In this document: positions 1 through 64,000 of the stretch, in pieces
How positions within the stretch are numbered: position 1 is the first letter of the stretch
How the letters are laid out: each line of letters begins with the position of its first letter
Assembly: GCA_014584695.1 (NCBI GenBank)
Contig: JACTMI010000016.1
Span: 1 to 64,000 of the forward strand
Source: Acidobacteriota bacterium
GTDB lineage: Bacteria > Acidobacteriota > Thermoanaerobaculia > Multivoradales > JAGPDF01
Length of the DNA stretch: 64,000 nucleotides
Reading direction: 5' to 3'
Position numbers and translations under genes: made by a program
Notes under the pieces: generated by a model
Told to the model about the DNA's origin: nothing
Seen by the model: only the letters and a program-made list of their open reading frames with translations
Database searches by the model: none

Positions 1-1
1 A

Positions 2-1069
2 ACTCGCCTCCGGGTCTCGAGCTCCGCGCTCGAGAAACAACATCAAGCGATCGAACGACTTCACCCGGAAATCGCGTCAGGCGATTCTTTCCACGCCGAA
101 GCCATCGGCACGATCCGGGCGCTCACGGACGAGGCAGGAGAAGTCACCGACCGCTACACACTCGAAGCCTTCGGCACGCTCCTCGACCACCAAGGCGACG
201 ACCCCAACGCCTACCTCTTCGCCGGGGAGCCGCTCGATCCCAACTCGGGCTTCTTCTACAACCGCGCGCGATGGCTGGACTCGAATTCGGGGAGATTCTC
301 GAGCCTGGACACTTTCGACGGAGTCCCGGGCTCACCAGGGACACTCCACAAGTACTCGTACGCGGCACAGTCACCCACAGAGCTGACAGATCCTCTCGGT
401 CTCTTTGCTGGCGGGCTCTCCGAGATCTCGATTGTGATGTCAATCCGCAGCATCGTAACCGAGATCCAGATCAATGCCGGCTTCGGCCTCGTCAATGGCG
501 CATCTGGGAACGCAAGCGACTCACTCGCCTCGCTCTTCTTCAACGTGGTGTTGGGTGCTGGGGTGGTTGTTGGCGGTGTCGTCATTGGTGGAGCCGTTCG
601 CACAGGAGCGGCGATCTATCGAACGACGAGGATTCGCCGCGCTTTTCGCGCTCTCGCTGTTGGGCGGCCTTTCATCGGCCGCACCGGAGAGCTGACCCAA
701 GCCGCGCTGGCAAAGGTGTGGCAACTGGACGATAAGGTGCGCGGCTGGGTGATCGAGGGTCACCTGGCCTCGACTGAGTACCGGTCCTGGTACCGAATCG
801 GAGAGGAGGCGAACGGCTTCTTCCCGTTGATTGATTTTCAGAGTGGACGAGTGGTTGCTAGTCTCAAGTCAACGCGCGTCGTCGACAAAGACGAACTCAT
901 TGCCCACATAGACAATTTTCTACTCGGCGATCCGCGCGTCAACGGACGAGAGACTCGGAAGATTCTAGACATCAGGATCGGTCCCGGACTCTCGGGCACG
1001 GAGTTTGACGATGTTGTTCGCTACGGCGCAGCCCGTGGCGTCGAGGTCAGAGTCTCGAACTTCCCATGA
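2..1069 (+). CDS. RHS-repeat protein, C-terminal part with a PD-(D/E)XK-like nuclease tip (5' end outside window)
   Basis: The frame is open from the window edge. From about nt 89 it matches the end of an RHS core (FHAEAIGTIRALTDE, then YLFAGEPLDPNSGF and a closing DPLGL near nt 390-405). It closely parallels the second RHS gene at 5272-7464. The first ~29 codons do not look like RHS core, so this may be a displaced tip cassette rather than the end of an intact gene. After the core comes a glycine/valine-rich hydrophobic stretch (nt ~535-600), then a C-terminal domain (nt ~735-1069) with spaced E (WVIEGHL), D (FPLIDFQ) and SLK residues. That arrangement is typical of PD-(D/E)XK nuclease toxins in polymorphic toxin systems. 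The stop overlaps the next start by 4 bp. RHS identity is firm; nuclease activity is inferred from spacing alone. Confidence 0.7.
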   Translation, partial: TRLRVSSSALEKQHQAIERLHPEIASGDSFHAEAIGTIRALTDEAGEVTDRYTLEAFGTLLDHQGDDPNAYLFAGEPLDPNSGFFYNRARWLDSNSGRFSSLDTFDGVPGSPGTLHKYSYAAQSPTELTDPLGLFAGGLSEISIVMSIRSIVTEIQINAGFGLVNGASGNASDSLASLFFNVVLGAGVVVGGVVIGGAVRTGAAIYRTTRIRRAFRALAVGRPFIGRTGELTQAALAKVWQLDDKVRGWVIEGHLASTEYRSWYRIGEEANGFFPLIDFQSGRVVASLKSTRVVDKDELIAHIDNFLLGDPRVNGRETRKILDIRIGPGLSGTEFDDVVRYGAARGVEVRVSNFP

Positions 1070-2040
1070 CGCCGCATCGGCTCGAGACGCGCTTGTGCTT
1101 CGGTCCAGAGTCCCTCTCTGGAGTGGATATTGCCGAACTCGTGGAGGGTGGCCTCCTTGGATTTCGCCCCCGCTATGTTCGTGGCCGGCAGCTCTCGGCG
1201 AAGCAGACCGAGCTCTCGAAGGCCGCCTTGCGGAGTATCGAGCAGATTGATGTGCCAGAAGCCATCTTTCTCTCCGCCGAGAAGGGTTTCGGTGGAGAGA
1301 ACACCTTTTCGGTGTCGCTTCATCCAGGGAAAGGCGCCCTGACGCTCAGTTGGACGCTTCCGCAACACACCGAGCCACCCTGCGATGCACTCAGAGCACT
1401 CTGCAGGAGGGCCGGCTTCAACGCGGGCCTTTCTTTCGATGCCGAGGACGTGTTCTGGCAGTCCCTGACGGATGCGAACACTTACCGTGCGCTTGGCGGC
1501 CGGACCGACGGTCTGGCCGTACGAAGCGACCCCGAGTTCCCGGACCGGACGATCATCGATATTCGCCACAATCCTGGTCGGCTCGACCTCCTTCCCGGAA
1601 TGTGGATGGGGGCTGCTTGGCGGATCTACTGTGGGCCGAGCGCGATTGCGCTTCTCGGTCGCGAACGCCTTCTCTCTTTCGAAGGCGCATTCTCTCGAGA
1701 GGTGACGGACTCTGGCGTGGTGGTCACTACTCTGTTTCGAGATCCCCATGAACCAGCATCGGTCGCGGCCAGGGATACGCAAGCACGATTCCGACGATGG
1801 CTGAGACTCGACGAGATCGCCGACGCAACTAGTGACGTCGGTGTCGGCGAAGGGGGATTGCTCGTCGAGGAAGGCCGGTTTCCTCATGGTGGCGTACGTC
1901 GTGTCACGGCCCGCTATGACTCAGTGGGCAGGCTCGCCCATCGAGCATCTGCTATTCGGGAGGAGACGTTCGAGCTCGACGCGGAAGGGGAGATCTTGTG
2001 GAGGAGCGGGGAGCGACCCTTGCGCGAGGCGACCAAGTAA
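1066..2040 (+). CDS. Hypothetical protein, candidate immunity partner of the upstream RHS tip
   Basis: This 324-residue soluble-looking protein has no signal peptide, membrane segment or motif I recognise. Its ATG overlaps the RHS stop codon (ATGA), so the two are translationally coupled. In polymorphic toxin loci the gene directly after the toxin tip normally encodes the cognate immunity protein. At 324 residues it is long for an immunity protein, so it could instead be an unrelated cargo gene. Base composition is lower in G+C than the housekeeping genes of this window, like the tip before it, which is consistent with joint acquisition. The immunity role rests only on position. Confidence 0.5.
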   Translation: MTPHRLETRLCFGPESLSGVDIAELVEGGLLGFRPRYVRGRQLSAKQTELSKAALRSIEQIDVPEAIFLSAEKGFGGENTFSVSLHPGKGALTLSWTLPQHTEPPCDALRALCRRAGFNAGLSFDAEDVFWQSLTDANTYRALGGRTDGLAVRSDPEFPDRTIIDIRHNPGRLDLLPGMWMGAAWRIYCGPSAIALLGRERLLSFEGAFSREVTDSGVVVTTLFRDPHEPASVAARDTQARFRRWLRLDEIADATSDVGVGEGGLLVEEGRFPHGGVRRVTARYDSVGRLAHRASAIREETFELDAEGEILWRSGERPLREATK

Positions 2041-2100
2041 GCAAGGCTCCTGGCTGAGCCATGGCTTGATAGCCTATTGACCGAAGTAGCCTATTCCACG

Positions 2101-2880
2101 ATGTCCAAGGCCCCAGGTCCTCGCCCAACAATCGTCTCCTTTGGTGACGTTCTGCTCGCGGCAGGCAAGCGTCCGACGCCAGGCAGCGGTGCGGGCAGTG
2201 GGTATTCGACGCGCTTCGCGAACGCGATGGCGGTTTACGTGGCGAACGCCTTCCGCGGGCGATTCGCTGGGATTCGGCCGGATCCTTCGGGCAAGGGCGT
2301 GGAGTCTCCAGCGCGGGCAGTGCGGGGTCTGAAGAAGCTCGACGTCAACTTCAGCACGCCGCAGTCGGGTCTGGGTCTCGGGATCTCGCTGAAGTCCGTG
2401 CACGTGCGGGACAAGAATCCCACCCATCGTTTTCACCACAACACGAAGCGGAACGACGAGGAGCTGCGGGTGGAGGCGGCGGGGTATCATCAGCGCCAGC
2501 CGTACTCGGTACTGGTGGCGGTCGTGGTGCTGCCTTTCGAGGCCTGCGAGGACGCGGACAACCGTCCGTCGTCTTTTGGGACCTGGGTGCAGTATCTGTG
2601 GCCGCTCGCGGGGCGGAGAGACCCGCACGGCGACGTCGACCGCTTCGAGCACGTCTTCGTGGCGCTGTACGACCCGGAGAGCGCCGAGGTCGGCTTCTTC
2701 GACGTGACGGTACCGCCCGCCAAGGTCGGCCGACCGAGCACGGAGAAGCTCCTTTCGATCGAAGCTTTCGTCGAGCAGGTCGCGGTGACCTACGAGCAGC
2801 GCAACGCCCTCGACTTCAGGTGGGAAAGCGGCGAGCGCGAGCCGGCCGAGGAATCGCCCGAAGAGGACGACGAGGAGTAG
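2101..2880 (+). CDS. Candidate type II restriction endonuclease
   Basis: This 259-residue protein faces a C5 methyltransferase, Vsr and an XRE controller on the opposite strand, the usual company of a type II restriction enzyme. Residues ~81-98 show an Asp (KKLDVNF) followed 15 residues later by SLKSV, a D-x(n)-(S/D/E)-x-K arrangement of the PD-(D/E)XK nuclease fold; E68 could be a further acidic ligand. The C-terminus is very acidic (EESPEEDDEE). I chose ATG 2101; an upstream TTG at 2077 adds eight residues. Its 3' end overlaps the 3' end of vsr by 65 bp tail to tail. I do not recognise the recognition specificity. An unrelated cargo gene is possible, but the context makes the nuclease call the best fit. 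Confidence 0.55.
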   Translation: MSKAPGPRPTIVSFGDVLLAAGKRPTPGSGAGSGYSTRFANAMAVYVANAFRGRFAGIRPDPSGKGVESPARAVRGLKKLDVNFSTPQSGLGLGISLKSVHVRDKNPTHRFHHNTKRNDEELRVEAAGYHQRQPYSVLVAVVVLPFEACEDADNRPSSFGTWVQYLWPLAGRRDPHGDVDRFEHVFVALYDPESAEVGFFDVTVPPAKVGRPSTEKLLSIEAFVEQVAVTYEQRNALDFRWESGEREPAEESPEEDDEE

Positions 2881-3292
2881 GGAGCGCCCGAGCGAGCTTC
2901 CGGCCGAGCTCTCGTAAGTCGCACGTCTCGCATTCCCAGACGGTGAGGACGCAATAGCCGAGGGCCTCGAGGGCCCCGACCTTGCGGGCATCTCGCCGCC
3001 GATTGTCTCGAAACTTCTCCGTCCACCAGGCGCGATTACGTTTCGGGACGGTGGCTCTCGGGCAGCCCGGGTGCTGATGCCAGAAACAGCCGTGGACGAA
3101 CACCGCCCATTTGCGTGAGCGATTGGCGATGTCGGGTGAGCCGGGCAGGTCGCGATTGGCGAGGCGAAATCTGTGGCCCATGGCCGCGAGTACTTGGCGG
3201 ACGATCCGCTCGGGTCCGGTGTCGGTGCGGCGCTGGTCGAGCATGCGCCTGCGGGTGTCGGCATCCGAGGCGGGGGGCGACCGCCGCACCAC
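2816..3292 (-). CDS. vsr: Very short patch repair endonuclease Vsr
   Basis: Vsr nicks 5' of the mismatched T at T:G mispairs that arise when 5-methylcytosine deaminates, so it protects methylated sites from mutation. The protein shows the family hallmarks in order: an N-terminal RRRM-x(5)-TDTGPE segment, LPGSPDI with the catalytic Asp (~D54), and the zinc/active-site cluster VHGCFWHQHPGCP (~66-78). A trailing WWTEKFRDN and VLTVWECE follow. I chose GTG 3292, 8 nt after the methyltransferase stop, because the RRRM segment conserved in the family would be cut by starting at ATG 3244. The C-terminal tail extends past the usual end and overlaps the endonuclease gene by 65 bp. It forms one operon with the methyltransferase and controller. 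Confidence 0.88.
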   Translation of the reverse strand: MVRRSPPASDADTRRRMLDQRRTDTGPERIVRQVLAAMGHRFRLANRDLPGSPDIANRSRKWAVFVHGCFWHQHPGCPRATVPKRNRAWWTEKFRDNRRRDARKVGALEALGYCVLTVWECETCDLRELGRKLARALPTPRRPLRAIPRPARARRFPT

Positions 3293-3300
3293 GGGGAGTC

Positions 3301-4596
3301 TCAGGCGCGGAGCGAGAAGTTGGCGCGTCGCTCGACGAGCTCGAGGAAGCCGGGCGGGAAGCGAAGCTTGGCCTGACGAGCTCTCGAGTAGAAGCCGGCG
3401 GCGGCGCGCACGGAGAGCGGCCGTGTCGGATAGCGGAGAAACTTCTCGAGCGGCGGCGTCGCCTCGCGGACGGGCCAAGCCGACACGAACGAGATCCATC
3501 GCTCGCTTTTTGCCCCCCAAGCCGCGCGCGGCCAGGAGCCCTTTCTCGTGCGATGGAGGGGCTCGTCGCTTCCCGGGTCGTAGGTGCCAGGCTCGACCAG
3601 TCGTTTGCCGATCCAGGCGGCGACATCGACGGTGACGGCGTTTCCGACGAGCTTCCAACGATGGCCGCTCCGCTGCACCTCGTTCGACGGCAGAGTCCAG
3701 TCGGCCTCGAATCCCTGCAACCGTTCGGCGTCGCGAATGTCGGGCTGGACGATCTCGCCCGAGGGCAGCACGATCGCCGGCGGTGACGGGATCCCGATCG
3801 TCGATCCACCCTTGAGCGTCGGCACCGCGTCGACGGCCCAGCCCAGGCCGCGCAGCCCCTCGGTCCAGTAGAAGCCACAGGCCACGTCGCGCCAGCGCTC
3901 GAGCGCAGGGGGTGCGGGCTCGCCGGCGTCGTCGACGAGAAGGACGTCGCGCGGGTCTCCTACTTTCGATGCGACCACGTAGACGCGCTCCCGCCGCTGC
4001 GGCAGTCCCGTCGAGCGAGAGTCGACGACTCGATAGGCCCAGGCGTAGCCGAGCTCCTCGAGCGCGGTGACTATATGGTCGAGCGCCTGGCCCTGGTGGA
4101 GCTGCAGCATGAAGGGGACGTTTTCGAGCAGCAGCCAGGGGACGTCGTGGGTGCGCAGAAGCCGGAAGACCTCGTCGATCAACCCGGAGCGCTCGCCACG
4201 AATGCCGGCCGTAGTGCCGGCCTGCGAGAGGTCCTGGCAGGGAAAGCCCGCGGCGACGAGCTGCGTGCCGCGCGGGAGCTTCTCCAAGTCGCAAACGTCC
4301 GCGTGGACCGGGATCTCAGGGAAGCGCTCGTGGAGCACGGCGATGGCTCCCAGCTCGTTTTCGCAGAGGAGCTTTGTCCGGTGGCCGGCACGCGCGAGAC
4401 CGAGCTCGATGCCGCCGATGCCCGCGAAGAGCCCGATCGCGGTCATGGGCTGGCCCTCGCGTGCGCGCTTCACGCGGCGGGCCTGGGGCCGGAAAAGGGA
4501 GATTTGGGGAGGGGCCGGCATCGTCTCTTCAGGAGAGACGGAAATCACCCCCTTCGATCTCGCGCGTGGCGACTTCTGAACCGCCTTTCGTGTCAT
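3301..4596 (-). CDS. DNA (cytosine-5-)-methyltransferase
   Basis: This enzyme transfers a methyl group from S-adenosylmethionine to C5 of cytosine in its recognition site, shielding host DNA from the partner endonuclease. Motifs are in canonical order: motif I IGLFAGIGGIELGL (~54-67), motif IV GFPCQDLSQAG with catalytic Cys120, motif VI LLLENV, motif VIII QRRERVYVVAS and motif X WKLVGNAVTVDVA. The C-terminal ~90 residues past motif X are extra and Arg-rich, and may contribute to target recognition. The start at 4596 overlaps the controller stop by 4 bp. An internal ATG just before motif I (residue 51) is an alternative but would abandon that coupling. It is the middle gene of the controller-methyltransferase-vsr operon. 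Confidence 0.92.
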   Translation of the reverse strand: MTRKAVQKSPRARSKGVISVSPEETMPAPPQISLFRPQARRVKRAREGQPMTAIGLFAGIGGIELGLARAGHRTKLLCENELGAIAVLHERFPEIPVHADVCDLEKLPRGTQLVAAGFPCQDLSQAGTTAGIRGERSGLIDEVFRLLRTHDVPWLLLENVPFMLQLHQGQALDHIVTALEELGYAWAYRVVDSRSTGLPQRRERVYVVASKVGDPRDVLLVDDAGEPAPPALERWRDVACGFYWTEGLRGLGWAVDAVPTLKGGSTIGIPSPPAIVLPSGEIVQPDIRDAERLQGFEADWTLPSNEVQRSGHRWKLVGNAVTVDVAAWIGKRLVEPGTYDPGSDEPLHRTRKGSWPRAAWGAKSERWISFVSAWPVREATPPLEKFLRYPTRPLSVRAAAGFYSRARQAKLRFPPGFLELVERRANFSLRA

Positions 4597-4970
4597 CGAG
4601 TTTCCGTGAGTGTCCCCGAAAGGGCGGTCTTCATCTTCTCCTTGCGGATCAGGCTGTCCATCACGTGACAGACGACTTCCTGATCCTCGCGGCCGAGCAT
4701 ATCGACCTGACGACAGAGTTCCTGCAACCGCTTGTTACAAATGTGGAAGTCGGTGGCCACCCAGTCCGAATTGCTTCCCCTGACGAGCCGATCGAGAGAG
4801 ACCTCGAGGACATCGGCGATGTGGACTATATAGTTGAACTGTGGCTTGGTCTTTCCTGTCTCCCATCGAGAAACGAGTCGCGGCTGGACTCCCAGGAGCT
4901 GAGCAAGGTCCTGCTGCGTCAACCTCCTAAATCTTCGCAGCCTGGAAAGGCTAGTTCCAAAGTCGTTCAC
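4593..4970 (-). CDS. XRE-family helix-turn-helix regulator, likely controller of the restriction-modification locus
   Basis: The protein has 125 residues. Residues ~7-62 form a Cro/C1-type HTH: LRRFRRLTQQDLAQLLGVQ then RLVSRWETGKTKPQ. The rest is a helical C-terminal half ending in basic residues. It is the first gene of the operon and overlaps the methyltransferase by ATGA. Small XRE proteins in this position are often C proteins, which delay endonuclease expression until the host is methylated. C proteins are usually ~80 residues, so this one is longer than typical. A promoter with an inverted repeat in its spacer lies 50 nt upstream and would suit autoregulation. The DNA-binding fold is clear; the controller role is inferred. 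Confidence 0.75.
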   Translation of the reverse strand: MNDFGTSLSRLRRFRRLTQQDLAQLLGVQPRLVSRWETGKTKPQFNYIVHIADVLEVSLDRLVRGSNSDWVATDFHICNKRLQELCRQVDMLGREDQEVVCHVMDSLIRKEKMKTALSGTLTETR

Positions 4971-5019
4971 GAGTAGAGCACACCCCAGAGCTGGCCTTGA
5001 TGCCCCTCAGTTGCGAAAG

Positions 5020-5046
5020 CCTATAGAGACTGTGTTGTCTAGTCAA
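5020..5046 (-). promoter_or_regulatory. Promoter with internal operator-like inverted repeat for the controller operon
   Basis: On the minus strand, TTGACT (5046-5041) and TATAGG (5025-5020) lie 15 bp apart, about 50 nt upstream of the XRE start. The spacer holds an exact inverted repeat AGAC-6-GTCT (5027-5040). A second pair GACT/AGTC (5028-5031, 5041-5044) resembles C-box half sites. The spacing is short for a strong sigma-70 promoter, and a bound regulator could act on it. Confidence 0.5.
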
Positions 5047-5271
5047 GAAAAGGCAGGCCGCTTGGGACCTCCGCTGATCCCGCGAAGCCGCTGCTGCCCT
5101 GCTCGATTCTCAGCTGGAGCAGCAGCAGGCACCTCCCCGCACTCATGGCGCTCCGAGCCCGGTGACCACTCCACGCAAGTCGAGGCGTGCTGAGACTCCG
5201 CCCTACAGTTCCTTGCGGAGCCACGAAGTTCCAGCTCTGTCCCAACGGCGGACGCACTGAGCCCCTCTAGA

Positions 5272-7464
5272 ATGTCGACACGTCGCGCGAGCGTAAGGAC
5301 GAGTACTAGGAGAAGGTCCTTGTGGCGGTCAGTCGTGGCGAGAATGCTGGTCGTCGCCGTGCCGCTCCATGCACTCGCGCCGGAGCTGCTCGCAGTCGCT
5401 CGCGCCGATTCGCGAGGAGACGCCGATGCGAGCTCGAAGGCTGACCACAACGCCTCGGTTCGGTTGATTCGCACGCATTTTCCGGATGGCACCGTGCGCC
5501 GCACGGAGCTCGACGCACTCGGCCGGCAGACGAAGCGGATCCTGCCGGACGGCGCCGAGGAGCGGTTCACCTACGACGTCGCCGGCAACCGCAGGACCCG
5601 CGTCGACTTCGCCGGGCGCGCGACGCACTACCTCTACGACGCCTCGAACCGTCTGCAGCGCCGCACCTACCCGGACGGCTCGTTCCACGCCTTCACCTAC
5701 ACGGCCACGGGGCGGCGGGCGTCGATGGTCGACGCGCGCGGCACGACGAGCTACGCCTACGACAGTCGGGACCGGGTGACCGGCCTGACCTACCCGGACG
5801 GGCGAAGCCTCGGTTTCGCGTACGACTTGGCGGGAAACCGGACCGGGCTCACCGCGTTCGTGGACGGGCAGGCGCTCGCCACCTCGTTCACCTACGACGC
5901 GCTGAGCCGCCTCGACACGGTGACCGACCCGGCCGGCGGGGTCTACGTCCACGGCTACGACGAGAACGGCAACCGGGCGAGCCTCGTCCACCCGAACGGC
6001 GTCGCGACGAGCTACCAGCACGACAACCGCAACCGGCTGCGCGAGCTCACCGCCGTCCATGCGGTGTCCGGCACGGTGGTCTCCTACGTCTACACGCTCG
6101 CCGCGACCGGCCAGCGGACGCGGATCACCGAGCAGGACGGCACCACGCGGCACTACGGCTACGACCTGCTCTCGCGGCTGACCGACGCTCGGCGTCACCT
6201 ACGCCTACGACAGCCGCGACCGCCTGCTGAGCGAGAACGCGGTCGTCCACGGCTGGGACGCCAACGGCAACCAGACCAGCAAGACCGGCCCCGACGGCGC
6301 CACCTACACCTGGGACTTCGAGAACCGCCTGACTACCTGGTCGACCCCTGGCACCAGACCAGCGCCGCCGGCAGAACCCTCGTCCTCAGCCAAGTCGTCG
6401 CCGAATCCGACCCGACCAGCGCCACCCTCACCGCCTACCACGTGCGAGGCGACGACCTCCTCGCCACCCTGAGGCCCGACCCGACAAGCCCCGGCACCTG
6501 GATCTCCCGCTACTTCCACGCCGAAGGTATCGGAACGATCCGCGCCCTCACCGACGAAGAAGGCCAGGTCACCGACCGCTACTCCTTCGAAGCCTTCGGC
6601 ACCCTCCTCAGCCACGAAGGCGAAGATCCGAACCAGTACCTCTTCGCCGGCGAGCCGCTCGATCCGAACTCCGGCTTCTACTACAACAGGGCCAGGTGGC
6701 TCGATCCGAATGCGGGACGCTTCGCCAGTGTCGATCCGTTTCCGGGGTACGGCACCGAACCACTTTCGATCCATCGCTACCTGTATTCGGGCCTCAACCC
6801 GGCGCTCTTCTCCGATCCTTCCGGGGAGGACTTCGTAGGTGCAATCACTTCCCTTGCCATCTCGGGCCTTATCAATGCGAGCTTCGCCGTGCTCTTGGGA
6901 AACAATTCCATTTCTCAGCCCGGGTTTGGCTGGAGGCTCCTTAGTGATTTCTTCTGGGGAGCAGCCACGGCGCCACTCGGAGGCATTCTCAGTCGCCTTG
7001 CGTTGCGACTCATCAAGCCGTGGACACCCAGCATCCTGAGCGCTATTGGCAGCTGGAACGTCATTCAGATCAGCGGCACTGCCACCAGGAGAATGCTGGT
7101 CAGATTCAGTCGTCTCTTCATGAACACCAATCGCAATCCTCCAAGCATTGGCTCCACTTGGATTGGGAGACAGTTGAAGCGATTCCTCCCCGGTTTCAAT
7201 TGGGAGATGCACCACCTGAACATTCTTCAGTGTTTCTCTCGGAAGGGCCCCAACCAACTCTTTACGGATGTCTTCGAGAACGAAGGTTTGAGGAGACTTG
7301 GAAACGGGTTGTGGAACATGGCTCCGATCCCGAGGTTCCTTAACAACTTCATCAGCAACTCGGAGCGCTGGGCACCGATCTTCGCGACTATCTGGTACTC
7401 CACGCTTTTCTTTGGGCCGTGGCAAACACTGCAAGCTGTAACTGGTGACGGGGACGAGGAATGA
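5272..7464 (+). CDS. Secreted RHS-repeat protein with HNH/GHH-like toxin tip; core carries a compensated frameshift
   Basis: An Arg-rich N-terminus and hydrophobic stretch (LVVAVPLHALAPELLAVARA) form a Sec signal. Many YD repeats follow (FTYDVAGNR, YAYDSRDRV, HGYDENGNR). Nt ~6191-6320 read as ordinary RHS only in the +1 frame (TYAYDSRDRLLSEN, then TWDFENRLT); the annotated frame resumes sense at DYLVDPWHQTS. This is a compensated pair of frameshifts, so the tip stays in frame but ~45 residues are scrambled. The core ends near residue 520. The tip (521-730) has hydrophobic helices, then MHHLN with H647/H648 and LGNGLWNMAPIP, resembling HNH/GHH-type nuclease tips. The start is uncertain: TAGAAT at 5268-5273 overlaps ATG 5272, and ATG 5344 would keep the signal sequence. 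It overlaps its partner gene by 4 bp. Confidence 0.75.
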   Translation: MSTRRASVRTSTRRRSLWRSVVARMLVVAVPLHALAPELLAVARADSRGDADASSKADHNASVRLIRTHFPDGTVRRTELDALGRQTKRILPDGAEERFTYDVAGNRRTRVDFAGRATHYLYDASNRLQRRTYPDGSFHAFTYTATGRRASMVDARGTTSYAYDSRDRVTGLTYPDGRSLGFAYDLAGNRTGLTAFVDGQALATSFTYDALSRLDTVTDPAGGVYVHGYDENGNRASLVHPNGVATSYQHDNRNRLRELTAVHAVSGTVVSYVYTLAATGQRTRITEQDGTTRHYGYDLLSRLTDARRHLRLRQPRPPAERERGRPRLGRQRQPDQQDRPRRRHLHLGLREPPDYLVDPWHQTSAAGRTLVLSQVVAESDPTSATLTAYHVRGDDLLATLRPDPTSPGTWISRYFHAEGIGTIRALTDEEGQVTDRYSFEAFGTLLSHEGEDPNQYLFAGEPLDPNSGFYYNRARWLDPNAGRFASVDPFPGYGTEPLSIHRYLYSGLNPALFSDPSGEDFVGAITSLAISGLINASFAVLLGNNSISQPGFGWRLLSDFFWGAATAPLGGILSRLALRLIKPWTPSILSAIGSWNVIQISGTATRRMLVRFSRLFMNTNRNPPSIGSTWIGRQLKRFLPGFNWEMHHLNILQCFSRKGPNQLFTDVFENEGLRRLGNGLWNMAPIPRFLNNFISNSERWAPIFATIWYSTLFFGPWQTLQAVTGDGDEE

Positions 7465-7769
7465 TCGGTCGATTGGTGACGTACGACGACGGCACGACCG
7501 CTGTTGAACTGGGCGATCATGTTGAGATGCGAGTCTGGCTGTGGAAGAGCCGCGGACGAGTGGTCTACGTGCCCGGGCTCTCGAACCAGCACGAGGAGAT
7601 GGAGTTTGGCGGGCTGACCTGGGTCGGCGTTTCGCTTACGGACGGCTCCCTCGTGAAGACAGTTGTGCATCCTCAGACCATGCGCCTCAAGAAGAGCGTC
7701 AAGTTTGCGGGTCGCGGTACCGAACCGATTCGACCCGTTCGTCCCTCTGACAATCTAGTGGAGGAGTAA
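7461..7769 (+). CDS. Small protein, candidate immunity protein for the second RHS tip
   Basis: The 102-residue soluble protein starts inside the stop codon of the RHS gene (ATGA). It is acidic at the N-terminus with a central beta-rich stretch (VEMRVWLWKSRGRVVYVPG, then EFGGLTWVGVSL) and a basic patch MRLKKSVKF. Small size, coupling and position directly after a nuclease-like tip match the usual immunity gene. I recognise no named domain with confidence. Confidence 0.6.
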   Translation: MIGRLVTYDDGTTAVELGDHVEMRVWLWKSRGRVVYVPGLSNQHEEMEFGGLTWVGVSLTDGSLVKTVVHPQTMRLKKSVKFAGRGTEPIRPVRPSDNLVEE

Positions 7770-7840
7770 TACGTCGGCTTTGGTGGACAGGGCTCTTGTG
7801 GTGGATCTGATGAAGTCAAGACAAGCTTGGAGGAGAGACC

Positions 7841-8740
7841 ATGAACGCGAGAAATGAGGCGGAAGTGGAGGAGCGGGGACGGGAACGGAGCTCGGGCGCG
7901 CCGGAGGCGGCGGTTTGTTCCGCGTGCGGTGAGGCGATTGCTGGGGTGTTCTTTCGGGCTTCGGGGCAGGTGGTGTGTGCGGGGTGTCGGGAGCGGCGGA
8001 TCGCGGAGCGGGAGGCGGGGTCGGCTGGGGGGCGGTTCGTGCGGGCGGCGGCGTTGGGGGTGGGGGCGGCGGTGGTGTCGGCGGTCGGCTGGTACTGGAT
8101 CGCGCGGCTGACGGAGCGGGAGTTCGGGCTGATCGCGATTCTGGTCGGGCTGCTGGTGGGGGGCGCGGTGCGGCTGGGCGCGCGGCGGCGGGGCGGGTGG
8201 GCGTATCAGGGGCTCGCGATGCTGCTGACCTACACGGCGATCGTCTCGAGCTACATCCCGGCGATTCTCGAGGCGGCCGGGGAGTGGGGCGATGAAGCGG
8301 CAATCGCCGAGCTGGCGGCCGACGCGTCGCTCGACGCCGGCGCGGTCGGCCCGGGTGGCGCGGTCGTGGGCGAGGAAGCGCTCGCTGCGGTCGAGCCGGC
8401 CGACGGGAGCGGCTCCGGCGCGCTTGCGCCCGCGGTGCCGGGCACCGTCCCGGAAGACGAGTCCGCGCGCGTGGAGGCGGCGGGAGCCGAAGACGGAGTG
8501 GTCGATGCCGGGTTGGCCGGGGTCGGCCTCGGAATTCTCTTCCTCTTCGGTCTCGCGTTCATGGCGCCGTTCCTCGGCGGATTCGAGAACGTTTTCGGCT
8601 GGGTGATCCTCGGCATCGCCCTCTACCAGGCCTGGACGATGAATCGCCGCGAGGTCCTGGAGTTCGAAGGGCCCTTCACCTCGAGCGGCGGGCGGTCGAC
8701 CTACGTCCCCGAGACGCCGCCGCCGCCGATCGCGCCCTGA
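7841..8740 (+). CDS. Zinc-ribbon membrane protein of unknown function
   Basis: A short charged N-terminus precedes a treble-clef-like zinc site of the form CSACG-x(n)-CAGCRERR (~26-50). Three to four membrane segments follow (around 70-88, 96-114, 123-140 and 228-270), with an Ala/Gly/Glu-rich soluble loop (~145-220) between them. The C-terminus is proline-rich (ETPPPPIAP). A good ribosome-binding site GGAGGAG lies 5-10 nt before the ATG. Many Acidobacteriota and myxobacterial proteins combine such a ribbon with membrane helices, but I know no function. It is monocistronic, ending at a strong hairpin shared with the convergent gene. Confidence 0.75.
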   Translation: MNARNEAEVEERGRERSSGAPEAAVCSACGEAIAGVFFRASGQVVCAGCRERRIAEREAGSAGGRFVRAAALGVGAAVVSAVGWYWIARLTEREFGLIAILVGLLVGGAVRLGARRRGGWAYQGLAMLLTYTAIVSSYIPAILEAAGEWGDEAAIAELAADASLDAGAVGPGGAVVGEEALAAVEPADGSGSGALAPAVPGTVPEDESARVEAAGAEDGVVDAGLAGVGLGILFLFGLAFMAPFLGGFENVFGWVILGIALYQAWTMNRREVLEFEGPFTSSGGRSTYVPETPPPPIAP

Positions 8741-8818
8741 GCGGTCGGGCGGCGAGGACCTCTGCTCGAGCATCCGGCGCGCGCCGCGCCACGGCGTAGG
8801 TGAATTAGAAACGCTCGC

Positions 8819-8849
8819 GCCGCGGGCGCCGGGACGCGGCGCCCGCGGC
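8819..8849. terminator. Bidirectional hairpin between convergent genes
   Basis: A perfect 12-bp all-G/C stem (8819-8830 with 8838-8849) encloses a 7-nt loop. It sits between the stop at 8740 and the convergent stop at 8856. No U-tract follows on either side, so it is not a textbook intrinsic terminator, but its position and stability suggest it stops transcripts from both directions. Confidence 0.6.
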
Positions 8850-8855
8850 TGGACG

Positions 8856-9989
8856 CTACGTCCTGCCGGTCCGCCGGCGCAGGAGGACGAGCGCGCCGGC
8901 GGCGAGCAGCAGCGCGAGCAGCGCGAGGCCGGCGCCGTCGAGGGTCGGGATCTCGAGCAGCGAGGGCAGCAGCACGAAAGTCGCCGTCAACCTGCAGTCC
9001 TCGGTGATCGGGCCCGTCGTGTAGGTCGTGCCCACCAGGGTGCCGCCGCAGCCGGTGACCCCCTCGAGCCCGTAGCCGGGGTCGGGCAGGACGGTGAAGG
9101 CCACCGTCTGGCCAGGCTGGACGGCCTGCGGGGTCGACGGGTCGAGGCTCCCGCCCACTCCCGCCACCGGAGTCACGGTGAAGGTCGCCGCCACGAAAGT
9201 CGCCGTCACCGTGCAGTCGGCGGTGATCGGCCCCGTGGTGTAGGTCGTGCCCACGAGCGTGCCGCCGCAGCCGGTCACCGTGTCGATCGCGAAGCCCGGA
9301 TCCGGAATCGCCTCGAAGTCGATCGTCTGGCCCTGGGGGACGGCCTGCGGCGTCGAGGGATCGAGGCCGCCGCCCGGCCCCGCCACCGGCGTCACGGTGA
9401 AGGCGATCAGGAAGAGGTCGAAGTAGCGCCCGCCGCCGGTGTAGACCTGCGTGCTGGTGCCGGCCACGACGTCGTAGACGTGCGCTCCCGAGCTGTTGCT
9501 CCAGAGGATGTTGCCGTTCGTGAGCTGGACCACGCCGCGGGCGCCGCTGGCGGTGAACGAGGAGATCAGGGCGCCGGTCGTGGCGTTGAGCCGCACCACG
9601 TTGTTCGACGAGAAGCCCGCCACCAGCACGTCGCCGTTGGTCGCGTAGTTCATCTGCTCGGCGAAGTTGAGCGAGGTCGTGTCGTGGAACGTGCCGGCCG
9701 AGACGCCGGCGAGGGTGAAGGCGTGGATGTCGTCGTTGGCCGAGCTCGAGGAGACGAGCATCCCCAGCGGGTGCTCGAGGATGCCGAACGGGCTGGGCGC
9801 GAGCCCCACGGTGCTGAAGAAGCCGAGGTTGTTTCCCGCGCTGTCGAAGCGCACCACCGCGTTGCCCGGCGCGGTGTTGCCCGTCCCCGAGTTCGTGATG
9901 TGGATCACCCCGCCGAGCAGCGCCATGCCGCGCACGTTGTCGAGGCCACCCGTGGGCGGCGCGCCGACCGCGCCGAGGAAAGCGCCGCC
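8856..9989 (-). pseudogene. IPTL-CTERM surface protein lacking its N-terminus
   Basis: The coding frame begins abruptly at AGGAFLGAVGAPPTGGLDNVRG, immediately after the stop of the transglycosylase gene. It has no signal peptide, ribosome-binding site or credible start (in-frame GTG 9935 and ATG 9926 fall inside the conserved region). What remains is a beta-propeller-like domain (NTAPGNAVVRFDSAGNN, VVRLNATTGALISSF), two copies of a 73-residue repeat, and a C-terminal sorting tail. That tail is IPTLDGAGLALLALLLAAGALVLL plus an Arg cluster, matching the IPTL-CTERM signal processed by exosortase-like or rhombosortase-like systems. A deletion probably fused the 3' part of this gene to the 3' end of its neighbour. 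It could be translated by coupling, but would not be exported. Confidence 0.7.
8964..9401 (-). repeat. Two tandem copies of a 219-bp (73-residue) repeat
   Basis: Inside the IPTL-CTERM remnant, copy 1 spans 9401-9183 and copy 2 spans 9182-8964. Each begins FTVTPVAG and carries DPSTPQAV, a DPG(F/Y) turn, TGCGGTLVGTTYTTGPIT and a paired Cys. They resemble divergent InlB-B/bacterial surface repeats. The second half of the unit is almost identical between copies, indicating recent duplication or gene conversion. Confidence 0.8.
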
Positions 9990-9991
9990 GG

Positions 9992-11698
9992 CTACCCTGC
10001 GCCGCGGATGGTGAGGATCTGGCCGGGCTGGAGGAGGTTGGAGGCGAGGTGGTTGTCGGCCTTGATGCGCTCGATCGTGGTGCCGTAGCGGGTGGCGATG
10101 GTCCACAGGCTGTCGCCGTTCTGGACCCGGTGGCGGACGACCTCGCCGGGCGGAACCGGCTGCGTCGCGGCGCGCTGCGCGGTCGAGGCGGCGGCCGGGG
10201 CGGCGGCGCGGCGGCCGGCGCGGCCGGGGATCTGGAGCTGCTGGCCAGGGGAGATCTTGTGCGCGCTCGCCAGCCGATTGGCGGCGAGGATCGCCTGGAC
10301 GCTGGTGCCGTAGCGGGCGGCGATGCCCGAGAGGGTCTCGCCCGAGCGGACCCGGTGGACGCCGGCGACCGCCGCCGGGGCGGGCGCCTTGTAGATCGGC
10401 AGGCGGTCGAGATGGGCGGCGAGCGTCGGGCCGGCGCCGGGCGGGATCCGCAGCGCGTAGGCGGTCGGCGGCGTGGCGTTGCGGCGCAGCTCCGGGTTGA
10501 GCCGGGCGAGCGCGCCGGGCTCCAAGCCGAGCGCGCGGTCGAGCGCGTCGAGCGGCGTCGAGCGGGCGATCTCGACCGTCTCGTGGGGGACGGGCGCCAG
10601 CGGCTCGGGCAGCTCGAGGCCGTAGCGCGCGGGATCCTCGAGCAGCGCCAGCGTGGCGAGCAGGCGGGGGACGTAGCGGCGCGTCTCGCGCGGCAGCCGC
10701 GCGTAGAGATCCCAGAAGCGGTCGAAATAGCCGAGCGGCTGACGCTTGAGCTCGCGCAGCACCGCGCCCTCGCCGCAGTTGTAGGCGGCGAGCGCGGTCA
10801 TCCAGTCGCCGAACAGCTCGTGCAGCGCCGACAGGTAGCCGATCGCCGCCCGGGTGGCCTTCTCCGGGTCCATCCGCTCGTCGATCCAGTCGTTGCGGTC
10901 GAGGCCGTAGCGGTAGCCGGTCGAGGCGATGAACTGCCAGAGCCCGAGCGCGCGCGCGCTCGACAGCGCCCGCTCCTTGAAACCGCTCTCGACCAGCGGC
11001 AGCCACGAGAGCTGCTCCGGCAGGCCGGCTTCGGCGAGCGCCGCGACGATCGCCGGCCGGTAGAGTCCGGAGCGACGGTAGGCCTCGAGGAAGAAGTCGC
11101 GCTCGCGCCCGAGGAAGCTCGCGATCTCGCGCTCGACCTCCTCGTTGACCACCAGCGGCAGCGAGCCGTCCGCGCTGCCCACGCCGTTGCGCCGCGAGGC
11201 GTAGATCTCGACCACCCGCCGCGAGATCAACTGGCGCAGGCTCTCCTTCTCCTGCGCGAGCGCGGGGTCGCCGTTGGCGGCGACGCGCGCCATCAGCTCG
11301 TAGGCCTGGTCGAGCGCGGCGAAGGTGTCGTCGAAGTCGCCGCGCTCCCAGTGGCGGGCCGCCGTCTCGTAGGCCTCGAGCGAGGCCTGCAGCAGCTCGG
11401 CCGGCTCCGGCTCGGCGGCGGGGGGCTGAGCGTCCGTCTCGCCGTCGATCTCGCCCGTGACCTCTCCCGCGTCGGAGGCTCCTGCGGGCTCGGGCGCGAG
11501 CTCCTGGCTCCCCGGAGCCTGGTCGGGTTCGAGCTGCGCCGTCGGCAGCGCTGAGGAAGCTGCGAGCGGGTCGGGCGTCGCCTCCAGGTCGGCCGGCGGG
11601 GCGCCTCCGGAGCGATGGCCGCCGTGGGCGCTACAGCCGAGAGCGAGCGCGAGCGCGGCGGCGGTCGCGGTCCGGAGGGCGGGGGTCGGGTGGATCAT
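9992..11698 (-). CDS. MltD-like membrane-bound lytic transglycosylase, lipoprotein with two LysM domains
   Basis: This enzyme cleaves peptidoglycan glycan strands to 1,6-anhydro ends at the periplasmic face. ATG 11698 gives a lipoprotein signal ending LALALGC (lipidated Cys22); the frame runs open further upstream but loses that. A Pro/Glu-rich linker leads to a helical segment. The SLT domain follows, with LPLVESGFKERALSSARALGLWQFI (catalytic E237), TGYRYGLDRNDWIDERMDP and ALAAYNCGEG. Two LysM motifs (VHRVRSGETLSGIAARYGTS and VRHRVQNGDSLWTIATRYGTT) near the C-terminus bind glycan. Order and length match MltD. The stop abuts the beheaded IPTL-CTERM gene. A 160-bp gap separates it from the TonB-C-like gene upstream. 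Confidence 0.9.
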   Translation of the reverse strand: MIHPTPALRTATAAALALALGCSAHGGHRSGGAPPADLEATPDPLAASSALPTAQLEPDQAPGSQELAPEPAGASDAGEVTGEIDGETDAQPPAAEPEPAELLQASLEAYETAARHWERGDFDDTFAALDQAYELMARVAANGDPALAQEKESLRQLISRRVVEIYASRRNGVGSADGSLPLVVNEEVEREIASFLGRERDFFLEAYRRSGLYRPAIVAALAEAGLPEQLSWLPLVESGFKERALSSARALGLWQFIASTGYRYGLDRNDWIDERMDPEKATRAAIGYLSALHELFGDWMTALAAYNCGEGAVLRELKRQPLGYFDRFWDLYARLPRETRRYVPRLLATLALLEDPARYGLELPEPLAPVPHETVEIARSTPLDALDRALGLEPGALARLNPELRRNATPPTAYALRIPPGAGPTLAAHLDRLPIYKAPAPAAVAGVHRVRSGETLSGIAARYGTSVQAILAANRLASAHKISPGQQLQIPGRAGRRAAAPAAASTAQRAATQPVPPGEVVRHRVQNGDSLWTIATRYGTTIERIKADNHLASNLLQPGQILTIRGAG

Positions 11699-11859
11699 CG
11701 AGCGTCTCCCGTGGGCGCCGCCCGCCGCTGCGAGCGTCTGCGGTATCTCGACGCCGACCCGGGCTCGCGGGACGGCCGGAGCCGCCATTGTACCGACCCG
11801 GGAAAGAGGGGGTCGTCCGCGGGCAGGGCGCTGCCTTGGACGGTCTGGCGGGCGGCCAG

Positions 11860-12612
11860 TCACCGGCCGAAGCGGAGCTCGAAGGTGAGAAGGTAGTCAC
11901 AGGCGACCGGCACGCCGTCGCGGTCCGCGGGCGCGTAGCGCCAGCCGCGCATCGCGTCGGCGACCGCGAGCGTGACCGTCTCGAGCGGCCCGGCCTTGCG
12001 GATCCGCGGCCACGAGACCGCGCCGTCGGTGCCGACCGCGACCTCGATCTCGACGCGTGCCGGCAGCCGCAGCGTCCGCGCCCCTCCGGGAATGCTGGGC
12101 TGCCCCGCCCAGCGCTTCACCGGCGGCGTTGCGCCCGGCAGCTCGGCGCAACGGGGCAGATCGGGCTCCGCCCGGGCTCCGCCGCGCAGGCGGTGCGCGT
12201 CGAGGAACCGCCCCGCGCTCCCGAACTCCTCGAGGTCCCAGCGCTCGAGCCGGGGATCGAGCTGCTGCGCGAGCTGCCAGTCCCAGAGCGCCTCCTCCTC
12301 CTCGCCCAGGCCCGCCGCGCCGACCGCCCGGCCCATCAGGAACATCGCCACCGCCGACCCCGCCGACCGCCCCGGCGCGAGGTGCCGCGCGAGGTCGTCC
12401 AGCCCCTTCTGAGCGAGCGCCTTGCCCGCCGCCCACCGCGCCGCCCGCAACTCCGCCACCGTCGCCTGCAGCTGCGCCGTCCACGCCTTGGCGTCGCGGC
12501 CGGCCCACGCCGGAGCAGCAGCACCTCCAAGCAACGCGATGAGCAGGACGAGCGGCGCGATCCGATGCGAGCCGCGGTTTCCACCCCGCGGGGGATCGAG
12601 TGTCGAGCCCAT
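11860..12612 (-). CDS. Secreted TonB C-terminal-domain protein
   Basis: A Sec signal (LVLLIALLGGAAAPAWA) is followed by a helical region (~25-130) that looks like a TPR-type scaffold. A C-terminal TonB-like domain follows (~165-250: LPARVEIEVAVGTDGAVSWPRI, MRGWRYAPADRDGVPV, LTFELRFGR). Stand-alone TonB-C domains of this sort are common in Acidobacteriota and usually of unknown role; the protein lacks the N-terminal membrane anchor and Pro-rich span of true TonB. I chose ATG 12612 because GGGAGAGG lies just upstream; GTG 12630 is the alternative. The stop is shortly upstream of the transglycosylase gene on the same strand. Confidence 0.75.
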   Translation of the reverse strand: MGSTLDPPRGGNRGSHRIAPLVLLIALLGGAAAPAWAGRDAKAWTAQLQATVAELRAARWAAGKALAQKGLDDLARHLAPGRSAGSAVAMFLMGRAVGAAGLGEEEEALWDWQLAQQLDPRLERWDLEEFGSAGRFLDAHRLRGGARAEPDLPRCAELPGATPPVKRWAGQPSIPGGARTLRLPARVEIEVAVGTDGAVSWPRIRKAGPLETVTLAVADAMRGWRYAPADRDGVPVACDYLLTFELRFGR

Positions 12613-12640
12613 GCCTCTCCCGGCCTGCACCCCTTCGCCC

Positions 12641-14479
12641 TCAGGCGCTGCGGGAGAGGCGTCGGGGATCGGGCGCGGAGGGGGCGTAGAGCGCTTCGAT
12701 GGTGTCGGTGTACTTCGCCGCGATCACCGAGCGGCGCAGCTTGAGGGTGGGCGTGAGCTCACCGCCCTCGATCGACAGCTCGCGCTCGAGCAGCGCGATC
12801 CGTTTGACGGTCTGGTAGGCGGCCAGACGCGGGTTGACCTGGCGTTCGACGGCGGCCATCAGGTGGTCGTGGACTCGCGGATCGCGCGCCAGCTCGGCCG
12901 GCTCCGCGCTCGCGAGGCCGAGCTCGCGGGCGAGCGCCGGCGCGGCCAGCGGATCGAGCGCGATCAGGGCGCAGAGGTAGGGCCGCCGGTCGCCGACCAG
13001 GACCGCCTGGCCGACCCCGGGCAGCGCGGTGAGCAGCGGCTCGACCTCGGCCGGCGCGACGTTCTTGCCGCCGGCGGTGATCAGCAGCTCCTTCTTGCGC
13101 CCGGTGACGAACAGGTAGCCGTCGGCGTCGACGCTGCCCAAGTCGCCGGTGTGGAGCCAGCCCTCGGGGTCGACGAGCTCGGCGGTCGCCGCCGGGTCGC
13201 CGCGGTAGCCGCGGCAGAGATTCGGCCCGCGGTAGAGGATCTCGCCGTCCGCGGCGATCCGGAGGCTGCCGCAGTCGAGCGGCGGGCCGACCGAGCCGAA
13301 GCGGAAGCGGCCGGGGCGGGTAGCCGAGATGAGCGCGGTGGTCTCGGTCATGCCGTAGACGTCGTGGATCGGCAGGCCGAGCGCGGCGAAGAAGTCGAGC
13401 GTCGAGCGGCTGATCGGCGCCGCGCCCGAGAGCGCGTAGCGGAGGCGGTCGAAGCCGAGCGCGGCGTGGATCTTGTCGAGCACGACCCGGCGGGCGAGCG
13501 CGCGCGCCGCGCCGCGCGCCGGCTGGCCGCTCGCCAAACCGCGCTCGAAAGCGGCGAGCTCGGTCGCAAGCGCCCAGCTGGCCAGCCGGGCCTTGGCGCC
13601 GGTCGCGGCGGCGAGCTTGGCGCGGAGCGCCCCCTCGAGCTTCTCCCACACCCGCGGCACGCCGAGGAAGACGGTTGGCCGGGCCTCCGGCAGCACCTCG
13701 CGCAGCGCTTCGAGCTGGGGGCAGAAGAAGATCTCGCCCGCGAACCAGACCGGCGTCAGCGCCGACATCATCTGCTCGGCGATGTGCGACAGCGGCAGGT
13801 AGGAGACGACGCGGAAGCGCTCGCCCTCGAGCGCCGGCGACATCAGCGCGACCACCTCTTCGCTGGTGCGGGCGATCGCGGCGTGCGTCAGCTCGACCCC
13901 CTTGGGGCGGCCGGTGGTGCCCGAGGTGTAGACGAGCAGCGCCAGCTCGTCGCCCCGGCGCTCGGCCATCCGGCGCTCGGCGGCGGCGCGGTGGGAGCGG
14001 CCGCGAACCCGCAGCTCGGCGAGCGAGCGGGCTCCGGCGCGGCCCGGCGCGGCCGACGGCGACAGGTCGACCGCGTGGGCGATCGGGGCGCCGGCCGCGC
14101 GCGCGCCGTCGGCTGCGCGCGCGAGCCGCTCCGGCGAGTCGGCGGCCAGGCAGCGCACGCCGGCGTGGGCGAGCACGTAGCCGATCTGCTCGGCGGTCGA
14201 GGTGGTGTAGACCGGCGTCGGCACGCCGCCGGCGGCGAGCACGCCGAGCTGGAAGAGGACGAAGTCGGCCCGGTTGTCGCCCAGCAGGCCGACCGGCTCG
14301 CCGGGCTCGACGCCCAGCTCGATCAAGCCGCCGGCGATCTCGAGCGCGCCGGCGTGGACCTCGCCCCAGGTGAGCGTGCGCCAGGTGCCGGGGGCTTCCC
14401 GTTCGTGAAAGGCCGGCAGCGCGGGCTCGCGGCGCGCGAGCTCGCTCAGGCGATCGAGAAGCGTGCGCTCGGCGGTCAC
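12641..14479 (-). CDS. Long-chain acyl-CoA synthetase (AMP-forming)
   Basis: This is a 612-residue ANL-superfamily adenylating enzyme that activates fatty acids to acyl-CoA through an acyl-adenylate. Motifs in order: A3 P-loop LLVYTSGTTGRPKGV, YLPLSHIAEQM, VFLGVPRVWEKLEGAL, YGMTETT (A5), GWLHTGDLG (A7), and GRKKELLITAGGKNVAP (A8/A10 region). The VPRVWEK and GGKNVAP variants are typical of FadD15/long-chain synthetases. The enzyme is probably cytoplasmic or membrane-peripheral. It sits 93 bp downstream of the HAD phosphatase on the same strand and 28 bp upstream of the TonB-C-like gene. A pathway role in fatty-acid use or membrane lipid turnover is inferred. Confidence 0.9.
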   Translation of the reverse strand: MTAERTLLDRLSELARREPALPAFHEREAPGTWRTLTWGEVHAGALEIAGGLIELGVEPGEPVGLLGDNRADFVLFQLGVLAAGGVPTPVYTTSTAEQIGYVLAHAGVRCLAADSPERLARAADGARAAGAPIAHAVDLSPSAAPGRAGARSLAELRVRGRSHRAAAERRMAERRGDELALLVYTSGTTGRPKGVELTHAAIARTSEEVVALMSPALEGERFRVVSYLPLSHIAEQMMSALTPVWFAGEIFFCPQLEALREVLPEARPTVFLGVPRVWEKLEGALRAKLAAATGAKARLASWALATELAAFERGLASGQPARGAARALARRVVLDKIHAALGFDRLRYALSGAAPISRSTLDFFAALGLPIHDVYGMTETTALISATRPGRFRFGSVGPPLDCGSLRIAADGEILYRGPNLCRGYRGDPAATAELVDPEGWLHTGDLGSVDADGYLFVTGRKKELLITAGGKNVAPAEVEPLLTALPGVGQAVLVGDRRPYLCALIALDPLAAPALARELGLASAEPAELARDPRVHDHLMAAVERQVNPRLAAYQTVKRIALLERELSIEGGELTPTLKLRRSVIAAKYTDTIEALYAPSAPDPRRLSRSA

Positions 14480-14572
14480 GTCGACGGCCCCCCTTCCCTC
14501 CGCGAGCCCGGTGGCGCGGAGCGGCGATTCTGCCGTGAACGGCGCGCGCTGGGAAGGGGCGCTGGCCGGGTC

Positions 14573-15295
14573 TCAGCCGCGCGCGGCGGCGTGCGGCGGC
14601 GCTTCGGCGCCGGCGAGAGCGTCGAGGAAGCCGGGCAGCGCGGTCAGATCGGGCAGGCAGGCGAGCGGCTCGCAGGCCGCGAGCAGCGGCTCCGGCTGCG
14701 CGCCGGAGAGCACGCCCACGGCGGCGCAGCCGGCGTTGCGCGCCATCTCGAGATCCCACGAGGTGTCGCCCACCATGAGCGCCTCGCCGGGGGCGACGCC
14801 GAGCTCGTCGAACAGCCCGTGCAGCATGCCCGGATGCGGCTTCGACGGCGCCTCGTCGATGGTGCGCGAGGCGTGGAAGAGCCCGCCCAGGCCGGAGCGG
14901 TCGAAGTCGCGCTCGAGGCCGCGCCGGCTCTTGGCGGTGGCGACGCCCAGGAGGTAGCCCTCCTCGGCGAAGCGGCGCAGCGTCGCCTCGGCGCCGGGGA
15001 AGGGATGGAAGCGGTCCTTGAACACCGTCACCCACTGCTCGCGGTAGCGGTCGAGGACGCGCGAGTGCAGGTCCGGGCCGGCGCCGGGGAAGAACTCGTG
15101 CATCGTCTCGGTGAGCCCCATGCCGATGGCGTGGCGGACCTTCTCGCGCGGCGGCAGCGTCGCGCCCGGCAGCTCGTCCAACGTCTCGAGCGCGGCGAAG
15201 GTGCAGTCGACGATGGCGCCGATCGAGTCCATGACGGTGCCGTCCCAGTCGAAGACGAGCAGACGGAAGGGTCGGGCGGAGTGAATGTCGTTCAT
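14573..15295 (-). CDS. HAD-superfamily phosphatase, phosphoglycolate-phosphatase-like
   Basis: The 240-residue protein has all four HAD motifs: motif I FDWDGTVMDS (nucleophile and acid/base Asp), motif II Thr in GVATAKSRRG, motif III Lys in PSKPHPGML and motif IV MVGDTSWDLEMA. A C1-type helical cap lies between motifs I and II, which matches the Gph/beta-phosphoglucomutase group. The substrate cannot be read from sequence; phosphoglycolate or a similar small phosphate is the family default. It is divergent from the M1 peptidase gene. On its own strand TAGACT lies about 50 nt upstream of the start as a possible -10 element. Confidence 0.85.
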   Translation of the reverse strand: MNDIHSARPFRLLVFDWDGTVMDSIGAIVDCTFAALETLDELPGATLPPREKVRHAIGMGLTETMHEFFPGAGPDLHSRVLDRYREQWVTVFKDRFHPFPGAEATLRRFAEEGYLLGVATAKSRRGLERDFDRSGLGGLFHASRTIDEAPSKPHPGMLHGLFDELGVAPGEALMVGDTSWDLEMARNAGCAAVGVLSGAQPEPLLAACEPLACLPDLTALPGFLDALAGAEAPPHAAARG

Positions 15296-15391
15296 CTCGT
15301 GGCGGGGAGCTCCCGGCGCGGCAGTGCGCGCGGGAACGACGCCAGTCTATCAACCGCGCCGGAGGCCGCGCTCCGGCAGTAGAGTGCGCGC

Positions 15392-17050
15392 ATGGTTCGC
15401 CGCTCCCGCTGGCTCCGTCGCACCGCCTTCGCGCTCGCGGTCGTCGTCGGGCTGGGGCTCGTCGCCGCCCTCGCCGGCTGGCTCTGGCTGCGCGCGCAGT
15501 TCCTCGACTCGGGTGGCCCGCTGCGGCCGCTCCAGGCCGCTTACGACGTCCGCCGCTACGACCTCGAAGTGGCGATCGATCCGACGACGCGCCGGATCCG
15601 CGGCCGCAACTTGGCGACGGTGGTGTCGACCGCGCCGCTGCCGACGTTCGAGATCCATCTCGATGGCCGGCTGCGCGTCGACGCGGTGCGGGTCGACGGC
15701 GAGCCGGCGCGCTTCCGTCACCGCGACGGCCTGATCGCGGTGACCCTGGCGCCGGCCTGGCGGAGCGGCGAGCGGCACGCGGTCGAGATCGTCTACGGCG
15801 GCAAGCCCAAGGTCGCCGCGCGGCCGCCCTGGCTCGACGGGCTGGTCTGGCGCGAAACGCCCGCGGGCGCGCCCTGGCTGGGCGTCACCACCCAGGGCGA
15901 CGGCGCCGACGACTGGTGGCCCGCCAAGGACCACCCCTCGGACGAGCCCGACGAGGGGATGTCGATCGCGCTGACGCTCCCCTCCGGCCTGGTCGGACTC
16001 GCCAACGGCCGCAAGACCGGCGAACAGAGCCACGGCGACGGCACGACGACCACGTTCTGGGAGGTCTCCTACCCGATCAACAACTACCTGGTGACCTTCA
16101 ACGCCGCCCCCTACGTGCCGATCGAGGAGATCTACCGCGGCGTCGACGGCACGCTCGAAGTGCCGGTCGTCTTCTGGGCCATCCCCGAGCAGGTCGAGGA
16201 GGCGCGCAAGCTCTGGGCGCGGACGCCGGAGATGCTCACTGTGCTCGGCCGCCGCTTCGGCGAGTACCCGTTCCTCGACGACAAGTTCTGGGTCGCCCAT
16301 GCCCCCTACGAGGGGATGGAACACCAGACGCTGGTCGCCTACGGCGGCGATTTCACCGACAACCGCTTCGGCTTCGACGACCTGATGGTGCACGAGGTCG
16401 CCCACGAGTGGTGGGGCAACAAGATTTCGGTCGGCGACTGGGCCGACTTCTGGATCCAGGAGGGCTTCGCCACCTACGCCGAGGCGATCTTCGTGCTCGA
16501 CACCCAGGGCGAGGAGAAGTACCTGGAGTACATGCGCGGGCTCGCGCGCCGCAACCGCAACCGCAAACCGATCGTCGCCGGCCGCGATCTGACGTCGGCT
16601 CAGGCCTACCGGGGGGACATCTACAGCAAGGGGGCGGGGGTCCTCCACACCTTGAAGTGGCTGCTCGGCGACGAGCCGTTCTTCACCGCCATCCACCGCT
16701 TCGCGACCGACGAGCGCTACGCCTACCGGATCGTCTCGGGGGCCGACTTCGAGGCCCTGGTGGCCGAGATCGCGGGCACCGAGCTCCCCTGGTTCTGGGC
16801 GCGCTATCTCCGCCGGGCGGAGCTGCCGGCCTATTCGGTCGAGCGCGCGCCTTCGGGGCAGGGGCGCGAGCGGGTGAGCTTCGCCTGGGACGAGCCCGGC
16901 TTCGAGCTGCCGTTGCCGGTCCGCCTCGACGGCGCGGAGCTGCGGGTCGAGATGCCGGCGGGTCGGGGCGAGCTCGAGGTCGCGGCCGGAGCGCCGCTCG
17001 AGGTCGATCCGTTCGGCCGCGTGCTCGCCCGTCCGGCCGCGCGCCGCTGA
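15392..17050 (+). CDS. M1-family zinc metallopeptidase, membrane-anchored
   Basis: This 552-residue peptidase has one N-terminal membrane helix (~11-33), placing the catalytic domain outside the cytoplasm. The zinc site is complete: HEVAH (334-338) and E357 in WIQEGFATYAE, with the exact 18-residue spacing of gluzincins. GMEHQ stands in for the exopeptidase GAMEN motif and fits the aminopeptidase N family. The protein lacks the long C-terminal helical domain of classical aminopeptidase N and ends with a short beta domain. TAGAGT (15380-15385) ends 6 nt before the ATG with no Shine-Dalgarno, so the transcript may be leaderless. It precedes the histidine kinase by 46 bp and may share its transcript. 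Confidence 0.88.
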   Translation: MVRRSRWLRRTAFALAVVVGLGLVAALAGWLWLRAQFLDSGGPLRPLQAAYDVRRYDLEVAIDPTTRRIRGRNLATVVSTAPLPTFEIHLDGRLRVDAVRVDGEPARFRHRDGLIAVTLAPAWRSGERHAVEIVYGGKPKVAARPPWLDGLVWRETPAGAPWLGVTTQGDGADDWWPAKDHPSDEPDEGMSIALTLPSGLVGLANGRKTGEQSHGDGTTTTFWEVSYPINNYLVTFNAAPYVPIEEIYRGVDGTLEVPVVFWAIPEQVEEARKLWARTPEMLTVLGRRFGEYPFLDDKFWVAHAPYEGMEHQTLVAYGGDFTDNRFGFDDLMVHEVAHEWWGNKISVGDWADFWIQEGFATYAEAIFVLDTQGEEKYLEYMRGLARRNRNRKPIVAGRDLTSAQAYRGDIYSKGAGVLHTLKWLLGDEPFFTAIHRFATDERYAYRIVSGADFEALVAEIAGTELPWFWARYLRRAELPAYSVERAPSGQGRERVSFAWDEPGFELPLPVRLDGAELRVEMPAGRGELEVAAGAPLEVDPFGRVLARPAARR

Positions 17051-17096
17051 GCCGGCGGCGTCGAATGGGCACGCCCCTTGCTCTCGGGACCTAGCG

Positions 17097-18688
17097 ATGA
17101 GCCTCCGTCTCCGCCTCTTCCTGCTCCTCGCGGCGCTCGTCTGCGGGCTGGTCGCGACCCAGATCGCCCTGGTGCGGACCCTGGCCGAGCAGCTCGGCGA
17201 CGACGTGCGCGCGGTGGCGATCGGGGTGGGCCAGGAGATCCTGGCCGGCTTCCATTTCGAAGGAGAGGGCAAGCCGGTGGCGGTGGGCTCCGGCGAGCGC
17301 TCCCACCTGTTCGTCTTCCGGACCACCGGTGCCCACGCCGGTGACGGCAAGGGCGCGCCCCCGCCGCCGGGCGAAGGCGGGGAGGCCGACGCGCCGGCGG
17401 GATCTGCGGCCGAACCTCCGGTCCGCTGGGTGGTCCGGCGCGAGATGACCTGGAGCGAGAGCGAGAGCGCCCCCGGGGTCACCAAGTTCGAGCGGCAGAT
17501 CGACGTCCAGGTGCTCCCCCCGGGGGTCCCGCCGCGCGTCGGCGAGGGCCAGGGTGCCGGACCGGCCGCGGGCGCTGGACCGGCCGCGGGCGCCGGATCG
17601 GACGCGGGCGCCGGACCGGCCGCGGGCGCTGGACCGGCCGCGGCGCTCCGGCTCGAGCCGGGGCGCGAGCCCGACGTGCTCTTCCTGCGCGGGCCGGCGG
17701 CGGCGCGCTCGATTCAGATTCCGCGCGCGCCGGTTACCGGGACGCTCGAGACGTTCCGCTCCCGGTTGGTCGCCGGCTCGCTGGCGGTGGCGGCGCTCGG
17801 GCTGGTGGCGGCGGCGTTCGTCGCGCACCGGGCGACGCGGCCGCTGGCGGCGCTGGCGACCGCGGCGCGGCGCGTTGGCGAAGGCGAGCTGGGAGTCGAG
17901 GTGCCGGGCGCGCGCCACGACGAGATCGGCGCCGCGGTCGCCTCCTTCAACCGGATGTCCCACCGCCTGGCCGAGCTCGACCGCGAGAACCGGCGCCTGG
18001 CCGAGAGCGAGCGCCTGTCGGAGCTCTCCGAAGTGGCGCGCGGCCTCGCCCACACGCTGCGCAATCCGCTCAACGCCCTCGGCTTCTCGGTCGAAGAGCT
18101 GGCGGCGCGCGCGCCCGAGGACACCGCGGCGGCGGAGCTGGTCGAATCGAGCCGCCGCCAGATCCGGCGCATCGACGGCGCCCTGCGCTCGTTCCTCGCG
18201 CTCGCTTCGGCCGGGGCGGCGGCGAGCGAGCGGGTCGAGGTCGGCACTCTCGCCCGCGAGGTGGCGCTCGAGGCGCTCCAGGACGGCGGCGGCCGCGTCC
18301 GCGTCGAGGTCGAGGCGGCCGAGCCGGTGGTCCTCGACGCGGTGCCGGCCGAGGTCAAGGCGATGCTGCAGGCGTTGGTGGTCAACGCGGTCGAGGCGAG
18401 CCCGGACGCCGCCCGGGTCACCGTGCGCGTGCGGCCGGCGCCGGCCGGCGGCGCGCGGATCGAGATCGAGGACGAGGGACCCGGACTCGCCGCCGCGGTC
18501 GCGGCGCGCCTCTTCCAGCCCCACGTCACCACCAAGCCGCACGGCTCCAGCATGGGCCTGTTCCTCGCCCACCGGATCGCTTCGGGCCGCTACGGCGGCG
18601 AGCTCGCGCTCGAGCCGCGCGGCGGCGGCGAGGGCGCGACCGGGCTCGTCGCGCGCCTCACGCTCGGGGCGCGGCGGGCGGGGGAGCG

Positions 18689-18692
<4 letters not shown>
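17097..18692 (+). CDS. Membrane sensor histidine kinase
   Basis: This kinase senses an unknown signal and phosphorylates the sigma-54 activator encoded next. It has a first membrane helix (~3-25) and an extracytoplasmic domain containing five tandem six-residue Gly/Ala/Pro repeats (153-182). A second helix (~223-243) and a HAMP domain follow. The phosphoacceptor region is SEVARGLAHTLRNPLNALGF (H319), and the ATPase domain has LVVNAVEASPDA (N box), IEDEGPGL (G1) and SSMGLFLAHRIA (G2). The H-box with HTLRNPLN is of the NtrB-like group, which usually pairs with sigma-54 activators. The stop overlaps the regulator's GTG start (GTGA). Confidence 0.92.
17553..17642 (+). repeat. Five tandem 18-bp repeats encoding GAGPAA in the sensor domain
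   Basis: Units begin at 17553, 17571, 17589, 17607 and 17625. Four encode GAGPAA and the third encodes GAGSDA. They lie in the extracytoplasmic domain of the histidine kinase. The exact 18-bp period keeps frame, so copy number can vary by slippage without breaking the gene. Confidence 0.9.
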
Positions 18693-20095
<1,403 letters not shown>

Positions 20096-20133
20096 CCGGC
20101 CGCGGCCCCGCCGCCAGCCGGGCGCCCTCCCCG

Positions 20134-20162
20134 GATCGGGAGCGATCTCCCGAGATCGGGAG
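20134..20162. promoter_or_regulatory. Candidate enhancer: three regularly spaced CGGGAG/CTCCCG half-sites
   Basis: Half-sites lie at 20137-20142, 20147-20152 (inverted) and 20157-20162, an exact 10-bp period, so all are on one helix face. Each adjacent pair forms an inverted repeat with a 4-bp spacer, and GATCGGGAG is directly repeated 20 bp apart. The array lies about 55 bp upstream of the -24 box of a sigma-54-type promoter and right after a sigma-54 activator gene. Confidence 0.6.
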
Positions 20163-20192
20163 CCCCCCGGCCCGCGCGGCCGCCCCGGAAGC

Positions 20193-20208
20193 TGGCATCG
20201 GCCTTGCG
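20193..20208 (+). promoter_or_regulatory. Sigma-54 (-24/-12) promoter
   Basis: TGGCATC-N4-TTGCG preserves the invariant GG (20194-20195) and GC (20206-20207) exactly 10 bp apart, as in the consensus TGGCAC-N5-TTGC. Predicted start of transcription is near 20219, leaving a ~95-nt leader with AGAGGAGAG ahead of the secreted-protein ATG. Confidence 0.65.
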
Positions 20209-20314
20209 CTGGAAGGGTGCCGACGGCGCGACCCCGCCGCGAGGCAACCGAAACGAATCCGAGTCCGATGTCCACGCAACCCGACCGAGAACCCGTCATC
20301 CAGAGGAGAGAGTG

Positions 20315-21034
20315 ATGAACCGAATCCGCCGCAGCCTGCCGTTCGCCTGCCTGACGCTCGCCCTGCTCACGCTCGCCGCCGCCGCGCCCGGCGCCGCCGG
20401 CGAGCCGCAGGTCGAGAAGCGATCGAAGATCCAGCTCAAGCTCGACCGCGGCGCCGGCGCCGAGTCGATCGTGATCGAGGACCTGCACGATCTCGCGCTC
20501 GGCGAGAGCCGCAGCTTCCTCACCGAGAGCGGCAAGTCGATCGTCGCCACCCGCACCGAGGCCGGTCTCGAGCTCGATGTCGACGGCAAGACGATCCGCC
20601 TGCACGGCCCCGATCCGGCGCTCGCCGCGGGCGAAGGCCAGACCTTCGTCTTCCACAAGCAGATCGAGGTCGAGGGCGACGAAGGGGGTAAGGCCTTCGT
20701 CTGGCACTCGGGCGAAGGCGCCGGGGAGGGCAAGGTCCGGATCCTCCACAAGCAGGGCGGGTCCGGCGAGCCGGGCGCCTTCGCCTTCTCGACCGGCGAG
20801 GGCGGGATGCTGGTCGGTCCGTTCGGCGCCGAGGCCTGGATCGAGCGGCTGCGCAAGACCGAGAGCTTCCAGCAGCTCGACGCCGCGACCCGCGAGACGG
20901 TCGAGCAGGCGATGCGCGAGGCGGCGAAGACGTCGCTCGAAAAGCAGCTCGGCGTCGGCCTCGGCCCCGACGGCAAGGTGATGGTGATCGAGGTCCGCCA
21001 CGAGGAAGAGGAGCGCACGGGCTCCGACGGCTGA
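20315..21034 (+). CDS. Secreted protein of unknown function, probable target of the adjacent two-component system
   Basis: The 239-residue protein begins MNRIRRSLPFACLTLALLTLAAAAPGAAGE, a clear Sec signal peptide. The mature part is rich in Gly, Glu and His-containing strands (TFVFHKQIEVEG, AFVWHSGEG, VRILHKQGG), suggesting repeated beta-hairpins of a curved sheet. A helical C-terminal third follows (~185-220, with FQQLDAATRETVEQAMREAA). I recognise no family. ATG 20315 is supported by GAGGAGAG upstream and by the signal peptide. A sigma-54 promoter precedes it and an intrinsic-type hairpin follows it, so it is a single-gene unit. Envelope-stress or metal binding could be imagined from the His motifs, but nothing here shows either. 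Confidence 0.8.
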   Translation: MNRIRRSLPFACLTLALLTLAAAAPGAAGEPQVEKRSKIQLKLDRGAGAESIVIEDLHDLALGESRSFLTESGKSIVATRTEAGLELDVDGKTIRLHGPDPALAAGEGQTFVFHKQIEVEGDEGGKAFVWHSGEGAGEGKVRILHKQGGSGEPGAFAFSTGEGGMLVGPFGAEAWIERLRKTESFQQLDAATRETVEQAMREAAKTSLEKQLGVGLGPDGKVMVIEVRHEEEERTGSDG

Positions 21035-21058
21035 CCCGCGCGGCGCAATCGACCTTTC

Positions 21059-21090
21059 GGGGCCGCTCCCGCCGGCGCGGGGGCGGCCCC
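21059..21090 (+). terminator. Strong hairpin terminator after the secreted-protein gene
   Basis: A 14-bp G/C-rich stem (21059-21072 with 21077-21090, one U-G pair) has a 4-nt loop CGGC and is followed by TCACCTTGTT. It starts 24 nt after the stop codon. The U-tract is weak, as is common in high-G+C genomes. Confidence 0.7.
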
Positions 21091-21227
21091 TCACCTTGTT
21101 CGGGTCCGGAGGCGCCGCCGGGCTGGCTAAGATGGCGCCGCCGGCATCGCTCCAGCCGGGGACCGAACCGGGCCGAGCCGGCGGCGGACCCACGGGGGCG
21201 ACGACGAGATCTCCGGGAGGTGATCCG

Positions 21228-21947
21228 ATGTCCCGCAGCGCCGCCATGGTCTTCGCCACCGCCCTCGCGCTGATGGCCCGCTCCGCCCCCGCCGAGATGC
21301 GGCCCTACCGCCTCGATCCGTCGGCGTCGGTGATCGCCGTGCTGACCCACAAGGCCGGGCTCGCCGCCCGCCTCGCCCACGACCATCTGATCGTCGCGCC
21401 GCTCGCCGCGGCGAGCCTGGCGCTCGACCCGGCGGCGCCCGAGCGGGCGAGCTTCCAGGTCGCGGTGCGCGCCGAAGCGCTCGAGGTCGACCCGGCCGCG
21501 GCGCGCGCCCGCTGGGCGCCCCGGCTGGGCGAGCTCGGCGCGCTGCCGGCGGGCGAGCTGCCCGCGGTCGCTCCGGGCGATGGGATCAAGGTTCGCCAGG
21601 CGATGCTCGACACCGGCCAGCTCGACGCCGCGCGCCACCCCGAGATCACGGTCGAGCTGCTGTCGATCACGCGGCGCGGCGGCGAGAGCGCCCGCGTCGC
21701 GCTCGCCTGGACGGCGCGCGTCCGCATCACCGTGCGCGGCCGCGCGGTCGAGGTCGACGCCCCGCTGCGCTACGAGCTCGCCGCCGACGGCACCCTCGAA
21801 GCCGAGGCCCTGGGCGAGCTGCGCTTCACCGACTTCGGCATCCCGCCCTACCGCGCCATGCTGGGCGCGGTCCAGAACGCGGACCTCTTCCACCTCTTCC
21901 TGCATCTGAAGGCGACGCCGGATGCGGCAGCCGGTTCAGAGCCCTGA
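21228..21947 (+). CDS. Secreted YceI-like domain protein
   Basis: ATG 21228 follows a CGGGAGGTGATC ribosome-binding site and gives a Sec signal (FATALALMARSAPA). The mature region begins YRLDPSASVIAVLTHKAGLAARLAHDH and continues with the alternating beta-strand pattern of the YceI lipocalin-like barrel, including a late YELAADGTLEAEALGELRFTDFGI and an AVQNADLFHL close. YceI proteins are periplasmic and bind amphiphilic or isoprenoid ligands. The specific ligand is unknown here. The gene has its own start signals and is convergent with the choice-of-anchor B gene across a 205-bp region holding a large inverted repeat. Confidence 0.75.
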   Translation: MSRSAAMVFATALALMARSAPAEMRPYRLDPSASVIAVLTHKAGLAARLAHDHLIVAPLAAASLALDPAAPERASFQVAVRAEALEVDPAAARARWAPRLGELGALPAGELPAVAPGDGIKVRQAMLDTGQLDAARHPEITVELLSITRRGGESARVALAWTARVRITVRGRAVEVDAPLRYELAADGTLEAEALGELRFTDFGIPPYRAMLGAVQNADLFHLFLHLKATPDAAAGSEP

Positions 21948-21990
21948 CGCGCGGACGCGGCCCGCAGCGCCCACCACGATGCAGCCCTGG

Positions 21991-22152
21991 AAGTCCCTCG
22001 GTTTTTCTTCCCAGCGGGAAGCTTCGTAGGCCGCGCCCACCCGAAATCCAGTCGAGATCGCGCCCGTCGCGGCCGGAGCGCAGGCGCGCGCTCCCGATTC
22101 GGCGACCACGAACGCGCGCCGGTTCCCGCTGGGAAGAAAAACCGAGGGACTT
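21991..22152. repeat. Perfect 30-bp inverted repeat flanking 102 bp
   Basis: The left arm 21991-22020 and right arm 22123-22152 are exact reverse complements with no mismatch. Each arm also contains a small internal hairpin (CTTCCC-AGC-GGGAAG for the left, partly in flanking base). The right arm ends directly at the stop codon of the convergent gene. The 102-bp interior is G+C-rich with no coding sense. The form suggests a MITE-like element or a very long-looped bidirectional transcription end. I see no flanking target duplication. Confidence 0.85.
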
Positions 22153-24759
22153 CTAGGGCGTCAGACCTTCGACCGAGCTCCAGAGCACGACCGAGCCGAG
22201 CTCGAAGTCGTCGCTGAAGATCCCGACGCCGGCCTCGCAGGTCCCCGGCAGCTGCGCATGGACGACCGACAGGTCGTCGAGGTACCAGCCCTCGCCGTCC
22301 CCCCCGACGAGATCGGTCGAGAAGCGGAAACGGATCTCGACCGCCGCGCCCGCGTGCGCCGAGAGATCGGCGACATGCTCCTGCCAGCCGATGTCGGTGC
22401 CGGTGAAGGCGCCGCGGCCGGCGGCGAGGCCGCAGGCGTTGTCGTCGGAGGCCATCGTGCCGGGGTAGTCGGGGGCGAGCGCGAGCGCCTGCCAGGGACC
22501 GCCCTCGACGCGCAGCTCGACCACGCCGCCGTCACCCGCTTCGATGTCGCGCGCCGACCAGAAGCGCAGCTCCGAGCTCTCGCCCGGCGACAGCTCGAGC
22601 GGCGGCGTGACCAGCGCGATGCAGGAGTTGACCGGCCCCTCCGACCAGAAGCTGCGCAGGCCCGTCCGCGCGCGGCCGCCGAAGTGCCAGCCGGCGTGCT
22701 CGGGGCGGTTGCCGATGTCGCCGGCGGTGTCGAGGGGCGGATCCCCGACTTCGGCGCCGGTGGCGAAAGTGCCGTCGTCCATGGCGCCGACCGGCTCGAC
22801 CGAGCGCCGGACGACGTTGGGGTCCTCGGCGCCGGCGGCGAGGTCGACCGCGCGGACGACGTAGTAGGAACGGACTCCCGCCGGCGCTCCGAAGTCCCGA
22901 TAGAAGGTGCCCGCGAGGCCGCTGGCGATCCGGTTGGCGGCCGACGGCGTGAAGTCGCTCTCGGTCGAGCGGTACACGGAGTAGCCGACCGGTCCACTGC
23001 AGATCGGCGTCGCCGCCGCCCAGCCCAGCTCGACCGTGCACCAGGAGTTCCCCGGCGTCGTCGCGGTGGCGAGGCCCGCGAAGGTGGGATAGGCGGTGCA
23101 GGCCCCCGTGGTGGTCGCGGCGGCGCAGGCGCCGCGCACCGACGGGCAGCCCGAGGCGCTGGTCTCGAGCACCCGGTAGCCGTAGGCAATGGCGCCCGAT
23201 GCGCTGGTGTCGGCGAACGCGGGCAGGGCGAGGCCGGTCGCGAGCGTCTCGAAGGCGCCGCCGCAGCCCCCCTGCGCCCGCTCGACCGTGAAGCTGGCGC
23301 CGGCGGCGCCGCTGCCCGTCCAGGCGAGATCGATCCGGTTGTCGCCGGCGGGGGTCGCCGCGAGGCCGCCCGGCGGGGCCGGCGCCGAGCAGAGATTCGG
23401 CTGCAGCACGAACAGACCCTGCTCGATCCCCGACACCACCACCACGCCGCTCGGGAAATAGGGGTAGACGCTCCAGGCGCCGTTGAAATTCGCGGCGTCG
23501 TTGGCCGGATAGACGTCGAAGAAGCCGGCCTGCACGATCGCCGGCGGCGTCGCGTCGAGGTCGATCAGTTGCAGGATGCGCAGGCCGCTCCGGTAGTTGG
23601 CCTGGTAGCTGTAGTTTCCCTTGACGTACTGGTTGTGGTCGATCGCCGGCGAGGTCGATTGGAAGTGACCCAGGAGCACCGGCTGGGCGAGATGGCGCAC
23701 GTCCCAGACGTAGGTGCGCGTCGGGTGGCCGGATTGCTGCTCGTCGAGCTCGTCGTCGACCAGGAAGTGGGCGAGATCCTCGGTCAGCCACCCCTGGTGG
23801 GTGTAGCCGCTGCCGGCGTACGTGGTGCGTGAGACCTGCGACGGCGCCCCTTTGTCGGTGACGTCGACGATCGTCACCGAATCGGTGTTCGAGGCGAAGC
23901 AGATCTCGCGGCCTGCGTAGACGGGGTCGGGACCGTCGTAGGTCACGCACTGGACGTCGTGGGTGTAGCCGTCGGCCGAGAAGCAGCCGGCGAACTGCGG
24001 CGCCGCCGGGGTCCCGATGTCGACCATGTGCAGGCCGCCCGAGCAGTTGTTGTGGCCCGAGGTCGAGCCGCCGACGATGTAGGCGAAGCCGCTCGCCTCG
24101 TTGATCGCGATGTTGTGGGCGCTGCCGAGGCCGGGATAGTGGGCGGTCTCGGCGAAGGTGACCGGCGGGGTGGCGACCGCGCGCAGCTGGGTCAGATCGA
24201 ACACCTGCATGCCGTGGTGCCCGATGCCGTCGGCGACGATGAAGGCGTGGTCCTGGTAGACCTTGATGTCGCGCCAGACGCCGCTCGCGTTGCAGCCGCT
24301 CGCGCAGGTGTGGGTGGGCAGCTTGCCGAGGTAGACCGGGTGGGTCGGGTTCGAGATGTCGACGAACGAGGTGCCGTTGCGCAGGCCGACCAGCGCGTAC
24401 TCCTTGCCGGTCAGCGGGTCGGTCCAGCCCCAGATGTCGTTGGCGTAGCCGGACGAAGTGGCCGCGCCGCCGATCGACGCGAGCGGCAGGAACTCGAGCA
24501 GGTCGACGTTGTGGCAGGGGAAGCTGCCGGCCATGCCGTCGACGCAGGGAGTGAAGTGCTCGGGCGCCATCGGCGCCGCCTCGATCTGGTCGGCGAGCAG
24601 CTGCCGCATCGACCGGGTGAGCGTCGAAGCGGCCAGCGTGGGCGCGGCCGCCGCGGGTGCGGCCGCCGGGGCGCTCGCCGGCAGCGCGGCGAGCGCGGCG
24701 AGGACGGCGGCCACCCGGCAGGCCGGGCGGCGGAACGAAACGGCAGGGGCGAGCCTCAT
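22153..24759 (-). CDS. Choice-of-anchor B family secreted protein
   Basis: This 868-residue exported protein has a signal peptide (residues ~15-35). It then has an LVIVD-repeat beta-propeller: NDIWGWTDPLTGKEYALVGL, TSFVDISNPTHPVYLGKLP, WRDIKVYQDHAFIVAD, GMQVFDLTQL, HNIAINEASGFAYIVGG and HMVDIGTPAAPQFAG. These are diagnostic of the choice-of-anchor B family. Two fibronectin-III-like domains (~460-640) and a jellyroll-like C-terminal domain follow. The protein ends IFSDDFELGSVVLWSS, a motif shared with the two peptidases at 28119 and 29866. In other genomes family members end in varied sorting tails, hence the name. Function is unknown; surface attachment or secretion is inferred. The upstream region on its strand faces tsaD. 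Confidence 0.88.
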   Translation of the reverse strand: MRLAPAVSFRRPACRVAAVLAALAALPASAPAAAPAAAAPTLAASTLTRSMRQLLADQIEAAPMAPEHFTPCVDGMAGSFPCHNVDLLEFLPLASIGGAATSSGYANDIWGWTDPLTGKEYALVGLRNGTSFVDISNPTHPVYLGKLPTHTCASGCNASGVWRDIKVYQDHAFIVADGIGHHGMQVFDLTQLRAVATPPVTFAETAHYPGLGSAHNIAINEASGFAYIVGGSTSGHNNCSGGLHMVDIGTPAAPQFAGCFSADGYTHDVQCVTYDGPDPVYAGREICFASNTDSVTIVDVTDKGAPSQVSRTTYAGSGYTHQGWLTEDLAHFLVDDELDEQQSGHPTRTYVWDVRHLAQPVLLGHFQSTSPAIDHNQYVKGNYSYQANYRSGLRILQLIDLDATPPAIVQAGFFDVYPANDAANFNGAWSVYPYFPSGVVVVSGIEQGLFVLQPNLCSAPAPPGGLAATPAGDNRIDLAWTGSGAAGASFTVERAQGGCGGAFETLATGLALPAFADTSASGAIAYGYRVLETSASGCPSVRGACAAATTTGACTAYPTFAGLATATTPGNSWCTVELGWAAATPICSGPVGYSVYRSTESDFTPSAANRIASGLAGTFYRDFGAPAGVRSYYVVRAVDLAAGAEDPNVVRRSVEPVGAMDDGTFATGAEVGDPPLDTAGDIGNRPEHAGWHFGGRARTGLRSFWSEGPVNSCIALVTPPLELSPGESSELRFWSARDIEAGDGGVVELRVEGGPWQALALAPDYPGTMASDDNACGLAAGRGAFTGTDIGWQEHVADLSAHAGAAVEIRFRFSTDLVGGDGEGWYLDDLSVVHAQLPGTCEAGVGIFSDDFELGSVVLWSSVEGLTP

Positions 24760-24878
24760 CGAAGCACCTCGAAGCGGGAAGCGGCCTGCTGACGGCGAGT
24801 GGGGGCGACGATAGCAGAGCCGGGCGCGCCCGCGCCGCGCGCCGCTCGACGCGCGGGGGCGCTATCCTCGACGCCGCG

Positions 24879-25949
24879 ATGGACCGTCCGCTCGTGCTCG
24901 GCGTCGAGACCTCCTGCGACGACACCGCCTGCGCGCTGCTCGACGGCGCCGGCCGGGTGCTCGCCTCGGTCGTCTCGTCGCAGCTCGCGGCGCACCGGCC
25001 CTTCGGCGGCGTGGTGCCGGAGATCGCCTCGCGCGAGCATCTGACGAACTTCCGGCCGGTGCTCGAGGCCGCGCTGGCGCGGGCCGGGGTCGGCCTCGAC
25101 GCGGTCGAGGCGGTGGCGGCCACGCGCGGGCCCGGACTGGTCGGGTCGCTGCGGGTCGGCCTCGCGGTCGCGAGCGCGCTCGCCTGGCGGCGGGGTCTGC
25201 CCTTCTTCGCCGTCCACCACCTCGAGGGGCACCTGGTCTCGCCCTACCTGGGGCTCGACGGCGCGCCGGCCGAGCCGGTGCCGGAGCGCTTCGTCGGCTT
25301 GGTGGTCTCGGGCGGGCACACCGCCCTCTACGGCGTCGAGGGCGGGGCGATCGAGACCCTGGCCGAGACCCGCGACGACGCCTTCGGCGAGGCCTTCGAC
25401 AAGGTGGGCAAGCGGCTCGGTCTCGCCTATCCGCAGGGTCCGCGGGTCGACGAGCTGGCCGAGCTGGGCGACGCCGCCCGCGCGCCGCTGCCGTCGCTCG
25501 CCGGCACCGAGGCGCTCTTCTTCTCATACTCGGGCTTGAAGACGCAGGCGATCCTGGCGATCGAGGCGCTCGAGCGCCGGGGCGAGCGGACAGTCGCCGA
25601 CCTGGCCGCCGACCCGCCGCTGCCGCCGGCGGCGCTCGACCTCCTCGCCGGCTTCCGCGCCTCGGCGGTGCGGCAGGTGCTCGACCGGCTGACCCGGCTC
25701 CACCGGCGCCGGCCTTTCGAGCGGCTGGCGGTGTCGGGCGGCGCGGCGGCGAACCGGCTGCTGCGGCGGTCGCTGCCGGCGTGGGCGGCCGAGCGCGGCG
25801 TCGAGTTGCGGCTGGTGCCGCTCCTCTACTCGGGGGACAACGCGGCGATGATCGCCTTCGCGGCGCTGGCGCGGCTCGCACGCGGCGAAGCCGACGATCC
25901 GCTCCGGGTCGAGGCCGAGAGCCGGGTGCCGATCGGCACCACTCTCTAG
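24879..25949 (+). CDS. tsaD: tRNA N6-adenosine threonylcarbamoyltransferase TsaD
   Basis: TsaD transfers the threonylcarbamoyl group to A37 of ANN-decoding tRNAs, working with TsaB, TsaE and TsaC. The protein (356 residues, usual length) begins LVLGVETSCDDTACALL (phosphate 1 region). It carries the metal-binding HHLEGH (113-118), VVSGGHTALYGV and DDAFGEAFDKVGKRLGLAYP, and ends with SGGAAANRLLR and PLLYSGDNAAMIA. ATG 24879 puts the first motif at the expected place. The frame is open further upstream but without sense. TATCCT at 24863-24868 ends 10 nt before the start and no ribosome-binding site is visible. None of tsaB, tsaE or tsaC is nearby. Confidence 0.95.
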   Translation: MDRPLVLGVETSCDDTACALLDGAGRVLASVVSSQLAAHRPFGGVVPEIASREHLTNFRPVLEAALARAGVGLDAVEAVAATRGPGLVGSLRVGLAVASALAWRRGLPFFAVHHLEGHLVSPYLGLDGAPAEPVPERFVGLVVSGGHTALYGVEGGAIETLAETRDDAFGEAFDKVGKRLGLAYPQGPRVDELAELGDAARAPLPSLAGTEALFFSYSGLKTQAILAIEALERRGERTVADLAADPPLPPAALDLLAGFRASAVRQVLDRLTRLHRRRPFERLAVSGGAAANRLLRRSLPAWAAERGVELRLVPLLYSGDNAAMIAFAALARLARGEADDPLRVEAESRVPIGTTL

Positions 25950-25953
25950 CCGC

Positions 25954-26460
25954 TCAGGCCCGCGGCTCGGAGTGCGGCGGCGCGACCGGCTCCAGGGCGG
26001 CCCAGCGCTCGCGGTCCTGGAGCCAGAGGGCATTCCAGTAGAGGCGGATGGCGGCGTCGGAATGGTCGGCGCGAAGGCCCGCGAGGGCGGCCCGGGCGGC
26101 GGTTTCGGTCGGCGGCGCGACCTCGGTCTCTTCGTCGATCAAGCCCTCTTCGTGGGGGATGGCGAGGGCGTCGAGAAAGGCACCGAGCAGCGAGCGGCGG
26201 GCGCCGACGTGGAGCGAGAGCAGGAGCGCCTCGGCCAGGGATTCCGGCGGCGTGGCGAGGCCGGCCACGGCGCGCACGCGCTGGTCGAGCGGCACCTTGT
26301 GGAAGGCCTGCGGCCGCACGCGCAGGATCTTGACGACCTCCTGCGCGGCGGCAACCGCCGCCTCTTCGGTCGGACGCTCCCAGAAGGCGCGCGCGGCCTC
26401 GAGTCGCTCCTCGCGCGGGAGGGTGCGCCAGAGGCGCAGGGCGCTGGTCTCGAAGGACAT
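25954..26460 (-). CDS. Conserved-looking hypothetical protein
   Basis: The 168-residue, mostly helical protein begins MSFETSALRLWRTLPREERLEAARAFW. It has no signal peptide, membrane segment or recognised motif. It is acidic in the middle and ends in a Pro-rich tail. Its stop lies 4 bp from the tsaD stop (convergent), and its start is divergent from plsC across a 70-bp gap. On the minus strand TAGACT (26474-26469) ends 8 nt before the ATG, suggesting a leaderless message. Codon use and G+C match the neighbours, so I regard it as a real core gene of unknown role. Confidence 0.7.
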   Translation of the reverse strand: MSFETSALRLWRTLPREERLEAARAFWERPTEEAAVAAAQEVVKILRVRPQAFHKVPLDQRVRAVAGLATPPESLAEALLLSLHVGARRSLLGAFLDALAIPHEEGLIDEETEVAPPTETAARAALAGLRADHSDAAIRLYWNALWLQDRERWAALEPVAPPHSEPRA

Positions 26461-26530
26461 GGCGGCGGAGTCTATCGCGCGCCGCGGCGCCGCCCTCCCG
26501 CGCGGTGGCGCGCTGGGGTAGGCTCGCGCC

Positions 26531-27367
26531 GTGGGTTCGCCGCGCCGCTCGCCCGCGCGTTTCCTCTGGGCACCGCTCAACGCTCTCCAGGCGCTCTTCA
26601 CGGTGATCTGGACGGCGCTCTGGATCTCGGTCGCGCTCGCGGTCGCGGCGCTCGCGCGGCGCCCCGCGCCCGCGCTCTGGCTCGCCCGCTGGGTCTGGGC
26701 GCCGGGGCTCCTCGCGGGCGCCGGCGCCCGGCTGCGGGTCACCGGCGGCGAGCAGCTCGATCCCGCGCGGCCGGCGCTGGTGGTCGCCAACCACCAGTCC
26801 TGGATCGACATCCCGGCCCTCTTCCGCGCGCTGCCGGTGCCGCTGCGCTATCTCGCCAAGCGCGAGCTCGGCGCGGTGCCGTTCCTCGGCGCCTACATCC
26901 GCGCCATGGGCATGGTCTTCGTCGATCGCGGCGCGCCGCGCGCCGCCAGCCGGTCGGTGGGGACGGCGGCGGCGCTCTTGGCGCGCGGCGCGCACGTGGT
27001 CTCGTTCCCCGAGGGGACGCGCTCGGCCGACGGCCGCCCGGGCCACTTCAAGAGCGGCGGCTTCGGCGCGGCGCTCGAGGCGGGTGCCGACGTCCTGCCG
27101 GTGGCGATCGTCGGCGCCGGCCGGGTGCTGACGCGCGAGGGGCTGTTCCGCGTCCGCCCCGGGGTGATCGAGGTGCGGATCGGGCGGCCGATCCCGACCA
27201 CCGGGCTGCCGCCCGGCGCGCGGGCCGCGCTCGCCCGGCGCGCCGAGTCGGCGGTGCGCACGCTGCTGGCGGCCGAGCCCGCGCCGAGCCCGGCGGGCGC
27301 GTCGGTCGGCCTCGACTTCGATTCGAGCTTCCATCCCAACGAGACGCCCACTGGAGAGCCGCGATGA
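26531..27367 (+). CDS. plsC: 1-acyl-sn-glycerol-3-phosphate acyltransferase
   Basis: The enzyme acylates lysophosphatidic acid at sn-2 to make phosphatidic acid at the inner membrane. The 278-residue protein has N-terminal hydrophobic helices (~15-60) and the four acyltransferase blocks: block I NHQSWIDIP (the HX4D-type His/Asp pair), block II FVDRGAPRAA, block III FPEGTRSADG and block IV VLPVAIVGAG. Start GTG 26531 lies 6 nt after TAGGCT (26519-26524), another short-leader arrangement. The stop overlaps the DinB-like gene by 4 bp, so the two are co-translated, though no functional link is obvious. Confidence 0.9.
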   Translation: MGSPRRSPARFLWAPLNALQALFTVIWTALWISVALAVAALARRPAPALWLARWVWAPGLLAGAGARLRVTGGEQLDPARPALVVANHQSWIDIPALFRALPVPLRYLAKRELGAVPFLGAYIRAMGMVFVDRGAPRAASRSVGTAAALLARGAHVVSFPEGTRSADGRPGHFKSGGFGAALEAGADVLPVAIVGAGRVLTREGLFRVRPGVIEVRIGRPIPTTGLPPGARAALARRAESAVRTLLAAEPAPSPAGASVGLDFDSSFHPNETPTGEPR

Positions 27368-27858
27368 CGATCGCCCAGTCGATGCTGCCCGAATTCGATC
27401 AGGAGATGGCCGGCACGCGCCGCACGCTGGCGCGGGTGCCGTGGGAGAAGTCGGATTGGAAGCCGCACGCGAAGTCGATGGCGCTCGGGCACCTCGCGGG
27501 CCACGTCGCCGAGGTCGTCACCTGGGCCTCGTACACCTTCGAGAGCACGGAGCTCGACTTCGCCACCTTCGACTATCGGCCGCCGCGACACGCCTCGACC
27601 GACGAGCTGCTGGCGACCTTCGACCGCTACGTCGCGGCCGCGCGCGCGGCGCTCGCCGGCGCCGACGACGCGGCGGCGATGGCGCCCTGGACGCTGCGCC
27701 AAGGCGACCAGGTCTTCTTCACCCTGCCGCGGATCGGCGTCGTCCGCTCGATGGTGATGAACCACATGATCCACCACCGCGCCCAGCTCGGCGTCTACCT
27801 GCGCCTGCTCGACCTGCCGGTGCCCGGGCTGTACGGCCCCTCGGCCGACGAACAGTAG
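27364..27858 (+). CDS. DinB-family (DUF664-like) protein
   Basis: The 164-residue protein matches the DinB/YfiT four-helix metal-binding fold. It has a first-helix segment LPEFDQEMAGTRRTLARVP, a conserved WKPHAKSMALGHLAGHVAEVVTW containing the first His ligand, and MNHMIHHRAQLGVYLRLL with two further His ligands. This is the typical H-x(n)-HxxxH triad. Members include mycothiol- or bacillithiol-dependent transferases and damage-induced proteins; substrate is unknown here. ATG 27364 overlaps the plsC stop. It ends before a hairpin and repeat-rich non-coding stretch. Confidence 0.85.
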   Translation: MTIAQSMLPEFDQEMAGTRRTLARVPWEKSDWKPHAKSMALGHLAGHVAEVVTWASYTFESTELDFATFDYRPPRHASTDELLATFDRYVAAARAALAGADDAAAMAPWTLRQGDQVFFTLPRIGVVRSMVMNHMIHHRAQLGVYLRLLDLPVPGLYGPSADEQ

Positions 27859-27894
27859 CTGAAAGGGGAGGGCACGCGCGGCTCATCATCTAGA

Positions 27895-27918
27895 AGGGGA
27901 GGGCACGCGCCCTCCCCT
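27895..27918. terminator. Hairpin downstream of the DinB-like gene
   Basis: A perfect 10-bp stem, A/T closed and then GGGGAGGGC with GCCCTCCCC (27895-27904, 27909-27918), holds loop ACGC, 37 nt after the stop. Sixteen bases of its left arm and loop are a direct repeat of 27864-27879, so part of the hairpin has been duplicated. No U-tract follows. Confidence 0.5.
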
Positions 27919-27954
27919 CGGCCAGCGGAGTGAATCCGCTGGCCTCACCCCTCC

Positions 27955-28061
27955 GCGGTCGCTCGCCTGGCGGCTCGCTCCGCTTTCTCTGCGGGCGCTC
28001 GCCTGGCGGCTCGCTCCGCTGGCCGCACTTCTCTGCGGTCGCTCGCCTGGCGGCTCGCTCC
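27955..28061. repeat. Three direct copies of a 21-bp extragenic repeat
   Basis: GCTCGCCTGGCGGCTCGCTC plus C occurs at 27961-27981, 27997-28017 and 28041-28061, each preceded by CTCTGCGG- or CTCCGCGG-like sequence. The first two are 36 bp apart and the last two 44 bp. They fill the non-coding gap between the DinB-like gene and the convergent subtilase gene. Confidence 0.75.
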
Positions 28062-28118
28062 ATCGGCTTCACACCTGGAGCTTCGGCCGTTGTTGCGGGG
28101 ATGTCTTGGCGGAACCGC

Positions 28119-29681
28119 TCAGGGGCAGCCGGCGGGGGGGGCGGGGGGCTCGCCGACCTGGTCCCAGCGGCAGAAGTCGCCGGGCTCGAAGTCGTCGGCG
28201 AGGAGCACCGCCTGGACGGCGGCGAGGACGTCGAGCCGGCCCCAGCCGAAGCTGTTGTTGGGGATTTGCGAGGACGGGATGCCGCCGCAGGTCTGGGTGA
28301 CGTTGACCGCGGGATTCGCCGTCCGCTCGATCACCGCTTCGATCACGTCGACGTTGCCGCGCAGCGCCGGGTGCGCCGAGAGCAGCAGCGCCACGCCGCC
28401 GGCGACGTGCGGGCCGGCCATGGAGGTGCCGGAGAAGGTGCCGTACGAGCTGTTGCGGATGCTCGAGCGAACGCTCGTGCCGGGCGCCGAGAGGTCCGGC
28501 TTCCTCCGGTTCGAGCCGTCGACGGTCACCGGCCCCCGGCTGCTCGACGAAGCGAGGTTGTCGGCGGAGGTCGTGTTGCCGACCGTGAAGGAGGCCTCGT
28601 AGATCGCCGCCGGATCGGTGACGGACGAGCAGCCGGAGCCCGAGTTGCCGGCCGAGACCACGACCACGATGCCGGCGGCGCGCAGGCTCTCGACCACCGC
28701 CTGCATGACCGCGAAGTTGCCGCTGTGGCACCCTTCCGAGGTCGGACAGCCCCAGGAGTTGTTGATGACGTCGGGGGCGAGCGCCGGGTTCGGGTTCTGG
28801 CCGGCGAGATCGGTCGGCGCCAGGAACCACTGGAAGCACTCGATGTAGGTCGACGGCGTGCCGTCACCGACGTTCATGTTGCGGCAGCCGATCCACTTCG
28901 CCCCCGGCGCGACGCCGATCTGGTTGGCGCCGCCGTCGTCGCCGACCATCGTCCCCATGGTGTGGGTGCCGTGGTTGTGGTCGTCGCAGGGAAAGGCCGA
29001 GTTGGCGCCGCAGACGCCGCCGCCCGCGTGGATGGCGTCGTGCCAGTGGAAGTCGTGATTTGCGCTGGCGCCGTTCCAGCCCCGGTACTGGGCGAGGAGC
29101 GCCGGATGGTCCCACTGGTAGCCGGTGTCCTGGCCGCCGACCACCACCCCCTGGCCGGTGTATCCGAGCGCCCAGACGTCGTCGGCGTTGACCTTGGCGA
29201 CGCCCCATTCGATCGCCAGCGGCGCCTCCGGCACGCGCTCGGGATCCTCCGGCTGGCGCGTCTCGGGGACGCGGACCGGTGCGTCGCCCGAGAGCCTCGC
29301 CACCTCCGGCCGCGCCGCGAGCTCGGCGACGAGCGCGGCGTCGGCCTCGACCCAGACGACGTTGGCGACCCAGAAGGGGCGGTGCGGCACGCCCAGCTCG
29401 CGCAAGCGCTCGAGCAACGGCGCCTGGCTGCGGGCGGCGACGGCGGCGAGCGCGCGGTGGACCGCCGCCCCCTTCTCCAGCTTCGTCCCCTGGATGCCCG
29501 CGAGCTCCGGCCGCTCGGCGAGCTCGACCAGCACGCCCACCCGGGCTCCCGGCGCCGCCTCCGCGAGCCGGCCGAGGATCCAGGGGTCCACCCGCCCGCC
29601 GGGCGGCGGCGCGGCCAGAGCGAGCGTGGCGCAGGCGAAGCAGGCGGCGGCTGCGAGCGTGCGGCGGCGGCAGGGCGACAT
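28119..29681 (-). CDS. Secreted S8 (subtilisin-family) serine peptidase
   Basis: The 520-residue protein begins with a Sec signal (TLAAAACFACATLALA). An inhibitor-like propeptide (~30-140) follows. The catalytic triad is D185 (VVVGGQDTGYQWDHP), H237 (DDHNHGTHTMGTMVGD) and S420 (GTFSGTSMAGPHVAG), with oxyanion Asn308 (INNSWG). Several Cys pairs suggest disulphides. The tail LLADDFEPGDFCRWDQ carries the DxFExG-x(4)-W motif shared with two neighbouring secreted proteins. ATG 29681 was chosen for the signal peptide; longer open frame upstream has no coding sense. It is downstream of the M36 gene on the same strand, separated by hairpins, so probably transcribed separately. Confidence 0.92.
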   Translation of the reverse strand: MSPCRRRTLAAAACFACATLALAAPPPGGRVDPWILGRLAEAAPGARVGVLVELAERPELAGIQGTKLEKGAAVHRALAAVAARSQAPLLERLRELGVPHRPFWVANVVWVEADAALVAELAARPEVARLSGDAPVRVPETRQPEDPERVPEAPLAIEWGVAKVNADDVWALGYTGQGVVVGGQDTGYQWDHPALLAQYRGWNGASANHDFHWHDAIHAGGGVCGANSAFPCDDHNHGTHTMGTMVGDDGGANQIGVAPGAKWIGCRNMNVGDGTPSTYIECFQWFLAPTDLAGQNPNPALAPDVINNSWGCPTSEGCHSGNFAVMQAVVESLRAAGIVVVVSAGNSGSGCSSVTDPAAIYEASFTVGNTTSADNLASSSSRGPVTVDGSNRRKPDLSAPGTSVRSSIRNSSYGTFSGTSMAGPHVAGGVALLLSAHPALRGNVDVIEAVIERTANPAVNVTQTCGGIPSSQIPNNSFGWGRLDVLAAVQAVLLADDFEPGDFCRWDQVGEPPAPPAGCP

Positions 29682-29761
29682 GAGAATCACTCCTCGGTTC
29701 TGGGGGCGAGCGCGCACGCTACCACGCGCGCCGCGGCGCCGCCGTGGCCAGGCGAACGAAC

Positions 29762-29850
29762 GGCCGGTCCCCCTCCCCGCGGGGATGAGGAACCGGCCTC
29801 GGGGGGCGAGCCGTCGGCGGGCGGCGCGCCAGGGCGGCGCTCGCCGACGG
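29762..29850 (-). terminator. Two consecutive hairpins after the M36 peptidase gene
   Basis: Reading the minus strand past the stop at 29866, the first hairpin pairs 29850-29839 with 29822-29811 (CCGTCGGCG-type arm, one G-U). The second pairs GGCCGGT (29762-29768) with ACCGGCC (29792-29798) around an inner CCCC/GGGG stem. They lie between the M36 and S8 genes and probably separate their transcripts. Confidence 0.55.
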
Positions 29851-29865
29851 TCGAGAGTCACTTCG

Positions 29866-32800
29866 TCACGGACAGGCCGCCGCCGCTCCGGTCGACCAGG
29901 CGCAGCTGTTGCCGCTCTCGAAGCCGTCGGCAAAGAGCGGCACCTCCGCCTGGCAGGTGTCGAAGAAGTGCTGCAGGACCGCGGCGCGGTTGACCTCGCT
30001 CATCGCCTCGAGACCGAAGGCGAGGAAGGTCGAGAAGTAGGTCGAGCCGAGCTTCGAGGTCGCGCCCAGCTTCGTGTTGCCGGCCGGCAGATCGCCGCGG
30101 AAGGCGGTCTGGCCGCTGCCCAGCGTCAGCTCGTCCGAGAAGTCGCTGAACAGCCCGCTGTAGGTGAGGGTCAGATCCTGGAAGGCCGAGTAGACGTTCT
30201 CGCCGTCGACCCGGGTGTAGTCGCCACTGTCGGAGGCCACCTGGCTGAAGCCGAGATACTCGGCCATGAAGGCGTTGGCGGCCTGGGTGCCGGAGCCCAG
30301 CATGTCCCAGGCGTAGTCCTGGGAGGAGAGGAAGAAGCAGCGGCCGTTCTGCAGGTAGAGCGAGAGGGCGGTCTGCGACGCCGCCTGGGGACCGGCCGAG
30401 GGGCTGGTCGAGCCGGTGAAGCGGTCACCGGAGAACCAGACCACCGTCTTGTAGCCCGACATGTCCGCGAAGGTCGGCTCGCCGCCCTGCGCCACGACGT
30501 CCCAGACGTCGTAGACGACGAGCGAGTTGAGCGTCGTCTGGTAGCGGTCCTGGACATTGGGGGCGTTGTCGTCGTCGTCGACCAGCAGCACCGACGGGAT
30601 GCCGGTGGTGAACTCGAAGACCGCCGAGGCGGCCGAGGTCCCGCAGGCGTTCTCCGACACCACGCGCCAGTAGTGCAAGGTGCCGACGGCGAGGTTGGTG
30701 GTGACGGCGTAGGAGGCGGCGGCGAGACCGCTCGCCGAGGCGACGATGTTGGTGAAGCCGGCGTCGGTCGCGATCTCGACCGAGTAGGACGCCGCCGTGG
30801 CCACGGGGCTCCAGGTGAGCAGGGGCTTGCGGGCGGTGCCGACGTCCCCGTCGGGCGGCGAGACCAGCGCCGGCGCGGCGGGGGTGCCGACATCGACGGT
30901 CAGGGCGAAGCTGTCGGTGTAGTTGCTGACACCGTCGTCGGCGGTGACGTCGATCGTGTAGGTGCCGGCCCCGGCGACGGCGGTGTTGCCGATCGTCAAC
31001 TGGATGGTCTTGGGCAGCGGCCCGGCCACCGGGTTCTCGCTGAAGCCGGCGGTAGTGCCAGCCGGATGACCGACGGCCGACATGTCGACCGGCGGCGAGG
31101 TGAAGGCGGGCCCGACCAGGACATCCTGGACGTGGCTCGTGCCGGCGCAGACGCGGGCGTCGTCGCCCGCGGTGCCGAACGAGCAGATGAGCGGCAGGGC
31201 GAAGCCGTTGGTCGCGCTCGTCGAGTTGGGACCGGGCGTGGATGCGTCCTCGCCCAGGCCGAAGGCGGCGAAGGCTTCCCAGATGCGACAGACGTCCTCG
31301 CCGCCGTTGAGGCTGGCGGCGGCGGCGATGATGCCGTCGCGGACGTCGAGGAAGGTCGGGCTGCAGGCGGCGTTCTTGAGCCCCTGGCTGACGTAGTGGA
31401 GCGCCCGGATGTTGCCGGCGCCGGAGGTCGAGTTCCAGATGTCCGGCTCGAAGCCGTGGTCATCGACCAGGCGCCAGTAGACCTCCCAGGCTGCCTGGGC
31501 CCAGACCGAGCCGACGCCGTGCGGGACCGCGACGGAGCCGATCGTCTCGTAGGTGTAGGTGTTGACCGTCGGGTCGGTGCTGTAGGGCTGGGGCCGGATG
31601 CCGCTGCCGATCAGGTAGAGGCCGACCGGCCGGACGTCGGTGCCCTGGTCGCCCGGCTCGTGGGTGTAGACCAGGCCCCACCAGTCGGAGTAGCCCTCGC
31701 CGCCCTGCTGCTGGTTGCCGAGGCAGCTGACGTTCGACGGGCCGCCGACCAGGCGGTTCGAGATGCCGTGGCCGTACTCGTGGACGATGACCAGGTTGTC
31801 GAGGTCGCCGTCACGGGTGGGGGAGACGTTGGCGCAGATGTACATCCGCATGCGGCCGGGTGAGCCGTCGGCGGGGGTCAGGAAGTTGGCGTTGCAGGTG
31901 CCGGCGCCCGACTGGGCGAGGGCGCGGACGTGGTCGTTGCCGGCGCCGCCGTTGCCGTAGTTGTTGACCTGGAAGTTGCCGGCGACTTCGTCGAACCCAT
32001 AGAGATACTGAGTATCGTGGATGATGTTGTTCCAGTAGAAAAGGTTGGCGACCGCGGCCGGACGGTACGTCGAAGGATGCTGAGTGAGATCGATCGGAAA
32101 CTCGCAGGAGATCGAGGCGCCGCACTCGGTCTCGCCGGCGGGCGAACCGGGTTCGGTGTTGTTGCCGTCGCTGTCCTCCCAGGCGTGGACGTTGTTGCCG
32201 CGGGTGATGGTGAACTCGGCGCCCGGGGCGCCGTTGGTGTCGTGCCAGCCCCACGGCGAAGCGGTCAGGTCCCACGGGTCGGTCTCGATGACCCGGCCGT
32301 CGCCCGGCGGGGCGGGCGTGGCGTTCAACGGGCTCTCGATCGGCGGCGGGTAGACCTTGTAGGTGGCGTCGGCGACCCAGTCGTAGCGGGTCCAGACGCG
32401 GCCGTCCACGGCGTCGACGGTGAAGTCGAAGACGTGGTCGTGGTCGAGCGTCCAGAGCTGGAAGTTCCAGACCAGGCGCGCGTCGGCGCCGGCCGGCAGG
32501 TACATCAGGCGCGCCTCGACCGGCTCGAGCGAGAGCTGGTCGGCGATCAGCCGGGTGACCTGCTGAGCCCCCGGATACGTCGCCACGACGCGCGGCGCGG
32601 CCGGCGCGGCGGCACCGAGGTGGCGTCCGGCGGCGACCACGGCGTCGGCGGCGGTGAGCGCTGGCGCCGTCGCGTTGGCGGCGCTCGCCAGGCCGGGCAC
32701 GAACTGGTTGTTGAGCAGCAGGATGCGGCCGTCGCTCGCGACGTTGACGTGGAGCTGGCCGTTGTAGACCGGGATACCGCCCGAGCGCTGGCGCAGGTAG

Positions 32801-33237
32801 AGATGGGTGACGCCGCTGGTCGCGGAGTAGACCTCGTCGGTGACCTCGTAGTCCTCGAGGTCGCCCGGAGCGAGGCCGAGCAGGTCCACTTCGGCCGCGA
32901 CGAAAGCGAGCGCGACCTGGACCGGATCGTGGCTCCGGTCGGCGCGAGTCACGAAGCCGCTGGCGTTGGCGAGCTTGCGGGTGGCGCCGGTCTCGGGGTG
33001 GTATTCGGCCCGCACGCCCGGGACCTCGGCGGCCAGGCGAGCGACGGCGGCGAGCTGGGCGGCAGACGGGGCGCGGACGGACCCGCGCTCGGCGACGACG
33101 CGCAGGTCGTAGTTGCGACCGTACTCGGCGCCCTCGCTCCCCTTCTCGCTCGCGGCGAGCGGCAGGGCGGCCAGGGTGAGCAGGGTGGCGAGCGCGAGCG
33201 CGCGCCGGCTGCGGGACGAAGTTCGACGTTCGTGCAC
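29866..33237 (-). CDS. Secreted M36 (fungalysin-family) zinc metallopeptidase
   Basis: This is a 1123-residue exported protease. A signal peptide (ALALATLLTLAALPLAA) is followed by an FTP/propeptide region (~40-230; AEVDLLGLAPGDLEDYEV, THLYLRQRSGGIPVYNGQLHV). The M36 catalytic domain has zinc motif HEYGH (~486-490; VIVHEYGHGISNRLVGG), third ligand Glu in GGEGYSDWWGL, and NLFYWNNIIHDTQYLYGFDE. C-terminal fibronectin-III-like and a Rossmann/GATase-like beta region follow (PSVLLVDDDDNAPNV, YKTVVWFSGDRF). The last residues LFADGFESGNSCAWS match the tails of its two secreted neighbours. It is probably made as a zymogen and processed outside the inner membrane. It is divergent from the RHS gene at 33338. 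Confidence 0.93.
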   Translation of the reverse strand: MHERRTSSRSRRALALATLLTLAALPLAASEKGSEGAEYGRNYDLRVVAERGSVRAPSAAQLAAVARLAAEVPGVRAEYHPETGATRKLANASGFVTRADRSHDPVQVALAFVAAEVDLLGLAPGDLEDYEVTDEVYSATSGVTHLYLRQRSGGIPVYNGQLHVNVASDGRILLLNNQFVPGLASAANATAPALTAADAVVAAGRHLGAAAPAAPRVVATYPGAQQVTRLIADQLSLEPVEARLMYLPAGADARLVWNFQLWTLDHDHVFDFTVDAVDGRVWTRYDWVADATYKVYPPPIESPLNATPAPPGDGRVIETDPWDLTASPWGWHDTNGAPGAEFTITRGNNVHAWEDSDGNNTEPGSPAGETECGASISCEFPIDLTQHPSTYRPAAVANLFYWNNIIHDTQYLYGFDEVAGNFQVNNYGNGGAGNDHVRALAQSGAGTCNANFLTPADGSPGRMRMYICANVSPTRDGDLDNLVIVHEYGHGISNRLVGGPSNVSCLGNQQQGGEGYSDWWGLVYTHEPGDQGTDVRPVGLYLIGSGIRPQPYSTDPTVNTYTYETIGSVAVPHGVGSVWAQAAWEVYWRLVDDHGFEPDIWNSTSGAGNIRALHYVSQGLKNAACSPTFLDVRDGIIAAAASLNGGEDVCRIWEAFAAFGLGEDASTPGPNSTSATNGFALPLICSFGTAGDDARVCAGTSHVQDVLVGPAFTSPPVDMSAVGHPAGTTAGFSENPVAGPLPKTIQLTIGNTAVAGAGTYTIDVTADDGVSNYTDSFALTVDVGTPAAPALVSPPDGDVGTARKPLLTWSPVATAASYSVEIATDAGFTNIVASASGLAAASYAVTTNLAVGTLHYWRVVSENACGTSAASAVFEFTTGIPSVLLVDDDDNAPNVQDRYQTTLNSLVVYDVWDVVAQGGEPTFADMSGYKTVVWFSGDRFTGSTSPSAGPQAASQTALSLYLQNGRCFFLSSQDYAWDMLGSGTQAANAFMAEYLGFSQVASDSGDYTRVDGENVYSAFQDLTLTYSGLFSDFSDELTLGSGQTAFRGDLPAGNTKLGATSKLGSTYFSTFLAFGLEAMSEVNRAAVLQHFFDTCQAEVPLFADGFESGNSCAWSTGAAAACP

Positions 33238-33337
33238 GGCAAGAACCTCCTCTGACCGGTGAGGCCCGCGCCGAAAACGACGTCGGGCCAGGAACCTCTG
33301 GGCCGGGGTACGGCCACCCTAGTCGATTCGAGACCGG

Positions 33338-35266
33338 TTGACAACAGGCGGTCAGCGGAGTGGCGAGTCGGAATTCTCCGCGGCCACCGGCCCCCAACCC
33401 GGCCGACTCGGCACCGGCAATGACGGCCTCGAACCTGCGGCGAGGCCACCTTCGGCCGCCCAGTCGATCGACTCCACCTACAACGCCTTCGGAGAGGTGC
33501 TCACGGAAACCGGCCTCGCGTACACTTACGACCAGAACGGCAACCGCCTGACGATTTCGTACCCGGGCAGCCTCTTGGCGACCTATACCTACGACCGCAT
33601 GAACCGGCCGACACGCCTCCAGATCCGCGAGGGTGCGGGCTCGATAGTCGAGGTCGTCAAGAACAGTCCGCTCCCGGCCTACCGCGCCTTCGGGCCGCTG
33701 GCGAGCTTGCGTTTCAACTCGACGACCAATCGGGACGAGGCGCGAGGCCACGACTTCCGCTACGCGCCGACTTCGATCGCGGTGTCGGGGAGCCTGTTCA
33801 ACTGGAGCTACGCGACGGACGCCGGCGGCAACGTGACGGGGATCACGCAGACGCAGCCCGCCGCGGTCTCGCGCTCGTTCGACTACCAGGACTGGCAGGA
33901 CTACCTCACCTTCGCCCAGGGACCCTGGGGGGAGACGGCCTACACCTACGACCGCATCGGCAATCGCCTGTCGGAGACTCTCGAGCCACCGGCAGTGCGG
34001 CGCTACTGGTACCTTCAGAACGGCAATTTCAACCCGGGCAACACCGCGCGAATCCTGTCGACCTGCCTGCAATACGGTGCCACTCAGTGCTTCTGGGAAC
34101 GCGGCTACGGCATGGATGACGCGGGGAACGTCACCGACATGTCAGCTGGCGCCAACGTCGTGACGCTCGTGCCCGACGACGCTTCGGCCCTCGCGCGAAT
34201 CGGCCGCTCCGGTGGCTTGACACTCTTCAACACCTACGACGGCCGTGGCTTCCTCGCCCGAGCCGAGGTCTGGAAGGGCGAGCCGCCCGTGTTCACGGAG
34301 GCTTGGTCCACTCCCACGTACTCCTCCGACGGGACATTGATGTCCCTCGAAGAAGTCAAGGACGCCGGGGCCACGTGGACGCGGACGAACATCCTCTATT
34401 TCGCCGGCCGGCCGGTGGCGCTATGGCGCAAGAGTCAGAGCGGCGCGGCGTCGACGAGCTACCTGACGACTGACCACCTCGGCACCCCGGTCTTCGCGCT
34501 CGCCGCCAACGGCACCACCCTCTGGCACGGCGGCTTCGAACCCTTCGGCCGCGATTGGCAAGCCGGCACCAGCAGCGACAGCCTGAAGCACGGCATCCCC
34601 CTCCGCCTCCCCGGCCAATGGCTCTCCGCCGAATGGGAGTACGCCACGCTCGGAATGCAGGTCTACTACAACGTGCACCGCTGGTACGAACCGGCGACGG
34701 GGCGTTACGCTTCGCCCGATTCGCTTGGCCTTCGAGCGTCGTTGAATTCCCACGGCTACGTCGACGCTCGGCCGACTCAACTGCTCGACCCTCTTGGGCT
34801 TCTGTCAGTTGATCCCCAGTCGTGCGGTGGGTTTGGCGGGTCGGAGTGTTGTTTCCAGAAGCTCAAGGATGCTGGCAAGGGATACAACGAGCTCTTCACC
34901 CCAGGATGGCGACAGCGGAAGCCTCGCTGCTGGAAGTCACTAGCCTCGGCACATCGTCGGTCAGGCTGGGGGCGGCCGAAGGGCGATCAGCACAGTCTCT
35001 CGCCCTGGCTCTGCATGACCCAGCATCAGAATCAGGTTGTGAAGTGCGACGCGACCTACCGCAGGGAACGCGGCATGGGGTACGGGGGCTGCGGAATCAC
35101 CGAGGAAAGTGGACAAACCTACTTCAGGCCAGAAGTTTGTGACGAAGCCAAGTGTCAGACGCCGCTGAGCACGCTCTTCCACGAGCAACTGCATCGCTGT
35201 GGCGCCCCGCCGCACTGGTTCGGCAACCAAGACGACGACATAGTGCAGGACTGCATCAGGAATTAG
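33338..35266 (+). CDS. RHS-repeat protein with HExxH (metallopeptidase-like) tip, N-terminus probably missing
   Basis: YD repeats (TYNAFGEVLTETGLAYTYDQNGNR, TYTYDRMNRPTRL, AYTYDRIGNRL) lead to the RHS core closing region (YLTTDHLGTPVFALAANGT, YNVHRWYEPATGRYASPDSLG, LLDPLGLLS). The tip (~490-642) is Cys-rich and contains LFHEQLHRCGAPPH near the C-terminus, an HExxH zinc motif with a later His. That suggests a metallopeptidase toxin. There is no signal peptide: the TTG at 33338 leads into ~40 residues without RHS character, so the gene looks 5'-truncated and may be an orphan cassette. TTGACA at the nominal start could itself be a -35 box. Two small membrane-protein genes follow, the first 23 bp downstream. 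Confidence 0.7.
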   Translation: MTTGGQRSGESEFSAATGPQPGRLGTGNDGLEPAARPPSAAQSIDSTYNAFGEVLTETGLAYTYDQNGNRLTISYPGSLLATYTYDRMNRPTRLQIREGAGSIVEVVKNSPLPAYRAFGPLASLRFNSTTNRDEARGHDFRYAPTSIAVSGSLFNWSYATDAGGNVTGITQTQPAAVSRSFDYQDWQDYLTFAQGPWGETAYTYDRIGNRLSETLEPPAVRRYWYLQNGNFNPGNTARILSTCLQYGATQCFWERGYGMDDAGNVTDMSAGANVVTLVPDDASALARIGRSGGLTLFNTYDGRGFLARAEVWKGEPPVFTEAWSTPTYSSDGTLMSLEEVKDAGATWTRTNILYFAGRPVALWRKSQSGAASTSYLTTDHLGTPVFALAANGTTLWHGGFEPFGRDWQAGTSSDSLKHGIPLRLPGQWLSAEWEYATLGMQVYYNVHRWYEPATGRYASPDSLGLRASLNSHGYVDARPTQLLDPLGLLSVDPQSCGGFGGSECCFQKLKDAGKGYNELFTPGWRQRKPRCWKSLASAHRRSGWGRPKGDQHSLSPWLCMTQHQNQVVKCDATYRRERGMGYGGCGITEESGQTYFRPEVCDEAKCQTPLSTLFHEQLHRCGAPPHWFGNQDDDIVQDCIRN

Positions 35267-35289
35267 AGAGACAGCTTCGGAGGGCGGCG

Positions 35290-35964
35290 ATGGGTTATCG
35301 CGTTCTCTTGGGAATCTTGGCGGTGATCCTCCCGGCAGCAGCTGCGCGCCCTGTCGAGCCGATACTCATGGCCGCTTGGGTTGGTTACGGTGAAAGCACG
35401 CCCTTCCAAGAACTTGCGACCCGCGTCGGTGCCTGGTGGATTCTTGCCTGCGCTTGTTTGATTCTCGCCGCCTTGAGCGAGCACGCCCTTTCCAGTGCTC
35501 GCGGCCAGAATGCGCTTTCGTTCCTCCGAAAATGCCTTGCCTTCCAGGCGCTCCTCGCTTGGTTCATCGGGCTGGAGTTCTTCTCGATAGCAATTGTGGC
35601 TGAGAGCGCTATTGGTCCACAGCCAGCTCCCAACGAGCTACAGATCCTCTTCGTGGCATCGGTCGCGTCAGTGTTGATGCCGACGATCCTGGGGGAGGCG
35701 GGCCGACGTGCGCCCAGCGTTCGCGTCTTCGCCTTCACGCTCCTCTTCCTCGCTGGTTGCGCCGCAGCACTAGATCCCTGGATGATTCAAGGCTGGGTAG
35801 TGGAGTTGGGGTTCGCACCTCGACCAAAATCGATGATGCTGACCCGCAACTTTCTCCGCTCGCTGCCGTTTCTAGCCGGCTTCGTGCCGATACTGCTGGC
35901 CGCCCTTCTGGAAGTACGACCTCCAGATCGCGCGCAGCTGGGGGGCACTCGTGGAGAGCTCTAG
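35290..35964 (+). CDS. Multi-pass membrane protein, candidate partner of the third RHS tip
   Basis: The 224-residue protein has about five hydrophobic helices (GILAVILPAAAA, WWILACACLILAAL, ALLAWFIGLEFFSIAIV, LFVASVASVLMPTIL, VFAFTLLFLAGCAAAL, PFLAGFVPILLAALL). ATG 35290 is preceded by GGAGGGCGG, 23 bp after the RHS stop. Immunity genes normally follow tips directly, and membrane immunity proteins exist, but a peptidase toxin acting in the cytoplasm or periplasm would not obviously need one. G+C is lower than in the flanking housekeeping genes, as in the RHS tip. No family is recognised. Confidence 0.6.
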   Translation: MGYRVLLGILAVILPAAAARPVEPILMAAWVGYGESTPFQELATRVGAWWILACACLILAALSEHALSSARGQNALSFLRKCLAFQALLAWFIGLEFFSIAIVAESAIGPQPAPNELQILFVASVASVLMPTILGEAGRRAPSVRVFAFTLLFLAGCAAALDPWMIQGWVVELGFAPRPKSMMLTRNFLRSLPFLAGFVPILLAALLEVRPPDRAQLGGTRGEL

Positions 35965-36033
35965 TCGCGTGCCGAGGGGGGGTGCCGGTCTATTGGCGAC
36001 CGCGTCCCTTTCTGTGGATAGCTACAACGCGAG

Positions 36034-36468
36034 GTGGGCGCCGAGACCGTGTACCTGAGTCAAGAAAAGGGGCGACCGACTTGGAGGCGGCAAATCGTCT
36101 CCTGGTCGGTCGCGTCTTTGCTAGTCGTCGCTGCCGGCGCCGTCCTCGGGCAGCAGGCCTTTAATTCGGGTTGCGGGGAGCGCGCTCGTTGTGAGGTCTG
36201 GTTCTTTGCCGGTGCGCTCGGTTTCATTGGCATCTTCTACGGGGTCCAGCTGCGACTCTGCCGGCTTGTCGGGAGCTTGGCTTTCCTTCCATCGTCAACT
36301 CGCGCGCGATTGCAGCGTGACACACTCGTGCTCGGTCCTCTCGGGAGTCTCCTCCTCTTGCTTGACCTGCGCCGTATGGATCAGCTTTCGAGCGCGTTCT
36401 CCGCGAGTGAGGAGGCGGAATGTCAACAGGCGCGAGAAACGGACCCCCTTTCAGGCGTGAGAAACTGA
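36034..36468 (+). pseudogene. Two-helix membrane protein, 3' end replaced by IS-like sequence
   Basis: The frame from GTG 36034 (or GTG 36049) encodes two membrane helices (VSWSVASLLVVAAGAVLG and WFFAGALGFIGIFYGVQL) and an Arg-rich segment with LVLGPLGSLLLLLDLRRM. After SASEEAE the last 15 residues (CQQARETDPLSGVRN) are encoded by the terminal repeats of an IS-like element starting at 36421. The original C-terminus is therefore lost. It follows the other membrane protein on the same strand by 69 bp and may once have been part of the same RHS-linked unit. Confidence 0.5.
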
Positions 36469-36652
36469 CCCCCCTGGGGCTTCGGGGTTCTGGGCGGCGT
36501 GTCATCGCCCTTCGATGTAGGCGGGAGGGTCGGTAGTCTGCGGCGAGCCGGCTTCGCGTTCTTCATCGAGCCGATGGTGGAGACGGAGCCACGCCGCGGT
36601 GCCAGGCGGACGAGCGTCGCCTGTGAAAACAGGCGTGTGAAATTAACCTGCC
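36421..36652. mobile_element. Remnant of IS ends with IS21-like internal repeats, no transposase
   Basis: The stretch begins TGTCAACAGG. It contains three related copies of CAGGCGTGAGAAACTGACC: 36427-36448, 36452-36474 and a diverged one at 36630-36652. Repeated terminal motifs starting with TG are a feature of IS21-family ends. No istA/istB-like frame is present, so only terminal DNA remains. A hairpin CGCCTG-6-CAGGCG (36618-36635) overlaps the third copy. The whole gap 36469-36813 holds no gene; the minus-strand open frame across it reads as translated IS end. Confidence 0.45.
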
Positions 36653-36813
36653 CGGCGACCGGCCTCGCCCAGACCCAGTCGGAGAGGACCGGTCGGCAGG
36701 CAGCTGCTGCCCGCCTGGACGGGCGACTTGGCTTCAGAGACGATCCGGCAGGTCGGTAAGATGACGCCCACGCGGCCGCGAACGGCGGCGGGCGCCGCGA
36801 GGAGAAAACTGCC

Positions 36814-37038
36814 ATGAGCCAGCTGCACCGTATCACCGTCAGTTCCGAACAGAGCGGCGGCCGGCCGTGCATCCGCGGGTTGCGCGTGCGCGTCAAGGAC
36901 ATCCTCGACCTGCTCGCCGCCGGGGCCAGCCGCGAGGAGATCCTCGCCGACTACCCCTACCTCGAGTCGGAGGACATCACCGCGGCGCTCGAGTTCGCGG
37001 CGCTGCAAAGCGACCACCCCATCCTGCGCACCGCGTAA
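36814..37038 (+). CDS. DUF433 antitoxin
   Basis: The 74-residue protein has the DUF433 pattern: an early RITVSSEQSGGRPCIRGLRVRV, then VKDILDLLAAGASREEILADYPYLESEDITAALEFA. This is a winged-helix-like VapB-type antitoxin that binds the operator and neutralises the partner nuclease. It is immediately followed (0-bp gap) by the DUF5615 gene, the standard toxin-antitoxin arrangement. A TAAGAT element lies ~55 nt upstream, and GAGGAGAAAA provides the ribosome-binding site. Confidence 0.88.
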   Translation: MSQLHRITVSSEQSGGRPCIRGLRVRVKDILDLLAAGASREEILADYPYLESEDITAALEFAALQSDHPILRTA

Positions 37039-37368
37039 GTGCGATTCCTGGTAGACGCCCAGCTGCCGCCAGCCCTCGCCCGCTGGCTGACCGAGCGGGG
37101 AGAAGAGGCCGACCACCTGGCGGACCTCGGCCTGCTGCGCGCGGCCGATGAGGCGGTTTGGCGCCTGGCTGGCGAGCGGGGCGCCGTCCTCATCTCGAAA
37201 GACGAGGACTTCGCGTTGCGCGCCCAGCTCCGGAGCGGCGGCCCGCAAGTCGTCTGGGTGCGCTGGGGCAACCTGCGCACTACAGAGCTCCTCCAGCGCT
37301 GGGAGGACCAGTGGCCGCTCCTGCGCGCGAATCTGGAACGCGGCGAAGCGCTCCTCGAGCTGGCTTGA
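37039..37368 (+). CDS. DUF5615 PIN-like toxin
   Basis: The 109-residue PIN-like protein starts with GTG directly after the antitoxin stop. It has the family's N-terminal RFLVDAQLPPALARWL (first acidic residue D6), a middle LGLLRAADEAVWRLAGERGAVLISKDEDFALR with the DxDF acidic pair, and a late VVWVRWGNLRTTELL. PIN-fold toxins are Mg-dependent ribonucleases. DUF5615 members are shorter than VapC and their targets are largely unknown. With the DUF433 gene it forms a type II toxin-antitoxin pair. Confidence 0.88.
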   Translation: MRFLVDAQLPPALARWLTERGEEADHLADLGLLRAADEAVWRLAGERGAVLISKDEDFALRAQLRSGGPQVVWVRWGNLRTTELLQRWEDQWPLLRANLERGEALLELA

Positions 37369-37410
37369 GCCGATCGGCCCGGCGCCGGTGCCCGCCACGC
37401 TCCCCGCACG

Positions 37411-37764
37411 ATGGCCGGGAGGCCGGCGGCAGCGGTTCGTCCGGCTTGCGGTAGCGGCGCGGGATCTGGGGTGAGGCGCCAGCCGATGAGCGAGCTGGCT
37501 GCGTCGGTTGCCCGCGAGCGCAACGAAGCGGAGCTGCGCCAGTTCCTGGCGCACCCGGCGGTCGAGACACTCCCGGTCGACGACGAGGTGAGCCACCACT
37601 TCGCCGAGATCGTCGCCGACTTACGCCGAGCCGGGACCCCGCTGCCGACCAATGACATCTGGATCGCCGCCACCGCGGCGCGCGCCGGGGCCGCCGTACT
37701 GATCTTCGACGAGCACTTCCACGCGATCGCCCGGGTCGGATCCGTCGTCCTCCGGGCGGAATGA
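37411..37764 (+). pseudogene. VapC-like PIN toxin fragment, N-terminal half missing
   Basis: From about nt 37525 the frame matches the second half of a VapC protein: NEAELRQFLAHPAVETLPVDDEVSHHFAEI, then RRAGTPLPTNDIWIAATAARAGAAVLIFDEHFHAI. The conserved TNDIWIAA and the late acidic cluster (D/E) are present. The N-terminal LDTN segment with the first catalytic Asp is absent, and residues before nt 37486 are low-complexity Ala/Gly/Arg without family character. No vapB-like antitoxin precedes it. The remnant probably reflects deletion by the insertion that joined it to the DUF433/DUF5615 pair. Confidence 0.75.
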
Positions 37765-37966
37765 GGCAGACCGCGGCCCTCCCGGGGCGAGCGATGCCGC
37801 TGGGCCCTACCGCAAGCCGCCGCTCCGCGGCACGCAAGCGGAGACTGGGCTTCGCGGGCGCACGGGGGGCGAGGGCGATGGGTCGCGCGGCCGCTGGGCG
37901 CCCGCTGCCGGTAGAATTGCGGGCGCGGCGGGCCGAGGATGGGCCGCCGGGAGGAGTGAGGACCCG

Positions 37967-38272
37967 ATGCTCTCGCCGACACCGAAGGCACAGCTCGTCG
38001 ACGCCGCGGGGAGGCCCTATTTCCTCTGGGATCTCGACCTCACGCTCGACGAGTTGCGCGCGCGACTCCGGGATTCGGACTCGGACCTGCGCCACTACTT
38101 CCTGGCCAAAGTGCTCCGCCAGGCCAAGCCGGACGACGCGTTGCAGCTGGTCTCCGCGGCGCAGATCGCCACCGCCTGGCCGCGCCTCGAGGCGCAGCTG
38201 GGGCGGGAGCGCGAGTTCTGGCGCTGGCTGCTCGAGCGATGGGGCTTCGATGTCACCCGCGCCGACCGGTAG
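37967..38272 (+). CDS. Small helical protein, probable antitoxin partner of the AbiEii-like gene
   Basis: The 101-residue protein includes FLWDLDLTLDELRARLRDSDSDLRHYFLAKVLRQAKPDDALQLVS and a C-terminal FWRWLLERWGF, the layout of short helical proteins (DUF6922-like) that precede nucleotidyltransferase toxins. It overlaps the next gene by 23 bp, so the two are coupled. A GGGAGGAGTGAGG ribosome-binding region precedes ATG 37967. The 200 bp before it hold nothing I can recognise. The antitoxin role is inferred from pairing. Confidence 0.6.
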   Translation: MLSPTPKAQLVDAAGRPYFLWDLDLTLDELRARLRDSDSDLRHYFLAKVLRQAKPDDALQLVSAAQIATAWPRLEAQLGREREFWRWLLERWGFDVTRADR

Positions 38273-38933
38273 CCTCTCGGCGCTCCAGGAGAGGATCCTC
38301 GCCCTGTTGGCGGGCCTCGAGCCCCCCTTCGTTCTCGTGGGTGGCGCGGCGCTTTCGGGCTTCTATTTCGGTCATCGATCGACGCGGGACCTCGACCTGT
38401 TCTGGCGCGGCCGCCCGTTGCTCGGGGAGTTGCCCGAGCAAGTCGAGCGACGGCTGACCGCCGAGGGGCTCGGGGTCGTGACGCTCCAGACGGCGCCGCA
38501 GTTTCATCGCTTCTCCGTTCAACTCGCCCCCGACATCTGCGTGCTGGACCTCGTCGCCGAGCCAGCGCCCAGCTCGGATCCGCCCATTCGCGTCGCCATC
38601 GGAGGCAGCACGATCTGGGTGGACTCGCTCGAGGCCCTGCTCGCCCAGAAACTCTGTGCCCTGTTGGGCAGGAGCGAGCCGAGAGACCTGGACGACGTGA
38701 GCCGCTTGCTCGAGGCCGGCACCCGCCTGGAGGCAGCGCTCGCGCGGGCGCCTGCCATCGATGGCGGCTTCTCGCCCTTGACCCTGGCCTGGAGCTTGGA
38801 GCGCTGGCCGCTGCGCTCCGTGGCGGCGGCGGCCGGCTACGATGGCACCGCGGCCGAGCGGCTCGAGCAGGTCCGGCGAGAGCTGATCGCGCGGCTGACG
38901 GGTGCGGCGCCGGAGGCGCCGCCGGAGTCCTGA
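38250..38933 (+). CDS. AbiEii/AbiGii-type nucleotidyltransferase toxin
   Basis: The 227-residue protein has the DNA-polymerase-beta-like nucleotidyltransferase signature VLVGGAALSGFYFGHRSTRDLDLFW (the DxD metal ligands), then a third acidic strand DICVLDLVAE. Next is the KxxAxxxR-like region EALLAQKLCALLGRSEPRDLDDVSRLL typical of the AbiEii family. Characterised members add nucleotides to tRNA and cause abortive infection or growth arrest. ATG 38250 overlaps the upstream small gene by 23 bp, as in two-gene AbiE-like systems. It sits at the end of a cluster of toxin-antitoxin genes. Confidence 0.82.
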   Translation: MSPAPTGSLSALQERILALLAGLEPPFVLVGGAALSGFYFGHRSTRDLDLFWRGRPLLGELPEQVERRLTAEGLGVVTLQTAPQFHRFSVQLAPDICVLDLVAEPAPSSDPPIRVAIGGSTIWVDSLEALLAQKLCALLGRSEPRDLDDVSRLLEAGTRLEAALARAPAIDGGFSPLTLAWSLERWPLRSVAAAAGYDGTAAERLEQVRRELIARLTGAAPEAPPES

Positions 38934-39017
38934 CCGAACCTCCACCGGGGCTCGTCCTCGAGCCCTGGCCGGCGCGGATCCTCCTCTTGCCGGCGGAGCC
39001 GGCTTCTGGGGCACCGC

Positions 39018-39719
39018 CTACCGGCAGAGCTCGGCCAGCTTCTCGGCGTGGTGGACGATGATGCGGTGGCTCGAGTCGACGGAGAGGAGGCGCTTCTGGC
39101 GCAGGTCGACCATGACCTGGTTGACCCGCTCGCGCGAGGCGCCGACCAGCTCGGCCAGATCGGTCTGCGTCAGCCGCAGCGGGATCAGCGTGCCGGTGAG
39201 CTCGCCCTCGCTCGGGCGGCCGTAGCGCTCGGTGAAGGCGAGGATCTGGCGCGCCAGCCGGCCGGCGACGTCGAGCGAGGAGAGCGACTGGATCTGCTCG
39301 TTGGCCATGCGCAGCCGCGAGGACAGCAGCCGGACCAGGTTCTGCGCGAACTCCGGGACGTTCTTGAGCAGGTCCTGGAACGTCGCCCGGTCCATCCAGA
39401 GGAAGGTGCACTTCTCCATCGTCATGACGTTGGCCGAGCGGCCGGCCGAGTCGACGAGACTCATCTCGCCCACCGTGTCGCCGGCGCCCAGGAAGGCGAG
39501 GATCACCTCCCGGCCGTCCATCTGCTCGATCAGGATCTTCACCGTCCCCTCGAGCAGCACGTAGACCACCTCGCCCGGCTGCTCGGCGGTGATCATGTTG
39601 GTGCCGCCCGGCACGCTCTTCTTGTGCAGGCTGTCGTTGAGCCGCTTCAGGCGCTCGGGGGGCAGCCCCCGGAACAGGGGGATCTCGGCGAGGGCGTTCG
39701 AATCGGCGACCGCGGGCAC
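39018..39719 (-). CDS. Crp/Fnr-family transcription regulator
   Basis: Residues ~10-125 form the cyclic-nucleotide-binding beta roll: FRGLPPERLKRL, VYVLLEGTVKILIEQMDGREVILAFLGAGDTVGEMSLVDSAGRSANVMTMEKC. A dimerisation helix and a winged HTH follow (LRLTQTDLAELVGASRERVNQVMVDLRQKRLL). The GEMSLVDSAGRSA phosphate-binding loop is cAMP-like (E and R/S present), which favours cyclic-nucleotide sensing over the Cys-based Fnr type; no N-terminal iron-sulphur Cys cluster is present. GGGAGGTGA lies just before ATG 39719, and TAGAAT is ~40 nt upstream. It is convergent with the AbiEii gene. Confidence 0.92.
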   Translation of the reverse strand: MPAVADSNALAEIPLFRGLPPERLKRLNDSLHKKSVPGGTNMITAEQPGEVVYVLLEGTVKILIEQMDGREVILAFLGAGDTVGEMSLVDSAGRSANVMTMEKCTFLWMDRATFQDLLKNVPEFAQNLVRLLSSRLRMANEQIQSLSSLDVAGRLARQILAFTERYGRPSEGELTGTLIPLRLTQTDLAELVGASRERVNQVMVDLRQKRLLSVDSSHRIIVHHAEKLAELCR

Positions 39720-39777
39720 GTCACCTCCCAGCCAGGGAATTGGAGCGCCGATTCTAGCCGCAACCGCCGCCGGCGTG

Positions 39778-41898
39778 TCACCCCGCCGTGACGGCGCCGC
39801 TCGACACCCGCACCCGCACGTCGAGCGCGCGGGAGGTCGCGCGATCGGCGGCGAGATACGGGTTGACGTCGAGCTCGACGATCTCGGGAAAATCGGTCGC
39901 GAGCTGGGCGAGCCGCAGCAGCACCTCGGCGAGCGCCGCCGCGTCGGCGCCGGCCTCGCCGCGGACGCCGTCGAGCAGCGCCGCGCCGCGGATGCCGCGC
40001 ACCACGTCGAGCGCCTCGGCCGGGCCGAGCGGCGGCACGCCGAAGCGGACGTCGCGGAAGACCTCGACGTACTTGCCGCCCAGGCCGAACATCAGCACCG
40101 GCCCCCAGCGGGGATCGGTCGAGAGGCCGAAGATCGTCTCGTGGCCGCCCCGCGCCATCTCCTGGACGAGGAAGCCCTCGACCGGCGCGCCGGCGCCGGC
40201 CATGCGGGCGGCGAGCCCGTCGCAGGCCGCGGCGACGTCGCCTTCGTCGTCGAGGTCGAGCACCACCGCCTTGGCCTCGGTCTTGTGGACGAGCCCGGGC
40301 GCGATCGCCTTGACGACCACCGGGAAGCCGAGCGCGCGCGCCGCGGCGACCGCCTCCTCGCGGCCGGCGGCGACCCGGTAGCGGGCGACCGGGACGCCGG
40401 CCGCCTCGAGCAGCGCGAAAGCCTCGCCGGGGGGCAGGTAGCCGTCCTCGCCGGCGGTCGTGAGCGCGGCGCGGATCCGCTCCGCGGCGAAGTCGAAGCG
40501 GGGCGCGGGCTCCTCCGGCCGCTCGCGCCAGGCGGCGTAGCGGACGAGCTGCGCCAGCGCCCGCGCCGCCGGCTCCGGGAAACGGTAGACCGGCGGCAGG
40601 TGGGCGTCGCCCTTGAGGCCCTCGTAGAAGGCCTCGGTCGCCATCATCACCGCCAGCACCGGCTTGACCGCCGAGCCCGCCACCCGCGCGATCGCCTCCA
40701 GGATGTCGTGCGGATCGGAGAGGATCGGCGTCACGTTGACCACCAGGGCGGCGTCGACCTGCGGATCCTCGAGCACCGCCTCGAGCGTGCGGGCGTACTC
40801 CCCGACCCCGGCCGAGGCGATCATGTCGACCGGGTTGGCGAGCGACGCGGTCGGCGGCAGGAAAGCGGCGAGCGCGGCGCGCGTCGACTCGCCGAGCTCG
40901 GCCATGCGCAGCCCCAGGTTGACGCAGGCGTCGGTCGCCATGATCGCCGGCCCGCCGGCGTTCGAGACGATCGCCACCCGGTTGCCGCGCGGCAGCGGGC
41001 AGCGGTCGAAGGCGAGCGCCAGGTCGAACATCTCCTGGATCGTGCCGGCGCGTAGCACGCCGCACTGCTCGAGAAAGGCCGAAACGGTGACGTCGGTGCC
41101 GGCGAGCGCGCCGGTGTGCGAAGAGGCGGCGCGCGCCCCTTCCGCCGTGCGCCCGGACTTGACCACCAGGATCGGCTTCTTGCGCCCGATCCGCTTGGCG
41201 ATCTCGGTGAAGCGCCGCGGGTTGCCGAACGACTCGAGATAGAGGGCGATGACGCGCGTCGCCGGGTCGTCCTCCCAGTGCTCGAGCAGGTCGTTGCCGC
41301 TGACGTCGGCCTTGTTGCCCATCGAGGCGAACTGCGTGAGGCCGATGCCGAGGTCGGCGGCGACGTTCAGGATGGCGACCCCGAGCGCCCCCGACTGCGA
41401 GACGAAGCCGACCGAGCCGGCGAGCGGCGGCACCGGCGCGAAGGTGGCGTTCAAGCGCACCTCCTCCTCGGTGTTGATGACGCCCATGCAGTTGGGGCCG
41501 ATCATCCGCACGCCGGCGGCGCGCACCTTCTCGCGCAGCCGCGCCTCGGCGGCGCGCCCCTCCTCGCCGGTCTCGGCGAAGCCGGCGGTGATGACGACGA
41601 AGCCGCGGACGCCGACCGCGAGCCCTTCGTCGAGCACGCTTTCGACCAGCGGCTGCGGCACCACGATCACCGCCAGGTCGATCGGGTCGGGGATGGCGGC
41701 GAGCGACGGGTAGCACTTGAGCGAGTGGACCGCGCTCGCCTTGGGGTTGACCGGGTAGATGGCGCCCTGGAACCCGAACGCCACCAGGTTGTGGACGATC
41801 GCGCGGCCGAGCGACTCGGTCGAGCGGGAGACGCCCACGACGGCGACCGTGCGCGGGCGGAAGATCGGGTCGAGGGAGCCGAGTGGCAGGTCACGCAT
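39778..41898 (-). CDS. ADP-forming acyl-CoA (acetate-CoA) synthetase, fused alpha-beta subunits
   Basis: The enzyme interconverts acyl-CoA, ADP and phosphate with acid, CoA and ATP. It is a 706-residue fusion. The N-terminal CoA-binding domain (LDPIFRPRTVAVVGVSRS, GPNCMGVINT) is followed by succinyl-CoA-ligase-like domains (GFVSQSGALGVAILN; the phosphohistidine loop region AASSHTGALAGTD; AIVSNAGGPAIMATDAC). A C-terminal ATP-grasp domain follows (FPVVVKAIAPGLVHKTEAKAVVLDL, EMARGGHETIFGLSTDPRWGPVLMFGLGG, VELDVNPYL). ATG 41898 fits the N-terminal motif; TAGGTT (41912-41907) ends 8 nt before it, suggesting a leaderless transcript. Fused forms occur in acetyl-, acyl- and pimeloyl-type synthetases; substrate is not readable. 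Confidence 0.92.
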   Translation of the reverse strand: MRDLPLGSLDPIFRPRTVAVVGVSRSTESLGRAIVHNLVAFGFQGAIYPVNPKASAVHSLKCYPSLAAIPDPIDLAVIVVPQPLVESVLDEGLAVGVRGFVVITAGFAETGEEGRAAEARLREKVRAAGVRMIGPNCMGVINTEEEVRLNATFAPVPPLAGSVGFVSQSGALGVAILNVAADLGIGLTQFASMGNKADVSGNDLLEHWEDDPATRVIALYLESFGNPRRFTEIAKRIGRKKPILVVKSGRTAEGARAASSHTGALAGTDVTVSAFLEQCGVLRAGTIQEMFDLALAFDRCPLPRGNRVAIVSNAGGPAIMATDACVNLGLRMAELGESTRAALAAFLPPTASLANPVDMIASAGVGEYARTLEAVLEDPQVDAALVVNVTPILSDPHDILEAIARVAGSAVKPVLAVMMATEAFYEGLKGDAHLPPVYRFPEPAARALAQLVRYAAWRERPEEPAPRFDFAAERIRAALTTAGEDGYLPPGEAFALLEAAGVPVARYRVAAGREEAVAAARALGFPVVVKAIAPGLVHKTEAKAVVLDLDDEGDVAAACDGLAARMAGAGAPVEGFLVQEMARGGHETIFGLSTDPRWGPVLMFGLGGKYVEVFRDVRFGVPPLGPAEALDVVRGIRGAALLDGVRGEAGADAAALAEVLLRLAQLATDFPEIVELDVNPYLAADRATSRALDVRVRVSSGAVTAG

Positions 41899-41914
41899 GC
41901 GCCGCCAACCTATC

Positions 41915-42874
41915 TCAGGGCGCCGCCCCGGCCCCCGCCCGCGCGGACGGGGGCGAGAGCACCTGCAAGAGCCGCGGATCGAGGCCGGCCTCGAGCGGCA
42001 GCCGCGGCAGGAAGGCGTCGCCGTCGGCCTGCACCGGCGCGCCGGCCGGGCCGAGCAGCCGCACGCGCTCGACCGGCACCACCGCGACGTCGCCGCGCGC
42101 CAGGTGCCGGCCGCGGGCCAGCGCCCAGGCGAAGCCGGCGGCGTCACGGCGGCGCCGGCCGCGGAAGAGCAGCAGATCGAGGCGGCGGTCGTCGCTGCGC
42201 GCCGCGGGCAGGATCCGGTAAGGGCCGGCGTACTCGGCCAGGTTGGCGAGGACGAAGCCGGTCGCTTCGACGGCGCGGCCGTCGATCTCCAGCCGGTAGA
42301 CGGGGAAGCGGTAGCGGCGCCATTCGACCAGCCCGGCCCAGAGCACGGCCGCCTTGCCGAGGCGCCGCTTGAGCCGCGGATCGATCGAGGCCATGACGCG
42401 GGCGTCGAGACCGCCCGACAGCTGCATCAGGAAGACGTCGTCGCCGGCGCGGCCGAGATCGAAGGGCCGCGGCGCGCCGGCGGCGAGCCGTGCGGCCGCC
42501 CGCACCGGGTCGGCCGGCAGGCCGAGCGCTAGCGCGACGACGTTGGTGGTGCCGCCGGGCAGCGCGCCGAGCGCCACCGGCGAGCCGGCGAGGACCGAGC
42601 CGACGATCCGCAGCGTGCCGTCGCCGCCCAGCACGAACAGCGCCGCGACCTCGTCCGCGACCGCGCGGCGGGCGAGCTCGCGGCAGTGCTCGGGCCCCTC
42701 GGTGGCATGGAAGTCGAGGGCGAAGCCGCCGCGCTCGAGCGCGGCGCGGATCGCCGCCAGACGCCGCGGCCGGTTCCGTCCGGCGCGCGGATTGAAGAGC
42801 AGCGCCGCGCGGCGCCTGTCCGACCGGCCGAGAGGGCTCAAAGGCTCAGGAGAAGAGGTTGCCGGGGGGCGCAC
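41915..42874 (-). CDS. Diacylglycerol/lipid kinase family protein (YegS-like)
   Basis: The 319-residue protein has the DAGK catalytic pattern: [36 protein letters not shown] (ATP-binding GGDGT) and [19 protein letters not shown] (PGGT-N). The C-terminal beta domain includes [18 protein letters not shown] and a [11 protein letters not shown] close. Members phosphorylate diacylglycerol, ceramide or phosphatidylglycerol at the membrane. The N-terminal ~20 residues are low-complexity and start choice is uncertain. Its 5' end overlaps the ruvB 3' end by 29 bp on the same strand, so it is the last gene of a ruvA-ruvB run. Confidence 0.88.
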
Positions 42875-43874
42875 CGGCTTGCGGCGGGTAGCCCAGGTGG
42901 TCGTAGGCGCGGCGGGTGGCGACGCGGCCGCGCGGCGTCCGCTGGAGGAAGCCCTCCTGGAGCAGGAAGGGCTCGAACAGGTCCTCGATCGTGCCGCGGT
43001 CCTCGCCGACCGCGGCGGCGATGGCCTGGATCCCCGCCGGGCCGCCGTCGTAGACCTCGATCAGGGTGGAGAGGATCCGCCGGTCGAGCTCCTCGAAGCC
43101 GAACTCGTCGACTTCGAGGGCGGCCAGGCCGTGGCGGGCGATGTCGCGGTCGACCCGGCCGGAGCCCGCCACCTGGGCGAAGTCGCGGATCCGCCGCAGC
43201 AGCCGGTTGGCGATGCGCGGCGTGCCGCGGCTGCGGCCGGCGATCTCCTCGAGCCCGGCGGCGTCGGCCGCGACCCCCAGGATCGACGCCGAGCGGACGA
43301 GGATCCGGGCCAGCTCGTGCGGCGGGTAGTAGTCGAGCCGGTGGACGATGCCGAACCGGGCGCGCAGCGGCGACGAGATCAGCCCGGCGCGCGTGGTGGC
43401 GCCGACCAGGGTGAAGCGCGGCAGCTCGATCTTCACCGTGCGCGCGGCCGGGCCCTGGCCGAGCACGAGGTCGAGCCGGAAGTCCTCGAGCGCCGGGTAG
43501 AGGATCTCCTCGACCGCCGGCCCGAGCCGATGGATCTCGTCGACGAACAGCACCTCGCCCGCCTCGAGGTTGGTCAGGATGGCGGCGAGATCCCCGGCGC
43601 GTTCGAGCACCGGACCGGCGGTCGAGCGCAGCGGCGCCCCCATCTCGCGCGCGATGATGTGGGCGAGGGTGGTCTTGCCGAGGCCCGGCGGGCCGAACAG
43701 CAGCACGTGGTCGAGCGCCTCGCCGCGCTCGCGCGCCGCGCGGATGAAGACCTTGAGGTTGTCGACGATCTTGTCCTGGCCGACGTACTCCTCGATCCGC
43801 CGCGGCCGCAGGCTCCCTTCGAGGCCCTGCTCGTCGTCCTCGCGTTCGCCGGAGAGCAGCCGCTCGGGGGTCAC
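42846..43874 (-). CDS. ruvB: Holliday junction branch-migration helicase subunit RuvB
   Basis: RuvB hexamers pump DNA through the RuvA-bound junction during recombinational repair. The 342-residue protein is full length: N-terminal [16 protein letters not shown], Walker [19 protein letters not shown], Walker [12 protein letters not shown], sensor region [22 protein letters not shown] (with the RuvA-contact hairpin nearby) and the C-terminal winged helix ending [17 protein letters not shown]. Start is GTG 43874, with TAGAAT (43886-43881) ending 6 nt upstream and no Shine-Dalgarno. It follows ruvA by 35 bp. ruvC is not in the window. Confidence 0.97.
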
Positions 43875-43909
43875 GGCGGCATTCTATTCGCTCGCTCGCG
43901 CGCCGCCGC

Positions 43910-44512
43910 TCAGGCCCGCGACAGCCGGCGCAGGGCGGCGCGCAGCAGCTCGTGGAAGGCCGCCTCCGGCGCCTGCTGACGCGCTTCGGTCACGGCCGCC
44001 TGCGCCACCGACGGCTTGTAGCCCAGGTTGACCAGCGCGGCGGAGAGGTCGTCGTCGGTCGCGGTCGCCGGCGTCGCCGCCGCGGCGGGCAGCTCGCGGG
44101 CGAGCGCCGCCACCTTGTCGCGCAGCTCGACCACCATCCGCTCGGCGGTCTTCTTGCCCACCCCCGGGATGCGGGTGAGCCGGGCGACGTCGCCGGCGGC
44201 GAGCGCGGCCACGAGGTCGTCGAGCGGCAGCCCGGAGAGCACCACCTGGGCGAGCCGCGGACCGATGCCGGAGACCGCGATCAGCCGCTCGAAGAGCTCC
44301 TTCTCGCGCTCGCTCCAGAAGCCGTAGAGGGCGAGCTGCTCCTCGCGCACGTGGGTGTGGACGAAGAGCTGGATCGGCCCGTGCGCGCCGGCGCGCTCGA
44401 GCTCGTAGAAGGTGGCGAGCGAGATCGCGACCTCGTAGCCGACGCCGCCGACGTCGATCAGCACCCGCTCGGGGGTGGCGGCGGCGAGGGTGCCGGTCAG
44501 GCGGCCGATCAT
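43910..44512 (-). CDS. ruvA: Holliday junction DNA-binding subunit RuvA
   Basis: The 200-residue protein has the usual length and layout. An OB-fold domain (MIGRLTGTLAAATPERVLIDVGGVGYEV, VREEQLALYGFWSEREKELFERLIAV) leads to the double helix-hairpin-helix (VSGIGPRLAQVVLSG and RIPGVGKKTAERMVVELRDK). A flexible linker and the C-terminal RuvB-binding domain follow (SAALVNLGYKPSVAQAAVTEA). RuvA tetramers hold the junction in square form for RuvB. ATG 44512 overlaps the stop of the PLP-enzyme gene by 4 bp, so ruvA is translated from a message that starts at or before that gene. Confidence 0.97.
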   Translation of the reverse strand: MIGRLTGTLAAATPERVLIDVGGVGYEVAISLATFYELERAGAHGPIQLFVHTHVREEQLALYGFWSEREKELFERLIAVSGIGPRLAQVVLSGLPLDDLVAALAAGDVARLTRIPGVGKKTAERMVVELRDKVAALARELPAAAATPATATDDDLSAALVNLGYKPSVAQAAVTEARQQAPEAAFHELLRAALRRLSRA

Positions 44513-45666
44513 GGCCGGGGCTCCGCCGCGGGGCCGCCGGCGGCCCGCTCGAGCGCGCGTCGCAGGTCGCCCGCGAGATCCTCGACGTGCTCGAGGCCGA
44601 CCGAGAGCCGGAGCAGGTCCTCCGGCGCGGTGGTGCCGGGACCCTCGCCGGAGGCCCGGTGCTCGACCAGGCTCTCGACGCCGCCCAGGCTGGTGGCGTT
44701 GGTGAACAGCTCGAGGCCGGCGGCGACGGCGAGCGCCGCCGCGCGCCCGCCCCGCACCCGCAGCGACAGCATGCCGCCGAAGCCGCCGCGCATCTGGCGC
44801 GCCGCCACCGCGTGGCCGGGATGGCTCTCGAGCCCCGGGTAGAGCAGCTCGACGAGCGCCGGGTGGCCGGCGAGCGCGCGCGCCAGGGCGAGCGCGTTGG
44901 CCGAGTGGCGCTCCATCCGGCAGGCGAGCGTGCGCAGCCCGCGCAGCACCAGCCAGGAGGAGAACGGGGAGGCGATCGAGCCGAGCTCGTGCCGCAGCTC
45001 CTCGACGCGCCGGGCGAGCTCGTCGGCGCGCCGGAAGACCAGCGCTCCACCCTGCACGTCGCTGTGGCCGCCGAGGTACTTGGTGGTCGAGTGCAGCACC
45101 ACGTCGGCCCCGGCTTCGAGCGGCCGTTGGAGCGCGGGGGTGGCGAAGGTGCCGTCGACCACCAGCAGCGCCCCGCACTCGCGCGCGAGCGCCGCCGTGG
45201 CCGCGAGATCGACGATCTCGAGGCGGGGGTTGGTCGGCGTCTCGACCCAGAAGACGCCGGTCGAGTCCGTGGTCGCCGCCCGCGCCGCCGCGGCGTCGGC
45301 CAGATCGGCGAACGAGGCGGTCAGGCCCCAGCGCGGAAAGCGGGCGGCGGCGAGCGTCCGCACGCCGTGGTAGAGGTCGCGGTGGAACAGGACGTGGGTG
45401 CCCGGGGGCAGCGCTTCGAGCAGCGTCGCCGCGGCCGCCATGCCCGAGGCGAAGGCGAGCGCGCGCTCGCCGCCCTCCAGGCTCTCGAGCGCGCGTTCCA
45501 GCCGGTCCTGGGTCGGGTTGCCCTCGCGCGCGTAGAGGCGGCCGTGGATGGGCTCGGAGGCCGGACCGTGGACGAAGGTGGTCGACAGGTGGAGCGGCGG
45601 CGCCACGGCGCCGGTCGTGGGATCCGCCTCGCCGCCGGCGCGGACGGCTCGGGTCTCGAAACGCAT
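44509..45666 (-). CDS. Cys/Met-metabolism PLP-dependent enzyme (cystathionine gamma-synthase/lyase type)
   Basis: The 385-residue fold-type I enzyme acts in trans-sulfuration or related sulfur-amino-acid chemistry. Diagnostic segments are TRAVRAGGEADPTTGAVAPPLHLSTTF, YAREGNPTQDRLERALESLEGGERALAFASGMAA, FWVETPTNPRLEIVDLAA, VVDGTFATPALQRPLEAGADVVLHSTTKYLGGHSDVQGG with the PLP-Schiff-base Lys196, and SLGGVESLVEHRA. Gamma-synthase and gamma-lyase cannot be told apart by eye. TAAGCT (45677-45672) ends 5 nt before the ATG, another apparent leaderless start. It is the first gene of a coupled run into ruvA, ruvB and the lipid kinase, an unusual but probably accidental grouping. Confidence 0.92.
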   Translation of the reverse strand: MRFETRAVRAGGEADPTTGAVAPPLHLSTTFVHGPASEPIHGRLYAREGNPTQDRLERALESLEGGERALAFASGMAAAATLLEALPPGTHVLFHRDLYHGVRTLAAARFPRWGLTASFADLADAAAARAATTDSTGVFWVETPTNPRLEIVDLAATAALARECGALLVVDGTFATPALQRPLEAGADVVLHSTTKYLGGHSDVQGGALVFRRADELARRVEELRHELGSIASPFSSWLVLRGLRTLACRMERHSANALALARALAGHPALVELLYPGLESHPGHAVAARQMRGGFGGMLSLRVRGGRAAALAVAAGLELFTNATSLGGVESLVEHRASGEGPGTTAPEDLLRLSVGLEHVEDLAGDLRRALERAAGGPAAEPRP

Positions 45667-45734
45667 GGCTCAGCTTAGCCCGGAAATCTCCGCCGCCGGC
45701 CCGCGCCCGCGGCGCGAGCCAGGACGCCCGCGGC

Positions 45735-47693
45735 TCAGGAGGAGCGTTGCGACTTGTCGCCGAGCAGGCCGAACTGCTCGAGCAGCGGCCGGTCGTAGTT
45801 GACCTTCTGCTCGCGCTTCTTCTGGTCGAGGATCGCCCCCAGCAGGCGGTTGACTTCGTCGCGCTGGAGGCTCGCCCGGGTCGCTTCGCGCTCGGCGGCG
45901 AAGGCCTCGGGATCGAAGCGGGTGCGCGCGACGACCTCGAACAGCACCGCGCCGGACGGGGTCTCGATCGGGCCGCCGATCTGGCCGGCCTCGAGCGCCA
46001 TCGCGGCGTCGGCGACCTCGCGCACCGCCCCCAGGCCCGCGATGGTACCGCCGCGAACGAACTCGCCGCTCGACTCGACGGTGAGATCGAGCTGGCTGGC
46101 GATCTCGTCCAGGGTCCGGCCGGCGGCCATCCGGTCGCGCGCCGCGGCGAGCTCGCGCGCCGCCCGCGCCAGCATCTTCTCGCGCGTCACCGCGGCGCGC
46201 ACGCGCGCCTCGACCTCGGCGAGCTCGGGCAGGCGGGGCTCGCGGACCTCGCGCACGCGCAGCACCGCGAAGCCGCGCGGGATCTTGACCACCGGCGAGA
46301 TCTTGCCGCTGTCGAGACCGAAGGCCGAGGAGGAGAACGCCGTGCCGCGGCCGATGCCCGGCACCACGTCGTCGCGGCCGAAGGGGGGGGTGGACAGGAA
46401 CGACACCGAGTCGCCGTCGGCGAGCGACTTCCACTGCTCTTCGCTCGCCAGCCGCTCGCTCTCGATGCGCTGCCGCAGCTGCTCGGCCTGGCGCTCGGCG
46501 GCCTCGTCGGCGCGCTCGCCGGCGAGGCGCGCGCGCACCTGGGGCTCGACGTCGGCGAACGGGCGCTGGCCGGCCTCGCGCCGGTCGAGCACCTGGATCA
46601 GGTGATAGCCGAACGAGGTCCGGACCGGGCCGACCAGGCTGTCGACCGCGGCGCCGAAGGCGGCCTCCTCGAACTCGCGGATCATCCGGCCGCGGGCGAA
46701 GTAGCCGAGATCACCGCCGCGGCTCTTCGAGCCGGGGTCCTCCGACAGCTCGGTGGCCAGCGCCTCGAAGCTCTCGCCGGCGTCCAGGCGCGCCCGGATC
46801 GCCGCCATCTCGCGCTCGGCCTGCAGCGCCGAGCGCTGGTCGTCGACCTTGAGCAGGATGTGGCGGGCGCGCACCTGCTCGGGCTCGGCGAAATCGGCGC
46901 GATGCTCGGCGTAGTAGCGCTCGAGCTCGGCGGCGTCGAAGGTCAACTGGGAGCGCAGCTTCATCGAGTCGACCAGCAGGTAGTCGACCGCGCGCTGCGC
47001 GGGCAGCCGGTACTCCTCGCGGTGGGCCGTGAAGTGCGCCTCGAGCTCGCCCGGCGTCAGGCTCTGGACCTCGGTCTGGAAACGCGAGGCGGGCATCTGG
47101 ACGAAGCGGATCGAAGCGCGCTCCGCCTGCGCCCGGTAGGCGCGTTCGACTTCGGCGTCCGGAATGGTGACGCCGGCGGCGACGATCGCCTGCAGCTTGC
47201 CGAGCAGCAGCTCCTGGCGCACCGACTCCTCGAACTCGCGCGTGTCGAGACCGTTGACGCGCAGGAATTGCTGGTAGGTCGCGGCGCCGACGAAGTTGCC
47301 GGCGGCGTCCTGGAGACCGGGGATGCCGAGGATCGCCTCGCGCACCTCGGCATCCGTGGTGCCGAGGCCCAGCCGCTCGGCCTCGACCAGCAGCAGCTTC
47401 TGGTCGATCAGCCGCTCGAGCGCCTGGAGCGGCAGCTTGAGCTGGTCGGCGAGCTCCGGCGTGAACTGCGCGCCGAAGGCCTGCCGGTACTGGTTTTCGA
47501 GGCGGCGGTACTCGCGCTCGAACTCGCGGTAGGTGACCTCCTCGCGACCGACCGTGGCGGCCGCCGAGCGCGGGCCGCCGGTGCCGGAGAGGCCGCCGCC
47601 GAAGTCGACGAAGACGAAGACGACGAAGATCGCGATGACGAGCCAGAGGATCCAGCTCAGGTACTTCAGGTTGTCGCGGAAGATCTTGAGCAT
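45735..47693 (-). CDS. PpiD/SurA-type membrane-anchored peptidyl-prolyl isomerase
   Basis: The 652-residue periplasmic foldase is tethered by one N-terminal helix (YLSWILWLVIAIFVVFVFV). A SurA_N-type chaperone domain follows (VTYREFEREYRRLENQYRQAFG through LERLIDQKLLLVEAERLGL and VRQELLLGKLQAIV). A parvulin domain follows (QVRARHILLKVDDQ, FEALATELSEDPGSKSRGGDLGYFARGRMI, EFEEAAFG, TSFGYHLIQVLDR), and a second degenerate parvulin-like region lies near 560-620. This matches PpiD, which helps newly translocated proteins fold. ATG 47693 is set by the topology: a short positively charged lead before the helix. It is divergent from the FecR gene across 172 bp. Confidence 0.92.
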   Translation of the reverse strand: MLKIFRDNLKYLSWILWLVIAIFVVFVFVDFGGGLSGTGGPRSAAATVGREEVTYREFEREYRRLENQYRQAFGAQFTPELADQLKLPLQALERLIDQKLLLVEAERLGLGTTDAEVREAILGIPGLQDAAGNFVGAATYQQFLRVNGLDTREFEESVRQELLLGKLQAIVAAGVTIPDAEVERAYRAQAERASIRFVQMPASRFQTEVQSLTPGELEAHFTAHREEYRLPAQRAVDYLLVDSMKLRSQLTFDAAELERYYAEHRADFAEPEQVRARHILLKVDDQRSALQAEREMAAIRARLDAGESFEALATELSEDPGSKSRGGDLGYFARGRMIREFEEAAFGAAVDSLVGPVRTSFGYHLIQVLDRREAGQRPFADVEPQVRARLAGERADEAAERQAEQLRQRIESERLASEEQWKSLADGDSVSFLSTPPFGRDDVVPGIGRGTAFSSSAFGLDSGKISPVVKIPRGFAVLRVREVREPRLPELAEVEARVRAAVTREKMLARAARELAAARDRMAAGRTLDEIASQLDLTVESSGEFVRGGTIAGLGAVREVADAAMALEAGQIGGPIETPSGAVLFEVVARTRFDPEAFAAEREATRASLQRDEVNRLLGAILDQKKREQKVNYDRPLLEQFGLLGDKSQRSS

Positions 47694-47837
47694 GTAAGAG
47701 GCTCCGGGGTTCGGCCGGCCGGCCGGACCGAGAACGTCGGAAGATACCGCGGCGGGCCGCCCCGCGGCAACCGTAGGCGCCCGCCGGGGCGCCACCCGAG
47801 GGCCGCAAGTGCAGTCCGGAGAGGCTTTTTGGGGTAA

Positions 47838-50363
<2,526 letters not shown>

Positions 50364-50391
50364 GAGCAGAAGGGTCCGGGCGCCGCTCGCC

Positions 50392-51240
50392 GTGAAACCG
50401 CGCTGGACCCGGGTCCTTCTCGCCGTGCTGCTGGTCGGGCAGCTGTTCCTGCTCGCGGCGCAGACGCCGGCGCGCGGCGGCGACCCCCAGACGCTGCTCG
50501 CGTCGGTCACCTTGCGCCTGCTCGGACCGTTCGCCCGCCTCTCCGCGGCGACGGGCGAGGCCGTGCGCGGCGCGCGCGAGGCGACCCGCGGCCGGGCGGC
50601 GCTGGCGCGCGAGAACCGGCGCCTGCGCGAGGAGCTGCTCGAGCTGCGGCGGGACCGCCTGCGCCTGGCCGCGCTCGAGCAGGAGGCGACGGCGCTCGCC
50701 CGCGGCGTCGATTTCGCCCGCGAGTCGCCCTGGCGCCTGCGCGCGGCCGAGGTGGTCTACCTCGATCACGCCTCCTGGTTGAAGACCATGCTGCTCCACG
50801 TCGGCCCCGCGGGCGCCCGCCTCGACCAGCCGGTGATCACCGAGGCCGGCGTGGTCGGCCGGGTGATCGGCGCGGCCGGCGGCTACGCCAAGGTGCAGCT
50901 CGTCACCGACGGCGCCGCCCACGTCGGCGCGGTGCTCGAGCGGGCGCGCCGCCAGGCGATCGCGCGCGGCGCCGGCGCCGGACGGATGACGCTCGAGTTC
51001 GTGCCGCGCCAGATCGCGGTCGAGGTGGGCGACCGCGTCCTGACCGCCGGCATCGACGGCGTCTACCCGCGCGGCATCCCGCTCGGCACGGTTTCGAGCG
51101 TCGCCCCGGGCAGCGAGCTGTTCCACGCCATCGAGATCGAGCCGGCGGCCGACCTGGCACGGCTCTCTTTCGTCTACCTGATCGAGCGCGAGACGCCGCC
51201 CGCGGCGCTGCGCTCCGAGGCCGGCGATGGCCTTCGCTAA
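50392..51240 (+). CDS. mreC: Rod-shape-determining protein MreC
   Basis: The 282-residue protein has one N-terminal membrane helix (VLLAVLLVGQLFLLAA). A coiled coil (~60-100, LARENRRLREELLELRRDRLRLAALEQEA) and the periplasmic beta domain follow (RAAEVVYLDHASWLKTMLLHVG, PVITEAGVVGRVIGAAGGYAKVQLVTD, GDRVLTAGIDGVYPRGIPLGTV). MreC bridges MreB/MreD to PBP2 and activates it. Start is GTG 50392. The stop overlaps mreD by 14 bp. Confidence 0.95.
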   Translation: MKPRWTRVLLAVLLVGQLFLLAAQTPARGGDPQTLLASVTLRLLGPFARLSAATGEAVRGAREATRGRAALARENRRLREELLELRRDRLRLAALEQEATALARGVDFARESPWRLRAAEVVYLDHASWLKTMLLHVGPAGARLDQPVITEAGVVGRVIGAAGGYAKVQLVTDGAAHVGAVLERARRQAIARGAGAGRMTLEFVPRQIAVEVGDRVLTAGIDGVYPRGIPLGTVSSVAPGSELFHAIEIEPAADLARLSFVYLIERETPPAALRSEAGDGLR

Positions 51241-51745
51241 GTTCCTCGCCGCCCTCGCCGTCGCGGTCCTGCTCCACCTGGCGGGGACGCGCGTCGAGCC
51301 GCTCTTCCCGCTCGCCGTCGACCTGTTCCTGCTGGTCGCGCTGCTCGAGGCGCGCCACGGCCGTCCCTCCGGCGCCATGCTGGCGGGACTCGCCGCCGGG
51401 CTGGTGGCGGACGGCCTGACCGGCGGCCCTTACGGCCTGTTCGGGTTCGCCAACACCGCGGTCGGCTACGGCGTGGCGCGAGCCGCCCAGCAGCTGGTCG
51501 TCCAGCGGTCGACCTCGCTCGCCGCCGTTTTCGCCGCCGGCGCGGCCGCCCAGCAGGCGATCCTCGCCGGGTTGGCGCTCGTCTTCCGGCCGGGCGCCGA
51601 GCTGGCCGGGCCGGAGTGGCTGCTCGCCAAAGTCGCCACGACGGCGCTCGCGGGTCTCGCCTGGACGCGCGCGGTCGAGCGGCTCGCCGGCGGCCTGGCG
51701 CGGCGCCGAGCCGGGCGCGCGAAGCCGATGGAGCTGCCGAAGTGA
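51227..51745 (+). CDS. mreD: Rod-shape-determining membrane protein MreD
   Basis: The 172-residue integral membrane protein is built of five or six hydrophobic helices (FLAALAVAVLLHLAG, PLAVDLFLLVALLEA, GAMLAGLAAGLVADGLTGGPYGLFGFANTAVGYGVA, AVFAAGAAAQQAILAGLAL). The length, the GLVADGLTGGPYGLFGF segment and the position between mreC and PBP2 identify it. It completes the MreBCD scaffold. It overlaps mreC by 14 bp and precedes the PBP2 gene by 52 bp. Confidence 0.92.
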   Translation: MAFAKFLAALAVAVLLHLAGTRVEPLFPLAVDLFLLVALLEARHGRPSGAMLAGLAAGLVADGLTGGPYGLFGFANTAVGYGVARAAQQLVVQRSTSLAAVFAAGAAAQQAILAGLALVFRPGAELAGPEWLLAKVATTALAGLAWTRAVERLAGGLARRRAGRAKPMELPK

Positions 51746-51797
51746 GCGGCGCGGGCTTGCCCTGGCGCCTCGACGGCGATAGAAGCGGGGCGTGGCG

Positions 51798-53585
51798 ATG
51801 AGAGTCGGCGAGCACCGGGAGGTCCTGGCGGCGCGGGTGCAGCTGCTGTCGCGGCTGGCGACGGTGACCCTCGCCATGATCGCCGGCGCTTTCTGGTACG
51901 TGCAGGTGCTCCAGGGGAGCCACTTTCGGCAGCTGGCCGAGAACAACCGGCTGCGCAAGCTGGCGGTCGAGGCGCCGCGCGGCACCGTCTACGACCGCCA
52001 CGGCCGCGTGCTGGTCGAGGATCTGCCGAGCTACAACCTGACCCTCGACCGCAGCCGCGGGCGCTCGGTGCCCGACAGCCTCCGCTTCGCCGCCGGCATC
52101 CTGGAGCGGCCGGTCGAGGAGCTCGAGCGGGTGGTCGAGCGCTACCGCGGGGTGGCGCCCTTCCAGCCCGTGCTGCTGGCCGAGGGGCTGACGCTGCCCG
52201 AGGCCGCGCGCTTCCGCGTCGCCGAGCTCGAGCACCCGGAGTTCGAGATCCAGGTCACCCACCGCCGCCTCTATCGCCTGGGCAGCCATGCCGCTCACGT
52301 GCTGGGCTACCTGGGCGAGGTCCGCGCCGAGGAGATCGCCCGGCCGCAGAGCCCCTACCGGAGCGGCGACCAGATCGGCCGCCGGGGGGTCGAGCGAGCC
52401 TACGATCGGCGGCTGCGCGGCCAGGCCGGGGAGCAGGTGGTGGTGGTCGACAGCCGCGGGCGTCCCGTCGAGCAGTTGGGCCGCGCCGTCGGCCGGCCGG
52501 GCGAGCCGCTGCGGCTCACCCTCGACGCGACGCTGCAGCAGGAGGCCGAGCGCCTGCTCGAAGGTCAGGTCGGCGCGGTGGTGGCGCTCGATCCGCGCGA
52601 TGGCGCCGTGCGGGCGCTGGTCTCGGCGCCCGCCTACGACCCCAACCTGTTCGCCCGTCGATTGGCGGTCGAGGACTGGCAGCGGCTGGTCTCCGACCCC
52701 TTCCACCCGCTGCAGAACCGGGCACTCCAGAGCGCCTACTCGCCGGGCTCGGTGTTCAAGGTCGTGGTCGCCGCCGCGGGCCTCGCGGAAGGGGTGGTGA
52801 CGACGGCCGACGGCGTCTACTGCAACGGCTCCGCGCAGCACTACGGCCGCCGCTTCCACTGCTGGCGCGCCGGTGGCCACGGCTGGGTCGATCTCGAGCG
52901 CGCGCTCGAGGTCTCCTGCGACGTCTACTTCTACGCGCTCGGCCAGAAGCTCGGCATCGAGCGTCTCGCCGAGTATTCGCGGCGATTCGAGCTCGGGCGC
53001 CCGACCGGGATCGACCTCGAGGGGGAGAAGACCGGCCTGGTGCCCGACCCGGAGTGGAGCCGGCGGGTGCGCCGCCACCCATGGTATCCGGGCGAGACGA
53101 TCTCGGTGGCGATCGGGCAGGGAGCGCTGCTGACCACGCCGCTCCAGGTCGCGACGATGATGGCGGCGATCGCCAACGGCGGCCGGCTGGTGACGCCGCA
53201 TCTGGTGGCCGGCGCCGAACTGGCGGCGCCCCGCAGGCTGGATCTGCCGCCGGGGGTGCTCGAGCCGATCCGGCGCGGCCTCTGGCGTGTCGTCAACGGC
53301 GGCGGCACCGGCGCCACCGCGCGCGTGCCGGGCCTCGAGGTGGCGGGCAAGACCGGGACCGTCCAGGTGATCGCGCACGAGGCCTACCAGGACACCAGTC
53401 AGCTGCGGCGGGAGCATCGCAATCACGCCTGGTTCGCCTCCTACGCCCCGGCGGCCGCGCCGCAGCTGGTGGTGGTCGTCTTCCTCGAGCACGGCGGGCA
53501 GGGCTCGCGCGCCGCCGCGCCAGTCGCGAAAGCTCTCTATGAGACTTTCTTCCAACCCGATCTCGGCGTCGCTCCCAATACCTGA
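51798..53585 (+). CDS. mrdA: Penicillin-binding protein 2, elongasome transpeptidase
   Basis: PBP2 cross-links new peptidoglycan during elongation, partnered by RodA. The 595-residue protein has an N-terminal membrane helix (ATVTLAMIAGAFWYVQV). A class B dimerisation domain follows (NRLRKLAVEAPRGTVYDRHGRVLVEDLPSYNL, GYLGEV, RRGVERAYDRRLRG). In the transpeptidase domain the active-site S318-V-F-K321 sits in SAYSPGSVFKVV, S373-C-D and K518-T-G (AGKTGTVQ) complete the triad, and HAWFASYAP closes it. I chose ATG 51798; GTG 51792 adds two residues. The 3' end overlaps rodA by 47 bp. Confidence 0.96.
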   Translation: MRVGEHREVLAARVQLLSRLATVTLAMIAGAFWYVQVLQGSHFRQLAENNRLRKLAVEAPRGTVYDRHGRVLVEDLPSYNLTLDRSRGRSVPDSLRFAAGILERPVEELERVVERYRGVAPFQPVLLAEGLTLPEAARFRVAELEHPEFEIQVTHRRLYRLGSHAAHVLGYLGEVRAEEIARPQSPYRSGDQIGRRGVERAYDRRLRGQAGEQVVVVDSRGRPVEQLGRAVGRPGEPLRLTLDATLQQEAERLLEGQVGAVVALDPRDGAVRALVSAPAYDPNLFARRLAVEDWQRLVSDPFHPLQNRALQSAYSPGSVFKVVVAAAGLAEGVVTTADGVYCNGSAQHYGRRFHCWRAGGHGWVDLERALEVSCDVYFYALGQKLGIERLAEYSRRFELGRPTGIDLEGEKTGLVPDPEWSRRVRRHPWYPGETISVAIGQGALLTTPLQVATMMAAIANGGRLVTPHLVAGAELAAPRRLDLPPGVLEPIRRGLWRVVNGGGTGATARVPGLEVAGKTGTVQVIAHEAYQDTSQLRREHRNHAWFASYAPAAAPQLVVVVFLEHGGQGSRAAAPVAKALYETFFQPDLGVAPNT

Positions 53586-54681
53586 TTCGCGCCCGCGCCT
53601 GGCGGCGCTGGCGTCGATCCGGTGGGGGCTGCTGGCGGTGGTCGTGGCGCTCTCGGCCATCGGTCTCGCCACCGTGCACAGCGCCTCGGCCGAGTCCCCG
53701 ATCGACTACCTGTATCGCCAGGCGATCTGGGTCGCGGTGGGCTGGGCGGCGATGGTGGTCGTCTTCGGCTTCAGCTATCACACGCTGCTCTCCTGGTCGC
53801 TGCCGCTCTACCTGGCGAGCCTGGCGGCGCTGGCGCTGGTGCTGGTGCTCGGCTACGAGGCCGGGGGCTCCCAGGGCTGGTTCCGGATCGGCTCGGTCGG
53901 CGTGCAGCCCTCCGAGTTCGCCAAGCTGGTCACCGCGCTCTACCTGACCCGCTATCTGGGTGGGCTCTCCCAGCGCGAGCTCCAGCCGCGCCAGATCGCC
54001 ACCGCCTTGGCCATCGCGGCGGTGCCGATGGTGCTGATCGCCCTCGAGCCCGACCTGGGGGGCGCGGCGATGTTCGTGCCCATGCTCGCCGGGATGCTGC
54101 TGGTGGCCGGCGTGCGCCTGCGCCTCCTGGTGACGGCCCTCGTCGCGGCGCTGGCGCTCGGGGCGCTGATCTGGAGCTTCGGCATGCAGCCCTACCAGCG
54201 GCAGCGGGTGGCCACTTTCCTGCAGCCGGCCGAGGATCCGCTCGGGGCGGGCTACCAGGTGCGCCAGTCGAAGATCGCGGTCGGCTCGGGCGAGCTCACG
54301 GGCAAGGGCTACCTGCAGGGGACCCAGAGCCAGCTCCGCTTCCTGCCCGCGCGGCACACCGATTTCATCTTCGCCGTGCTGGCCGAGGAGTGGGGCTTCG
54401 TCGGCGTCGTCGTCGTGCTCGGCCTCTACGGCATCTACCTGGTCAATGCCGGGGCGATCGCGGCCCGGGCCCGCGACCGCCAGGGCATCCTGCTGGTCGT
54501 GGGGCTGACCTCCGTCTTCGCCTTCCACGTCCTCTACAACTCCGCGATGGTGATCGGGCTGGTGCCGATCACCGGCATCCCGCTCCCCTTCCTCTCCTAC
54601 GGCGGCTCCTTCACCCTCGTCAACTACCTCGCCGTCGGGCTGCTCCTGGGCGTCGACTTCCGCCGCTACGTGAACCGCTGA
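53539..54681 (+). CDS. rodA: Peptidoglycan glycosyltransferase RodA
   Basis: RodA is a SEDS-family polymerase that extends glycan strands from lipid II together with PBP2. The 380-residue protein has about ten membrane helices. Family signatures are IDYLYRQAIWVAVG, GSQGWFRIGSVGVQPSEFAKL, ALEPDLGGAAMFVPML, YQVRQSKIAVGSGELTGKGYLQGTQSQLRFLPARHTDFIFAVLAEEWGF and IPLPFLSYGGSF. The WFRIG-x-QPSEF and PARHTDFIF loops carry the conserved catalytic Asp region. Its first 47 bp overlap the PBP2 gene, so the partners are co-translated. Confidence 0.97.
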   Translation: MRLSSNPISASLPIPDSRPRLAALASIRWGLLAVVVALSAIGLATVHSASAESPIDYLYRQAIWVAVGWAAMVVVFGFSYHTLLSWSLPLYLASLAALALVLVLGYEAGGSQGWFRIGSVGVQPSEFAKLVTALYLTRYLGGLSQRELQPRQIATALAIAAVPMVLIALEPDLGGAAMFVPMLAGMLLVAGVRLRLLVTALVAALALGALIWSFGMQPYQRQRVATFLQPAEDPLGAGYQVRQSKIAVGSGELTGKGYLQGTQSQLRFLPARHTDFIFAVLAEEWGFVGVVVVLGLYGIYLVNAGAIAARARDRQGILLVVGLTSVFAFHVLYNSAMVIGLVPITGIPLPFLSYGGSFTLVNYLAVGLLLGVDFRRYVNR

Positions 54682-54737
54682 CCCCGCGGCCATGCCCGGG
54701 GAGAGGATAGGCTCGCGGCAGGAGCGAGCGCGCCGCG

Positions 54738-56288
54738 ATGTCCCAGAAAATGCTGATCGAGAGCGACCCGTACGAGACGCGCATCGCGCTGCTCGAGTTC
54801 GACCGCGTGACCGAGGTCCATCTCGAGCGCCGCCATCACCGCGGGGTGGTGGGCAACGTCTACAAGGGGCGGGTGACGCGGGTGCTGCCCGGCATGCAGG
54901 CGGCGTTCGTCGACATCGGCCTCGAGCGCGACGCCTTCCTCTACGTCGACGATGTCATCGACACCGCCGCGGCCGAGGAGGCGATGGAGACTGTGGGGGG
55001 CGCGTCCGAGGAACGGCTGGATCCGGCGCCGCCGCTCGCCGTGGAGGGCGAGGAGGGAGCCGACCTGGTGCCGCCGCCCGCCCCGCCGCCTTCGATCGAC
55101 AGCCTGCTCAAGGCCGGCCAGGAGCTGCTGGTGCAGGTCACCAAGGACCCGCTGCCCAACAAGGGGGCGCGGGTGACGACCCAGATCACGCTGCCCGGTC
55201 GCTTCCTGGTGCGCATGCCGACGGTCGGGCACCTCGGCGTCTCGCGCCGGATCGAGAACGAAGCGGAGCGCCAGCGCCTCAAGGAGTTGCTGGAACAGAT
55301 CGCCGATGGCGCGGGCGGCTGGATCGTGCGCACCGCCGGCGAGGACCACGATCTCGCCGACTTCGTGGCCGACCGCGACTACCTGAACGGCCTGTGGGAG
55401 CGAATCCGGCATCGGGCCGAGTCCGGCGGCGTGCCGCTGCTCGTCCACCAGGACCTGGACCTCGCGCTGCGGGTGGTCCGCGACCACTTCTCGGCCGACT
55501 TCTCGGTGCTCTGGGTCGACGGCGAGGAGACCTACACTCGAATCGTCGAGTTCCTGGACCAGGTGCAGCCGGTACTGGTGCCGCGGGTCAAGCTCGATCG
55601 CGAGGAGCGACGGCTGTTCGACCGCTTCGGCATCGACCGCGAAATCGAGGCGGCGCTCAAGCCGAAGGTCTGGCTCCGCTCGGGCGGCTACCTGGTCATC
55701 AATCCGACCGAGGCGCTGGTCGCCATCGACGTCAACACCGGCCGCTACGTCGGCGTGCGCAATCTCGAGGAGACCGCGCTCGCCACCAACCTCGAGGCGG
55801 TCGAGGAGGTGGTGCGTCAGATCCGGCTGCGCGACCTGGGCGGCATCATCGTGCTCGACCTGATCGACATGGTCGAGAAGGAGCACCGCGAGCGCGTCTT
55901 CGAAGCGCTCGAGCGCGAGCTGCGCAAGGACCGGGCGAAGTACAAGGTGCTGTCGATCTCGGAGTTCGGCCTGGTCGAAATCACCCGCAAGCGGAGCCGC
56001 TCGAACCTCGAGCGGCTGCTGACCCAGACCTGCCCCTACTGCGAGGGCAGCGGCCGCATCCCGTCGCTCGCCACGATCTGCCTGTCGCTGCGCCGTGCCG
56101 CCCTGCGGCTGCGCGGCACCGTCGGCTCGAAGGAGCTGCTGCTGCGCGTCCATCCCGACGTCGCGCGGGCGCTCCAGGGCGACGAGCGCCAGATCGTGGC
56201 CGAGCTGGCGCGGGAGCTCGGCGCGGCGATTCTGGTCCAGGCCGACGCCAAGCTGCACCACACCGGCTTCGATATCCTCGAAGTGTGA
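54738..56288 (+). CDS. rng: Ribonuclease G/E-family endoribonuclease
   Basis: This Mg-dependent endoribonuclease acts in rRNA maturation and mRNA decay. The 516-residue protein has an N-terminal S1/RNase-H-like region (LEFDRVTEVHLERRHHRGVVGNVYKGRVTRVLPGMQAAFVDIGLERDAFLYVDDV). An acidic, Pro-rich insert (~80-120) splits the S1 domain, as in other RNase E/G proteins. The DNase-I-like catalytic domain has LVAIDVNTGRYVG and GGIIVLDLIDM (the two catalytic Asp) and the zinc-link CPYCEGSGR. Length fits RNase G, with no RNase E scaffold tail. Its gene often follows the mre operon. The stop overlaps the next start by GTGA. Confidence 0.94.
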   Translation: MSQKMLIESDPYETRIALLEFDRVTEVHLERRHHRGVVGNVYKGRVTRVLPGMQAAFVDIGLERDAFLYVDDVIDTAAAEEAMETVGGASEERLDPAPPLAVEGEEGADLVPPPAPPPSIDSLLKAGQELLVQVTKDPLPNKGARVTTQITLPGRFLVRMPTVGHLGVSRRIENEAERQRLKELLEQIADGAGGWIVRTAGEDHDLADFVADRDYLNGLWERIRHRAESGGVPLLVHQDLDLALRVVRDHFSADFSVLWVDGEETYTRIVEFLDQVQPVLVPRVKLDREERRLFDRFGIDREIEAALKPKVWLRSGGYLVINPTEALVAIDVNTGRYVGVRNLEETALATNLEAVEEVVRQIRLRDLGGIIVLDLIDMVEKEHRERVFEALERELRKDRAKYKVLSISEFGLVEITRKRSRSNLERLLTQTCPYCEGSGRIPSLATICLSLRRAALRLRGTVGSKELLLRVHPDVARALQGDERQIVAELARELGAAILVQADAKLHHTGFDILEV

Positions 56289-58471
56289 GCCCGCTCTTCA
56301 CCGTCGAGGGCTTCCGGGGCGAGGCCGCGGCGGCGTTCGAGGTCGCGGATCCCGGCGCCGAGGCGCTGCGGCTGCTCGATCCCGGCGTCGCGCTCGACAC
56401 CCTGCACTGGGGTCGCAACTACCTCTACCGGGCGCGCGTCGACCTCCGGCACGGACCGCTCGAGGTGGTGGTCAAGCAGTTCCGGCACGGCTCTCGCGGC
56501 GCCCGCCTGAGACGCCGCCTGTCCGGCGACAAGGCGGCCAAGAGCTGGCGGATCGCCCACGCCCTCGCGGCCGCTGGCTTCGAGACGCCGGAGCCGCTGC
56601 TGCGGCTCGAAGCCGAGGCCGCGGACGGGCCGTCGCTCTACGTCACCCGATTCCTGCCGGGCCGGACCGAGCTGCGCTATCCGCTGCGGGCGCGCAACGC
56701 CGGCGAGGAGGCGGCGCGCTTCCCGGGGCTCGATTTCGGCGCCCTGATCGCGGCGGTCGCGCGCCTCGCGCGGCGGCTCCACGACGCCGGCTTCTGGTTT
56801 CGCGACTTCTCGGTCGGCAACCTCCTGGTCGATCTCGAGGCGGCGGCCGCCGGCGCCGCGCCGGCGATCGCCCTGGTCGACCTCAACCGCTGCCGGCAGC
56901 TCGCGGCGGTGTCGACCCGGGCGCGAATGCGCGACCTGGCCCGGCTGCCGCTCGACCGCGCCGAAGACCGCGACCGCCTGCTCCAGGCCTACTTCGGCGG
57001 CAGCCCCCCCGCCGGCGCGGCGCTCGCCTACGGCGCGACGCGCGCCGCTTTCCACGGCCGCCATCGGCTCAAGCGCCGCCTGCGCGGCACGCTGGCGACG
57101 CTGCGCTCGTGGCTGGTGCCGCGCGGCGCGCACGCCCACATCCCGAAGCCGCCGGCGGGGGCGGGCGCGCGCGACAAGATCGTCTGGGACCATCTCTCGG
57201 ACCAACCGCACTCCCACGCCGGGCGGCTCGAGCGGACGCTGGTCCGGATCGCCGACCTGCCGAGCCACCTGCGCACCTGGAGCGCGCTCGCCGGCGCCTT
57301 GCCGCGCATTCGGCGCGCCTACCGCGAGCTGGTCGCGGCGCGCGGGCGCGCGCCGTTTTCCTGGCCCGCGGCGGGCGTCGGCCTGCGCCCCGATCCGCGG
57401 CGGCCGGACGAGCTGCTGGCGGCGTTCGGGGAGCTCGGTCTGCGGCGGGCGCTGCTGCGCCTCCACCCCTGGCAGCGCGAGCACGACGCCGAGGAGGAGC
57501 TGGCGCGCGAGCTCGCCGGCCGCGGCGTGGAGCTCGCTTTCACCCTGCCGCAGAGCCGCGAGCTGGTGCGCGACCCGGCGCGCTGGCGCGCCGCCGTGAC
57601 CGAGTTGGGCGAGCGCTTCCTGCGCTACGGCCGTTGGGTCCAGATCGGACAGGCCATCAACCGCAGCAAGTGGGGAATCTGGAACTACGACGAGTACCTG
57701 GAGCTCGCCGCCGCGGCGGCCGAGATCCTGCGGCGGATCGAGCCCCGGGTCGAGCTCGCCGGACCCGCGGTGATCGACTTCGAGCTCCACGTGACCGCCG
57801 CGGTCGCCAACCGGCGGCACCCGACGCTGCGCTTCGACCGGCTCGCGAGCCTGCTCTACGTCGACCGTCGCGGCGCGCCGGAGAACCGCCAGCTCGGATT
57901 CGACACCGTCGACAAGGTGACTTTGGCCGCCGCGATCGCGGCCTCGGCGCGACAGATCGGGCGGCCGGCGAGCTGGATCTCGGAGGTCAACTGGCCGCTG
58001 CGCGAGGGCCCCCACTCGCCGGCCGGCCGCGCGGTGGCGGTCGACGAGGAGACGCAGGCCGACTATCTCGCCCGCTACTTCCTGCTCGCCTACGGCAGCG
58101 GCTGGGTCGAGCGGATCGACTGGTGGCAGCTCGCCGCGCGCGGCTACGGTCTGGCGGACCCGCAGCCCGACGGGGGGCTCCGCCGCCGCCCCGCCTTGCG
58201 GGCGCTGGCGGCGCTCGAGCGGCGGCTGGCCGGCACCTTCTGCCACGGCGCGGCGCCGGCGCCCGCGGGGGCTCGGTGGCTCCGCTTCAGCCGGCCGGAC
58301 GGCAGCGAGGTGTGGGCCGGCTGGTCCCTCGCCGGCGCGGTCGCGGCCCGCCTGCCGGCGCCGCCGGCGCGCGCCTTCGACCGCGGCGGCGAGCCCCTGG
58401 CGCCGCCGGTCGGCGAGCGCGTCGAGCTGCTGCCGTCGGTGCGCTACTTCGAGCTCGCGCCGGGAGGGTAG
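56285..58471 (+). CDS. Fusion of a lipopolysaccharide-kinase-like domain with a glycoside-hydrolase-like barrel
   Basis: The 728-residue protein starts at GTG 56285, overlapping the rng stop. Residues ~35-270 form a WaaP/KdkA-like kinase: nucleotide-binding Lys64 in EVVVKQFRHG, catalytic-loop WFRDFSVGNLLVD (D174, N179) and DFG-equivalent ALVDLNRCR (D199). After an Arg-rich linker (~270-310), residues ~340-660 look like a beta/alpha barrel. It has LRLHPWQREHDAEEELARELAGRGVELAFTLPQ, VQIGQAINRSKWGIWNYDEY (N459) and SWISEVNWPLREGPHSPAG with E567, the usual position of a retaining glycosidase nucleophile. No signal peptide or membrane segment is present, so both domains would be cytoplasmic. The kinase call is good; the barrel call is inference. 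Substrate is unknown, perhaps a surface-glycan precursor. Confidence 0.7.
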   Translation: MSPLFTVEGFRGEAAAAFEVADPGAEALRLLDPGVALDTLHWGRNYLYRARVDLRHGPLEVVVKQFRHGSRGARLRRRLSGDKAAKSWRIAHALAAAGFETPEPLLRLEAEAADGPSLYVTRFLPGRTELRYPLRARNAGEEAARFPGLDFGALIAAVARLARRLHDAGFWFRDFSVGNLLVDLEAAAAGAAPAIALVDLNRCRQLAAVSTRARMRDLARLPLDRAEDRDRLLQAYFGGSPPAGAALAYGATRAAFHGRHRLKRRLRGTLATLRSWLVPRGAHAHIPKPPAGAGARDKIVWDHLSDQPHSHAGRLERTLVRIADLPSHLRTWSALAGALPRIRRAYRELVAARGRAPFSWPAAGVGLRPDPRRPDELLAAFGELGLRRALLRLHPWQREHDAEEELARELAGRGVELAFTLPQSRELVRDPARWRAAVTELGERFLRYGRWVQIGQAINRSKWGIWNYDEYLELAAAAAEILRRIEPRVELAGPAVIDFELHVTAAVANRRHPTLRFDRLASLLYVDRRGAPENRQLGFDTVDKVTLAAAIAASARQIGRPASWISEVNWPLREGPHSPAGRAVAVDEETQADYLARYFLLAYGSGWVERIDWWQLAARGYGLADPQPDGGLRRRPALRALAALERRLAGTFCHGAAPAPAGARWLRFSRPDGSEVWAGWSLAGAVAARLPAPPARAFDRGGEPLAPPVGERVELLPSVRYFELAPGG

Positions 58472-58484
58472 ACTGGCGCGCACC

Positions 58485-59123
58485 ATGCCCCGTCCCCCGA
58501 TCCGGGTGTTGCTCGTCGACGACCACGCCATCGTCCGCGAGGGCTTGCGCATGCTGCTCGAGCAGGAGGAGGACCTCGAGGTCGTCGCCGAGGCCGGCGA
58601 TGGCGAGGAGGCGATCCGGCTCGCCGCGGTCCACCGCCCCGACCTGGTCCTGATGGACGTCTTCATGCCGGAGCTCGACGGCGTCGAGGCGGCCCGGCGG
58701 ATCCTGGCCGCGCCGGATCCGCCCCGCATCCTGATGCTCTCCTCGCTCTCGGAGGAGGGCGCGGTGCGGGGCGCTATCGAGGCCGGCGCGCTCGGCTACC
58801 TGCTCAAGGACGTCTCGCAGGAGACCCTGGTGCGCGCGCTCCGGGACGCCGTCGAGGACCGCCCGACGCTCCATCCCGACGCCCAGCGGATCCTGATGCG
58901 CAAACCGCGGCCGACGCCGCTCGACCAGCTGACGCCGCGCGAGCGCTCGGTGCTCGAGCTGCTGGCCCAGGGGCGCAGCAACCGCCAGATCGCGAACCGG
59001 CTGGAGCTCACCGAGGGGACCGTCAAGGGCTATCTGACGACCATCTTCGACAAGCTCGGGGTGGTCGACCGGACGCAGGCCGCGCTGCTCGCGGCCGAGC
59101 ACGGGCTGGGCAAGCGGGGGTGA
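58485..59123 (+). CDS. NarL/FixJ-type LuxR-family response regulator
   Basis: The 212-residue protein has a receiver domain (IRVLLVDDHAIVREGLRMLL, phosphoacceptor D58 in LVLMDVFMPELDG, ILMLSSLSEEG, GYLLKDVS). A LuxR-type HTH follows (LTPRERSVLELLAQGRSNRQIANRLELTEGTVKGYLTTIFDKLGV, ~148-193). No histidine kinase gene is adjacent, so it is an orphan here and its partner lies elsewhere. TAGACT (58469-58474) ends 10 nt before the ATG, overlapping the end of the fusion-protein gene, and could give an almost leaderless transcript. It is followed by htrA 53 bp later. Confidence 0.94.
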   Translation: MPRPPIRVLLVDDHAIVREGLRMLLEQEEDLEVVAEAGDGEEAIRLAAVHRPDLVLMDVFMPELDGVEAARRILAAPDPPRILMLSSLSEEGAVRGAIEAGALGYLLKDVSQETLVRALRDAVEDRPTLHPDAQRILMRKPRPTPLDQLTPRERSVLELLAQGRSNRQIANRLELTEGTVKGYLTTIFDKLGVVDRTQAALLAAEHGLGKRG

Positions 59124-59176
59124 CTTCCGGCCGGGCGACGTCCGGCCTGGAACGGGACTTGTATCCCCCGAGTGCC

Positions 59177-60481
59177 ATGCGCCGTTTCGCCCTCGCTTCA
59201 GCCGCGCTCGCCGTCGTCGCCGCCCTCGCGGCGACCCCCGCCGCGCCGCAGAGCGCCGAAGCGGTGCGGCGGACGCCGGTCGTCCAGGTCGTCGAGCGGG
59301 TCGCGCCGGCGGTGGTCAACATCGCCGCCGAATCGATGGTCCGCCAGGTCGATCCCTTCTTCGGCAATTTCTTCGGCGGACGGGCGCGCCGGACCCAGTC
59401 GCTCGGCTCGGGTCTGATCGTCGACCCGAACGGCGTCGTGGTGACGAACGCCCACGTCATCGAGGGCGCCTCGCGCATCGTGGTCACCACCCGCGAAGGC
59501 CGCGAGCTCGAAGCCGAGGTGCTCGGCTCCGACCGGGACGCCGACCTGGCGGTGCTCAAGGTCCAGGGTCCCGGGCTGCCCGCGGTGCCTCTCGGCGCGA
59601 GCGGCGACCTGCTGATGGGAGAGACCGTGATCGCGATCGGCAACCCGTTCGGGCTGAGCCACACGGTGACCACCGGCGTCCTCTCGGCGCGCGGGCGCAC
59701 GGTGCCGACGGAGAGCGGTGACGCCGCCTACACCGACTTCCTGCAGACCGACGCCTCGATCAACCCGGGCAACTCCGGCGGCCCGCTGGTCGACCTGGCG
59801 GGGCGGGTGATCGGCATCAACACGGCGATCGTCTCCGGGGCCAACGGCATCGGCTTCGCCATTCCGGCCGACCGGGCCCAGCGGGTGGTCGACGACCTGC
59901 TCCGCTTCGGCAGCCTGCAGCCGCTGTGGACCGGGCTGCGGCTGGTGACGATCGACCCCGAGCTGGCCCGGCGCGAGGGCTACCCGGTCACCCGCGGCGC
60001 CCTGGTCGAGCGGGTCTACGAGAACTCGCCGGCCGACCGCGCCGGCCTGCGCCCGGGGGATCTGGTGGTGGCGGTCGAGGGCAAGCCGCTGTCGGCGCGC
60101 GAGGACGTGACCACCGCGCTCTACAGCGTCCCGGCCGGAACCCCGGTCCAGCTCGAGCTCCGGCGGGGAAGCTCGACGCTCCGCCTGGCGCTCACCGCGA
60201 TGCGGCCACCCCCCGGTCTCGGCGCCCGGATGCTCGAGCGGGCGGTCGGCCTCCGGGTGGAGCTCGACCGCGGCGGACTGGTGGTGACCGAGGTCCTGCG
60301 TGGCTCGCTCGCCGACCGCAAGGGGCTGCGGCCGGGCGACCGGCTCCTCGGCGCCAACGGCCAGCGGGTCCAGGAGGTCGAGGGGTTGGGCCGCGAAGTG
60401 CTGCGCGGGCTGGATCGAGGCGGCCTGCTGCTGGTCGTCCAGCGCGGCCGCTACGCCTACCACCTGAGCTTCGCGCTCTAG
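59177..60481 (+). CDS. HtrA/Deg-family periplasmic serine protease-chaperone
   Basis: The 434-residue protein has a Sec signal (LASAALAVVAALAATPAAP). The trypsin-like triad is H93 (VVVTNAHVIEG), D123 (DRDADLAVLKV) and S200 (TDASINPGNSGGPLVD). Two PDZ domains (~270-355 and ~365-430) are marked by GALVERVYENSPADRAGLRPGDLVVAV and GLVVTEVLRGSLADRKGLRPGDRLLGA. This is the DegP/DegQ/MucD layout, for clearing misfolded envelope proteins. ATG 59177 was chosen for the signal peptide. TATCCC (59162-59167) lies 9 nt upstream. It is convergent with the small zinc-ribbon gene. Confidence 0.94.
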   Translation: MRRFALASAALAVVAALAATPAAPQSAEAVRRTPVVQVVERVAPAVVNIAAESMVRQVDPFFGNFFGGRARRTQSLGSGLIVDPNGVVVTNAHVIEGASRIVVTTREGRELEAEVLGSDRDADLAVLKVQGPGLPAVPLGASGDLLMGETVIAIGNPFGLSHTVTTGVLSARGRTVPTESGDAAYTDFLQTDASINPGNSGGPLVDLAGRVIGINTAIVSGANGIGFAIPADRAQRVVDDLLRFGSLQPLWTGLRLVTIDPELARREGYPVTRGALVERVYENSPADRAGLRPGDLVVAVEGKPLSAREDVTTALYSVPAGTPVQLELRRGSSTLRLALTAMRPPPGLGARMLERAVGLRVELDRGGLVVTEVLRGSLADRKGLRPGDRLLGANGQRVQEVEGLGREVLRGLDRGGLLLVVQRGRYAYHLSFAL

Positions 60482-60495
60482 CGGCGGCAGGGCGC

Positions 60496-60801
60496 TCAGT
60501 CGAGATCGAACGGCCGCCGGGGCGGCAGATCGGGCTCGTCCTGCGCGCGTTTGAGCGCTTCCTGGAACTTCTCCTCGAGCAGACGGTCCTGGTCGGCGAG
60601 CGCCGCTTTCTCGCGTTCGAACAGCTCCTCCGCCCGCTCTTTCTGGGTGTCGAGCGCGGCGAGCAGCGCGTCGAAGTCCTTGCCCCCGGCCGGCGGCTGC
60701 TTGGCGGGCCGGTGCCCGAGCAGGGCGCCGGTCTCGGCATCGACGGCGAGCTCGCTGCCGCAGTCCGGGCAGCGAACCGTCAGCTTGCGGGTGGTGGTCA
60801 C
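60496..60801 (-). CDS. Small zinc-ribbon, coiled-coil protein
   Basis: The 101-residue cytoplasmic protein starts with a ribbon half-site VRCPDCGSELAVDAETGALLGHR, a CxxC plus a nearby His. A long charged helix follows (~45-90: FDALLAALDTQKERAEELFEREKAALADQDRLLEEKFQEALKRA). The tail PPRRPFDLD is acidic at the end. I know no function; such short ribbon-helix proteins occur as conserved hypotheticals in Acidobacteriota. It is divergent from the substrate-binding lipoprotein gene, and its start is 23 bp from the -35 box of that promoter. Confidence 0.7.
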   Translation of the reverse strand: MTTTRKLTVRCPDCGSELAVDAETGALLGHRPAKQPPAGGKDFDALLAALDTQKERAEELFEREKAALADQDRLLEEKFQEALKRAQDEPDLPPRRPFDLD

Positions 60802-60823
60802 GGGCCGATCTTACCTCCGAGGC

Positions 60824-60851
60824 TCGACAGCGACCGCCGGGGTTCTACAAT
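60824..60851 (+). promoter_or_regulatory. Sigma-70-type promoter for the substrate-binding lipoprotein
   Basis: TCGACA (60824-60829) and TACAAT (60846-60851) are each one mismatch from consensus and 16 bp apart. The predicted start near 60858 gives a ~36-nt leader containing GGGAGGGGG ahead of ATG 60894. Confidence 0.6.
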
Positions 60852-60893
60852 AGTGGACCGAAGGATCGAAATCTCCTCGGGAGGGGGTCGCCC

Positions 60894-62096
60894 ATGAAGC
60901 GGACTCGCAGCAACCTCTGGCGCGTGCTCTGGGCCGTGCCGTTCACGCTCGTGCTCGGCTCCTGCGGCGGTGGCCCGGTGCGCGTCGGCGCCGTGTTGCC
61001 CCAGACCGGCGCGGCCGAGGTCTACGGCAAGTCCATCCAGCGCGGTATCGATCTGGCCGCCGAGCTGGCCAAGGCCGATTCCGGGGCGCCCGCGGTCCAG
61101 CTGATCACCGTCGACTCCGGGTCCGACCCGGAGCGTGCCCAGGACGAGCTCAAGAAGCTGCTCGACGGCGGCGCCCTGACGGTGATCGGCGGCGTCACCA
61201 GCGCCGAGGCGCTGGCCATGGTCCCGGTGGCGGAGAAGGTGGACCGGATCCTGCTCTCGCCCTCGGCCTCGCTGCCGCAACTGACGGGCATCTCGTCGAA
61301 CTTCTTCCGCATCTATCCCTCCGATTTCGCCGAGGGGGCGGTGATGGCCCGGTACGCCTACGACAACCTGCGGCTGACCACGGCGGTCATCCTGGCCAAA
61401 CAGGAGACCTACGCCAAGGGGATCCAGCAGGTCTTCGCGGACGAGTTCCAGCGCAAGGGGGGGAAGATCCTCGAGGTGATCGAGTTCCCGCCCAATACCG
61501 CCGACTTCGCGGCCCTGGCCGACCGCGCCCTGACCCTGCGCCCCGAGTCCGTCTACGTCGCCGCTTACGCCGAGGAGATCTCGCGCATGGTCTCCGAGCT
61601 GCGCGCCCACAAGTTCCCGGGCCTGATCCTGACCACCTCGTCGTTCGCCGCCGCCTCGACCATCGCCAACACCGGCGCCGCCGCCGAGGGCGTGCTCTTC
61701 ACCCAGGCCTCGTTCGAGGTCGAGGGCGAGCTGGCGCCCCAGGTCAAGAGCTTCGTCACCGCCTACCGCGCCAAGTACCGCAGCGATCCGGACATCTACG
61801 CCGCGCACGGCTTCGACGCCTACAACATCGTCCTGGAGGCCATCCGCCAGGGTGGCACCAGCGGCTCGTCGTTCTGGAAGGGGATGCGCAACATCCGCGA
61901 GTACCCCGGGGTCACCGGCGTGATCCAGTTCGACGAGAAGGGCGACGTGCAGAAGTTCCCGCGCGTCTACGTGGTCGAGAAGGGGCGCGCCGTCGATCGC
62001 GAGCAGCAGCGCCAGCGCCAGCTCGACGACGCCCGCAAGCGGATCGAGGAGATCGAGCGACAGCTGCGCGACCTGCAGCAGAAACAGGGCAGCTGA
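60894..62096 (+). CDS. Branched-chain-amino-acid-type substrate-binding lipoprotein
   Basis: The 400-residue protein has a lipobox LVLGSC (Cys24) and the two-lobed periplasmic-binding fold of the LivJ/amide-binding family: VRVGAVLPQTGAAEVYGKSIQRGIDLAAELA, ITVDSGSDPERAQDELKKLLDGGALTVIGG, ILLSPSASLPQLTGIS, FFRIYPSDFAEGAVMARYAYDNL and AHGFDAYNIVLEAIRQGG. Members bind amino acids, amides or urea for ABC uptake, or act as sensors. No matching permease is adjacent. The last ~45 residues (REQQRQRQLDDARKRIEEIERQLRDLQ) form a coiled coil not usual in the family, which suggests it interacts with another envelope protein. A strong promoter precedes it. Confidence 0.88.
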   Translation: MKRTRSNLWRVLWAVPFTLVLGSCGGGPVRVGAVLPQTGAAEVYGKSIQRGIDLAAELAKADSGAPAVQLITVDSGSDPERAQDELKKLLDGGALTVIGGVTSAEALAMVPVAEKVDRILLSPSASLPQLTGISSNFFRIYPSDFAEGAVMARYAYDNLRLTTAVILAKQETYAKGIQQVFADEFQRKGGKILEVIEFPPNTADFAALADRALTLRPESVYVAAYAEEISRMVSELRAHKFPGLILTTSSFAAASTIANTGAAAEGVLFTQASFEVEGELAPQVKSFVTAYRAKYRSDPDIYAAHGFDAYNIVLEAIRQGGTSGSSFWKGMRNIREYPGVTGVIQFDEKGDVQKFPRVYVVEKGRAVDREQQRQRQLDDARKRIEEIERQLRDLQQKQGS

Positions 62097-62157
62097 GATC
62101 GATCCGGCAGATCCCCGCGCGCCGCGCCTCGAAGCGGCGCTGCCGCCGCGGCCGCCG

Positions 62158-62958
62158 ATGAGCGGCGTCGCCCGCACGCTCGCCGGCCACCGGGGGCTGC
62201 TCGCGACCCTGACGGCGCGCGAGCTCAAGGGGCGCTACCGTGGCTCCGTGCTCGGCTTCCTCTGGTCGCTCGTCCAGCCGCTGCTGCTGCTCGCCGTCTA
62301 CAGCGTCGTCTTCGGCCTGGTGTTCGAGCAGCGCGCGGGGGTGGGCGCCGACCCCTACCCGCTGTTCCTGGTCTGCGGGCTCTTCCCCTGGATCTGGTTC
62401 GCCAGCGCGCTCGGCGAAGGAACCGTCTCGCTGGTCGCCAATGCCGGGCTGATCCGGCGCGCGGTCTTTCCGGCCGAGCTGCTGCCGATGGTGCCGGTGC
62501 TGTCGAATCTCGTCCACCTCCTGCTCGCGCTGCCGGTGATCTTCGGTGGCCTGCTCCTGGCGCGCGCCACCGGGCACGAGGTCGGCGGTTGGGGGGTCCT
62601 GGCGCTGCCCGCGATCCTGGCGCTCCAGCTGCCGCTGGTGGGCGGGCTGGCGCTCGGGCTGGCGGCGCTGCACGCGCACTTCAAGGACGTGCGCGACCTG
62701 CTGACCAGCGCCTTGACCCTGCTCTTCTTCCTGACGCCGATCCTCTACACGCTCGAGGCGGTGCCGAGCGGCCTGCGCTGGCTGATGCGGCTCTCGCCGG
62801 CGACGCCGTTCACCCTCGCCTACCAGGAGGCGCTGCTCGCCGGCCGCTTCCCGGGACCGGGGCTCTGGCTCCAGATGGCGGCGTTTGCGGCCGTCGCCTT
62901 CCTGGCCGGCGCGGCGCTGTTCGCGCGCCTGCGCGAGACCCTGGTCGAGGCGGTATGA
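62158..62958 (+). CDS. Polysaccharide ABC exporter permease (ABC-2 type, Wzm-like)
   Basis: The 266-residue permease carries about six membrane helices. It opens with the ABC-2 signature LLATLTARELKGRYRGSVLGFLWSLVQPLLLLAVYSVVFGLVF. Later segments include LFLVCGLFPWIWFASALGEGTVSLVANAGLIRRAVFPAELLPM and a final LFARLRETLVEAV. It forms the channel of an O-antigen, teichoic-acid or capsule exporter with the next gene. The stop overlaps that gene's start (ATGA). Confidence 0.93.
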   Translation: MSGVARTLAGHRGLLATLTARELKGRYRGSVLGFLWSLVQPLLLLAVYSVVFGLVFEQRAGVGADPYPLFLVCGLFPWIWFASALGEGTVSLVANAGLIRRAVFPAELLPMVPVLSNLVHLLLALPVIFGGLLLARATGHEVGGWGVLALPAILALQLPLVGGLALGLAALHAHFKDVRDLLTSALTLLFFLTPILYTLEAVPSGLRWLMRLSPATPFTLAYQEALLAGRFPGPGLWLQMAAFAAVAFLAGAALFARLRETLVEAV

Positions 62959-64000
62959 GCTTCGCCATCCGGGCCGAGGAGCTGTCGAAGCGTTACCGGC
63001 GGTCGGCACCGGGGCGCCGCCTGCAGACGCTCAAGAGCGCGCTCCTGGGCCGTTCGCTGGCCGCGGGCGCGGCGGCGGAGGAGACCATCCCGGCGCTCGA
63101 GCAGGTCAGCTTCGAGGTCGCGGGCGGCGAGGCGTTCGGCATCGTGGGCGGCAACGGCTCCGGCAAGTCGACCCTGCTCAAGCTGATGGCGGGGATCCTG
63201 CGGCCGAGCACCGGAACGATCGAGACCCGCGGCCGCGTGGCGGCGCTGATCGAGCTCGGCGCCGGCTTCCACCCCGAGATCTCCGGGCGCGAGAACATCT
63301 TCATCAACGGCGCCGTGCTCGGCCTGTCGAAGCGGGAGATCGCGGCGCGCTACCAGCAGATCGTCGACTTCTCGGGGCTCGCCGACTTCGTCGAGGAGCC
63401 GGTCAAGAACTACTCGTCCGGCATGTGGGTGCGGCTCGGCTTCGCGGTGGCGATTCACACCGATCCCGAGATCCTGCTCGTCGACGAGGTATTGGCGGTC
63501 GGCGACGAGGCCTTCGCCCACAAGTGCCTGCGTCGGATCGAGGAGCTGCTCGCCGCCGGGCGGACCGTGGTCTTCGTCAGCCACTCGCTGGCGCTGGTCG
63601 AGGGCCTCTGCTCGCGCGTGCTGTGGCTCGACCGCGGCCGCGTGCGCGCGATCGGCGAGCCGCGCCGGGTCGTCGACGCCTATCGCCAGGCGGTGGCCGA
63701 GCAGGAGGGGCGCGAGCACCGCGAGGCCAAGGAGGAGCGCGAGCGGGTCGAGGCGGGGATCGTCGAGGCGCCGGCGGCGCCGCAGGGGGAGGTCCTGCGC
63801 TGGGGCTCGGGCGCCGCCGAGATCACCGGCGTGCGGCTGCTCGGCGCCGACGGCGCCGAGCGCTACCATTTCGCGTGCGGCGAGCCGGTGGTGTTCGAGC
63901 TCGCGGCGCGCGCGGCGTCGCCGCTCGAGGACTTCGTCTTCGGGGTGGCGCTCGCGACCCCGCGCGGCGTCGAGGTCTGGGGCACCAACACCGATCTCGC
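62955..64000 (+). CDS. Polysaccharide ABC exporter ATPase (Wzt-like), 3' end outside window
   Basis: The frame is open to the last base. The N-terminal nucleotide-binding domain has Walker A GIVGGNGSGKSTLLKLMAG, signature KNYSSGMWVRLGFAVAIH, Walker B EILLVDEVLAVGDEAF and switch His in TVVFVSHS. A short helical linker rich in Glu/Arg (~250-270) leads to the start of a Wzt-type C-terminal beta domain (AAEITGVRLLGADGAERYHFACGEPVVFEL). That domain binds the finished glycan in O-antigen exporters. It follows its permease with a 4-bp overlap. About 349 residues are visible; glycosyltransferase genes would be expected beyond the edge. Confidence 0.94.
   Translation, partial: MSFAIRAEELSKRYRRSAPGRRLQTLKSALLGRSLAAGAAAEETIPALEQVSFEVAGGEAFGIVGGNGSGKSTLLKLMAGILRPSTGTIETRGRVAALIELGAGFHPEISGRENIFINGAVLGLSKREIAARYQQIVDFSGLADFVEEPVKNYSSGMWVRLGFAVAIHTDPEILLVDEVLAVGDEAFAHKCLRRIEELLAAGRTVVFVSHSLALVEGLCSRVLWLDRGRVRAIGEPRRVVDAYRQAVAEQEGREHREAKEERERVEAGIVEAPAAPQGEVLRWGSGAAEITGVRLLGADGAERYHFACGEPVVFELAARAASPLEDFVFGVALATPRGVEVWGTNTDL

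Follow-up and report, generated by a model that had tools for sequence, protein, structure and literature searches.

A C-terminal tail on unrelated exported proteins of Thermoanaerobaculia looks like the first strand of a jelly-roll domain: a possible split-domain tag and catcher

Why should three proteins that are otherwise unrelated end in the same short motif? The question arises from a window of 64,000 nucleotides (the whole stretch of DNA that was analysed), for which the initial annotation described a shared C-terminal D-x-F-E-x-G-x4-W motif and took it to mark a sorting or secretion route distinct from the IPTL-CTERM tail encoded elsewhere in the window. The features concerned are as follows.

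22153..24759, minus strand: choice-of-anchor B protein, 868 aa, with TIGR04312 (residues 71-453, E 5.5e-147), a MAM-like domain (residues 715-832) and the tail last
22156..22221, minus strand: tail of the choice-of-anchor B protein, IFSDDFELGSVVLWSSVEGLTP, motif at 22180-22212 (pattern search)
28119..29933, minus strand: frame of the S8 (subtilase) peptidase; likely start 29681, so 28119..29681, 520 aa, with signal peptide
28122..28205, minus strand: tail of the S8 peptidase, LLADDFEPGDFCRWDQVGEPPAPPAGCP, motif at 28164-28196 (pattern search)
29866..33237, minus strand: M36 (fungalysin) metallopeptidase, 1123 aa, GTG start, with signal peptide
29869..29937, minus strand: tail of the M36 peptidase, LFADGFESGNSCAWSTGAAAACP, motif at 29896-29928 (pattern search)
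8856..11006, minus strand: for contrast, and outside the system, a protein with a classical tripartite IPTL-CTERM tail, EIPTLDGAGLALLALLLAAGALVLLRRRTGRT (TIGR04174 search)

The tail was confirmed on all three minus-strand proteins, and a DNA pattern allowing at most one mismatch matched three times in the window, against 0.05 matches expected from shuffles. The original claim in fact understated the case: G000 (4.35 Mb), the genome from which the window comes, contains 64 exact copies of the motif, compared with a single match to the reversed pattern, and all 64 lie in long open frames. A stop codon follows within 31 codons in 59 of the 64; among these 59, exactly five residues separate the Trp from the stop in 26, and Pro is the last residue in 38. 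The five internal occurrences are in L080 and L032, where the motif directly follows the signal peptide, and in L060, L085 and L050, where it lies at other places. The motif-bearing proteins are unrelated to each other and mostly exported: 49 of 51 motif frames, compared with 83 of 160 control frames from the same regions, passed a heuristic and permissive signal-peptide score (threshold 2.3). Thus, the motif is not equally frequent inside proteins or on cytoplasmic ones, an outcome that would have told against the initial proposal. A profile of the tail has 84 matches in this genome (counts per genome are among the best 105 candidates, so that 105 means at least 105), and up to 167 exact pattern matches were found in another genome. 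Tails occur on unrelated proteins in several families of the order, there are also gammaproteobacterial carriers (Marinicella, L165), and one 1594-aa frame (L283, P0001) has four 22-aa copies of the motif in tandem.

Is this simply another C-terminal sorting signal? Like LPXTG, PEP-CTERM, IPTL-CTERM, GlyGly-CTERM and MYXO-CTERM, the tail is a short C-terminal homology on unrelated exported proteins, many per genome, and like the tripartite signals it is found on families (choice-of-anchor B and M36) whose members are known to differ in their anchors. An export machine (for example, one of type II-like character) or a processing enzyme might then recognize the tail, with the standalone domain described below being unrelated. 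The C-terminal position, the fixed spacing to the stop and the exported cargo all fit this, as does a single Tat-type signal among the cargo (L038), which would suit a machine that takes folded substrates. Unlike the tripartite signals, however, the tail has neither a transmembrane helix nor a basic cluster. The motif Trp is followed by 0-20 residues in the 59 near-stop tails, with no membrane helix after the motif (in a scan of the last 60 residues, 17-residue hydropathy reaches 1.6 in 4 of 59) and no basic end (net charge of the last 10 residues is zero or negative in 50 of 59, and +1 in nine). NCBIfam and Pfam gave nothing convincing, even at E 10, for the last c. 42 residues of 55 tailed proteins (55 of the 59 near-stop tails were included in the alignment), and literature searches found no paper on the D-x-F-E-x-G-x4-W tail.

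Nor does exosortase go with the tail. Across a sample of 72 genomes of the order, in which we call tail-rich those with 20 or more tail matches, the tail varies independently of exosortase and of IPTL-CTERM. Seven tail-rich genomes have no exosortase and seven exosortase-bearing genomes are tail-poor, so that exosortase, with 14 of 72 genomes discordant, was rejected as a partner; exosortase goes instead with IPTL-CTERM (at least two), with five of 72 discordant. The proposed distinction from IPTL-CTERM, whose example at 8856 is real, is thereby upheld. SprA of the type IX system (TIGR04189) had no match in any of the 72 genomes, though it had none in the positive controls either. A type II-like secretin was also considered as a partner: the 21 genomes of genus g3, all tailless, have only a weaker secretin class (best E about 1e-39 to 1e-43) and lack the strong matches, whereas most others have a second, stronger secretin. 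This stronger secretin is also present, however, in G303, with no tail matches, and in G260, with one weak match, so secretin does not explain the tail pattern alone.

Of the M36 peptidase homologues, some carry this tail, some carry IPTL-CTERM and some have no tail; those of G301 and G303 bear IPTL-CTERM at the place where other M36 proteins have D-x-F-E-x-G-x4-W, which favours a sorting role. Within one genome, on the other hand, tailed M36 paralogues stand alongside untailed ones, from which it follows that the tail is probably not required for export. The initial idea of a marker for secretion or sorting is left unsupported, a structural role being favoured instead by the sequences. A sorting signal would also not explain those copies of the motif that directly follow signal peptides (L080, L032, L191 and L144). 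On balance, we regard such a signal as an unlikely explanation, although it is the strongest competitor of the one developed below.

What, then, might the tail be? It looks like strand 1 of a β-jelly-roll domain of the Cip1/X122 type (ConA-like, of sugar-binding type), together with the calcium-loop segment that comes after this strand. Complete domains of this kind in Chloroflexi, Actinomycetota, Acanthopleuribacter and the present order start with the tail consensus, [IVL]F[AS]DGFE[SA]G[DN]xxxW[ST], and the F, D, F, E, G and W are invariant in 12 of 12 aligned complete domains (which were found via that motif). In an AlphaFold model of the L178 domain the motif forms strand 1 (E3-8), at low confidence (pLDDT 45-61 for that strand). 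The model matches jelly-roll lyases and also Cip1 (PDB 3zyp), with Z 14.4, rmsd 3.0 and 176 aligned residues, and 8q2a, with Z 14.2, rmsd 3.3 and 184 aligned residues; the Cip1 core and CAZy X122 (8q28, 8q2a) share the fold of the complete domains. Many matches to botulinum and tetanus toxin structures were disregarded, as they reflect a generic jelly-roll lectin-like subdomain. The domain profile also finds Cip1 by sequence (E 0.0026), beginning at its DDFESG, so that Cip1 has the same N-terminal DDFESG...W segment. A model of the MAM-like domain plus tail had a mean pLDDT of 58.5, with the tail poorly defined. According to PMC3764139 (the literature drawn on also includes PMC3237569 and PMC10916295), the N-terminal segment and the last strand of the solved Cip1 structure hold a structural calcium, whose ligands are Glu7 in the loop Phe6-Trp15, Ser37 and, in the last strand, Asp206; a corresponding calcium is predicted here. 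In Cip1 and X122 the segment lies within one chain, whereas in the present case tens of other proteins bear it as a free tail, with the core encoded apart.

In relatives, members of these cargo families have the complete domain in cis, as judged by homology. Proteins L386, L393 and L394, from tail-poor relatives, are 55-57% identical to the choice-of-anchor B protein of the window and have at their C-terminus strand 1 followed by the entire domain, and L385, L388, L383, L377, L384, L289 and L290, homologues of the tailed protein L042, likewise have strand 1 and domain in cis. One might therefore suppose that the tails are functionless, decaying remnants of a domain once present in some of these proteins, but this is highly improbable, given the abundance of exact matches on unrelated proteins in several families, the preferred distance to the stop and the retention of D, F, E, G and W, which decay would not have kept.

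Where is the rest of the domain in tail-rich genomes? They encode a small exported protein consisting of a signal peptide and then the domain without strand 1; in the window's genome there is one, of about 210 aa (contig C9, about 211,680-212,309, minus strand; L318, 6681-7310). This standalone family begins immediately after the missing segment. Strand 1 is present in one of 34 signal-peptide-led copies, as called by a hydropathy threshold rather than a trained predictor, compared with 30 of 42 interior copies (p 2e-10; copies with a profile start above 10 or fewer than 25 upstream residues were left out). The 12 interior copies without strand 1 were so classed by regular expression, and some retain a recognizable DFES. 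Another subtype, with seven loci (L375, L376 and L378-L382), lacks strand 1 yet is not signal-peptide-led. In the alignment of the putative acceptor (A6), the last-strand Asp is invariant (20 of 20). NCBIfam and Pfam revealed no family above cut-off for this protein, and its genes adjoin glycosyltransferase, sulfatase, MBOAT or acyltransferase genes in five of five neighbourhoods read. As the rest of the domain to which the tail corresponds is exported on its own, the tail may be a plug for a shared socket.

The two parts also tend to occur together. Of the 50 genomes in which the tail profile matches at least once, 43 have the domain, as against none of the 22 without a match, and the strand-1-less acceptor was seen, from a list compiled by reading individual loci, in 27 of 33 tail-rich but four of 39 tail-poor genomes, counts that are not independent because many of the genomes share ancestry. 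Tail and domain are jointly absent from g3 (21 genomes) and G303, and nearly so from G260. The tail-poor genomes that have an acceptor are G229, G300, G301 and G302 (2, 8, 11 and 3 tail matches). Among the tail-rich ones, G255, G273 and G274 (93, 70 and 91% complete) gave no domain at E 1e-3, and in G250, G256 and G296 the domain is matched, yet no standalone copy without strand 1 was seen (the loci read being those of G250, of which L293 and L357 have strand-1-like segments and L390 a degenerate one). Such genomes, and the tandem array of L283, could be accommodated if the tail were indeed strand 1 but bound some other strand-acceptor, or if tailed proteins bound each other, the standalone protein being a complete short fold. 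This seems to us quite doubtful, and less plausible than a sorting signal, since the standalone protein starts right where the missing segment would end and retains the Asp of the last strand, and since tail and domain are jointly absent from g3 and G303 and nearly so from G260.

At the level of sequence comparison, then, the tail corresponds to the strand-1 segment, the standalone protein lacks strand 1, and tails and domain co-occur. The best explanation, and in our view a probable one, is that a split domain serves as tag and catcher, the tailed proteins being captured by a shared acceptor. Tailed proteins and acceptor would be exported independently of each other; once beyond the inner membrane, the tail would dock into the acceptor's open strand-1 groove; one calcium ion would be shared, as in Cip1, by two invariant residues, a Glu in the tail and an Asp in the last strand of the acceptor; and the cargo would thereby be held, possibly at a surface polysaccharide. 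That the two dock physically, that calcium binds at this site and where the cargo is anchored we infer from these correspondences. About 80 cargoes would fall to a single acceptor, which would need to be abundant, a point against the scheme.

In donor-strand complementation, as in chaperone-usher pili, a β-sandwich that is missing a strand receives it from another polypeptide. The present case, if the pairing is real, resembles this by sequence, in having an acceptor without one strand (33 of 34 copies) and a free donor strand on other polypeptides, but the fold is a jelly roll, not an Ig fold, strand 1 is spread over tens of cargo C-termini, and no subunit polymer was seen. In the cohesin-dockerin system, a small cargo module, the dockerin, which is a folded EF-hand-like module, is captured by a receptor domain with the assistance of calcium. 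The proposed arrangement would likewise pair a small cargo module with a receptor domain, calcium-assisted, but its tag would be a fragment of the receptor's own fold and not a separate folded module.

More tentatively, and with rather less confidence than in a split domain as such, we suggest that this may be a natural calcium-assisted tag-and-catcher, in which strand 1 of a split jelly roll has been spread as a C-terminal tag and the remainder serves as a shared displaying acceptor, without membrane anchor or sorting enzyme, and in which tens to more than 100 exported proteins per genome would be tagged in this Thermoanaerobaculia order of Acidobacteriota. If true, surface display by split-domain complementation, with many cargoes to a single acceptor, would be a new principle and a third means of retaining exported proteins, in addition to lipid anchors and membrane-helix sorting signals. 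It would supply protein display with a short tag that binds non-covalently and depends on calcium, provide a testable acceptor gene and show how a domain in cis evolved into one in trans; thousands of unannotated proteins in a group rich in uncultured organisms would, moreover, be assigned to the cell surface or the extracellular space.

Tails of the form D-x-F-E-x-G-x4-W end the choice-of-anchor B protein, the S8 peptidase and the M36 peptidase, all on the minus strand and where the initial annotation had placed them, and the DNA pattern has only these three matches in the window (0.05 expected). In the whole genome (G000) it occurs at 64 places (against one for the reversed pattern), all of which were fetched and lie in long frames. 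A stop lies within 31 codons in 59 of the 64; the distance from Trp to stop is exactly five residues in 26 of these 59 tails. The D, F, E, G and W of the consensus, [LIV]-F-[A/S/V]-D-[G/D]-F-E-[S/T]-G-[D/N]-x-x-x-W-S-x-x-x-P-stop, are fixed by the search pattern, but the flanking positions, on which it imposed nothing, are conserved too. A profile built from 55 tails gave 84 matches in G000, and degenerate tails (L274 of G280, L282 of G259, and L072; DGFKSG, DSFGIGTDRW, DDFECQSTASW) indicate that the strict pattern undercounts. Two RHS-like frames at contig ends in G000 (L050, L071) hold a motif copy (LIFADDFESGD.SAW), which in L050 precedes the repeat part.

The carriers are indeed unrelated: by Pfam and NCBIfam scan, the 64 proteins include FG-GAP (8), S8 (3), beta-helix, M28, M36, M14, Calx-beta, choice-of-anchor B and Q, agmatine deiminase-like and other families, and the tails alone matched no family in either collection. 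A heuristic signal-peptide score was passed by 49/51 motif frames versus 83/160 control frames. Among M36 homologues, the tail may follow the catalytic domain directly (L206, L218, L222), a P-like domain (L199) or a MAM-like domain (L211, L212, L220), tail-free homologues occur in the same genomes, and three proteases (two of G301, one of G303; L263-L265) end in IPTL-CTERM instead. The tail is thus portable, occupies the anchor slot and is dispensable for some M36 proteins.

Two further features, one in the window and one elsewhere in G000, are:
Window 8856-11006, minus strand: true IPTL-CTERM protein
Contig C41 of G000, 71609-72079: exosortase (PF09721), the only one in that genome

The window's IPTL-CTERM protein has a helix/basic-type ending, whereas nothing resembling a membrane helix or basic end follows the motif, so the two endings are distinct, as had been proposed. 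Exosortase, present in 33 of the 72 genomes of the window's order, tracks IPTL-CTERM (both in 30 genomes, five discordant; 15 IPTL-CTERM matches in G000). It fails as the co-occurring processing enzyme of the tails: seven tail-rich genomes (at least 20 tail matches) lack it, and seven of its carriers are tail-poor. Some secretin match was found in all 72 genomes, and a stronger class, absent from genus g3, is present in G303 and G260, where tails are almost nil. SprA of the type IX system had no match in the 72 genomes, nor did the controls give any.

Among 247 genomes sampled from the phylum, tens of motif matches occur only in the window's order (0 to 167 per genome across its 72 genomes), with 0 to 3 outside it. 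Most hits of a stricter pattern in named genomes came from Thermoanaerobaculia and other Acidobacteriota records, and of its 119 places (six in open-ended frames) 94 lie within 35 residues of a stop. Genus g3 (family f3, 21 genomes) has background levels (0 to 2) and no tail-profile match. Along with the tails it lacks the jelly-roll core, exosortase and the stronger secretins, a pattern that resembles the single loss of an entire apparatus serving exported proteins.

A clue to the origin of the tail came from Chloroflexi, Actinomycetota and Acanthopleuribacter, where the motif is internal and mostly opens a domain of about 200 residues. The AlphaFold model of this domain (mean pLDDT 74, but only 45-61 in strand 1) has the jelly-roll fold, its first strand being formed by the motif, and F5, D7, F9, E10, G12 and W17 are invariant in 12 aligned complete domains, themselves found through the motif. 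Structure comparison matched the model to polysaccharide lyases, to Cip1 (3zyp: Z 14.4, rmsd 3.0, 176 aligned) and to X122 (8q2a: Z 14.2); Cip1 is also the nearest solved chain by sequence (E 0.0026, the alignment starting at its SDDFESG). According to the Cip1 paper (PMC3764139), the calcium of that protein is enclosed by its last strand, the N-terminal loop Phe6-Trp15 and one further loop, and the side chains involved are those of Glu7, Ser37 and Asp206. The invariant F-E-x-G...W of the tail would be equivalent to residues of the N-terminal loop, although Trp comes one residue sooner in the tail.

A profile of the domain minus strand 1 matched 43/72 genomes, none in g3, as did a second search with the acceptors' own profile (again 43/72). 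In many genomes the match is a small exported protein in which the core follows the signal peptide immediately; the single such acceptor of G000 (L318) reads MKLKGLAVLVVLLLAAAPVSAA then VSITVTAAAALQGNFGMRV... Strand 1 could be scored in 34 copies led by a signal peptide, of which one has it (L351, of tail-poor G262), and in 42 interior copies, of which 30 do (P = 2e-10). None of the 34 carries the C-terminal motif, and the last-strand Asp is invariant in 20 aligned acceptors. Of the 50 genomes in which the tail profile matches once or more, 43 have the domain; of the 22 in which it has no match, none do. The strand-1-less standalone protein was seen in 27/33 tail-rich and 4/39 tail-poor genomes (P = 5e-10; 5e-5 with g3 left out), values overstated because the genomes are related. 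In family f76 it occurs only in G266, G267 and G275, all among the five tail-rich members. A second core subtype in f76 (L375, L376, L378-L382) has a conserved GDFEAC..V.A..VQV..PGATF.AG..I.L..GFS where strand 1 would stand.

In tail-poor f76 genomes, the same cargo proteins have strand 1 followed by the complete domain at their C-terminus. L386, L393 and L394 are 55, 55 and 57% identical to the window's choice-of-anchor B protein over 390-416 alignment columns, and the in-cis proteins L385, L388, L383, L377 and L384 (f76), like L289 and L290 of family f77, pair with tailed L042 of G000. The sole strict-pattern match of G271 is the in-cis strand 1 of L386, so the scarce matches of tail-poor genomes are at least partly not free tails.

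The sequences show that tail and strand 1 are the same segment, that the standalone proteins have lost it, that in-cis forms of the cargo exist and that tails and domain co-occur. We consider it reasonably probable that the tail and the standalone core make up a single domain in trans: the tail would dock onto the core, the two would share calcium, and tailed proteins would thereby be displayed at the surface. The sorting signal initially envisaged accords with a shared C-terminal tail, but four proteins (L080, L032, L191, L144) carry the motif directly after the signal peptide, which misfits a C-terminal cleavage signal and fits a plug usable at either end. By eye, L191 continues as an alpha/beta-hydrolase-like sequence. 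L283 (protein P0001, G305:C23), whose frame of 1594 aa also encodes cadherin-like and fn3 domains, has four tandem 22-aa tag copies (one with Gly changed) and then jelly-roll domains, possibly a multivalent version.

The acceptor genes of G000, G252, G014, G136 and G266 neighbour glycosyltransferase, sulfatase, MBOAT or acyltransferase genes, which suggests a connection with surface polysaccharide; the acceptor's fold belongs to a family of carbohydrate-active proteins. Sulfatases encoded close to the acceptor (L318:7374-12999, L374, L373, L371) share the ending LxxLxALGYL, perhaps another common C-terminal feature. Our literature search found no paper describing the tail, and no family model covers it. 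If docking is demonstrated, it would be a new principle; if not, the tail remains a new C-terminal homology region whose structural origin is known.

Follow-up and report, generated by a model that had tools for sequence, protein, structure and literature searches.

The closest described relatives of the protein analyzed here are sugar kinases acting on LPS and glycosidases of family GH39. WaaP (RfaP), the heptose(I) kinase of Pseudomonas aeruginosa (PDB 6dfl), acts on the inner core in the cytoplasm and requires K51, D163 and D188 for function (PMC6147952), and the Kdo kinase KdkA belongs to the same Kdo/WaaP Pfam family. PslG, a GH39 endo-glucanase of P. aeruginosa (PDB 9g17, 5bx9 and 4zn2), uses Glu276 as nucleophile and Glu165 as acid/base (PMC11912335) and is a biosynthetic glycosidase encoded within a cluster (PMC9075953, PMC11912335). 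In Bacteroides cellulosilyticus, the GH39 enzyme solved as PDB 5jvk carries an intact ELWNEPN motif, and its solved chain contains no kinase. PslG is not known to have a kinase partner. A further system, WbdD, couples a kinase to a methyltransferase in LPS assembly and sets O9a chain length (PMC3482155).

We analyzed a window of 64,000 nucleotides from an Acidobacteriota bacterium, in which one gene of the plus strand (56285..58471, 728 aa) joins a kinase of the WaaP type to a GH39-like barrel. Its GTG start at 56285 overlaps the TGA stop of rng at 56286-56288 (GTGA), as the initial annotation had described, and the reading frame is open throughout. The gene is the last in the order mreBCD-PBP2-RodA-rng, all on the plus strand: mreB (49371..50363, start approximate; PF06723, E 9e-146, residues 491-814 of the ORF 47901-50363), mreC (50392..51240), mreD (51227..51745), the PBP2 transpeptidase gene (51792..53585) and rodA (FtsW/RodA/SpoVE, 53539..54681), the last four assigned by Pfam, followed by rng (RNase G, 54738..56288; PF10150, E 1.7e-97, and NCBIfam ribonuclease G). 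An ORF at 49145-50395 was rejected as a gene; it is Arg-rich and lies out of frame over mreB, which itself is in the ORF 47901-50363. The very high GC content also leaves the frame of the fusion gene open for 531 codons upstream of its start, through rng (54692-58471, plus strand); long spurious ORFs in other frames, such as 49145-50395, occur often in this region.

The fusion ORF is nevertheless a real gene and not a chance reading frame, since 57 of the 59 relatives sampled from its order encode it, in most cases over the full length and with 45-68% identity, since a pattern-based scan of genome contigs independently found 43 genome loci, and since the residues named below are invariant. In a quick tree of 64 rows, the kinase-barrel fusion formed one clade. 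No homologue was found on plasmids or viral contigs; phyla other than Acidobacteriota were covered only through the pattern-based scan. The adjacency to rng that had been noted for this gene is conserved, with the end of rng no more than 300 nt ahead of the fusion in 33 of the 43 loci. Other fused loci have housekeeping neighbours, such as LepA, AlaRS and a T2SS-type ATPase, and several fused copies lie away from mre. Placement in the cell-shape operon is specific to the lineage; the functional context that is conserved is synthesis of the LPS core.

The N-terminal domain (residues 1-290; 56285..57154, plus strand) was assigned to the Kdo/WaaP-type sugar kinases by Pfam, Foldseek and its invariant residues. 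Residues 75-222 match PF06293 (Kdo/WaaP) with an E value of 1.8e-10 and 41.1 bits, above the gathering score of 21.3, and the predicted kinase fold matches WaaP 6dfl with a Foldseek E value of 7e-11 and 25% identity. The domain is marked by K64, E129, the (F)RD motif at 172-174, N179, DLN at 199-201 and R202, so that the catalytic Lys (K64), the HRD Asp (D174) and the DFG-equivalent Asp (D199) are all present; they correspond to K51, D163 and D188 of WaaP. Additionally, R202 aligns with the substrate-loop R191 of WaaP in a motif alignment of DLN-R with DLH-R. The WaaP/KdkA-like kinase with K64, D174, N179 and D199 that had been proposed from the sequence is therefore confirmed at the level of family and fold, and these four residues, together with E567 of the barrel, are invariant in 26 homologues. 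Fold, Lys, HRD and DLH/DLN positions, substrate-loop Arg and the context of a cytoplasmic inner-core kinase are common to WaaP (PMC6147952) and the fusion. They differ in that His168 of WaaP is replaced in the fusion kinase by Asn179, the residue also present in protein kinase A, that the window's copy reads FRD instead of HRD, and that the fusion alone carries a barrel. The scores against the NCBIfam equivalogs for the WaaP heptose(I) kinase (43.2 bits, cut-off 170) and the KdkA Kdo kinase (21.4 bits, cut-off 142) fall far under their thresholds.

The C-terminal part begins with a linker motif (residues ~293-328; 57161..57268, plus strand) containing W301 and SDQPH at 305-309. This segment matches the start of stand-alone barrel proteins, and Q307 and P308 are both present in 83 of 84 distinct barrels, a set in which, here and below, the window's own is counted twice. 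Because a sequence search of the PDB with the barrel gave just a weak match to 5jvk (E 0.008), a fold comparison was needed. The AlphaFold2 model of the barrel part, built with 33 homologues, reached a pLDDT of 92 and a pTM of 0.92 and predicts eight strands forming a barrel, with a beta-sandwich after it (residues 329-728; 57269..58468, plus strand), in agreement with the (beta/alpha)8 fold of clan GH-A and the C-terminal sandwich of the GH39 type. By way of this model, the best structural match was GH39 5jvk (Z 34.1, rmsd 2.7, 343 residues), despite an identity of 14%, and PslG 9g17 matched with a Z of 32.3 and an rmsd of 3.0 over 357 residues (Foldseek E 6e-20 to PslG; ~21% identity), with the same barrel, sandwich and nucleophile position. 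GH30, GH51 and other GH-A entries scored lower (Z 25-28). This is in good agreement with the earlier proposal of a barrel-like, glycosidase-type domain. Residues ~300-728 of the window's protein have no match in Pfam or NCBIfam, and none of the 33 members matched PF01229 (Glyco_hydro_39) at E values up to 10. Weak Pfam matches of single members (Amidohydro_2 and others) were discarded, as they are common to few members and the fold is that of GH-A.

The active site of this barrel is unusual. Profile alignment with hhalign to a GH39-like WNEPN set from the same phylum (probability 97.65) placed QIGQAIN over IWNEPN and WISEVNW over WLTETGW. This register comes from a broader profile (A3) aligned with the nine-member GH39-like set and is consistent with the motifs; a fused-only profile shifted the strand-4 loop, and its register was not used. 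Glu567 (codon 57983..57985, plus strand; WISEVNWPL) sits in a beta-strand where strand 7 ends, the place of the nucleophile in clan GH-A, and is kept in 83 of the 84 barrels; the glycosidase-style Glu proposed after SWIS is thus at a catalytic position. At the strand-4 loop (G455-Q-A457-I-N-R-S-K-W-G464; 57647..57676, plus strand), where GH-A enzymes have the acid/base Glu of the NEP motif and PslG has Glu165 (PMC11912335), the fusion has Ala457, also in 83 of 84, the single exception lacking both Glu567 and Ala457. The INRSKWG segment (458-464) singled out by the initial annotation is thus present and belongs to the acid/base loop, but a glycosidase that remodels glycans is not established, as Ala457 replaces the Glu. 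Since this loss of the canonical acid/base is conserved, the domain is unlikely, as far as the sequence can tell, to be a plain glycosidase.

The rest of the site is strongly conserved. R460, D498, E500 and R528 are invariant (84/84) and D527 is present in 83/84; D498, E500 and D527 lie near the C-terminal ends of strands 5 and 6. Invariant residues make up 31 of 79 positions on the catalytic face compared to 2 of 76 on the opposite face. Because invariant residues crowd the catalytic face and E567 is retained, we conclude from this conservation that the barrel is not a decaying relic, although it is not a standard glycosidase either.

Outside the order, the two domains are encoded separately. 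In more distant Acidobacteriota lineages, kinase and barrel are adjacent, co-directional genes, in most split loci in the order GT4-kinase-barrel-SAM methyltransferase, beside which lies a divergent operon for a heptosyltransferase, a WaaL-like ligase, a PHP protein and an HldE-type heptose kinase. In the locus tested, HldE domain I scored 379 bits against TIGR02198, above the cut-off of 345. The split kinase of one such locus (L105) scores best to KdkA, with 44 bits, a match below the 142-bit cut-off and in a different genomic context. Two neighbours of the split clusters are also conserved: a PHP/CehA-McbA-like metallohydrolase between the WaaL-like ligase and the HldE-type kinase (L105:14538-15761, plus strand, and equivalents), and an SH3-domain protein of ~400 aa (L105:6763-7977, plus strand, and equivalents). 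The fusion is therefore conserved across the order, while other lineages have separate genes, yet side by side in LPS-core clusters. This weakens the idea of an obligatory fusion and strengthens that of a functional pair. The envelope-glycan role proposed earlier is likewise favoured, by analogy with these split homologues.

One genome (G200) encodes the fusion in reverse, with the barrel first and the kinase last (L113:8949-11147, plus strand), next to a heptosyltransferase (GT9) and an ABC exporter. In this protein (L113/L101), which was extremely divergent in the quick tree, both barrel catalytic residues are lost (GSTPNRSRW and FCTHVCW), and the kinase is still fused. In four loci (L111, L186, L187 and L193), grouped as family f16, the barrel stands without an adjacent kinase; most of these genomes encode a 263-aa kinase relative elsewhere, and none of that strength was found in G406 and G472.

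Across 396 genomes, a strong barrel match was found in 44, of which 43 also had a strong kinase match, and five had the kinase without the barrel; this co-occurrence was counted by hand at E < 1e-30, and the genomes are related, so that the counts are not independent events. G406 lacks a close kinase. The window's own genome encodes a Kdo transferase, two GT9 proteins and, beside a GT9 protein, an HldE-like kinase scoring below its cut-off, and because of these genes, the organism likely makes Kdo/heptose LPS. The maximum mean hydropathy over 19-residue stretches of the fusion protein was 1.76, inside the kinase domain, and no strongly hydrophobic stretch was seen, which is consistent with a predicted cytoplasmic location.

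We therefore favour, with a probability of about 0.6, a cytoplasmic module for LPS core modification, in which a sugar kinase and a GH39-like barrel lacking the acid/base act on the same core glycan. The WaaP/KdkA-type kinase would phosphorylate heptose or Kdo of nascent lipid A-core at the inner face of the inner membrane; its family and context are given by sequence, fold and gene neighbours, from which we infer the activity and the sugar. The GH-A barrel of GH39/PslG type would most likely bind the same core glycan as the kinase, its sugar-binding face being nearly invariant, with conserved Arg/Lys, Glu567 kept and Ala457 in place of the acid/base. Such a combination is compatible with a leaving group that is already activated, with an acid supplied by another residue, or with a role restricted to binding. 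The barrel may thus carry out nucleophile-dependent glycosyl transfer or cleavage with a leaving group that needs no protonation, for example one that is phosphorylated or otherwise activated, or it may draw on a different conserved acid, for instance D498, E500 or D527; chemistry dependent on the nucleophile seems somewhat more likely than pure binding. A bolder version, which we put forward tentatively and would bet against, makes the barrel a new retaining glycosyl-transfer enzyme of LPS core assembly, physically coupled to the LPS kinase and working without an acid/base on a donor with a phosphate leaving group or on a phosphosugar made by that kinase. For most lineages, the link of the fused form to LPS would be by homology to the split pair, because the fused gene is mostly found within the mre operon or close to housekeeping genes instead of in an LPS cluster. 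The unlinked barrel and kinase of family f16 and the lack of a close kinase in G406 count against this LPS-core module. Moreover, WaaP/KdkA-like kinases can act on other glycans.

The same active site allows other readings. The barrel could be a pseudo-glycosidase without catalysis, which like a lectin would do no more than hold the LPS core for the kinase, in keeping with the Ala in 83 of 84 members and with the reversed fusion, which has dispensed with both catalytic residues. We consider this possible but doubtful, as pure binding has no obvious need of a nucleophile, Glu567 persists in 83 of 84 barrels on a near-invariant active-site face, and the sole member without it is also extremely divergent. 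Conversely, an ordinary retaining or inverting glycosidase that trims a core or O-chain sugar could take its acid from D498, E500, D527 or E533. The conservation of the first three near the ends of strands 5 and 6 would suit it, as would the biosynthetic-cluster glycosidase PslG with the same fold (PMC9075953, PMC11912335); still, none of the four occupies the canonical acid/base position, and we identified no known GH-A member with such an arrangement in this analysis, which makes this explanation unlikely.

Two further explanations start from gene order. The conserved GT4-kinase-barrel-methyltransferase order of most split loci resembles a WbdD-like O-chain terminator, in which the non-reducing end would be capped and the barrel would recognize the chain end; WbdD itself couples kinase and methyltransferase (PMC3482155). 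It differs in having no barrel and in capping a polymer instead of modifying a core. Since the kinase belongs to the Kdo/WaaP family, the divergent operon beside these genes carries a heptose/core set and no methyltransferase was found beside the fused loci examined, we regard such a terminator as quite improbable. A role in peptidoglycan or cell-shape control, suggested by the conserved position behind mre-rodA-rng, is very improbable, given that the split homologues are found within LPS-core clusters and away from mre, that several fused copies are not near mre, and that rng adjacency is lineage-specific. Under the LPS-core module, joining the two parts and setting them behind mreBCD-PBP2-rodA-rng would instead tie, in this lineage, maturation of the core to the growth operon.

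The possibility raised at the outset that the protein is undescribed stands: we found no paper describing a kinase-barrel fusion and, with no matching family in Pfam or NCBIfam, neither the kinase/GH39-like-barrel pairing nor a barrel family lacking the acid/base is described in the libraries and papers searched, although both folds are known. An LPS-type kinase is here joined to a GH39-like barrel family for which Pfam and NCBIfam hold no model. That the two parts work together has strong genetic support: they are fused in either order, are neighbours in the split loci, and co-occur almost completely. Should the barrel be catalytic without an acid/base, outer-membrane glycolipid assembly would include an unusual enzyme. 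The fusion would also make LPS core biosynthesis in the little-studied Acidobacteriota accessible to direct experiments.
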